DNA of 37,159 nucleotides. Origin: Acidimicrobiia bacterium. GTDB lineage: Bacteria > Actinomycetota > Acidimicrobiia > Spongiisociales > UBA11373. Positions 1 through 37,159 of the stretch are shown piece by piece. The position numbers were made by a program, and so were the translations under genes. The notes below the pieces were generated by a model that saw only the letters and a program-made list of their open reading frames with translations, was not told the DNA's origin and did no database searches. The first letter of the stretch is position 1, and every line of letters begins with the position of its first letter. Location: assembly GCA_016932695.1 (NCBI GenBank), contig JAFGCH010000094.1:1-37159 (forward strand), written 5' to 3'.

Positions 1-50
1 CAAGCCGGGAGAGGGGGCATCACGCGACCAACCCCTCATACACTCCCCCC

Positions 51-902
51 ATGGGACGCATCTCTAGAACCATGCAGCTGGCCCGGGCCTCCTGGGAAGT
101 GCTCAAAGCCGACAAGGAACTGATCGCCCTGCCGGTGATCTCGCTCCTCTCCACCCTGGTGGTGGCCGCCTCGTTCCTCGTCCCCATGGCGTGGGTGGGG
201 CGCTCGGAGACCGACCAGAACCCGGCGTGGGTGATCCTCCCGCTGGCGTTCGCCGCCTACCTGGTGCTGGCCTACATCACCATCTTCTTCAACGCCGCCC
301 TGATCCACGCCGCCAACGAGCGGCTGGAAGGAGGGGACCCCACCGTGGGCAGTGCCCTGCGCGGGGCGGCCTCCCGGGCGGGCCGGCTGTTCCCCTGGGC
401 CCTGCTCTCGGCCACCGTCTCCGCCCTGCTGCGCGCCGTGGAGGAGCGCGCCGGCGTCGTGGGCAAGGTGATCTCCGGCATCGCCGGCATGGCCTGGTCG
501 TTGGTGACCTTCCTGGTGCTCCCCATCCTGGTGATGGAAGACCTACGGGTGGGGGACGCCCTGAAGCGCTCGGCAAACCTCTTCAAAGGCACCTGGGGCG
601 AGAACATCGCCGCCCGGGCGGGCTTCGGCCTGCTCGGCTTCGTCGCCGTCTTGCCGGGGATCGCCGCCATCGCCGGGGCCTTCGCCCTGGGATCCTCCAC
701 CGACACCGTCACCGGCGCCATGAACGTCGCCGTCAATCCCCTGCTGCTCACCGTCGGCGTGATCTGGATCCTGGCGGTGGCCATGGTGCTGGCGGCCCTG
801 AGCGGCATCTTCCAGACCGCCCTGTACCGCTACGCCGCCGGCAAGCCCTCCCAGGGAGCCTTCTCCTCGGACACCCTCCAGGGGGCCTTTGGGGCGAAGT
901 AG
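51..902 (+). CDS. DUF6159-like multi-pass membrane protein
   Basis: Long ORF with several hydrophobic segments; N-terminus MGRISRTMQLARASWEVLKADKELIALPVIS resembles the DUF6159 family. Confidence 0.75.
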   Translation: MGRISRTMQLARASWEVLKADKELIALPVISLLSTLVVAASFLVPMAWVGRSETDQNPAWVILPLAFAAYLVLAYITIFFNAALIHAANERLEGGDPTVGSALRGAASRAGRLFPWALLSATVSALLRAVEERAGVVGKVISGIAGMAWSLVTFLVLPILVMEDLRVGDALKRSANLFKGTWGENIAARAGFGLLGFVAVLPGIAAIAGAFALGSSTDTVTGAMNVAVNPLLLTVGVIWILAVAMVLAALSGIFQTALYRYAAGKPSQGAFSSDTLQGAFGAK

Positions 903-906
903 ACCG

Positions 907-939
907 ACTCCCCCTCCCGGCTTCGCCGGGAGGGGGAGT
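907..939. terminator. Hairpin in convergent intergenic region
   Basis: CTCCCCCTCCCGGC-TTC-GCCGGGAGGGGGAG, 14-bp perfect stem (908-921/925-938), extendable by an A-T pair. Confidence 0.6.
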
Positions 940-992
940 TGGGGGAGGGCAAGAGCGTGACTGAGGTCTTCTTGCAGTCTGCCCTCACCCCG

Positions 993-1023
993 CCCTCTCC
1001 CGCCCGAAGCGGCCGGGAGAGGG
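993..1023. repeat. Second related hairpin
   Basis: CCCTCTCCCG (993-1002) / CGGGAGAGGG (1014-1023), 10-bp stem, 11-nt loop. Confidence 0.5.
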
Positions 1024-1053
1024 AGTGAACCCCCAGCCCACCCCCCAACGAAC

Positions 1054-1084
1054 TGAGGGGCGGCCCCTGGGGGGCCGCCCCTCA
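1054..1084 (-). terminator. Strong hairpin downstream of the substrate-binding protein gene
   Basis: TGAGGGGCGGCCCC (1054-1067)/GGGGCCGCCCCTCA (1071-1084), 14-bp stem, 3-nt loop, just after the stop of the minus-strand CDS. Confidence 0.65.
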
Positions 1085-1107
1085 CGCTAGGTAGTCCGAA
1101 CGGCTGC

Positions 1108-2571
1108 TTACCCGCCCAAGATGGCGCACGGCGCGTCGAAGGGGTGCGCCGCCGCCGTGGGGCCGACGAACATCGGGGCCGCGATGGCCAGGCCGTCGGA
1201 GGCCGCCGGGTCGATCCGGTGCACCACCGAGGCCCGCTCCATCACTTCGGCCGGAGTGCCCACGAAGGTCTTGACGGGCGACATGCCCTCGTAGTCCACC
1301 GCGGTCAGCGACTGGGCCGCCGCCAGGATGCCGGCGCGGGTCAGGTCGCCGTTGGCGATGGCCTGCTCCAGGGCTGCCTTGATGTTGTACTGCATGTCCC
1401 AGCCGGCGATGTAGCCCAGGTTCTTGTAGGCCGCATCGCGCCCGGCGGCTTCGAAGGCCGCCCGCATGGCCGCATGGCCCGGGGTGTCGGTATCCCAGCC
1501 GCCCGCCGGTGAGGTGTGGAAGAACACCCCCGCCTCGAAGAGCGGCCCCGCCGCGGTGCCCAGCAGGGCCGGGTTCCACGACGGGCCGACGCCCACGTAC
1601 AGAGCGGTCTGATGCCCGGCGCCGTACACGCCGCCGATCAGGGTGGCCAGCTCCTGCGGGCCGGTGACCACGAAGATCACATCCGGCTTGGTGCCGGCCA
1701 TAGCGATCACCGCGTCGTCGAGGGTGCCGCCGGCCGACATCGGGATCTGCAGTTGCTCGGCGAGCGGATCGCCGAGGCCGTAGGCCGCCGCGGCCAACTT
1801 GACACCGGCGGCATAGTCCTCGCCGTAGTCGCCGGGGAACTTGACGATGCCGTAGGTGAAGCCCTCCTTACCGAACTGCTGCGCCATCAGGCCGACCATG
1901 AAGTCGAAGCCGTTCATGGCCTCGGCGCAGTAGCTCGCCCCGGTCTCCATGATCAGGCCGCCGTCGATGTCGGTGAAGCTCCAACCGGAGTACCAGGTCG
2001 ACACCGAGGCAATCGTGTTGTCCGCGACGTACAGGGGCAGCGCCGCCAGGGTCTGCAGCGTGCCCAGGGTCTCCGCCAGGGCCGCCACACTCCCCCGGAT
2101 CTGCTCGTATCCGGCCACGTGCTGCTCCGCCACATAGCCGGCGTCGATGGTGTAGTCCTCCGGGACCACCACATCGAACTTCTTGCCGTCATCGGAGCCG
2201 ATGCCGCCCTCGGCGTTCACCCGGTTCCAGAAGTCGATGTGGCCGGCCGCCAGCGGCCCGCCGAACCCGGCGAAGGGGCCGGAGAAGTCCGAGATGTTGC
2301 CCAGGTAGATGCACCCGTTCTCCGGGTTGGCCGAACCGGGGCACGGCTCCATGGTGACGCCCACATCGAAGAGGATCTCCTCGGGCGCCTCGGTGGTGGT
2401 CGTGGGGGCGGCCGTCGTCGTAGGGGCGGCCGTCGTCGTAGGAGCGGCCGTCGTCGTAGGAGCGGCCGTCGTGGTGGTGGTCTCGGCGTCGTCGTCGCCG
2501 CAAGCCGCGGCTACCAACGAGAGGACCGCCAGCACGGCGAGCGCCGCAAACCAGGGTCGCCGTCTGATCAT
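1108..2571 (-). CDS. LIV-type ABC transporter substrate-binding lipoprotein
   Basis: Signal peptide/lipobox ...LAVLSLVAAACGDDD followed by TTTAAP linker and a type I periplasmic-binding fold (YLGNISDFSGPFAGFGGPLAAGHIDFWNRVNAEGGI). Start set at MIRRRPW rather than the ORF-track M. Confidence 0.85.
   Translation of the reverse strand: MIRRRPWFAALAVLAVLSLVAAACGDDDAETTTTTAAPTTTAAPTTTAAPTTTAAPTTTTEAPEEILFDVGVTMEPCPGSANPENGCIYLGNISDFSGPFAGFGGPLAAGHIDFWNRVNAEGGIGSDDGKKFDVVVPEDYTIDAGYVAEQHVAGYEQIRGSVAALAETLGTLQTLAALPLYVADNTIASVSTWYSGWSFTDIDGGLIMETGASYCAEAMNGFDFMVGLMAQQFGKEGFTYGIVKFPGDYGEDYAAGVKLAAAAYGLGDPLAEQLQIPMSAGGTLDDAVIAMAGTKPDVIFVVTGPQELATLIGGVYGAGHQTALYVGVGPSWNPALLGTAAGPLFEAGVFFHTSPAGGWDTDTPGHAAMRAAFEAAGRDAAYKNLGYIAGWDMQYNIKAALEQAIANGDLTRAGILAAAQSLTAVDYEGMSPVKTFVGTPAEVMERASVVHRIDPAASDGLAIAAPMFVGPTAAAHPFDAPCAILGG
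2408..2479. repeat. About four 18-bp tandem repeats encoding the TTTAAP linker
   Basis: Repeating unit GCGGCCGTCGTCGTAGGG with minor variants. Confidence 0.75.
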
Positions 2572-2656
2572 GTCTCGTTTCCTCCCTCTTCCCTCTCCTC
2601 TGTGTCTCACTTAGTGAGAGAGCCCCGCTGGGCCCCCTCGCCAATCTATCCGATCG

Positions 2657-2674
2657 GCCCGGCTCCTGCCGGGC
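2657..2674 (-). terminator. Small hairpin between livM and the binding-protein gene
   Basis: GCCCGGC-TCCT-GCCGGGC immediately after the livM stop. Confidence 0.35.
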
Positions 2675-3859
2675 TCAGTAGCTGAAAGGCCAGCCCTTCC
2701 AGTAGTTCCGTACCCGGATCCAGATCCCGTAGAGCCCCATAGGCTCGAGGATGAGGAAGCCCACGATGAACAGGCCGAACAGGATCTGCTCGAACTGGAA
2801 GGTGTTGATCATCCCCGCCGGGTCCTTGGAGATGATGTGGGAGAGGCCGGGCAGGCCCGCCAGCCCCTCCACCACCTTGGGGAGGAAGGTGATGAAGAAG
2901 GCCCCCATGATCGACCCGGAGACCGTGGCCACCCCCCCGATGAGGATCATGGCGATGTATTTGATCGACAGCAGGAAGTTGAACCCCTCGGCGGTCAGCC
3001 GCCCCACCACCGCCCAGAACAGGGCCCCGGCGATGCCGGCATAGAACGAGGAAATAGTGAAGGCGATCAGCTTGTAGCGGCCCAGAGGGATGCCCATCAT
3101 CTCGGCGGCGATGTCGCGGTCCCGGATGGCGGCCAGGGCCCGGCCCACCCGGGAACGAAATAGGTTCTTGGCCGCCAGGCCCATGACGAGCAGCAAGATC
3201 AGGCCCAGGAAGAACAGCTTCTGCTGCTTGCTCATCCAGATACCGAAGACCTCGCCGTCCTGGTCGAAGCGGAACCCGAACAGCCGGTACTCGGCGGTGG
3301 GCCGCCCGTTGCCCGCCCCTCCGGTGAGCGTCCTGGCCTCGCGGAAGATGTGCTCCCCGAGGAACACCAGGCCCAGGGTCACGAACGCCAAGTACAGGCC
3401 GCGCAGCCGGGTGGCCACCGGGGCCACGATCAGCCCGGCCAGGGCGGCGATGATGCCCGCCAGCGGCAGCCAGATGATCATGTCGAGGCCGTAGCCCCGC
3501 AGCACCACTTCGGTGACCTGCTGGCCGGTGACGGGATCCATCGCCTGGCGGGTCTGTTCCACCCCGCCGAGGATGGCGGCGGTGTATGCCCCCAGGCCCA
3601 GGAAGAAGGCGTGGCCTAGGGACACCTGGCCGGCCATCCCGGTGACGATGTTCAGGCCCAGCGCCCCGATCGAGGCGAACATGGCGTAGGCCAGCAGCAC
3701 CATGATGTCCGACGAGATGCGGATGGGCCCGATGGCCCCGCCGGCGCCCAGGAAGACGGCGGCCGCCAGCAGTAGACCGAACCAGATGCGCTGGGTGACG
3801 CTCTTGAAGATGCCGGCGTCGGCGCGGTAGTCGGTGACCAGGCCGGGGCGCAGCCTCAT
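2675..3859 (-). CDS. livM: LIV-type ABC transporter permease (LivM-like)
   Basis: Multi-TM protein with GALGLNIVTGMAGQVSLGHAFFLGLGAYTAA; start ATG at 3859 overlaps the livH stop (ATGA). The longer ORF-track N-terminus is out of frame with livH. Confidence 0.88.
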   Translation of the reverse strand: MRLRPGLVTDYRADAGIFKSVTQRIWFGLLLAAAVFLGAGGAIGPIRISSDIMVLLAYAMFASIGALGLNIVTGMAGQVSLGHAFFLGLGAYTAAILGGVEQTRQAMDPVTGQQVTEVVLRGYGLDMIIWLPLAGIIAALAGLIVAPVATRLRGLYLAFVTLGLVFLGEHIFREARTLTGGAGNGRPTAEYRLFGFRFDQDGEVFGIWMSKQQKLFFLGLILLLVMGLAAKNLFRSRVGRALAAIRDRDIAAEMMGIPLGRYKLIAFTISSFYAGIAGALFWAVVGRLTAEGFNFLLSIKYIAMILIGGVATVSGSIMGAFFITFLPKVVEGLAGLPGLSHIISKDPAGMINTFQFEQILFGLFIVGFLILEPMGLYGIWIRVRNYWKGWPFSY

Positions 3860-4749
3860 ACCCGCTCCACCTCCCTGGTGCCGAACAGGCCGTAGGGCCG
3901 CACCAGCAGCACCACGAACATCACCAGGTAGGGCACGACCTGGGAGAAGTTCTGCCCGATGTAGGGGGTCAGGTGCATCTGATAGGTGCCGGTGAGCGCC
4001 TCGGCGATGCCCACCATGAGCGCCGCCACCAGGGTGCCCCCGATGGAGTCCAGGCCCCCGATGACCACCACCGGCAAGGCCTTGAGGGCCAGGGTGTAGC
4101 TGGCCGGCCCCAGCGAGCCCAGGTCGGGGTTGATGAACAGGCTGGCCAGAGTGGCCAGCACCGAGGCCAGGGCCCAGGAAATGGCGAACACCGCCGCCAC
4201 CGAGACCCCCTGGATGAGGGCCACCTCCTGGTCGAAAGCCGCGGCCCGCATCGCCAAGCCCATGCGCGAGAAGCGGAAGAAAGCAAGCAGAGCCAGGAGC
4301 ACCACCACCGACACCACGATGGCCGCCACCCGGCGATGGCCGATGATGAGGCGGCCCACGTTGAAGGTGCTCAGCCCCCAAGGGTCCCCGGTGGAGCGCG
4401 GGCTCACGTCGTAGAAGTTGCCGGCGATGATCCGTATGGCCAGGTCCAGCCCGATGGTCATGATGGCTACGGCGAAGACCGGCTTGCCCACCATGGGGCG
4501 AAGGAACACCCGCTCGATGAACAGGCCGCTGATCACGGCGATGGCGATGGCGATGAGCACCGCGACGTAGAAGTTGAGGTGCACCAGGGTAGCGAAGTAG
4601 ACCACCCACCACCCGCCGAAGAGCATCAGGGCCGGCTGGGCGAAGCTGAGCACCTGCATCGACTTGTAGATGATCACGAAGCCCATGCCCAGCAGGGAGT
4701 AGACCGCCGCCAGGGCGATCCCGTTGATGAGGGCTTGGAGGAAGCTCAT
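3856..4749 (-). CDS. livH: LIV-type ABC transporter permease (LivH-like)
   Basis: MSFLQALINGIALAAVYSLLGMGFVIIYKSMQVLSFAQPALMLFGGW, typical LivH. Confidence 0.9.
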   Translation of the reverse strand: MSFLQALINGIALAAVYSLLGMGFVIIYKSMQVLSFAQPALMLFGGWWVVYFATLVHLNFYVAVLIAIAIAVISGLFIERVFLRPMVGKPVFAVAIMTIGLDLAIRIIAGNFYDVSPRSTGDPWGLSTFNVGRLIIGHRRVAAIVVSVVVLLALLAFFRFSRMGLAMRAAAFDQEVALIQGVSVAAVFAISWALASVLATLASLFINPDLGSLGPASYTLALKALPVVVIGGLDSIGGTLVAALMVGIAEALTGTYQMHLTPYIGQNFSQVVPYLVMFVVLLVRPYGLFGTREVERV

Positions 4750-6611
4750 CGGTACATCGCCTCGATCAGGTGGCCGAAGCGCTTCTCGATCTCGGAGCGC
4801 TTCACCTTCTGGGTGGCAGTGAGCTCGCCGGTCTCGTGGTCGAGCTCCTTGGGCAACAAAGTGAACCTCTTGATCTGCTCCACCGAGGCGAACTTGGCGT
4901 TGGTCTCATCCACCACCTTCTGGATCAGCTTGATGACTTCGGGTTTCTCCGACAGGTCGCGGTAAGTGGTGTGACCGATCTTGTGGCGCTGGGCCCACTC
5001 GCTGACCACATCGAATTCGATGCCGATCAGCGCGGTGAGGTACTTGCGCCGGTCCCCGATGACGATCGCCTCCTTGACGAAGGGCGAGGTCTTCAGGCTG
5101 TTCTCGATCTCCGAGGGGGAGATGTTCTTGCCGCCCGAAGTGATGATGATGTCCTTGATGCGGTCGACGATGCGGATGTGGGTGCCGTCCACCCACTCGC
5201 CCACATCGCCGGTGTGCAGCCAGCCCTCGGCGTCCAGGGTGCGGGCGGTAGCCTCGGGCATCTCCCAGTAGCCGACGAAGGATCCGGGGTGCCGGGTGAG
5301 GATCTCCCCGGTCTGCTCGTCGATCTTCACCTCGATCTGGCGGTAGGGCTCCCCCACCGTTCCCAGGCGCACCCGGCGGGGGCGGTTGGTGGTGGCAATG
5401 GCAGCGTTCTCCGTCATGCCGTACGCCTCATAGATGGGGACCCCGAGCGACATGAAGTACTCCAGGATCTCCGGGGCAATGGGCGCCGCCGCCGATACCC
5501 CGAACCGGCAGCGCCGCAGGCCGACCCGCTCCTTGAGCGCCCGGTACAGGAGCAGGTTGCCCAGCCAGTAGGCAACCGCGCTCAGCGGGGTATGCCGGCC
5601 GCCGGTGCGGACCAGAGTGCGGCCCAGCCAGCGCGCCACCCGCAACCACACCGCAGCGTTGACCTTCTTGAGCCGGGAGGCCGAGGCCAGCTTCACCTGG
5701 ATGCCGGCGTGGATGCGCTCCCAGATGCGAGGCACCCCCTGGAACACCGTCGGCTGGATGTCCCGGATGTCGGTCATCAGGGTCTCCAGGGACTCCCCGA
5801 AGTTGACCACGGCACCCGTCCACAGCGGCAGCCACACCGCGATGGCCTTCTCGTACACGTGGCACAGCGGCAGATAGGAGAGCACGAAGTCGTCGGGCCC
5901 CGGCGGCGGGTTGATGAGGCCCTCGCCGCTGGCCAGGATGCCCCCGGCGAAGTCGCAGTTGCCCACGGTGAGCATCGAGCCCTTGGGCGGGCCGGTGGTG
6001 CCGGAGGTGTAGATGAGATAGGCCAGGTCGTCGGTCTGGGCGGCGGCCATGCGTTCCTCCACCGCCCCGGGGTAAGCCCGCCGGTGAGCCCGGCCCTCCT
6101 CCATGAAGTCGTCCCACGAGACCAGGCGGGGATCCTGGTAGCGGTCGATCCCCCGCTGCTCGACGTAGACGATGCGCTCGAGCGCGGGGAGTTCCTCGGC
6201 GGGGATATCGAGCACCTTGTCGGCCTGCTCCTGATCCTCCACTACCAGCAGACGCGACCCGGAGTTCTGCAGCAGGTAGCGCACCTCGGTGGTGGGATTG
6301 GTGGGATACAGGCCCATGCACACCGCCCGCACCGAGATGGTGCCCACGTCGGTGAACAGCCACTCGGGGCGGTTCTCCGAATGGATGGCGACGCGGTCGC
6401 GGGGCCGGATCCCCAGAGCCAGCAGGGCGTGACCGAAGGTCTCCACCTGGTCCCAGTACTCCGCCCAGGAGATCTCCCGCCAGATGCCCCGGTTCTTCAC
6501 CCGGAGGGCGGCGTCCGTGGGGCGCTCGCGGGCCACCTGGCGCAAGCGGCTGGCGGCGGTGACGGCGGGGGTGGTGGCGGGGGGGGCGGGGGCGTCGGCC
6601 AGGGTGGTCAC
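4746..6611 (-). CDS. AMP-dependent long-chain acyl-CoA synthetase/ligase
   Basis: AMP-binding motifs YIYTSGTTGPPKGSML-type (LIYTSGTTGPPKGSML), YGMTENAAIAT, GWLHTGDVGE, DRIKDIIITSGGKNISP. Confidence 0.93.
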   Translation of the reverse strand: MTTLADAPAPPATTPAVTAASRLRQVARERPTDAALRVKNRGIWREISWAEYWDQVETFGHALLALGIRPRDRVAIHSENRPEWLFTDVGTISVRAVCMGLYPTNPTTEVRYLLQNSGSRLLVVEDQEQADKVLDIPAEELPALERIVYVEQRGIDRYQDPRLVSWDDFMEEGRAHRRAYPGAVEERMAAAQTDDLAYLIYTSGTTGPPKGSMLTVGNCDFAGGILASGEGLINPPPGPDDFVLSYLPLCHVYEKAIAVWLPLWTGAVVNFGESLETLMTDIRDIQPTVFQGVPRIWERIHAGIQVKLASASRLKKVNAAVWLRVARWLGRTLVRTGGRHTPLSAVAYWLGNLLLYRALKERVGLRRCRFGVSAAAPIAPEILEYFMSLGVPIYEAYGMTENAAIATTNRPRRVRLGTVGEPYRQIEVKIDEQTGEILTRHPGSFVGYWEMPEATARTLDAEGWLHTGDVGEWVDGTHIRIVDRIKDIIITSGGKNISPSEIENSLKTSPFVKEAIVIGDRRKYLTALIGIEFDVVSEWAQRHKIGHTTYRDLSEKPEVIKLIQKVVDETNAKFASVEQIKRFTLLPKELDHETGELTATQKVKRSEIEKRFGHLIEAMYR

Positions 6612-7453
6612 TCGGCACCTCCTCCGGCGGGGGCCGTGCCGTGCTCCTCGCCCAGGTAGGCGCGGATCACGTCGGGGTTGTTCTGTATCTCGGCGGGAGT
6701 GCCCACGGCGATGGGCCGGCCGAAATCGACGGCGAGCACGGTGTCGGCCAGGTCCATGACCATGCGCATCTCGTGTTCCACCAGGATGATCCCGATGCCC
6801 AGTTCCCAGCGGATGTCGTTGATGAAACGCGCCATGTCCTCGGTCTCTTCGAGGTTCATGCCCGCTACCGGCTCGTCGAGCATCAGCAGGCGCGGCGCCA
6901 TGGCCAGGGCCCGGCCCAGCTCCACCCGCTTCTGCAGGCCGTAGGGGAGCATGGCCACATAGGACTTGCGCACCGGCTGCAGCCCGAGGAACTCCACCAG
7001 GCCCTCCACCACTTCGCGGTTGCGGGCCTCTTCGCGGCTGGCCCGGCCGGCGCGCACCAGGGCGGCCAGGGTGCCGTACTTCAGGTGCTGGTGACGGCCC
7101 AGCATCAGGTTGTCCAGCACCGTCATCTGGGGGAACAGCTCGATGTTCTGGAAGGTGCGGGCGATCCCCAGGTCGGCGATGCGGTCGGGGCGCATGCCCA
7201 GGAGCTCCCGGCCCTCGTAGCGCACGGATCCCCGCTGAGGGTGATAGAAGCCGGACACGCAGTTGAAGATCGAGGTCTTCCCGGCCCCGTTGGGGCCGAT
7301 GATGGCGAACAACTCGTTGGTGTGGACCTTGAAGGAGATCCCGTCCACCGCCTTGACCCCGGCGAAGGACAGGTGGATGTCATCGACTTCGAGGATCACG
7401 TTCCCCGGCTCGCCGCCGTGGGGCAGGACTTCGTGCAGCCGACGTGCCCTCAC
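6608..7453 (-). CDS. livG: LIV-type ABC transporter ATP-binding protein (LivG-like)
   Basis: Walker A GPNGAGKTSIFN, Walker B LLMLDEPVAGMN; GTG start at 7453 overlapping livF stop (GTGA). The 561-aa ORF-track product is an N-terminal over-extension. Confidence 0.88.
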   Translation of the reverse strand: MRARRLHEVLPHGGEPGNVILEVDDIHLSFAGVKAVDGISFKVHTNELFAIIGPNGAGKTSIFNCVSGFYHPQRGSVRYEGRELLGMRPDRIADLGIARTFQNIELFPQMTVLDNLMLGRHQHLKYGTLAALVRAGRASREEARNREVVEGLVEFLGLQPVRKSYVAMLPYGLQKRVELGRALAMAPRLLMLDEPVAGMNLEETEDMARFINDIRWELGIGIILVEHEMRMVMDLADTVLAVDFGRPIAVGTPAEIQNNPDVIRAYLGEEHGTAPAGGGAE

Positions 7454-8238
7454 GACAGCCACCTCTTCTTGCGGCGGTACTGCTTGACGTTGGCAAAGGA
7501 ACGGATCTCGTCGCCGCCCGAGTGCAGGCCGAGATAGAACTCGCGCACGTCCTCGTCCTTCAACAGTTCGGCCGACGGCTTGTCCATGACCATCTTCCCG
7601 GTCTCGAGGATGTAGCCGTGGGAGGAGATGGTCAGGGCCATGCCGGCGTTCTGCTCCACCAGGAGCACCCCGGTGCCCTGGCGGTTGATCTCCACGATGA
7701 TGTCGCGGATCTCCTGGACCAGCATGGGGGCCAGGCCCAGGCTGGGCTCGTCCAGCAGCAGGTAGCGCGGCGCCGACATCAGGGCCCGGCCGATGGCCAG
7801 CATCTGCTGCTGGCCGCCGGAGAGGTACCCGGCGATGAACTTGGGCCGCTGCTTGAGGTCGGGGAACAAGCCGTAGACCCGGTCCATGTTCTCGTTGAGC
7901 TTGCGGCGGTTGGTGTGGGCCCCGAGCCGGAGGTTCTCTTCCACCGTCAGCTCGGCCAGCACTCGCCGTCCCTCCAGGGCCTGGCTGACTCCGAGCTTCA
8001 CGATCTTGGAGGCGGAGAGATGGTCGATGCGCTGGCCGTCGAGGGTGATCTCCCCCTTGGTGATCTCCCCGTTCTGCACGTCGAGGATGCCGCTGATGGC
8101 CCGCAGGGTGGTGGTCTTGCCCGCCCCGTTGGCGCCGAGCAAGGCGACGATGGTGCCGTCGGGGACCTGGAGGGAGATGCCCCGCAGGACCAGGATCACA
8201 TCGTGGTACACCACCTCGACGTTCTTCAGAGCGAGCAC
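7450..8238 (-). CDS. livF: LIV-type ABC transporter ATP-binding protein (LivF-like)
   Basis: GANGAGKTTTLRAISG, LSGGQQQMLAIGRALM, LLLDEPSLGLAPMLV. Confidence 0.9.
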   Translation of the reverse strand: MLALKNVEVVYHDVILVLRGISLQVPDGTIVALLGANGAGKTTTLRAISGILDVQNGEITKGEITLDGQRIDHLSASKIVKLGVSQALEGRRVLAELTVEENLRLGAHTNRRKLNENMDRVYGLFPDLKQRPKFIAGYLSGGQQQMLAIGRALMSAPRYLLLDEPSLGLAPMLVQEIRDIIVEINRQGTGVLLVEQNAGMALTISSHGYILETGKMVMDKPSAELLKDEDVREFYLGLHSGGDEIRSFANVKQYRRKKRWLS

Positions 8239-8285
8239 CGCACCCGGCCCTCCCCGGCCATGTCCTCGATCCCGGCCGCCGCCAG

Positions 8286-8302
8286 GCTAACAACTGCTAA
8301 CA
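8286..8302. promoter_or_regulatory. Direct repeat upstream of livF operon (candidate operator)
   Basis: GCTAACA-ACT-GCTAACA, two 7-bp repeats with 10-bp periodicity. Confidence 0.35.
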
Positions 8303-8326
8303 CAGCCTGTCGAGCAGTCCCGGGGG

Positions 8327-8782
8327 TCAATCGCCGCCCTCGGCGCCGACCCATTCCGCCCCTCCGGCCCAGTGCTCCTTCTTCCAGATCGGAGCCCGTT
8401 CCTTGAGCTGGTCGATGAGGTAGCGGGCCGCTTCCAGCCCGTCAGCGCGGTGGGCGCTCGACACCGCGATGCCCACCGACGGCTCCCCCACCTCCAGCCG
8501 GCCGACCCGGTGCTCCACCGCCACCGACAGCAGGTCCCAGCGCTCCCGGGCCTCGGCCACGATGGCGGCGATCTTCTCCTCGGCCACCCGGGGGTACGCC
8601 TCGTACTCCAGGTGGGTGACGCCCGGGCGGCCCGCCGAGTGGTCGCGCACCGTGCCCAGGAACAACGAGATCGCTCCCGCCCCCGGCGCGGCCACCCGAG
8701 TGATCAGGGCGACGGCTTCAATAGGCTCGGGGGATACCCTCACCCAAGTGATCTCGGGGGCGGGTTGGCGGGGCCCTTCCAT
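8327..8782 (-). CDS. moaE: Molybdopterin synthase catalytic subunit MoaE
   Basis: GAISLFLGTVRDHSAGRPGVTHLEYEAYPRVAEEKI, VEHRVGRLEVGEPSVGIAVSSAHRADGLEA, PIWKKE. Confidence 0.92.
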   Translation of the reverse strand: MEGPRQPAPEITWVRVSPEPIEAVALITRVAAPGAGAISLFLGTVRDHSAGRPGVTHLEYEAYPRVAEEKIAAIVAEARERWDLLSVAVEHRVGRLEVGEPSVGIAVSSAHRADGLEAARYLIDQLKERAPIWKKEHWAGGAEWVGAEGGD

Positions 8783-8787
8783 AGAAT
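8782..8787 (+). promoter_or_regulatory. Candidate -10 box (TAGAAT) of leaderless htrA-like transcript
   Basis: TAGAAT lies 7 nt upstream of the ATG at 8795; no clear -35. Confidence 0.4.
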
Positions 8788-8794
8788 CGTCCTC

Positions 8795-10183
8795 ATGAGC
8801 GACACTACCCCGGGCTCGCGAGACGTGCCGCTCGAGGCCGCCCTGCCCTCTGCCGAGATCCCGCCCGCCCTGCCGAAGGCCGCTTCGGGCGAACCCGCCC
8901 TTGCGACGCCGACGCCGCTCGAGCCCGGACTGCCCTCCGCGCCTCCCGAGGAGACACCCGCTCTGGAGTCGGCCGCAGCCGACGAGCCGGCTCCCCCCAC
9001 GTCCCCCTCCTACTACGGCTTGCAGGACTTCTGGCCGGCCGCCGGCACCTTGCCGCCCACGGGCCCTCCCCAGCCCGTGGCGCGCCGGGAGCAGAAGTCG
9101 CGCCGCGGGAGGTGGTACGCCCTGGTGGGGCTGCTGGCCGGGGCCCTGGGAGCGGCGCTCACCGCCGGGGCGCTCCTTCTCTGGTTCGACCGCGGGCCGA
9201 CGACCGAGGTGATCCGCCAGGTGGAGACCCGCATCATCGGCATCGGCGGCGACGTCCCTGCCTCCGAGGTGGCCCGGGCGGTGCTCCCTTCCATCGTCAC
9301 CGTCGAGGTGAGCGCCGGCGTCGCCGATCTCACCGCCGACTTCGCCGCCGACGGCTCCGGCTCCGGCGTGGTGCTGACCTCCGACGGCTTGCTGGTGACC
9401 AACGAGCACGTCGTGTCCGGCGCCGCCGCAGTGCGGGTCATCTTCGCCGGCGGACGTGCCTATCCCGCCGAGGTGGTAGGGCAGGACGCGGTGACCGACC
9501 TGGCGGTGCTCCGCATCGCCGCCGACGACCTCACCCCGATCGCCCTGGGATCTTCAAAGGACCTGGAGATCGGTGATACCGCCATCGCGGTGGGAAGCCC
9601 GCTGGGCCTGGAGGGAGGCCCCTCGGTCACTGTGGGGGTGATCTCCGCCTTCGACCGGCAGCTGCGCACCGGAGTGAACGAGTACCTGTTCGGCCTCATC
9701 CAGACCGATGCCCCCATCACCCGGGGCTCCAGCGGCGGGGCGCTGGTGGATGCCCAAGGCCGCCTCATCGGGATCACCGCCGCCATCGGCATCAGCGACG
9801 TGGGTGCCGAAGGCCTCGGCTTCGCCATCCCCGTGGAGCTGATGCAGGTGATCACCGAGCAACTCATCGCCCGCGGGGCCGCCGACCATCCCTTCCTCGG
9901 AATCGAGGGGGTCACCTACTTCCGCCAGGAGCCCGACGGTTCCTCGGTGCCCGCCGGGGTATACGTGAGCCGGATCCTCGCCGACACCGCCGCCGCCGAA
10001 GCTGCGGTGCGTGAGGGCGACGTCATCCAATCGGTGGGCGGCGAGCCGCTGGCCACCATGGAGCAGCTGGTGGTGCTGCTGCGCTTCTACCGGGTGGGCG
10101 AGGTGGTGGATCTGCAGATCGACCGGGGAGGAACCCTGCAGACCATCCCGGTGACCCTCATGGAGCGCCCGGAGGGGACGTGA
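8795..10183 (+). CDS. Membrane-anchored S1C (HtrA/DegP-like) serine protease with PDZ domain
   Basis: TNEHVVSGAA (His), TDLAVLRI (Asp), TRGSSGGALV (Ser), single N-terminal TM, C-terminal PDZ (GDVIQSVGGEPL). Confidence 0.9.
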   Translation: MSDTTPGSRDVPLEAALPSAEIPPALPKAASGEPALATPTPLEPGLPSAPPEETPALESAAADEPAPPTSPSYYGLQDFWPAAGTLPPTGPPQPVARREQKSRRGRWYALVGLLAGALGAALTAGALLLWFDRGPTTEVIRQVETRIIGIGGDVPASEVARAVLPSIVTVEVSAGVADLTADFAADGSGSGVVLTSDGLLVTNEHVVSGAAAVRVIFAGGRAYPAEVVGQDAVTDLAVLRIAADDLTPIALGSSKDLEIGDTAIAVGSPLGLEGGPSVTVGVISAFDRQLRTGVNEYLFGLIQTDAPITRGSSGGALVDAQGRLIGITAAIGISDVGAEGLGFAIPVELMQVITEQLIARGAADHPFLGIEGVTYFRQEPDGSSVPAGVYVSRILADTAAAEAAVREGDVIQSVGGEPLATMEQLVVLLRFYRVGEVVDLQIDRGGTLQTIPVTLMERPEGT

Positions 10184-11250
10184 CCGACAACCTGTTCGAC
10201 CGGCTGCGCCGCCTCCTGGAAGCCCGGGGGCCGGTCAACTGGGGACTGGCCCGGGAGATCGCCGAGAGCGTCGCCGGCCCCGCCGAGCCGGTGGAGCCCT
10301 GGCTGGCCGAGGAGTTCGTGGATCTCACCCACGCCGCGGCGCGGCGGGTGGCGGCCGCCTCGCCGCTGGACCCCGTCGCCGGGGAGGTGCGGGCCCTGGA
10401 TCGGCGCACTTGGGCGGCGCAGAGCGTGGCGGGCTTCACCTACCTGGCCGAGCCGCTGGCCGCCAAGATGGCCGGAGGCCTGGAGGGCGAAGCCGACCCC
10501 TTCCTCCAGCAGTTGGGACCGGCACTAGTGGGCATGCAGATGGGCTCGATGGCCGGCTTCCTCAGCCATCGGGTGCTGGCCGGTTTCGATGTCGGCCTTC
10601 CCGTAGACGGGGCGCCGCCCAGCTTCGTGGTGCCCAACGTCGCCGCTTTCATCGCCGACCACGACCTCGACCCGCAGCAGTCCCGGCTGTGGCTGGCGCT
10701 GCACGAGGCGGCCCACCGGGCCGAGGTGGCCCTCCCCTGGGTGCGCCGCCACCTCGCCGACCTCACCGGGGCTTTCGTGGACGGCCTCCGCCCCGACCCC
10801 TCCGGCCTGCAGGAGCGACTCGAAGCACTGCAGGACCCGGAGCATCTCGAAGGGTTGCTTGCCGATCCCTCCGCCCTGAGCGGCCTGGTGCCCGGGCCTG
10901 AGTCCGAGCAAGCCCTGCGCCGCCTTCAGGCCTTCATGGCCCTGCTGGAGGGATACGCCGAGTGGCTGGTGGGGCGAGCCGCCCCCGGCCTGATCCCCGA
11001 AGCGCCCCGTTTGCGCGAGGCCATCGACCGCCGCCGTGCCGAGCCTTCCCCCGGCGAGCAGATGCTGCAGCGCATGCTGGGCCTCGACCTGCAGCACCAC
11101 CGCTACCGGCGCGGTACCACCTTCTGCGAGGAGGTGGCCCGCCGTTGGGGAGAGCAGGCACTCTCCCGGCTTTGGGAAGGGCCCGAGGCCCTCCCCACGT
11201 CGGCCGAACTCGACGACCCGGTGGGCTGGGCGGCCCGCATCCTGCTCTAG
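10180..11250 (+). CDS. DUF2342-like zinc-dependent metallopeptidase
   Basis: HEAAH (HEXXH) in LWLALHEAAHRAEVALPWVRRHL and a family-like N-terminus; GTG start overlaps protease stop. Confidence 0.8.
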   Translation: MTDNLFDRLRRLLEARGPVNWGLAREIAESVAGPAEPVEPWLAEEFVDLTHAAARRVAAASPLDPVAGEVRALDRRTWAAQSVAGFTYLAEPLAAKMAGGLEGEADPFLQQLGPALVGMQMGSMAGFLSHRVLAGFDVGLPVDGAPPSFVVPNVAAFIADHDLDPQQSRLWLALHEAAHRAEVALPWVRRHLADLTGAFVDGLRPDPSGLQERLEALQDPEHLEGLLADPSALSGLVPGPESEQALRRLQAFMALLEGYAEWLVGRAAPGLIPEAPRLREAIDRRRAEPSPGEQMLQRMLGLDLQHHRYRRGTTFCEEVARRWGEQALSRLWEGPEALPTSAELDDPVGWAARILL

Positions 11251-11320
11251 AACACCCCCTTCGTTGGGACGGCCGGCGGCGTACGATGCGCCCACTCAGC
11301 GAACGAGAGGCCGTGAGAAC

Positions 11321-11779
11321 ATGTCCGTTTCCGTCGGCACCCCCGCCCCCGGGTTCACCCTGCCCAACATCGACAACAGCCCCTTCAGCCTGGAGCAGGC
11401 CAAGGGCCACAAGACGCTGCTCGTCTTCATCCCCTTCCCCTGGACCGGCCTCTGTGACGGCGAAGCCTGCACACTGCGCGACCACTTCGCCGACCTGAAT
11501 GCCCTCGACGCCAACGTCGTGATGGTGACCACCTACCCCCGGCCCGCCCTGGCCAAGTGGGCAGCGGAGAACGGCTTCACTTTCCCGGTCCTGTCGGACT
11601 TCTGGCCACACGGCGAGGTCGCCCGCCGCTACGGCGTGTTCAACGACGAGAAGGGTTGCGCCAACCGGGCCACCTTCGTTCTCGACGCCGAGGGCGTGGT
11701 GCGCGAGGTCATCGCCACCGAATCGCTGGGGACCCCGCGGGAGTACGACTCGTACGTGAAGGCGCTGGGCAAGTTCTAG
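11321..11779 (+). CDS. AhpE-like peroxiredoxin
   Basis: Thioredoxin-fold redoxin; PWTGLCDGEACTLRD with peroxidatic Cys context; GTPAPGFTLPNID. Confidence 0.85.
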   Translation: MSVSVGTPAPGFTLPNIDNSPFSLEQAKGHKTLLVFIPFPWTGLCDGEACTLRDHFADLNALDANVVMVTTYPRPALAKWAAENGFTFPVLSDFWPHGEVARRYGVFNDEKGCANRATFVLDAEGVVREVIATESLGTPREYDSYVKALGKF

Positions 11780-11916
11780 ACAGGCCCGTTCCTGCCCCTC
11801 TCTATGAAGGAGGGTGGTGAGTCAAGTTGTGGGGGTGGGTTCTCATCTCTCTATTGCCGTCTGTGGGTGGATTAGGTGGTTGGAGGTTGCCGGTGGCCCA
11901 TCTCAGGGGTGGGTCG

Positions 11917-12951
11917 TCAGGCGACCAGAGGGGAGGCGGGGCTTGCCGGCTGGAAGGGTTGTTGGCGGGTGAGCATCCACCAGATGGCGGTGGCGAGTTG
12001 GCGGGCGCAGTCGACGCGGGCGACAGCGGGTCCACGCTGGCGGCCGAGCCGGCGGGTGGTGGTCTGATACCGCTGGGAGTAGGCGGGGTGTTGGGAGGCC
12101 CAGGTGACCGCTTCGATGAGGGCCCAGCGGAGCCAGCGGGGCCCGTGTTTGGCTAAGGGTCCTCGCCAGTCGGAGTCTCCGGACTGGTGGACTCGGGGAC
12201 ACAGTCCGGTGTAGCCGACGAGATGCTTGGGGTTGGGGAAGCGGCCGATGTCGCCGATCTCCGCGGCGATGGTGAACCCGAGGATGGGTCCGATCCCGGG
12301 GGCGGTCTGCAGCAGCCTGACGGTCGGGTCCGCCTGGCCGGCGTGACGGAGTTGCCGGTCACAGTCGGCGATCTGCTCGTCGAGATGGTCGATGGTCTCC
12401 AACGCAGCCTGGGTGGTGTCCCGCCACGCCGGGGGCAGCTCCAAACGGGCCAGGAGGTTCCGGCCGCCCACCCCGAACAGGTCCGAGACCGGCACCCCGA
12501 TCCCCCAGCTGATCAAAGACGAGTGGATCCGGTTCTTCAAGGCGGTGCGGTGTTTGACCAGATGCAGACGGAAACGGGCCAGCTCCCGCATCCCCCGCAC
12601 CTCCGGCGGCGGCAGCCACACCGCTGGGATCAGATCCCGGAAAGACAAGTCGGCCAACACCCGGGCGTCGATCCGATCAGTCTTCGCCGTCAAAGGAGCC
12701 AGCGCTTTTACCCGGGCAGCGTCGGCGACCTCGACCACCCAGCCGCAACCCTCCAAAACGTCATGCACGAACCGGGCGCCCGTCATCGACTCCACCACCC
12801 CCCGCACCTGACTCCCCTCGAACCGGGCTGCCAGTCCCCGCAGCCCGTCCGCATCAGGCGGCGCCGGCAGCCGGCAACGCAGAACCCCGTCCGGGTCCAA
12901 CACGCACACATCCAAACGCTTCCTCGACAAGTCCAGACCAACATGCACCAT
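11917..12951 (-). CDS. IS110-family DEDD transposase
   Basis: MVHVGLDLSRKRLDVCVLD, AKTDRIDARVLADL, C-terminal LLQTAPGIGPILGFTIAAEIGDIGRFPNPKHLVGYTGLCPRVHQSG...LAKHGPRWLRWALIEA; ORF intact. Confidence 0.93.
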   Translation of the reverse strand: MVHVGLDLSRKRLDVCVLDPDGVLRCRLPAPPDADGLRGLAARFEGSQVRGVVESMTGARFVHDVLEGCGWVVEVADAARVKALAPLTAKTDRIDARVLADLSFRDLIPAVWLPPPEVRGMRELARFRLHLVKHRTALKNRIHSSLISWGIGVPVSDLFGVGGRNLLARLELPPAWRDTTQAALETIDHLDEQIADCDRQLRHAGQADPTVRLLQTAPGIGPILGFTIAAEIGDIGRFPNPKHLVGYTGLCPRVHQSGDSDWRGPLAKHGPRWLRWALIEAVTWASQHPAYSQRYQTTTRRLGRQRGPAVARVDCARQLATAIWWMLTRQQPFQPASPASPLVA

Positions 12952-13011
12952 GAGGGCCTCCTTGGGAGCCTCGAGATGGCAACCCGAAGGCTGCCACCCG
13001 AGGAGGCCCTC
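12952..13011 (-). promoter_or_regulatory. Shine-Dalgarno-sequestering hairpin in the transposase leader
   Basis: 11-bp perfect stem GAGGGCCTCCT (12952-12962)/AGGAGGCCCTC (13001-13011) with nested TGGCA/TGCCA stem; the SD AAGGAGG lies in the stem and the stem ends at the ATG (12949-12951). Confidence 0.6.
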
Positions 13012-13117
13012 CTTCATCACATTCAGGGGGAGGTGGACCGGCCCGCAGGGCCGGGACGAAGGGGGTCCGTCCCAAAGACATAACGGCTCGGGCTGCGTTG
13101 CCTCTGGGCACACGGGT

Positions 13118-13149
13118 TCGAGGCGGGTGAAGCACCCCCCTCGCCTCGA
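13118..13149. other. Nested hairpin in IS/regX3 intergenic region
   Basis: TCGAGGCG/CGCCTCGA enclosing GGTG-AAG-CACC. Confidence 0.45.
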
Positions 13150-13159
13150 GGACTCGGCA

Positions 13160-13178
13160 CTCCCCCCTGCGGGGGGAG
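13160..13178 (-). terminator. Hairpin downstream of the response regulator
   Basis: CTCCCCCC-TGC-GGGGGGAG, 8-bp stem, just after the minus-strand stop at 13200. Confidence 0.5.
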
Positions 13179-13199
13179 AACAGTGCGCCCCGCCCCGCC

Positions 13200-13871
13200 T
13201 CAGACCACCAGCCGGTACCCCACCCCGCGCACCGCTTCGATCGCCGGCGCCTCCGGGTCGGCCTCCAGCCGACGGCGAAGGCGCCGCACGTGCTGGTCGA
13301 GGCTGCGGGTGTCGCCCGCCCAGGCGAAGCCCCAGACCTCGTCGAGGAACTCCTCCCGGGGCACCACCCGGCCGGGTCGCTGCATAAGCAACTGCAGCAC
13401 CTCGAACTCCTTCTTGGGGAGGTCCTGCTCGCCGGAGGGCAGCCGGAGGCGCCGCGAAGCCAGGTCGAGAATGGCCGCCCCGGCGGTGAGCACCTCGGGA
13501 GTAACCAGCGCCCCGGTGCGCCGGGCGGCGGCGCGGATGCGGGCCACCAGTTCCCGCACCGAGTAGGGCTTGGTGACGTAGTCGTCGGCCCCCAACTCCA
13601 GGGCCGAGACGATGTCGGCTTCGGCTCCCTTGGCGCTGACCACGATCACCGGCACCTCGGAATCCCGGCGGATGGCACGCAGCACGTCGAGGCCCGGCAG
13701 GACGGGCAGCATCAGGTCGAGCAGCACCACCTCGGGCCGGAACGAGCGGAAGCGCTCCAGGCCCGCCTTGCCGTCGAGGGCCGCCTCCACCTCGAAGCCC
13801 TCGGCGCCCAGCGATACCTGCAGGGCCTCCACGTAAGAAGGCTCGTCCTCCACGATCAGCACTCTGGTCAT
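13200..13871 (-). CDS. regX3: OmpR/PhoB-family response regulator (RegX3-like)
   Basis: MTRVLIVEDEPSYVEAL, receiver plus winged helix (RSLDQHVRRLRRRLEADP...IEAVRGVGYRLVV); adjacent to sensor kinase and pst operon. Confidence 0.85.
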   Translation of the reverse strand: MTRVLIVEDEPSYVEALQVSLGAEGFEVEAALDGKAGLERFRSFRPEVVLLDLMLPVLPGLDVLRAIRRDSEVPVIVVSAKGAEADIVSALELGADDYVTKPYSVRELVARIRAAARRTGALVTPEVLTAGAAILDLASRRLRLPSGEQDLPKKEFEVLQLLMQRPGRVVPREEFLDEVWGFAWAGDTRSLDQHVRRLRRRLEADPEAPAIEAVRGVGYRLVV

Positions 13872-15097
13872 GGCTCCCTCCACTTGGGCAGGCACACCCG
13901 GAAGAGACTCCCTTCGCCCAGGTGCGACTCGACTCCCACCTGTCCCCCGTGGTTCAGGACCACATGGCGCACGATGGAGAGCCCCAGGCCGGTCCCGCCG
14001 GTGGCCCGGCTGCGCGCCCGATCCACCCGGTAGAAGCGCTCGAAGATGCGCCCTAAGTGGGCTTCGGGGATCCCGATGCCCTCATCTTGCACCTCGAGCA
14101 CCACCCGCTCGCCTTCTGCTCGGACCCGCAGCCATACCCGCGGCGCCGGGCGGCCGGGGCGAGGGTCGCTGTACTTGACGGCGTTGTCGAGGAGGTTCCC
14201 GAGCATGGTCCGCAGCTGCCGTTCGTCCCCGGCGACGACGGCTTCGGCCGGCACCCCCTCGACGATCAGCTCCACCCCCGCCTGCGCCGCCGTCTCGCCC
14301 AGCGCCCCGGCCACCTCGGCCACCAGCCCGGCCAGGGACACGGGCAGGCCCGGGTCGGCCGCCGCCTCCGCCTGCGACAGGTCGAGCATGTCATCGAGCA
14401 GCCGCGCCAGGCGCGACGCCTCCGCCTGCAGGCGGCCGGCCAGGCGCTCGGCCACGGTGGCGTCGCCGGCGTTGGCCGAGAGCGTCTCAGCCAACACCGA
14501 CATAGCGCCCAGCGGGGTCTTCAGCTCGTGCCCTACGTTGGCCACGAAGTCCCGCCGCATAGCCTCCACTCGCCGTTCTTCGGTCACGTCGGCCAGGTAG
14601 GCCACAGCCCCCAAGCGCCTCCCCCCCGCGTCGTCCAGGGGGGTCACCTCGAGACGCACCACACGACGGCGCGGGGTATACAACTCCAGCTCCCGGCTGA
14701 AGGACTCCCCGTGGTCCAGGGCGGCGCCGATGGCCTCGCTGACCCGCCCCTCGACCGCCGCCTCCCCGGGACGGCCGCTGAGGTAGGGCAGGGCGGCCCG
14801 GTTGGCCAGCACCACCCCCCCCGACGAGTCGGTGATCAGCACCCCGATGCCGGCGGCGTCGAGGGCCTCCCGCAGGCGCGCCCGATCACGGCGCTCGGCA
14901 TCCGTTGCCGCCTCGCGACGGTCCAGGGCGGCGGCAATCGCGGCGAGGTCGACCCGGACCTCGGGGTGGTTCACCCCGAGGCGGGCGGCGACCAGCCTCA
15001 GATCGGCGGCTAGGGCGGCGGCGCGCCGAGCGAGGAGCACCAAGGCGATGAGCAGCAAGAGCCCCGCCGCGGCGAGGGCGGCGACGACAGCGGTCAC
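13868..15097 (-). CDS. senX3: PAS-containing sensor histidine kinase (SenX3-like)
   Basis: H-box VANVGHELKTPLGAM, N-box MLGNLLDNAVKYS, G-box DEGIGIP/GGTGLGLSIV; stop overlaps regulator start (ATGA). Confidence 0.85.
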   Translation of the reverse strand: MTAVVAALAAAGLLLLIALVLLARRAAALAADLRLVAARLGVNHPEVRVDLAAIAAALDRREAATDAERRDRARLREALDAAGIGVLITDSSGGVVLANRAALPYLSGRPGEAAVEGRVSEAIGAALDHGESFSRELELYTPRRRVVRLEVTPLDDAGGRRLGAVAYLADVTEERRVEAMRRDFVANVGHELKTPLGAMSVLAETLSANAGDATVAERLAGRLQAEASRLARLLDDMLDLSQAEAAADPGLPVSLAGLVAEVAGALGETAAQAGVELIVEGVPAEAVVAGDERQLRTMLGNLLDNAVKYSDPRPGRPAPRVWLRVRAEGERVVLEVQDEGIGIPEAHLGRIFERFYRVDRARSRATGGTGLGLSIVRHVVLNHGGQVGVESHLGEGSLFRVCLPKWREP

Positions 15098-15106
15098 GAC
15101 TCGCCG

Positions 15107-15112
15107 ACTATA
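15107..15112 (-). promoter_or_regulatory. Candidate -10 box (TATAGT) of the senX3-like gene
   Basis: TATAGT 9 nt upstream of the GTG start at 15097. Confidence 0.35.
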
Positions 15113-15149
15113 GGCCCCCGTTCTCCGGCCCTTGCTAGACCTCCCAAAG

Positions 15150-15193
15150 ATTCACCCCCAGTTCACACGGCGGCCCCGAGGCCGTCACCTGTG
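15150..15193 (+). promoter_or_regulatory. Putative PHO box upstream of pstS
   Basis: ATTCACCCCCA-GTTCACACGGC, TTCAC repeated at 11-nt spacing, and a third in-phase TCACC at 15185-15189. Confidence 0.6.
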
Positions 15194-15270
15194 CCGGCGT
15201 ACCGTTTGGCGCGATGGCCGGCAGCCCTGCCGCCGGCCGGACTTGACCCAACCAGGAGGAACACAAGATC

Positions 15271-16329
15271 ATGTCCCGCAAGCTGGGCCTCATTGCCCTG
15301 TTGCTGGCGCTGGCGCTGATCGCCGCCGCCTGCGGCGACGACGACGCGACTACGACGAGCGCGGCGCCCACTACGACCGCGGCGCCCACTACGACCGCGG
15401 CCGGCCAGTCCACGACGACGGCCGCCGCCCTTACGGGCAGCATCGACATCTCCGGCTCCTCGACGGTCGAGCCGATCAGCGCCGGCGTGGCCGAGATGTT
15501 CAACGCCATGTACCCCGGCGTGGCCATCAAGGTCGAAGGCCCGGGCACCGGCGACGGCGCCCAGCTCTTCTGCTCCGGCCAGATCGACATCGGCGATGCC
15601 TCCCGCGCTTACAAGGATTCCGAGAAGGAACTGTGCGCCGAGAACGGCATCGAGTTCATCGAACTGGTGGTGGCCATCGACGGCCTGTCGGTGCTGACCA
15701 GCACCCAGAACGATGCCTTCGCCTGCCTGGCGACCTCCGACCTGTACGCCGTCCTCGGCCCGGAGTCGATCGGCTTTGGCTCGTGGGCGGATGCCAACGC
15801 CCTCGCCGCCGAGATCGGGGCCCCCAACGCCCCCTATCCGGATGCCGACTTGGTGATCACCGCTCCCGGTGAGGAATCGGGGACCTTCGACACCTTCGTC
15901 GAGTTCCTCATCGACGGCGTGGCCGGGGGTGAGGACTACGCCGAGACGCGGGGGGCCGAATCGGTCCGCCCGGACTACGTGGCCTCGCCCAACGACAACG
16001 TGATCATCGAGGGCGTCGCCGGCAGCCAGTACTCCCTCGGCTGGGTCGGCTACGCCTTCTACCTGGCCAACCAGGATCGGGTGAAGGCTCTGGCCATCGA
16101 CGCCGGTGAAGGCTGCGTGGCCCCGTCCGCCGAGACCATCGCCAACGGCAGCTACCCCTTCTCCCGGCCGCTCTACATCTACGTGAACAAGGCGTCGGCT
16201 GCCCGTCCCGAAGTCGCCGCCTACGTGGACCTCTACCTCTCCGAGCAGGGACTCAGCGTCATCGACCAGACCGGCTACGTCCGCCTGGCCGACTACGCCC
16301 CCACCCTGGAGGCCTGGCAGAACCGGTAA
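15271..16329 (+). CDS. pstS: Phosphate ABC transporter substrate-binding lipoprotein PstS
   Basis: Lipobox LIAAACGDDD; GSIDISGSSTVEPISAGVAEMFNAMYPGVAIKVEGPGTGDG. Confidence 0.92.
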   Translation: MSRKLGLIALLLALALIAAACGDDDATTTSAAPTTTAAPTTTAAGQSTTTAAALTGSIDISGSSTVEPISAGVAEMFNAMYPGVAIKVEGPGTGDGAQLFCSGQIDIGDASRAYKDSEKELCAENGIEFIELVVAIDGLSVLTSTQNDAFACLATSDLYAVLGPESIGFGSWADANALAAEIGAPNAPYPDADLVITAPGEESGTFDTFVEFLIDGVAGGEDYAETRGAESVRPDYVASPNDNVIIEGVAGSQYSLGWVGYAFYLANQDRVKALAIDAGEGCVAPSAETIANGSYPFSRPLYIYVNKASAARPEVAAYVDLYLSEQGLSVIDQTGYVRLADYAPTLEAWQNR

Positions 16330-16375
16330 CCCCGGCACTGCCCGGAGCGATCCTCCCGATCCGCTCCTCCCCACA

Positions 16376-16409
16376 GAGACGGGGGGCCGGCCCACCGGCC
16401 CCCCGTCTC
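16376..16409 (+). terminator. Strong intercistronic hairpin between pstS and pstC
   Basis: GAGACGGGGGGCCGG-CCCA-CCGGCCCCCCGTCTC, 15-bp perfect stem; followed by a pyrimidine-rich tract rather than poly-T. Confidence 0.65.
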
Positions 16410-16484
16410 CTCCCCCTTCTCTGCCTGGTATCCGCCGGCCCGGGTGCCGGCGGGACCACAGACTGCTAGAAACGGGATCGCGGC

Positions 16485-17408
16485 GTGACCACCGAAGCCC
16501 CCACCATCGATCTCACCGGCTCCCGCCCCCGGCTGCGCCGGGAGCGCCGGGTCCGGCGCCTGTTCCTCGGCGCCGCGGTGACCTCGATCCTCATCAGCCT
16601 GCTGATCGTCGGGTCCCTGGCCGGCGAAGCCTGGAGCTTCATCAGCAAGGTGGACCTCTCCAGCCTCTGGGACCTGGGCTGGTTTCCCCGCCGCGACATG
16701 TTCGACATCAAGACGGTGGTGACGGGCACCCTGCTCATCTCCTTGATCGCCATGGTGGTGGCCACCCCCCTGGGCTTGGGAGCGGCCATTTACCTCTCCG
16801 AGTACGCCCGGCCCCGGGCCCGGCGCTGGCTCAAGCCCATCCTCGAGGTCCTCGCCGGCGTCCCCAGCGTGGTGCTGGGCTACTTTGCCCTCACCTGGAT
16901 CAGCCCCAACATCGTCATGCGCCTCAACCCCCATGCCGGGGTGTTCAGCATGGCCGCTGCCGGCATCGGCGTGGGCATCCTGGTCACCCCCCTGGTCGCT
17001 TCGGTATCGGAGGACGCCATGCGGGCCGTGCCGCACGCCCTGCGTGAGGCCTCCTACGGGCTGGGGGCCAAGAAGGCCACCACGGTGACCCGGGTGGTGT
17101 TCCCCGCCGCGGCCTCCGGCATCATGGCCTCCCTGATCCTGGGCCTCTCCCGAGCCATCGGCGAGACCATGGTCGTGGCCATGGCCGCCGGGGCGGTGGG
17201 CGGTTCCCTTTTCGAACTGAACGTGTTCGAGCCCGGGCAGACCATGACCGCCGCCATGACCGCCCTGGCCATCGGCTCCGACCAGGTGGCCGGTTCCAAC
17301 AATGCCTTCCAGAGCCTCTTCTTCGTGGGCCTGTTGCTCTTCCTGATGACTCTGACCCTGAACCTGATCAGCGACCGGTTCGTGCGCAAGGTGCGGGAGA
17401 AGTACTGA
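16485..17408 (+). CDS. pstC: Phosphate ABC transporter permease PstC
   Basis: PstC-like permease (LGLGAAIYLSEYARPRARRWLKPILEVLAGVPSVVLGYFAL; SRAIGETMVVAMAAG). Confidence 0.92.
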   Translation: MTTEAPTIDLTGSRPRLRRERRVRRLFLGAAVTSILISLLIVGSLAGEAWSFISKVDLSSLWDLGWFPRRDMFDIKTVVTGTLLISLIAMVVATPLGLGAAIYLSEYARPRARRWLKPILEVLAGVPSVVLGYFALTWISPNIVMRLNPHAGVFSMAAAGIGVGILVTPLVASVSEDAMRAVPHALREASYGLGAKKATTVTRVVFPAAASGIMASLILGLSRAIGETMVVAMAAGAVGGSLFELNVFEPGQTMTAAMTALAIGSDQVAGSNNAFQSLFFVGLLLFLMTLTLNLISDRFVRKVREKY

Positions 17409-18355
17409 TGGCCACCCGCGCCGCCGCCCCCTCCACCACCGACCTGGTACGCCAGTCCATCCAAGGCCGACGCCTGGGCTTCGGCGATATCGCCTTCCCC
17501 GCCGCCCTGCTGCTCGCCCTGCTGCTCGCCCTGCTCTTCCTGGCCACGCTGCTGATCGACGTCTTCGTGCGCGCCTGGGATGCCTTCGCCGGCCGGGGCT
17601 TCTCAGTGGTCACCAGCCCGCTGTCGCTCAACGCCGGCACCGCCGGGCTGTGGCAGAGCATCATGGGTTCACTGGCTCTGACTGCGGTAGTGGCCGCCCT
17701 CGCCTTCCCCATCGGAGTCGGGGCCGCCATCTACCTCGAGGAGTACGCCCCGGACAACCGCTTCACCCGCTTCATCAGCACCAACATCCGCAACCTGGCC
17801 GGAGTCCCCTCGATCGTCTACGGCATTCTGGGCCTGACCATCTTCGTGCGTTTCGTGCGCGCCGTGGGAGCGGGCGGGGGCGTCTACGGCAAGAACCTGC
17901 TCGCCGGCGGCCTCACTCTGGCCGCCCTCGTGCTGCCCATCGTGATCATCACCACCGCCGAAGCCCTGCGGGCGGTGCCCTCCGCCATTCGCGAGGCCGG
18001 CTTCGGCGTGGGAGCCACCCGGTGGGAAGTCATTCGCTACCACGTGATCCCCTACGCCGCCCCGGGCATCCTCACCGGCACGGTGCTCACCCTGGCCCGG
18101 GCCTTCGGCGAGACCGCTCCTCTCCTGCTCGTGGGAGCGGCCACCGGCTTCTTCAGCATGGGCAGCGCGGGGTTCATCGACAGGGCCGTCGGGCCGTATA
18201 CCGCCCTCCCGGTGACCATCTTCTCCTGGGCCCGCCAGCCCGGGGCCGATTTCCGATCGCTGACCGCGGCCGCCATCGTGGTGTTGCTGGTGCTGCTGCT
18301 CACCGCCAACGCCGCGGCCATCATCCTGCGCAACCGTTACGAGCGGAAGTGGTGA
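17408..18355 (+). CDS. pstA: Phosphate ABC transporter permease PstA
   Basis: [56 protein letters not shown]. Confidence 0.92.
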
Positions 18356-18356
18356 C

Positions 18357-19274
18357 ATGGAGCAAGCCAATTTGACCCAACCGGCCGGGCCTGCCCCCGG
18401 CGCGCCGACGCCGGATCTGCCGGTCCGCTCCGGCGGGCGTGCCGTGTCCGTGGGCGGGGTGCTGCGCAAGAACGGGCCGGGAGAGGCACCCGGCACGCAA
18501 AACAGCATCTTCGACGTCTCCGGCCTCAAGGTGTTCTACGGGTCCTTCCAAGCGGTGGCCGAGACCACTATGCAGATCCGGGAACATGAGATCACCGCCC
18601 TGATCGGACCTTCGGGATGCGGCAAGACCACCGTTCTGCGCTGCTTCAACCGCATGAACGACCTCATCGAGTCGGCCCGGGTCGAGGGCACCATCCGCTA
18701 TCACGGGGTGGACATCTACGGCGACCAGGTGGATCCCGTCGAGGTGCGCCGGCGCATCGGCATGGTCTTCCAGAAGCCCAACCCGTTCCCCAAGTCGATC
18801 TACGACAACATCGCCTTCGGGCCCCGCATCGCCGGGTTCAAGGGGAACATGGACGACCTGGTCGAGGAATCCCTGACCCGGGCCGCCCTCTGGGACGAGG
18901 TGCGGGACAAGCTCAAGGAATCGGCCTACGCACTATCGGGGGGCCAGCAGCAGCGCCTGTGCATCGCCCGGGCCATCGCCACCAGCCCCGACGTACTGCT
19001 CATGGACGAACCTTGCTCCTCGCTGGACCCCATCGCCACCTTGCGCATCGAGGAGTTGATGATCGAACTGAAGCGGGACTACTCGATCATCATCGTCACC
19101 CACAACATGCAGCAGGCAGCCCGGGTCAGCGACCGCACGGCGTTCTTCACCGTCGACGTCAAAGAGACCGGCATGCGCACCGGCCGCCTCGTAGAGTTCG
19201 ACACCACCGACGTGATCTTCACCCGGCCCCACCAGAAGCAGACCGAGGACTACATCACCGGCCGGTTCGGCTAG
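18357..19274 (+). CDS. pstB: Phosphate ABC transporter ATP-binding protein PstB
   Basis: [60 protein letters not shown]. Start uncertain because of an N-terminal extension. Confidence 0.93.
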
Positions 19275-19296
19275 CCGGACCCGAGAACGAGGCGCC

Positions 19297-19989
19297 ATGA
19301 CCGACGACCGCAGTCCCCATTCCGAGATCCGCCATCGCTTCGAGACTGAGTTGGAGGAGATCAAGCGGCTCGCCGTGGGCCTGGGCTCTCTGGTGCTGGA
19401 GAATGCCGGGCGACTGAACGAGGCTCTCCTCGAAAACCGCCTCGACCTGGCGCAGCAGGTCATCGACGCCGACGACCAGGTCGATCGGGCCTACATCGAC
19501 CTGGAGCGCCGGGTCTTCCGGGTCATCGCCCTGCAGCAGCCGGTCGCGGGTGACCTGCGCTTCCTGATCTCGATCATCCGCGTGGCGCACGAGATCGAGC
19601 GCAGCGGGGACCTGGTGGTGAACTGCGCCAAAGGGATCTTGCGCCAGCACGGCTTCCATCTGAGCAACCAGATCCAGGGGGTGCTCGCCCGCCTCTGCCG
19701 GTCGGCGCTGGATCTCTTCGGCAGCAGCATCGAGAGCCTCGCAGAAATGGACCCCGAGGCCGGGCGCCGGCTCGATGAAGAAGACGACGTGGTGGACGAC
19801 CTGGTCGGCGAGTTCTACACCCTGCTGGCTACCGAGACCGAGAGCATGGACGTGGACACGGCCATCGAACTGTCCCGGGTGGGCCGCTACATGGAGCGCA
19901 TCGCCGACCACGCGGTGAATATCGGGGAGCACATCGGCTTCGCCGTCACCGGGATCTTCCCCCGCCACGGGGAGATCGACGAGGGCTAG
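19297..19989 (+). CDS. phoU: Phosphate signalling complex protein PhoU
   Basis: Duplicated PhoU helical repeats (RVIALQQPVAGDLRFLISIIRVAHEIERSGD; RVGRYMERIADHAVNIGEHIGFAVTG). Confidence 0.92.
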   Translation: MTDDRSPHSEIRHRFETELEEIKRLAVGLGSLVLENAGRLNEALLENRLDLAQQVIDADDQVDRAYIDLERRVFRVIALQQPVAGDLRFLISIIRVAHEIERSGDLVVNCAKGILRQHGFHLSNQIQGVLARLCRSALDLFGSSIESLAEMDPEAGRRLDEEDDVVDDLVGEFYTLLATETESMDVDTAIELSRVGRYMERIADHAVNIGEHIGFAVTGIFPRHGEIDEG

Positions 19990-20288
19990 GAGGCCCTTCT
20001 GGCCGCGGCCACCTGTCGCTCGCGACGCACCCGGCGGCGCTCCCGCTCGGAGAGGCCGCCCCATATGCCGAACTTCTCGCCGCTGCGCAGGGCGAACTCC
20101 AGACACTCGCCCCGCACCTGGCACTCCCGGCAAATGGCCTTGGCAGACCGGGTGGAAGCCCCGCGTTCGGGAAAGAACAGGTCGGCGTTGGCCCCCTTGC
20201 AGTTGGCCCGATCGTGCCAGGCGAGGTCGTCGAACGCCAGCGCGCTCCGCAGTTCCTCGAGATCGATAGCCCGGACGATGAATGACAT
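19986..20288 (-). CDS. WhiB-family transcriptional regulator
   Basis: NCKGANADLFFPERG, CRECQVRGECLEFALRSGEKFGIWGGLSERERR: four Cys and GIWGG. Confidence 0.95.
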   Translation of the reverse strand: MSFIVRAIDLEELRSALAFDDLAWHDRANCKGANADLFFPERGASTRSAKAICRECQVRGECLEFALRSGEKFGIWGGLSERERRRVRRERQVAAARRAS

Positions 20289-20309
20289 AGTCGTAGTTAC
20301 CTAAGTGTC

Positions 20310-20338
20310 ATTATCTCGCGCGGAGCGCGCGCAGTCAA
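20310..20338 (-). promoter_or_regulatory. Near-consensus promoter of the whiB-family gene
   Basis: On minus strand TTGACT-17 nt-GATAAT, about 20 nt upstream of the ATG; spacer is GCGCGCGCTCCGCGCGA. Confidence 0.65.
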
Positions 20339-20503
20339 AGGGTATGTCGTTGTTCTACAAGGAACACGTCTTCACAGATTGTCCACACCACGCGCGGTCC
20401 GCGCGATCCAGCCCGTCAGATCCGACGGGGATGGCTCCGGAGAGACGACCTGAGCCGGGCGAGGGAGCACGCCGCAACGGCGAGCGCCTGCCGCAAGCGG
20501 GGT

Positions 20504-21253
20504 TCAGGCCCCGAAGATGTCGCGGAGGATCTGCGCGGTGGTCTGACGGCCCAGCATGCCGATCGCGGTGGTCAGGGGCACGTGCTTGGGACAGACCTGG
20601 ATGCAGTTCTGGGAGTTGCCGCAGTCGGTGAGGCCGCCGTCGCCCATGATGGCGTGGAGACGGTCGGCTCGGGAGAACTTCCCGGTGGGGTGATTGTTCA
20701 TCAACAGCACCTGGGCCAGCGGAGCCGGGCCCAGGAAGTCCCGATCCGGGGCGAACATGGGGCAAGCGTCCATGCAGCAACCACACGTCATGCAGCGGCT
20801 CAACGCGTAATTGAGATCCCACTCCTGCGGCGAGATGCGGGGCGCGCCGGTGTGGACGTCCCAAGAGCCGTCGATGTCGATCCACGCTTTCACCCGGCGC
20901 AGGTTGTCGAACATCACCGAGCGGTCCACCACCAAGTCGCGAATCACCGGGAACTTCGCCAGAGGCTCGAGCACGATGGGCTGGGAGAGCGAATCGACCA
21001 GCGCCGAGCAGGCCTGCCGGGCCCGTCCGTTGATGCGCATGGAGCAGGACCCGCACTGCTCCTCCATGCAGTTGGACTCCCAGGCCGGCGGCACCACCCG
21101 CTCGCCCTGAGCGGTGATCGGGTTCTCTCGAATGGCCATCAGGGCCGAAACCACGTTGTGCCCCGCCCGGTAGGGCATGGCAAACTCCTGCCAGTAGGGA
21201 GTGCTGTCGGGGCGGTCCTGGCGGCGGATCTTGAAGCGGATGGTGTCTGCCAT
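20504..21253 (-). CDS. sdhB: Succinate dehydrogenase/fumarate reductase iron-sulfur subunit
   Basis: NCMEEQCGSCSMRINGRARQAC, CMTCGCCMDACPMF, CGNSQNCIQVCPKHVPL; start set at MADTIRF. Confidence 0.92.
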   Translation of the reverse strand: MADTIRFKIRRQDRPDSTPYWQEFAMPYRAGHNVVSALMAIRENPITAQGERVVPPAWESNCMEEQCGSCSMRINGRARQACSALVDSLSQPIVLEPLAKFPVIRDLVVDRSVMFDNLRRVKAWIDIDGSWDVHTGAPRISPQEWDLNYALSRCMTCGCCMDACPMFAPDRDFLGPAPLAQVLLMNNHPTGKFSRADRLHAIMGDGGLTDCGNSQNCIQVCPKHVPLTTAIGMLGRQTTAQILRDIFGA

Positions 21254-21261
21254 GGCGCCCT

Positions 21262-23151
21262 CTACCGGTAGTCCCGCGGTGTCTCGGGAGGCAGCACGGA
21301 GGTGTCCACGGGGTGGTACTCGATCTCCGGGCCCTCCGGCGCATAACGGGCCACCGTCGTCTTCAACCAGCGCTCGTTCTTCTCTTTCCAGCGGGTCAGG
21401 TACTCCTCCCACTCGGGGTCGCCGGGGAACTTGCCTTCGGGGATCTTCAGTTCGAACTCCGCCTTGTAGTGCGAGCCGCGGCACTCATCCCGAAGGCGGG
21501 CGCCGGCGGCGATCACCTGCCCCAGCACGATCATGTCGTGGACCTGGCGCGCGTAGGGCAACGACGAATTCACCCAGGGGCCCCGGTCGTCGAGGGAGAT
21601 GTGGCGGAAACGCTCCCGAAGCTCTTGCAGGGCACCGATGGCCTCATCCAGCGAGCGGTTGTCGCGCTCCACCCCCACCTTGTCGGTCATCACCTTGCCC
21701 AGCTCGCGGTGCAGGGCGAAGGGGTTCTCAGAGCCCTCCGAGGTCAGGATGGCGCGGTTGATCTCCTCCTGGCGATCGCGCTCCGCATCGAAGGCATTCC
21801 CCAGATCTGCCCGAGCCACGCGCGCCAGGCCTTTCACATAGGCGGCGGCCGACTCGCCGGCCACTCTCCCGCTGAAGGAAGCGCTGAGCATGGAGTTCGC
21901 CCCCAGCCGGTTGGCTCCGTGGTAAGCGCCGTCGCACTCCCCGCAGGCGAAGAGGCCGGCGATGTTGGTCTGGTGGTTGCGCGGGCTGCCGTGCTTCATG
22001 CCGCCGGTAGCCGGGTCCGCCTCCCAATCGACCCACAGCCCTCCCATGCTGTAGTGCGGGGCGGGGAAGATCTCCATGGGCACCTGGGTGGGGTCTGCTC
22101 CGGTGTAGTCCTCGTAGATCTCGATGATGGATCCCAGACGGCGGCGCACGAAGTCGGCCGGCAGATGGGTCAGGTCCAGGAAAACCCGATCCTCGCCGCG
22201 CACCCCCAGGCCCAGGTGCTTGACCACCCGCCAGATGGCGCGGGCCGCCACGTCGCGCGGGACGGTGTTGCCGTAGGTGGGATACCACTCCTCGAGGAAG
22301 TAGAAGCGCTCGTCCTCCGGGATGGAGCGGGGATCTCGCGAGTCACCCGGCAGGCGCGGCGTCCAGATGCGACCCCCTTCACCGCGAGAGGCCTCGCTCA
22401 TCAGCCGCAGCTTGTCGTCGCCGATCATCCCCGTGGGGTGATACTGGATGAACTCGCCGTTCATGAACCAGGCGCCCTGTTGATAGACGCGGCTGGCGGC
22501 GGCCCCGGTGGAGTTGGACGAGTTGGTGGACTTGCCGTAGATCAGCCCGATGCCCCCGGTGGCCAGGATGACCGCATCGGCAGGGAAGGCCTGGACCTGC
22601 TGGCTGCGCAGGTCGAGCGCGGTAATCCCGCGGCAGCGGCCTTCGGAGTCGGTGACGATGGAGAGCATCTCCCACCACTCGTGCTTCTCCACCAGGCCGC
22701 GGTCCTCGTAGCGCCGCACCTGCTCGTCCACCCCGTAGAGGAGTTGCTGGCCGGTGCTGGAACCGGCGAACGCCGTCCGCTTGTACTTGACCCCGCCGAA
22801 GAGGCGGAGGTCGAGGAGGCCCTCCGGGGTGCGGGAGAAGGTGACCCCCATGCGCTCGAAGGTGTGGATGAGCCCGGGGGCCTCCTCGCACATGGTCTTG
22901 ATGGGCGGCTGGTCCGCCAGGTACGCCCCTCCCTTGATGGTGTCCACGATGTGCTGCCAGACGCTGTCGCCCTGGCCCTTGGTGTCGAGCGCGGCGTTGA
23001 TGCCCCCCTGGGCGCAAGCCGAGTGGGAACGCTTCACCTCGAACAAGGAGAAGAGCTTCACCGGGATGCCGGCTTCGACCAGGCGCAGCGTGGCCCACAG
23101 CCCCCCAAGGCCCCCACCCACCACGATGGTCGTCGGTTTCGCCGTGCTCAT
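21262..23151 (-). CDS. sdhA: Succinate dehydrogenase/fumarate reductase flavoprotein subunit
   Basis: TIVVGGGLGGLWATLRLVEAG, HSACAQGGINAALDTKGQGDS, EFIQYHPTG. Confidence 0.94.
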   Translation of the reverse strand: MSTAKPTTIVVGGGLGGLWATLRLVEAGIPVKLFSLFEVKRSHSACAQGGINAALDTKGQGDSVWQHIVDTIKGGAYLADQPPIKTMCEEAPGLIHTFERMGVTFSRTPEGLLDLRLFGGVKYKRTAFAGSSTGQQLLYGVDEQVRRYEDRGLVEKHEWWEMLSIVTDSEGRCRGITALDLRSQQVQAFPADAVILATGGIGLIYGKSTNSSNSTGAAASRVYQQGAWFMNGEFIQYHPTGMIGDDKLRLMSEASRGEGGRIWTPRLPGDSRDPRSIPEDERFYFLEEWYPTYGNTVPRDVAARAIWRVVKHLGLGVRGEDRVFLDLTHLPADFVRRRLGSIIEIYEDYTGADPTQVPMEIFPAPHYSMGGLWVDWEADPATGGMKHGSPRNHQTNIAGLFACGECDGAYHGANRLGANSMLSASFSGRVAGESAAAYVKGLARVARADLGNAFDAERDRQEEINRAILTSEGSENPFALHRELGKVMTDKVGVERDNRSLDEAIGALQELRERFRHISLDDRGPWVNSSLPYARQVHDMIVLGQVIAAGARLRDECRGSHYKAEFELKIPEGKFPGDPEWEEYLTRWKEKNERWLKTTVARYAPEGPEIEYHPVDTSVLPPETPRDYR

Positions 23152-23164
23152 GTCACTCCCGGGC

Positions 23165-23833
23165 CTAGGTCGCGAGAAAGAAACCCAGCATGCCGTGGAT
23201 GCCGAGGGCGGTGACCACCACGAACGCCACCCCGGAGGCCACCTGCATGATCTTCTGCGCCCGGGGAGTGGTGGCCAGGCCCCAAACGATGGAGGCCGAC
23301 CACAGCCCGTTGCAGAAGTGGAAAGTGGTAAGCACCAAGCCGAGGAGATAGGGCACCAGGAAGTAGGGCTCCGACAGCAGGTTCTTCATGTGGGAGAACA
23401 TGTCCTGGCGCACGGCCTCGTTCCAGATGGCGAGGATCCGGGTGCCGATGACGTGCATCAGCAGGAAGAGCAAGACCCCCAGGCCCGAGATTCGCTGCGC
23501 CAGCCACATCCAGTTGCGGAAGTAGCCGTAGTGGGTGACGTTCTGCTTCCCCATCCAGAACACCACCAGGCCGTAGATGCCGTGGAAGAGGATGGGCAAG
23601 GCAATGAGGAAGATCTCCAACAGCCGGACGTAGTTGAGGTTCTGGATCTTCTCGACGACGTAGGTGTTGTAGTGCTCCTGCCCGAAGCGCGACTGGGAGT
23701 TCTCCCACAGGTGGAACAGGAGGAACGCTCCCACGGGGACGAGGCCCACCAGAGAGTGGACGCGCCGCAGCAGAAAGTGGGGGTTCTGCACCGAGGCGCT
23801 GGCCGCACGGCGAGACTGGCGGGTTGCCGTCAC
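23165..23833 (-). CDS. sdhC: Succinate dehydrogenase cytochrome b subunit (type B, single membrane anchor)
   Basis: Multi-TM protein with conserved His in LRRVHSLVGLVPVGAFLLFHLWENS; GTG start at 23833; upstream of sdhA. Confidence 0.85.
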   Translation of the reverse strand: MTATRQSRRAASASVQNPHFLLRRVHSLVGLVPVGAFLLFHLWENSQSRFGQEHYNTYVVEKIQNLNYVRLLEIFLIALPILFHGIYGLVVFWMGKQNVTHYGYFRNWMWLAQRISGLGVLLFLLMHVIGTRILAIWNEAVRQDMFSHMKNLLSEPYFLVPYLLGLVLTTFHFCNGLWSASIVWGLATTPRAQKIMQVASGVAFVVVTALGIHGMLGFFLAT

Positions 23834-23915
23834 CTCTCCTCTTGGTCGGGCAGGAGGCACATTATGGCGCGTCCATAACCGATCTCGTCCGGTTCCGGCG
23901 CTAGCGTCCCCGGGC

Positions 23916-24797
23916 GTGCTCTCCCCACCTCGCGCTCTCCCCGCCCTGATCACCCCGTTCGACGAGGCCGGCGACCTGGACCTGAAGGCGCACCGGCACA
24001 ACCTGAGCCTGTTGTGGAGTCGGGGGGTGCGCGGGTTCCTGGTGGGCGGGTCCAACGGCGAAGGCCCTTACCTGGAGGCCGGGGAGCGGCGCGCTCTGAT
24101 AGCCGCCGCCCGGGCCACCGTGCCGGACGCCTTCCTGCTCGCCGGCCTGGCGGCAGAGTCCGTCCGCCTCGCCCTGGAACAGGCCGCCGAGGCGGCCGCC
24201 GCGGGCGCCGACGCCCTGCTGGTACTGTGCCCTACCACCCTGGCCCGGGGCGACGCCGCCGCGGTGGAGCGCTACTACACCGCCCTGGCGCATGAGGCTC
24301 CCCTTCCCGTGCTGCTCTACTCCATGCCGCGCTACACGGCGTACGAGATTCCCCCCGAGGTGGTCGCGGCGACGGCAGCGCGACCCGGCATCGTCGGCAT
24401 GAAGGACTCCGGCGGCGACGTGACGCGCCTGGGCGCCCTGGCGGCGGCCCTTCCCCGGGGTTTCCTGCTCTTCGCCGGACGGGCCGCGGTGCTGGCCGCA
24501 GCATGTCGCGTCGGCGCCTACGGAGGAGTGTGCGCCGCGGCCAACTACGCCCCGGGACTGGTGCAGCGCACCGTGGCGTCGGGCCGGGGGGACGAGGCCG
24601 CTCAGGCGGTGCTGGCCGCACTGGCGGCAGCCGTGGAGTGCCACGGCATCGCCGGGGTGAAGGCGGCGGCCGAGGCGGCCGGTCTGCGCGCCGGGCCGCC
24701 GCGCCGACCCCTGCTCCCGGTAGGCCCCGCGGAGCGGGCGGCCATCGCCGCCGCGCTCGCCATCGCCGCAGTGGAGCCACCCGGCCCCGCTGAGTGA
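23916..24797 (+). CDS. Dihydrodipicolinate synthase (DapA)-family aldolase
   Basis: ALITPFDEAGDLDL, GSNGEGPYLEAGER, SMPRYTAYEIP, GMKDSGGDV (Schiff-base Lys). Confidence 0.85.
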   Translation: MLSPPRALPALITPFDEAGDLDLKAHRHNLSLLWSRGVRGFLVGGSNGEGPYLEAGERRALIAAARATVPDAFLLAGLAAESVRLALEQAAEAAAAGADALLVLCPTTLARGDAAAVERYYTALAHEAPLPVLLYSMPRYTAYEIPPEVVAATAARPGIVGMKDSGGDVTRLGALAAALPRGFLLFAGRAAVLAAACRVGAYGGVCAAANYAPGLVQRTVASGRGDEAAQAVLAALAAAVECHGIAGVKAAAEAAGLRAGPPRRPLLPVGPAERAAIAAALAIAAVEPPGPAE

Positions 24798-24840
24798 ACC
24801 GCTGCTAGCCTCGGCCGAGACGACGGAAGGAGCCGCTTTG

Positions 24841-25224
24841 GTGAAGTTCCTGACCAAGGAGTGGCTGGAGGCTCTCACAGCCGCCCTCGAAGGCCACGAG
24901 GGTTTCAAGAGCGCCATCGCCAGCACCGAGTTGACCCTGCAGTTCGAGGTCCCCGACGCGCCGGAGGGCACCGAGGGCACCTATCTGATCACCATCTCCG
25001 GAGGCAGCGTCCGGGCCACACCCGGGCCCGGGGAGAACCCCGAAGTCACCATCATCAACAACTACGAGACCGCGGTGGCCATCTCCAAGGGCGAGCTGGA
25101 CACCCAGCAAGCCTTCTTCGCCAACAAGATCAAGATCAGCGGCTCGATGGCCGCCCTGATGCGGAACATGGCCGCACTCGGCCAGTTCGCCAAAGCCACG
25201 GCCGGGATGGAAGTGGAGTACTAG
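24841..25224 (+). CDS. SCP2 sterol-binding domain protein
   Basis: SCP2-like fold sequence (GTYLITISGGSVRATPGPGENPEVTIINNYETAVAISKGELDTQQAFFANKIKISGSMAALM); SD AAGGAG 8 nt before GTG. Confidence 0.8.
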   Translation: MKFLTKEWLEALTAALEGHEGFKSAIASTELTLQFEVPDAPEGTEGTYLITISGGSVRATPGPGENPEVTIINNYETAVAISKGELDTQQAFFANKIKISGSMAALMRNMAALGQFAKATAGMEVEY

Positions 25225-25264
25225 CCGGGTTTCCGGCCCGCCCGACGCGACGGGCCTCAAATGC

Positions 25265-25292
25265 CGAGGGCGCACCCCAGGGTGCGCCCTCG
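25265..25292. terminator. Bidirectional terminator hairpin between convergent genes
   Basis: CGAGGGCGCACCC-CA-GGGTGCGCCCTCG-type 13-bp perfect stem. Confidence 0.75.
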
Positions 25293-25316
25293 CTGTTGAT
25301 GGGTCTCTCGGGGGAA

Positions 25317-25592
25317 CTAGCCGCCGAGGGTGCTCTTGAGGTTGCGGCTGGGCTTGAACCGGGCCTTGGTGTGCGCCGCCACCGTCACCGTTTCGCCGGT
25401 GCGCGGGTTGCGGGCCATCCGCTCGGCCACCTGGCGGGCGTCGAAGTTGCCGAACCCGCTGATGGCGACCTTCTCACCACGCGACAGCGCCCCGGAGATC
25501 AGATCGAAGACGGCGTCGACGGTGGATGCCACCTCGGCCCGCGGCCGGCCGACCTGAGCGGCGACGGCATCGACGAGATCCCGCTTGTTCAT
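25317..25592 (-). CDS. HU-family DNA-binding protein
   Basis: MNKRDLVDAVAAQVGRPRAEV...GEKVAISGFGNFDARQVAERMARNPRTGETVTVAAHTKARFKPSRNLKSTL. Confidence 0.95.
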   Translation of the reverse strand: MNKRDLVDAVAAQVGRPRAEVASTVDAVFDLISGALSRGEKVAISGFGNFDARQVAERMARNPRTGETVTVAAHTKARFKPSRNLKSTLGG

Positions 25593-25732
25593 GTGTTGCT
25601 CCCCTCTGGTAGCTGAGTCACAACCTAGGGATTCTACCCGAATGCGTTGTCTCACTTGAGATTTCGCCCCTCGCGGTGGAGGGTGCCCGCTGCAGCGGGT
25701 AGAGTTGCCCCCGCTCCCAGGCAGGAGGGTCC

Positions 25733-26614
25733 TTGGGCTTCTACAAGCGAAACAGGTCGCTTTTCTTGATACTCCTCGGAACCGGCCTCATGGCTGCCTC
25801 CGTGTGCTGGGAGTACGTCCGCATGAAGCCGGACTACCGGTACCTCATTCAGCCCTGGTCGATCCGCGGCTTCGAGACCCCCCAGGGCTGGGTGATCATG
25901 GCCTCCGCTCTGGCCGTGCTGGCTTTGGCCGTGCCCCTGAGCCTCCGCCTGCTCAAAGGCAAGCTGCTCGACTCGCTCATCGTGGCCGCGGTCATCACGC
26001 TGTTCGCCACTCTGCTGCCCGTCGTGGCCGGCGCCCCCGATCAGGAACCAGGCGGGGTCGTGGTCTGGGGCCTGGCTCTCCTCCTCGCGCTGGCCGTCGT
26101 CGCCGTGGTGAGCCGCTTCCTGCCCGAGGGGTTCAGCGGCGCCCGGCGCCGCCTGTCCCTCATCGGGGTGTTCGCCGCCATCCTGGTCCTCGCCGGGCTG
26201 CTGCTCTACGGGCAGATCCTGGGCACTCGCACCGTGCCTCTCTGGGTGCTGGTCCTGATCCTGATGCTCACCCTCGACGTGCTCATGCTCGCCCGCCCCC
26301 CCCGGGAACTGGCTTCGTATCGTCTGCTGCTCATCGGCGTAGTCCTCACCTGGGTGGTGGCGCTGGTGTGCGCCGGGTCGCTGCGCTCGACGCTGCTGCG
26401 GCTGCAACTGGAGAACATGGGGATCGCCGCCGAGTACCGCGACATCCAGATCACCTCGGGCATCCTGCTCTCCTGGGCGGGCGGCCTGCTCGCCTTCGCC
26501 GGCACGGTGGCCCTATGGGCCCGGCGCCGTGACGAGTTGGAGGAGCACAGCCGGGCCGGCGAGCAGCTCGCCGTGGCCCGGGCCAGCGCCATAGAGCTGG
26601 AACAGGCCGTCTAG
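25733..26614 (+). CDS. Uncharacterised multi-pass membrane protein
   Basis: About eight hydrophobic segments; no recognised family. Confidence 0.6.
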   Translation: MGFYKRNRSLFLILLGTGLMAASVCWEYVRMKPDYRYLIQPWSIRGFETPQGWVIMASALAVLALAVPLSLRLLKGKLLDSLIVAAVITLFATLLPVVAGAPDQEPGGVVVWGLALLLALAVVAVVSRFLPEGFSGARRRLSLIGVFAAILVLAGLLLYGQILGTRTVPLWVLVLILMLTLDVLMLARPPRELASYRLLLIGVVLTWVVALVCAGSLRSTLLRLQLENMGIAAEYRDIQITSGILLSWAGGLLAFAGTVALWARRRDELEEHSRAGEQLAVARASAIELEQAV

Positions 26615-26669
26615 ACGGCCGGCACCGACGCGGGCCCGGACCCGGGCCGCCCGTTGCCGGAGAAGGTGA

Positions 26670-27620
26670 TCACCCCGCGGCAGCTCCCTCCGGAGCCAGC
26701 GAGTGCAGCTCATCGGCAAAGCGGCGCACCGAAGCCGCCGCCGCCTGCAGCTCGGCGGCCTCGGCCGCGGTGAGCGGGAGTTCGAGGATCTCCTCCACTC
26801 CCCCGCGCCCGATCCAGGCCGGCACCCCCAGGTACACCCCGGAGACGCCGTACTGCCCTGCAGTCCAGGCGCACACCGGCATCATCTGCCCGCGCTCGAG
26901 GACGGCACGGATCATCTTCACCGCCGCCGACGAGGGGGCGTAGAAGGCACTGCCGGTCTTGAGCAGCCCGACGATCTCGGCTCCGCCCTCCCGGGTGCGC
27001 CGTACCACCTCGGCGATGGTGGCCGCGTCGAGCACCTGGGGCAGGGGGCGGCCCCGCACCCGGCATAGCGAGGGCACGGGGACCATCGTCTCCCCGTGGC
27101 TCCCCAGGGTGATCGCCTCGACCTCGAGGATGTCCACGCCCGCCGCCTCGGCGATGAAGTGAGCAAAGCGGGCGCTGTCGAGGTTCCCCGCCTGGCCCAT
27201 CACCCGCTCCCGGGGAAAGCCCGAAACCTCGGCGGCCAAGGTGGTCATGTGATCGAGGGGGTTGGTGACCACGATCAGCACGGCGTCCGGGGAAGTCTCG
27301 GCCACCCGCCGGGTCACCGCGGTCACGATGCGGGCGTTGGCCTCCAGCAGATCCATACGGCTCATCCCCGGCTTGCGCGGCAGGCCGGCGGTGAGCAGCA
27401 CTACGTCGCTGCCTTCGGTCTCCTCGTAGCCATTGGTGCCGGTCACCCGGGTGGGGTGGCGCTCGAGATAGCGAGACTGGTTCATATCGAGGGCCAGGCC
27501 CTGGGGCAGGCCCTCCACCACGTCGGTGATGACTACCTCATCGACGAGGCCCAACTCGGCGAGACGCTGGGCGGCGGTGGATCCGTACCGCCCGGCGCCG
27601 ACCACGGTGACCTTGGACAT
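26670..27620 (-). CDS. mdh: Malate dehydrogenase (LDH-like type)
   Basis: MSKVTVVGAGRYGSTAAQRLAE, VVLLTAGLPRKPGMSRMDLLEANARIV, VVTNPLDHMT, LGSHGETMVPVPS. Confidence 0.93.
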   Translation of the reverse strand: MSKVTVVGAGRYGSTAAQRLAELGLVDEVVITDVVEGLPQGLALDMNQSRYLERHPTRVTGTNGYEETEGSDVVLLTAGLPRKPGMSRMDLLEANARIVTAVTRRVAETSPDAVLIVVTNPLDHMTTLAAEVSGFPRERVMGQAGNLDSARFAHFIAEAAGVDILEVEAITLGSHGETMVPVPSLCRVRGRPLPQVLDAATIAEVVRRTREGGAEIVGLLKTGSAFYAPSSAAVKMIRAVLERGQMMPVCAWTAGQYGVSGVYLGVPAWIGRGGVEEILELPLTAAEAAELQAAAASVRRFADELHSLAPEGAAAG

Positions 27621-27661
27621 GTGCTTCCCTCCGCCCGATTGCGGGCCGCGAGGGTAGACAA

Positions 27662-27683
27662 CGCCCCGGCCTAAGCCGGGGCG
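27662..27683 (-). terminator. Hairpin between icd and mdh
   Basis: CGCCCCGGC-CTAA-GCCGGGGCG, 9-bp stem. Confidence 0.5.
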
Positions 27684-27685
27684 CC

Positions 27686-28888
<1,203 letters not shown>

Positions 28889-28958
28889 GGCATTCCCTTC
28901 CGGTGCGCGGCAGGCGGGGATTATGGCCGCGGCGGGCGCCAAGAGAGGCGGCGCTGAG

Positions 28959-28964
28959 TAGGTT
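28959..28964 (+). promoter_or_regulatory. Candidate -10 box (TAGGTT) of leaderless thioesterase transcript
   Basis: TAGGTT 7 nt upstream of GTG 28972. Confidence 0.4.
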
Positions 28965-28971
28965 GCAGGCT

Positions 28972-29343
28972 GTGACCCTCCGGCCCGGCCTCACCGCCAC
29001 CGTCTCCCTCGTGATCGGCTCCGCCGACCTCGCTCCCGCCTTGGGCTCGGGCGACGTTCCCGTGCTGGCCACCCCCCGGCTGCTGGCCCTGTGCGAAGCG
29101 GCCACGGTGGCCGCCGTCGCCCCCCACCTGGCCCCGGGCGAGACCACCGTGGGGGCCCGGGTGGAACTGGACCACCTCGCCCCCTCACCGAGAGGTTCGA
29201 TAGTGGCGGCTGCCGCCGTCCTGGAGGAGGTGGACGGCCGCCGCCTCACCTTCGGGGTCACCGCCCACCAAGATGGGCGCGAGGTCGCCCGAGGCCGGGT
29301 GATACGGGTGATGGTGGACCGGACTCGCTTCCCGACGGCCTAG
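28972..29343 (+). CDS. Thioesterase (FlK-like hotdog fold)
   Basis: [51 protein letters not shown]. Confidence 0.75.
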
Positions 29344-29356
29344 GCGCCAAGGCTGC

Positions 29357-30499
29357 TCAGGGCAGCTCCTGCGGCCGGGTGGGCACCTCCCGGTCGCGCC
29401 ACACTACCGAGCGATGGGTGGCGGAGAGCATCGCCGACCAGGCGAGGGCCAGGCCCCAGAAAGCCACCATCACCGGGTGGAAGAGGGTGGACCACAGCGG
29501 GTCGCGGCCCAGGTGGGAGGTGAGCAAGCGGTTCGCCAGCAGCAGGGCCACCTGCCAGAGGACGGCGGCCGGGATGTCCCCGCCGACGATGCCCAGGCCC
29601 AGGCGGAAGAAGGGGAGGAGCAGCACCGGCATCAACCCCAGGACCACCACTGCCGCCATCCACGGGTTGTAGCCCACCCCGCCGTAGGCGTTCTTCGAGA
29701 ACCCCCGCCAGATGTCGCCCAGGCTCTCGTACCAGCGGGTCTCCACCAGATCGGAGCCGTTGGCCAGCCGCACCGGGTAGCCGGCGGCCTTCACCGCCCG
29801 GCTCAGTTCCACGTCGTCCACGATCGAGTGGGCGCGGGCGGCATGGCCCCCGGCCGCGTCGTAGGCCTCCCGAACGAGCAGCAGGAAGGGCCCGAATGCC
29901 ACCGCGATCCCCGGGTGGGTGGGGCGATGCACCAGTGCCATAGGGAACAGGGCGAACATGGCGTGGGGCACCATGGGCAGCAGCACCGACCCGCCGACCG
30001 ACCCCCGGCGGGCGCGCGGCACCAGCGACACCAAGCCGGCCCCCTCTTCCTCCATCATGCCGACGGCGGCCGATACCGTGCCCCGGGCCAGCGTGGTGTC
30101 GGAATCCACGAAGCACAGGAGCTCACCCTGCGCCGCCTGCGAGAGCTGGTGGCAGGCCCAGTTCTTCCCGGTCCATCCCGGGGGGAGCGGCGCCCCGGTG
30201 AGCACGCGCACCCGAGGGCCGGCCACCTGCCGTACTTCGGCGACGGTCCCGTCGCTCGACCCGTCGTCGAGCACCAGGACCTCCAGGTTGGGGTAGTCCT
30301 GCGCCAGCAGGCTGCGCAGGCAGCCGCCGATGATCCCCTCCTCGTTGCGGGCGGGCACGAGCAGGCTCACCAGCGGAGCATCCTTCCTCCAGAGGCGGGG
30401 CGTGGGTCGCCCCAGCGCGCGCTCGTTCCACAGGATCAGGAGCAGCTGGCCCAGGAACAGCCAGATCAAGCCCCAGTCCATGAGGAAGTCGAGGCTCAT
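29357..30499 (-). CDS. Membrane-associated GT2-family glycosyltransferase
   Basis: SLLVPARNEEGIIGGCLRSLLAQDYPNLEVLVLDDGSSDGT, FVDSDT, VDDVELSRAVKAAGYPV; N- and C-terminal TM segments. Confidence 0.85.
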   Translation of the reverse strand: MSLDFLMDWGLIWLFLGQLLLILWNERALGRPTPRLWRKDAPLVSLLVPARNEEGIIGGCLRSLLAQDYPNLEVLVLDDGSSDGTVAEVRQVAGPRVRVLTGAPLPPGWTGKNWACHQLSQAAQGELLCFVDSDTTLARGTVSAAVGMMEEEGAGLVSLVPRARRGSVGGSVLLPMVPHAMFALFPMALVHRPTHPGIAVAFGPFLLLVREAYDAAGGHAARAHSIVDDVELSRAVKAAGYPVRLANGSDLVETRWYESLGDIWRGFSKNAYGGVGYNPWMAAVVVLGLMPVLLLPFFRLGLGIVGGDIPAAVLWQVALLLANRLLTSHLGRDPLWSTLFHPVMVAFWGLALAWSAMLSATHRSVVWRDREVPTRPQELP

Positions 30500-31119
30500 A
30501 CCCGGGTCCCCCCGCGCGCCCGGTCCCAGCCGGTCTCAGCCTCGATGCGACGCATACGCGGCTCGTCGATCACCCGCTTCACCGCCACCAAGGCGAAGGC
30601 CCCGAAGGCAACCCCCATGACGGGCCACTGGTAGCCGAACAGCGGCGCCAGGGCGAAGGTGAGCACGCACATGGTGACCAGGGTGGGAAGGAAGCGCCTG
30701 GTGAGCAGCCAAGCGATCCCGCTGGCTCCCGCCCCCACCAATGCCGACCAGGGGAAGAGCGCCGCGGACAAGCCGCCGGCGCAGGCCACTCCTTTCCCAC
30801 CGACGAAGCGCAGCCACACCGGATAAGCGTGGCCGATCACCAGGAAGGCGGCCCCGACACTCAGCTGCCACAAAGGGGACCGCCCGTAGAGCAACGCCAC
30901 CGCCGCGCCTTTGCCTATGTCCACCGCGGTGACGGCGATACCCCACCAGGGGCCCACCTCGTGGAAGGCATTGCGGGCGCCTACGTTGCCCTCCCCTGCC
31001 TCTCGTAGGTCGATCCCCCGGGTGAACCGACCGACCAGATAGGCGGTGGGGAAAGAGCCGAGGGCGTAGGCCACCAGGGCCGTGCTCAGCATCGTCCAGG
31101 TTGTGTCCACGCCCGGCAC
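30496..31119 (-). CDS. plsY: Glycerol-3-phosphate acyltransferase PlsY (start could be 31092)
   Basis: LGSFPTAYLVGRFTRGIDLREAGEGNVGARNAFHEVG, GHAYPVWLRFVGGKGVA. Confidence 0.9.
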   Translation of the reverse strand: MPGVDTTWTMLSTALVAYALGSFPTAYLVGRFTRGIDLREAGEGNVGARNAFHEVGPWWGIAVTAVDIGKGAAVALLYGRSPLWQLSVGAAFLVIGHAYPVWLRFVGGKGVACAGGLSAALFPWSALVGAGASGIAWLLTRRFLPTLVTMCVLTFALAPLFGYQWPVMGVAFGAFALVAVKRVIDEPRMRRIEAETGWDRARGGTRV

Positions 31120-31160
31120 CCCGAGAAGTTGGCTCCCGAGAGGACTCTAGAGGGTCGCGG

Positions 31161-31203
31161 CCTCCCGGGTCGAAGCGCCTCCCGGGCCCATGCGCTTCCC
31201 GGG
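31161..31203. repeat. Three imperfect 17-bp tandem repeats
   Basis: CCTCCCGGG cores at 31161, 31178 and CTTCCCGGG at 31195, each spaced 17 bp. Confidence 0.6.
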
Positions 31204-31356
31204 CCCCGACCGGCTGCTCGGGTAGGGACCGCTTACTGGGAGCCCCGGGAGACCACCCGGAGCATCGCCGACTCACGTCCCGTTCCGAACACAGGAGGTC
31301 CCGCCGTGCGGAAGCAACGAGCCCGCCGGGCGAACTCAGGCGCGTGACGGCTCGGC

Positions 31357-32214
31357 CTACCGCCCGGCGTGGGCCTCGGCGGCCGCCACTGTGTTCTCCA
31401 GCAGGCCGGCGATGGTCATCGGGCCTACCCCGCCGGGGACCGGAGTGATGGCCCCGGCCACCTCGGCGACGGCGGCGAAGTCCACATCGCCCGCCAGGCC
31501 CTCGGGGGTGCGGTTGATGCCCACATCGATCACCACCGCCCCCGGCCGCACATGCTCGGGGCCGATGAGGCCCTGCCGGCCCGCCGCCACCACCAGGATG
31601 TCTGCCTGCCGGGTCAGGCGGGCCAGGTTCGCGGTGGCGGTGTGAGCCACGGCGACGGTGGCATCACGGCCCTTGAGGCCCAGTAGCACCGCCAGCGGAC
31701 GGCCCACCAGGAAGGAGCGGCCCACCACCACCACGAACGCCCCCCGGGTGTCGACGGCGTAGTGGTCGAGGAGGCGCAGGACGCCCGACGGGGTGGCCGG
31801 CCGCAACCCGGGTCGGCCCAGCAGCAGACGGCCCAGGTTCACCGGGTGCAGGCCGTCGGCATCCTTACCGGGGTCGAGGCGCTCCACGAAAGGCAGCGGG
31901 TCGATCCCGCCCGGCAGGGGGATCTGCAGCAGGACGGCGTCCACCGCCGGGTCGGCGTTCAGTTCGTCGATGAGCCGCGCCACCTCGGCCGGCGGCGTCT
32001 CGGCCGCAAGGACGTGGTCGAAGGACCGCATGCCCGTTCGGGTGGCTGCCCGGTGCTTACCCCGCACGTAGACCTGGGAGGCGGGGTCCTCGCCCACCAG
32101 TATCGTGGCTAGGCCCACCGTCTTGCCCCTAGCGGCCAGGGCGGCCACCCGTTCGGCCACCTCGGCTTCGACGGCCGCGGCCGCCTCCTTGCCGGAGAGG
32201 ACACGGGCGGTCAT
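31357..32214 (-). CDS. folD: Methylenetetrahydrofolate dehydrogenase/cyclohydrolase FolD
   Basis: [63 protein letters not shown]. Confidence 0.94.
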
Positions 32215-32873
32215 CTCTGCCGCAGCACCTCGCGAATCATCGAGATCACCGTGCCCACCGCCCCCATGTTGTAGCCCTCGGGGATCACCATGTCGGCGTA
32301 GCGCTTCGAGGGCTCCACGAACTGCAGGTGCATGGGACGCACCGTGGCCAGGTACTGATCGTGCACCGAGTCGAAGGAGCGCCCCCGCTCCTTCAGGTCG
32401 CGCTCCAGGCGCCGCATGATGCGCAGGTCGGGGTCGGTGTCCACGTAGATCTTCAGGTCCATCAACTCGCGCAGTTCGGGCTCGTAGAGCACCAAGATGC
32501 CCTCCACGATCACCACCGGCTTGGGCTCCACCCGAACCGTCTCGGGGAGGCGGTTGTAAACGGTGAAGTCGTAGATGGGCCGCTCTATCGCCCGCCCCGC
32601 CCGCAGCTCACGCAGGTGCTCCACCAACAGGCTGGTCTCGAAGGAGTCGGGGTGGTCGTAGTTGACTTTGACCCGCTCCTCCATAGGCAGGTCGGTCTGG
32701 TCGTGGTAGTAGGCGTCGTGCTGGATGAGGGCCACGTTGTCCGGCCCGATGGCTTCCACGATGGAGCGGGCGATGGTGGTCTTCCCCGAGCCCGAGCCGC
32801 CACCCAGTCCGATGATCAAGGGACCGGGGATGGGCCAGTGGTGCTTGCGGGGTGGCGGGTTGCCGTTGCTCAC
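32211..32873 (-). CDS. udk: Uridine kinase
   Basis: IIGLGGGSGSGKTTIARSIVE, HDAYYHDQ, YDHPDSFETSLLVEHL; GTG at 32873 preferred (TTG at 32882 is the alternative). Confidence 0.92.
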   Translation of the reverse strand: MSNGNPPPRKHHWPIPGPLIIGLGGGSGSGKTTIARSIVEAIGPDNVALIQHDAYYHDQTDLPMEERVKVNYDHPDSFETSLLVEHLRELRAGRAIERPIYDFTVYNRLPETVRVEPKPVVIVEGILVLYEPELRELMDLKIYVDTDPDLRIMRRLERDLKERGRSFDSVHDQYLATVRPMHLQFVEPSKRYADMVIPEGYNMGAVGTVISMIREVLRQR

Positions 32874-32880
32874 GAGGAGC

Positions 32881-32886
32881 AACCTA
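32881..32886 (-). promoter_or_regulatory. Candidate -10 box (TAGGTT) of leaderless udk transcript
   Basis: Minus strand TAGGTT-GCTCCTC-GTG: 7-nt gap to GTG 32873. Confidence 0.4.
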
Positions 32887-32891
32887 GTCGT

Positions 32892-33761
32892 TCAGAGCGC
32901 CGCTACCGCCTCGCCGATCTCGGTGGGGTAGGTGACCACCACCGCGCCCGCGGCTTCCAGAGCTTCCTTCTTGGCGGCGGCGGTGCCGGAGGAGCCGCTG
33001 ATGATGGCCCCGGCGTGGCCCATCTTCTTTCCCGGCGGGGCGGTGAAGCCGGCGATGTAGGCCACCACCGGCTTGGTCATGTGGGCTTTGATGAAGGCGG
33101 CGGCCTGCTCCTCGGCTTCGCCGCCGATCTCCCCGATGAGCACCACCGCCTCGGTCTCCGGGTCGGCTTCGAAGCGGGAGAGCACGTCGACGAAGGAGGT
33201 GCCCGGCACCGGGTCGCCGCCGATGCCCACGCAGGTGGACTGGCCGATGCCCCGCGTGGTGAGTTCGTGGACCGCCTGGTAAGTCAGGGTGCCGGAGCGA
33301 GAAACCACCCCGACCCGGCCGGGCAGGCAGATCTCGTGCGGCATGATCCCCACGTTGGCCTTCCCGGGGGAGATCACGCCCGGGCAGTTGGGGCCGATGA
33401 GGGGGACCCCGGTCGTCTGGCGCAGGTAGTTGACCACCCGGGCCTCGTCGTGGGCGGGGATGCCCTCGGTGATGCACACGATGAGGCGCATGCCGGGGGA
33501 CGCCGCCGCTTCCAGGATGGCGTCGGAGGCGAAAGGCGCCGGCACGAAGCACAGGGTGGTGTTGGCCCCGGTGGCCTCCACTGCCGCGGACACGGTGTCG
33601 AAGACCGGCACCCCCTGCACCTCCTGCCCGCCCCGGCCGGGGCTGACCCCGGCCACCACGTTGGTGCCGTAGGCCCGATTGCGCATGGCGTGAAAGGAGC
33701 CCTCCCGGCCCGTCAGGTTCTGCACCAGCAGGCGGGTGGTCCCATCCACGTAGACGGCCAT
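32892..33761 (-). CDS. sucD: Succinate-CoA ligase alpha subunit
   Basis: [56 protein letters not shown]. Confidence 0.95.
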
Positions 33762-34906
33762 CAGCGCCCTCCCGCCAGGTCCACCGCTCGCTGCGCCGCC
33801 TCGAGCATGGTGGCCGCCGGAATCACCCGCTCCGACGCCGCCTCCGCCAGGATGGCCCGGCCCTCCGGGGCGTTGGTGCCGTCGAGGCGCACCACTATCG
33901 GCCAGGGCAGATCCCGGCTGCCGATGGCATCGACGATGCCCTGGGCCACCAGGTCGCAGCGGGTGATCCCCCCGAAGATGTTCACCAGCACCGCCCGCAC
34001 CGCCGGGTCCCGGGTCAGCACCTCCAGAGCGTCGGAGATCGTCTCCGCCCCGGCCCCGCCGCCCACGTCCAGGAAGTTGGCCGCCGCTCCACCCACCAGC
34101 GACACCACATCCAGGGTGGACATCACCAGGCCGGCCCCATTGCCGATGATCCCCACCGACCCGTCCAGCTTGATGAACCCCAGGCCTTTCTCCCGGGCGA
34201 GGCGCTCGAGGGGATCCTCGGCGAACGCCTCCCGGAACGCCTCGAAGTCGGGATGGCGGAAGAAGGCGTTGGAGTCCAGAGTCACCTTGGCATCCAGAGC
34301 CACCACCTCACCGGCGGCGGTCAGCACCAGGGGATTCACCTCCACCAGGTCGCAGTCCAGGTCCACGAACGCCCGGTAGAGGCGGCGCAGCGTGGCCGCC
34401 GCCGGCCGGGCCGCCGCCCGCTCCAGGCCGGCCCGATAGACCAGGTCGGTGGCCTGCCACTCGGCCAGGCCCACCACCGGATCGATGTGCCGACGCACCA
34501 CCGCCGCCGGGTCGGAAGCCGCCACCGCCTCGATATCCATGCCGCCCCGGGCCGACACCATCGCCAGATGCCGACCCACCCCCCGGTCGAGGGTGAAAGA
34601 CACGTACCACTCGGCGGCGATCTCCGTCGCCCGCTCCACCCACACCAGGTTCACCCGGTGGCCCTTGATGTCCATGCCCACGATGGCGGCCGCCGCTTCC
34701 TCGGCCGCCTGCGGCTCGTCGGCCACCTTGATGCCCCCCGCCTTGCCCCGCCCCCCGATACGCACCTGGGCCTTGACCACCACCTTGCCGCCGAGTTCCT
34801 CCGCCGCCCGCCGGGCCTCCGCCGGGGTGGCCGCCACCCGGCCCTCCGGCACGGGTACGCCCACCCGGGCGAACAACTGCTTGCCCTGGAACTCGAGGAG
34901 GTTCAC
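33761..34906 (-). CDS. sucC: Succinate-CoA ligase beta subunit
   Basis: [45 protein letters not shown]-grasp; [16 protein letters not shown]. Confidence 0.95.
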
Positions 34907-34910
34907 GCCG

Positions 34911-35300
34911 CTACCCCGGGATGTGCGCTTCCACCCAGCGCACGATCTCCGTCAGCGAGGCGCCCGGGGTGAAGATCTCCGCCAGGCCCTTCGCCTTCAG
35001 GGCGGCGATGTCGTCCTCCGGGACGATGCCCCCGCCGAACACCACGATGTCGGCGGCATCGCGCTCCCGCAGCAGTTCCACCACCCGGGGGAAGAGGGTC
35101 ATGTGGGAGCCCGACAACAGGGAGAGGCCGATGCCGCCCACGTCCTCCTGAAGGGCGGTCTCCACGATCTGCTCCGGCGTCTGGAAGAGGCCGGAGTAGA
35201 TGATCTCGCAGCCGGCGTCGCGCAGCGCCCGGGCGATCACCTTGGCACCCCGGTCGTGCCCGTCGAGGCCGGGTTTGGCGATGAGGATGCGGCGGGGCAT
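34911..35300 (-). CDS. Standalone cobalamin (B12)-binding domain protein, methylmalonyl-CoA mutase C-terminal-like
   Basis: [42 protein letters not shown] (DxHxxG), [10 protein letters not shown]. Confidence 0.92.
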
Positions 35301-35351
35301 GACGGCGCAGAGGTTAGCCGGGGGCCGTCGCGTGGGACGGGGCGGGACCGT

Positions 35352-37159
35352 TCAATGCTCGGGCCGGAACACCCAGATGAGCAGGCGGTCGTCGACATCT
35401 TCGAGCACCAGGACCACCCGGTCGAGGCTCGCTGCAGCCATGTAGACCACGCCGGCCGGGGGATCCAGCCCAGGCGCGCCTTCCGCCCAGCGCCAGGTCC
35501 CATCGGGCTCGCGGAGCCAGACCACCGGGTCGGAGCGGTTGTAGACCTCTCCGGCAGGCACGTAGGCCTCCCCACCGGCCACTACGAGGACCTCGCCCAT
35601 GCCTGCCAGTGCCTGCGGAATGAGGACCCCGCCGGGCTGCACCGCGAGGCCTCCGAGCGGGGTCGACAGCCAGGACTCCCCATCGGCCGTCGACCACAGG
35701 ATCTGGTCCGGGCTATCGACGGCCGCCAGGTACCGGTGGACCAGGGCAGTGGCGTCAAACTGGAAGGCGGAGAGGCTCGCCGGAGTGAGCATCTCCCAGG
35801 AACCCCAACGATCGGAGGCCGCCGCCAGCCATTGGCGGTCGAGTGGGCTCGGCGTGGCGAAGGAAGAGCCGACGGCCACCATCCGCCCATCCAGCTGGTA
35901 CACGTCGTAGAACTCGCTGTACACCAGCAGGCGCCCGAGGTCCTCCGCCTGCCACGTCAGGCCGTCGGCCGAGGACCACACCATGCCCACGCCGGTGAAC
36001 TCCCCGGTCTGCCAATCGACTGCGGTGGGCCGGTGAGATGTCCCCACCGCTACCAGGCCCGCCGGGGTCACGGCCACATCGCGTACCCGGCCCGAGCCGA
36101 GGGTCACCTGCGTCCAGGCCGTCCCGTCGGAGGAGTACCAGACGGTCGCCTGGTCCCCCACCGATCCCCCTGCCAGGTAGCCCGCTTCGCCGTGGTCGAG
36201 CGACCCCGGCCCTTCCGGAGTGGTGAAGTCGCCCAGGTAGGCGACCTCTGCCCAAGTGAGGCCGTCCTCGGATCGCCAGACCGACGCATCCCCGGGATGG
36301 CGCGCCAGGGCCAGGAACTGCTCACCGTCCCAGAGCAAGTCGCGCACCAATCCCGAACGGCCGCAGCAGGGTAGAGACGACTCGAACCACTCCCCCAAGA
36401 TCGGTTCGGCGAGGGCGAAGGTGGTCACCGTCGCCGTGGGCCCAGCCGTCTCGTCACCTGGGCCCGGAGCCACCCGGCCGGAGAACTCGATCTCCCCGAG
36501 CGCCAACTCGAGGAACGGCTCGCGATCGCCCCAGCGCTCGCCGGGGTAGGCGCCGGTCACCCGGATCATGAGATAGGTGGTCTGCAGGCTCGGCACCATG
36601 AAGCCCTGCGGCTCGCGAGAGTCGAGCAGCTGGAGAAACACCGGCTCCGGGGCGTCATCGAGTCGGACCTCGACCGACTCGATGCGGGCGTTGCGGTGGA
36701 ACAGTTCCTCATTGCCCAGGTTGCGGAAGGCGAGGTCCACCAGCTGCACCGGAGGATCGAAGCGGACCAGGATCTCGGCCCCCACCCCTCCGGCCGGGGC
36801 GTTCCAGGCCGTTTCGGAGTCTCCGTCGATGAGCGCCGCGCACGGGGATGAGGCCAGCTCGCCGCTGCAGTCGATAGTCGCTGGTGTCAGGCGTTCAGGC
36901 GCAAACCCCTCCGGTGCGCCCGCTGCACCGGCGGCCGTCGTCGACGAGTCTGCCGGGATGCTGGTACCGGCCGGCGGCATGGTTGCCGCCGGGGGCGATC
37001 CGCCCCGCAGGAACAGCAGCCACCCACCGCCGGCGAGCAGCACGACCGCAGCCGCCACCACCGCGACCACCCAGCCTCGCCTCGGCCGGGACGCTGCCTG
37101 TTCCCCCTTGGTGATCGCTCTCAGGTCGAGGGGCGGGGCGATCTCCTCGAACAGCGCCC
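35352..37159 (-). CDS. Membrane-anchored protein with discoidin/NADase-type glycan-binding-like domain and Asp-box propeller repeats (N-terminus beyond window)
   Basis: Frame stays open to the window edge (…ALFEEIAPPLDLRAITKGEQAASRPRRGWVVAVVAAAVVLLAGGGWLLFLRGG); one TM; discoidin-like CAALIDGDSETAWNAPAGGVGAEILVRFDPPVQLVDLAF; repeated SxDGxTW motifs. Confidence 0.7.
   Translation of the reverse strand, partial: ALFEEIAPPLDLRAITKGEQAASRPRRGWVVAVVAAAVVLLAGGGWLLFLRGGSPPAATMPPAGTSIPADSSTTAAGAAGAPEGFAPERLTPATIDCSGELASSPCAALIDGDSETAWNAPAGGVGAEILVRFDPPVQLVDLAFRNLGNEELFHRNARIESVEVRLDDAPEPVFLQLLDSREPQGFMVPSLQTTYLMIRVTGAYPGERWGDREPFLELALGEIEFSGRVAPGPGDETAGPTATVTTFALAEPILGEWFESSLPCCGRSGLVRDLLWDGEQFLALARHPGDASVWRSEDGLTWAEVAYLGDFTTPEGPGSLDHGEAGYLAGGSVGDQATVWYSSDGTAWTQVTLGSGRVRDVAVTPAGLVAVGTSHRPTAVDWQTGEFTGVGMVWSSADGLTWQAEDLGRLLVYSEFYDVYQLDGRMVAVGSSFATPSPLDRQWLAAASDRWGSWEMLTPASLSAFQFDATALVHRYLAAVDSPDQILWSTADGESWLSTPLGGLAVQPGGVLIPQALAGMGEVLVVAGGEAYVPAGEVYNRSDPVVWLREPDGTWRWAEGAPGLDPPAGVVYMAAASLDRVVLVLEDVDDRLLIWVFRPEH

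What the first reader, a model, noticed from the sequence alone, without database searches (positions are those of the whole stretch)
12949..13011. IS110 transposase Shine-Dalgarno buried in a perfect hairpin ending at the start codon
On the mRNA strand, GAGGGCCTCCT pairs with AGGAGGCCCTC (11 bp, no mismatch), and the latter contains the SD AAGGAGG and directly precedes ATG. A second short stem (TGGCA/TGCCA) lies inside. This geometry would repress translation from transcripts that include the upstream arm, analogous to the anti-read-through hairpins known for IS10/IS50-type elements; I am not aware of it as a standard IS110 feature.
Basis: partly seen in the sequence, partly recalled or inferred. 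Interest (0 to 1): 0.7.

Follow-up and report, generated by a model that had tools for sequence, protein, structure and literature searches.

The report
Transposase leader hairpin hides ribosome site
A mobile DNA element carries, just before its transposase gene, an RNA hairpin that covers the ribosome-binding site; equivalent hairpins with different sequences recur in many related elements, so this is probably a common brake on transposase production rather than an oddity of one copy.

Summary
In detail: an 11-bp perfect stem (13011-13001 / 12962-12952, minus strand) buries the Shine-Dalgarno (SD) sequence AAGGAGG and ends at the ATG of a 344-aa IS110-family transposase. The element (11801-13024) belongs to the IS1111 group: 11-bp subterminal inverted repeats, short left end (71 nt), longer right end (114 nt) carrying a bridge/seekRNA-like target match. 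The hairpin is conserved in about 25 relatives (41-65% aa identity), and the reading frame across it is not, so the leader is RNA, not coding. Beyond that clade, IS1111-type elements of Actinobacteria and Proteobacteria, including ISEc11, often carry different but mutually complementary arms at the same place. Own arms pair better than swapped arms (z = -10.6; ordinary genes z = -1.4). IS110-type elements with long transposases mostly lack it. The best reading is a general translational brake. ISPpu9 (IS110 family) is a tested precedent for a buried ribosome site. What seems new is the dedicated, recurrent leader hairpin of IS1111-type elements. Function is inferred; no expression was measured.

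The parts
11801..13024 (-). IS1111-group insertion sequence, bounded by the core dinucleotide GA (13024-13023 at the left end, 11802-11801 at the right end)
   Evidence: Ends mapped by analogy with six near-identical Paraconexibacter copies in different sites and by the shared end sequences of 14 relatives
13007..13017 (-). Left subterminal inverted repeat ATGAAGGAGGG; overlaps the foot of the 5' arm by 5 nt
   Evidence: Exact inverted repeat of 11814-11804; conserved at the left end of relatives
11804..11814 (-). Right subterminal inverted repeat CCCTCCTTCAT
   Evidence: relatives
13001..13011 (-). 5' arm of the SD-burying stem, GAGGGCCTCCT
   Evidence: GGCCTCC conserved in most clade members
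12977..12996 (-). Inner stem-loop TGGCAGCC-TTCG-GGTTGCCA
   Evidence: inner stems of differing sequence at the same place in relatives
12952..12962 (-). 3' arm AGGAGGCCCTC, containing most of the SD and ending at the start codon
12957..12963 (-). Shine-Dalgarno sequence AAGGAGG
   Evidence: Sequence
11917..12951 (-). IS110-family DEDD recombinase/transposase, 344 aa, intact
   Evidence: Pfam PF01548 and PF02371, NCBIfam NF033542 at 247.9 bits against cut-off 140, IS621 and ISCro4 chains in the PDB
11803..11916 (-). Right-end non-coding region, probable bridge RNA/seekRNA; CCCCTGAGA at 11909-11901 matches the left half plus core of the insertion site
   Evidence: Own-target match beats swapped targets across 14 elements, P = 0.0002
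11820..11825 (-). -35-like TTGACT; with TAGA (11804-11801) joined to AT (13022-13021) it forms the circle-junction promoter
   Evidence: TTGAC[A/T]-N15/16-TAGAAT-like arrangement in most relatives; not tested experimentally here
13025..13037 (-). Left flank of the target site, ending CCTCCCCCT; rejoined target reads CCTCCCCCT-GA-GAGGGGCAGG, a palindrome
   Evidence: Sequence

Best explanation
The hairpin is a dedicated translational brake in the leader of an IS1111-group element. The transposase mRNA folds so that the sequence just inside the left subterminal repeat pairs with the SD and the few bases up to the start codon, making ribosome entry rare. It acts on transcripts entering from outside and on those started at the promoter formed when the element circularises, so it limits recombinase per transcript generally. 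Shown by computation: the stem, its conservation, and complementary arms in unrelated lineages. Inferred: that the RNA forms in cells, that it lowers translation, and that low transposase output is the selected effect.
For: Stem exact and stable. Outer stem kept in about 25 distinct relatives at 41-65% aa identity. Frame between the leader ATG and the tnp start not conserved (remainders 0, 1 and 2, internal stops). SD-opening cost 8-16 kcal/mol in most hairpin members against 0.8-6.2 in a hairpin-less sister group. In an actinobacterial sample, the SD region pairs upstream beyond shuffles at P<0.05 in 14 of 27 elements with 330-375-aa transposases, 1 of 23 with 376-480 aa, 10 of 157 ordinary genes. 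Arms from 58 representatives pair better with their own partner than when swapped, z = -10.6, against -1.4 for ordinary genes and -2.1 for IS110 long-transposase elements. Proteobacterial examples, including ISEc11 (P = 0.003) and a weaker IS5075 (P = 0.066). Precedent: weakening the RBS-burying leader of ISPpu9 raised a lacZ fusion 26-fold (PMC8450116).
Against: No expression data. Inside the window's clade the outer stem is almost invariant, so it shows conservation, not covariation; two members carry a mismatch. A sister group at 59-62% identity has a longer left end (about 195 nt by alignment) and no clear SD hairpin. About half of the IS1111-type sample is not significant, and IS5708, ISShdy1 and a haloarchaeal element show nothing. 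Removing the 5' arm in silico lowers the SD-opening cost only from 8.0 to about 5 kcal/mol, because the GC-rich leader refolds.
Confidence: 0.68

Rival explanations
1. Anti-read-through device as in IS10/IS50: only transcripts entering from outside contain both arms, while the native transcript lacks the 5' arm and is translated.
For: Short element with flanking genes, so incoming transcription is plausible. In many relatives the outermost bases (ATGAAG with CTTCAT) would pair fully only in read-through transcripts.
Against: Predicted junction start (13016-13012) lies upstream of the 5' arm (13011), with no room for a separate promoter inside the leader. Opening costs are equal for the two transcript kinds.
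Confidence: 0.1
2. A regulated switch, not a fixed brake: an antisense RNA (as Asr9 in ISPpu9), the recombinase itself or the right-end RNA opens or stabilises the hairpin.
For: ISPpu9 precedent (PMC8450116). IS110-family recombinases bind their own structured RNA tightly (PMC11208160). The leader has a conserved inner stem-loop.
Against: No binding or antisense transcript was tested; I saw no GGAGGCC-like opener in the window's right-end RNA (sequence).
Confidence: 0.14
3. By-product: a purine-rich SD plus a conserved DNA end site (subterminal repeat and neighbours) happen to be complementary; the conserved GGCCTCC is a DNA site.
For: The 5' arm overlaps the subterminal repeat by 5 nt; GC-rich shuffles often pair the SD too (22 of 200).
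Against: Arms differ between lineages yet match each other and end at or next to the start codon. GGCCTCC is not part of the right-end repeat, and its distance from the left repeat varies (L027, L065). ISEc11 mini-elements move with only 50 bp of left end (PMC11187229), so the distal arm is not needed as DNA there.
Confidence: 0.08

Closest known systems
ISPpu9 (IS110 family, Pseudomonas putida), PMC8450116
   Same: Transposase mRNA leader buries the ribosome site; low translation; weakening the structure raised a lacZ fusion 26-fold
   Different: 244-nt leader with an antisense RNA (Asr9) proposed to open it; here the left end is only 71 nt, the hairpin is dedicated, and no antisense RNA is known
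IS200 (IS200/IS605 family), second stem-loop occluding the ribosome site, as cited in PMC3196728
   Same: SD hidden by a stem-loop close to the transposase start
   Different: Unrelated HUH transposase; IS200 also has a separate transcription-terminating stem-loop; no bridge RNA
IS10/IS50 anti-read-through hairpins (from general knowledge)
   Same: A hairpin near the end of the element hides the transposase start signals
   Different: They discriminate incoming from native transcripts; here both kinds are predicted to contain the hairpin
ISEc11 (IS1111 group, E. coli), PMC11187229
   Same: Same group; leader in database copies (L232, L241-L248) forms GTGGAG.CTC.CAG / CTGGAG.CTCCAC next to the ATG
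   Different: Arm sequences unrelated to the window's; my searches of that paper for hairpin, stem-loop and Shine found nothing, so it apparently does not discuss this leader

Membership tests
IS110 family, IS1111 group | DEDD recombinase domain plus C-terminal Transposase_20 domain | tested here: met
   PF01548 66.7 bits, PF02371 84.9 bits, both over the cut-off
IS110 family, IS1111 group | Subterminal inverted repeats of 7-17 bp (PMC11208160) | tested here: met
   11-bp exact repeat 13017-13007 / 11814-11804
IS110 family, IS1111 group | Longer non-coding region downstream of tnp | tested here: met
   114 nt right against 71 nt left; relatives mostly 115-381 against 74-81
IS110 family, IS1111 group | Transposase of 330-350 aa with GL-P----S(T)G motif (PMC11187229) | tested here: met
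   344 aa, GLCPRVHQSG
IS110 family, IS1111 group | Bridge/seekRNA in the right end with target guides | tested here: inconclusive
   Own-target match beats swapped targets, P = 0.0002; right-half and donor guides and folding not resolved
IS110 family, IS1111 group | Circular intermediate with junction promoter | not testable with these tools
   Promoter-like sequence predicted at the joined ends; no circle observed
Transposase mRNAs with a buried ribosome site (ISPpu9/IS200 kind) | SD paired in a stable leader structure | tested here: met
   P(SD paired) 0.94; fold z = -4.6
Transposase mRNAs with a buried ribosome site (ISPpu9/IS200 kind) | Weakening the structure raises translation | not testable with these tools
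   Needs reporter fusions
Anti-read-through hairpins (IS10/IS50 kind) | Native transcript lacks one arm | tested here: not met
   Prediction only: junction start at about 13016-13012 lies upstream of the 5' arm; equal SD opening cost in both transcripts

The most novel reading that the evidence does not exclude
An SD-burying leader hairpin is an ancestral, group-wide control of IS1111-type RNA-guided recombinases, kept by covariation while its sequence turns over. It is tied to the circle-junction promoter, whose start lies at the foot of the hairpin, and may be a feedback site opened or closed by the recombinase or its guide RNA.
Probability: 0.3. Interest if true: 0.7.

Novelty: new variant of a known kind. 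Interest (0 to 1): 0.5.

Why it matters
Bridge/seekRNA-guided recombinases are being developed as genome-engineering tools, but how their natural expression is held down is little studied. If right, many IS1111-type elements share a simple, mutable switch at the recombinase start codon. It predicts which leader to disrupt to raise expression of native elements and makes their copy-number control testable in a laboratory E. coli element (ISEc11). It also separates the two groups: IS1111-type elements tend to have a dedicated hairpin, whereas IS110-type elements use the left end for the guide RNA.

Tried and rejected
Coding extension of tnp through the leader: rejected, the frame is not conserved. 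Rfam: no match in the window. Covariation inside the window's clade: none for the outer stem because it is nearly invariant; MAFFT misregisters the inner stem, so I claim no counted covariation there. First SD-opening test used 75 nt upstream and missed 5' arms lying further out; the 160-nt window was chosen after seeing that, so it was not fixed in advance. Viral-contig searches gave no relatives. The protein-only search of genome contigs found none; a four-sequence alignment found the clade. ISEc11 reference record CP053751 not held, so ISEc11-annotated copies were used. L239 proved to lie on a fish-pathogen virulence plasmid and was not used.

Full report
What is there. On the minus strand the leader of an intact 344-aa IS110-family transposase (11917-12951) contains GAGGGCCTCCT (13011-13001) and AGGAGGCCCTC (12962-12952), perfectly complementary over 11 bp, the second arm holding most of the SD AAGGAGG and touching the ATG. 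An inner 8-bp stem with a UUCG loop lies between them. The 66-nt leader folds at -42.7 kcal/mol, z = -4.6. A perfect 11-nt complement of the SD arm arises in 0.085% of shuffled leaders, although the SD-opening cost alone is matched by 22 of 200 shuffles.

Which element. Six near-identical Paraconexibacter copies in different sites fix the ends of a relative, and 14 relatives share the pattern. The left end is core GA, about 5 nt, then subterminal repeat ATGAAGG...; the right end is the inverse repeat, then A (completing ATA) and the core GA. In the window the exact 11-bp repeat is 13017-13007 / 11814-11804. The left non-coding end is 71 nt and the right 114 nt. With a 344-aa protein and the motif GLCPRVHQSG this meets the published description of the IS1111 group (PMC11187229, PMC11208160). 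The site it entered, CCTCCCCCT-GA-GAGGGGCAGG, is palindromic. The right end carries CCCCTGAGA, and across 14 elements the right end matches its own target better than other targets (P = 0.0002), as expected of a bridge RNA there.

Conservation. Relatives at 41-65% aa identity keep the outer stem GGGCCTCC / GGAGGCCC next to the start codon and an inner stem of varying sequence. Distance and frame between the conserved leader ATG and the tnp start vary, with stops, so the leader is not translated as an extension. Inside this clade the outer stem is almost invariant and gives no covariation. Some members differ: L064 replaces an outer G-C by A-U, and L121 has GTCCTCC / GGAGGAC (sequences). Five relatives at 59-62% identity (L053, L109, L110, L112, L118) have a longer left end, about 195 nt by alignment, and a more open SD.

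Generality. I tested whether the 18 nt before the start codon pair with the region 24-160 nt upstream better than dinucleotide shuffles. In an actinobacterial sample of the family, 14 of 27 elements with 330-375-aa transposases reached P<0.05 (Fisher 1e-12), against 1 of 23 with longer transposases and 10 of 157 ordinary SD-bearing genes. The arms are lineage-specific, for example GGCCGGCTCC / GGAGCCGGCC, GCTGCAGCACC / GGTGCTGCAGC, and GGTCACTCTCC / GGAGAGTGACC. In a swap test over 58 representatives, own arms paired better than swapped arms by 3.7 kcal/mol (z = -10.6, none of 5000 permutations). IS110 elements with long transposases gave z = -2.1 and ordinary genes z = -1.4. Plasmid-borne proteobacterial elements show the same in several cases, including copies annotated ISEc11, and weakly IS5075 and IS4321. 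IS5708, ISShdy1, the haloarchaeal element and ISEc21 (IS110 type) do not. Caveats: start codons were chosen by rule, the 58 representatives were separated by a crude k-mer filter and include a few members outside the IS1111 length class, and relatedness is only partly controlled.

Mechanism. Joining the ends creates TTGACT-N15-TAGAAT in the window, with similar sequences in most relatives. Such junction promoters are known for both groups and active in some cases (PMC11187229). The predicted start, 13016-13012, is just upstream of the 5' arm, so junction transcripts and read-through transcripts both contain the hairpin, with the same computed SD-opening cost (8.0 and 8.2 kcal/mol). That the brake works in cells is inferred. 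The nearest tested precedent is ISPpu9, where weakening the RBS-burying leader raised expression 26-fold and an antisense RNA is proposed to open it. IS200 is a cited precedent in another family.

Novelty. SD burial in transposase leaders is a known kind. I found no description of it as a recurrent feature of IS1111-type left ends in the open-access library, which lacks most subscription papers and preprints. I therefore rate it a new variant of a known kind, interest 0.5.

Noticed in passing
window 13134-13179: A GC-rich dispersed repeat (TTCTCCCCCCGCAGGGGGGAGTGCCGAGTCCTCGAGGCGAGGGGGGT, minus strand) beside the element; three further copies in the same genome (L002, L003, L004), one directly after a tRNA-like sequence; REP-like.
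   Followed up: partly
window 11780-11802 joined to 13023-13037: The rejoined insertion site is a palindrome (CCCCT-GA-GAGGGG) just downstream of a peroxiredoxin-like gene, possibly its transcription terminator, now split by the element.
   Followed up: partly
L055-L059, L066 (Paraconexibacter antarcticus): Near-identical copies all sit at CTCTGAGAGC-type sites, and the right-end RNA contains TCTCTGAGA, so the target guide has changed together with the target between this element and the window's.
   Followed up: partly
L053, L109, L110, L112, L118 left ends: Sister elements with a left end of about 195 nt that contains a conserved block (AGGCGCGCGCGG...CCGCGCGGCCG) of unknown role and no SD-burying hairpin.
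   Followed up: no
L232:604-674 (ISEc11 left end): A 71-bp fragment of the ISEc11 left end, including the 5' arm but not tnp, occurs alone in a number of E. coli genomes; remnants or small mobile derivatives.
   Followed up: no
L059 (Paraconexibacter): One copy carries an internal duplication of about 400 bp of the 3' half of tnp.
   Followed up: no
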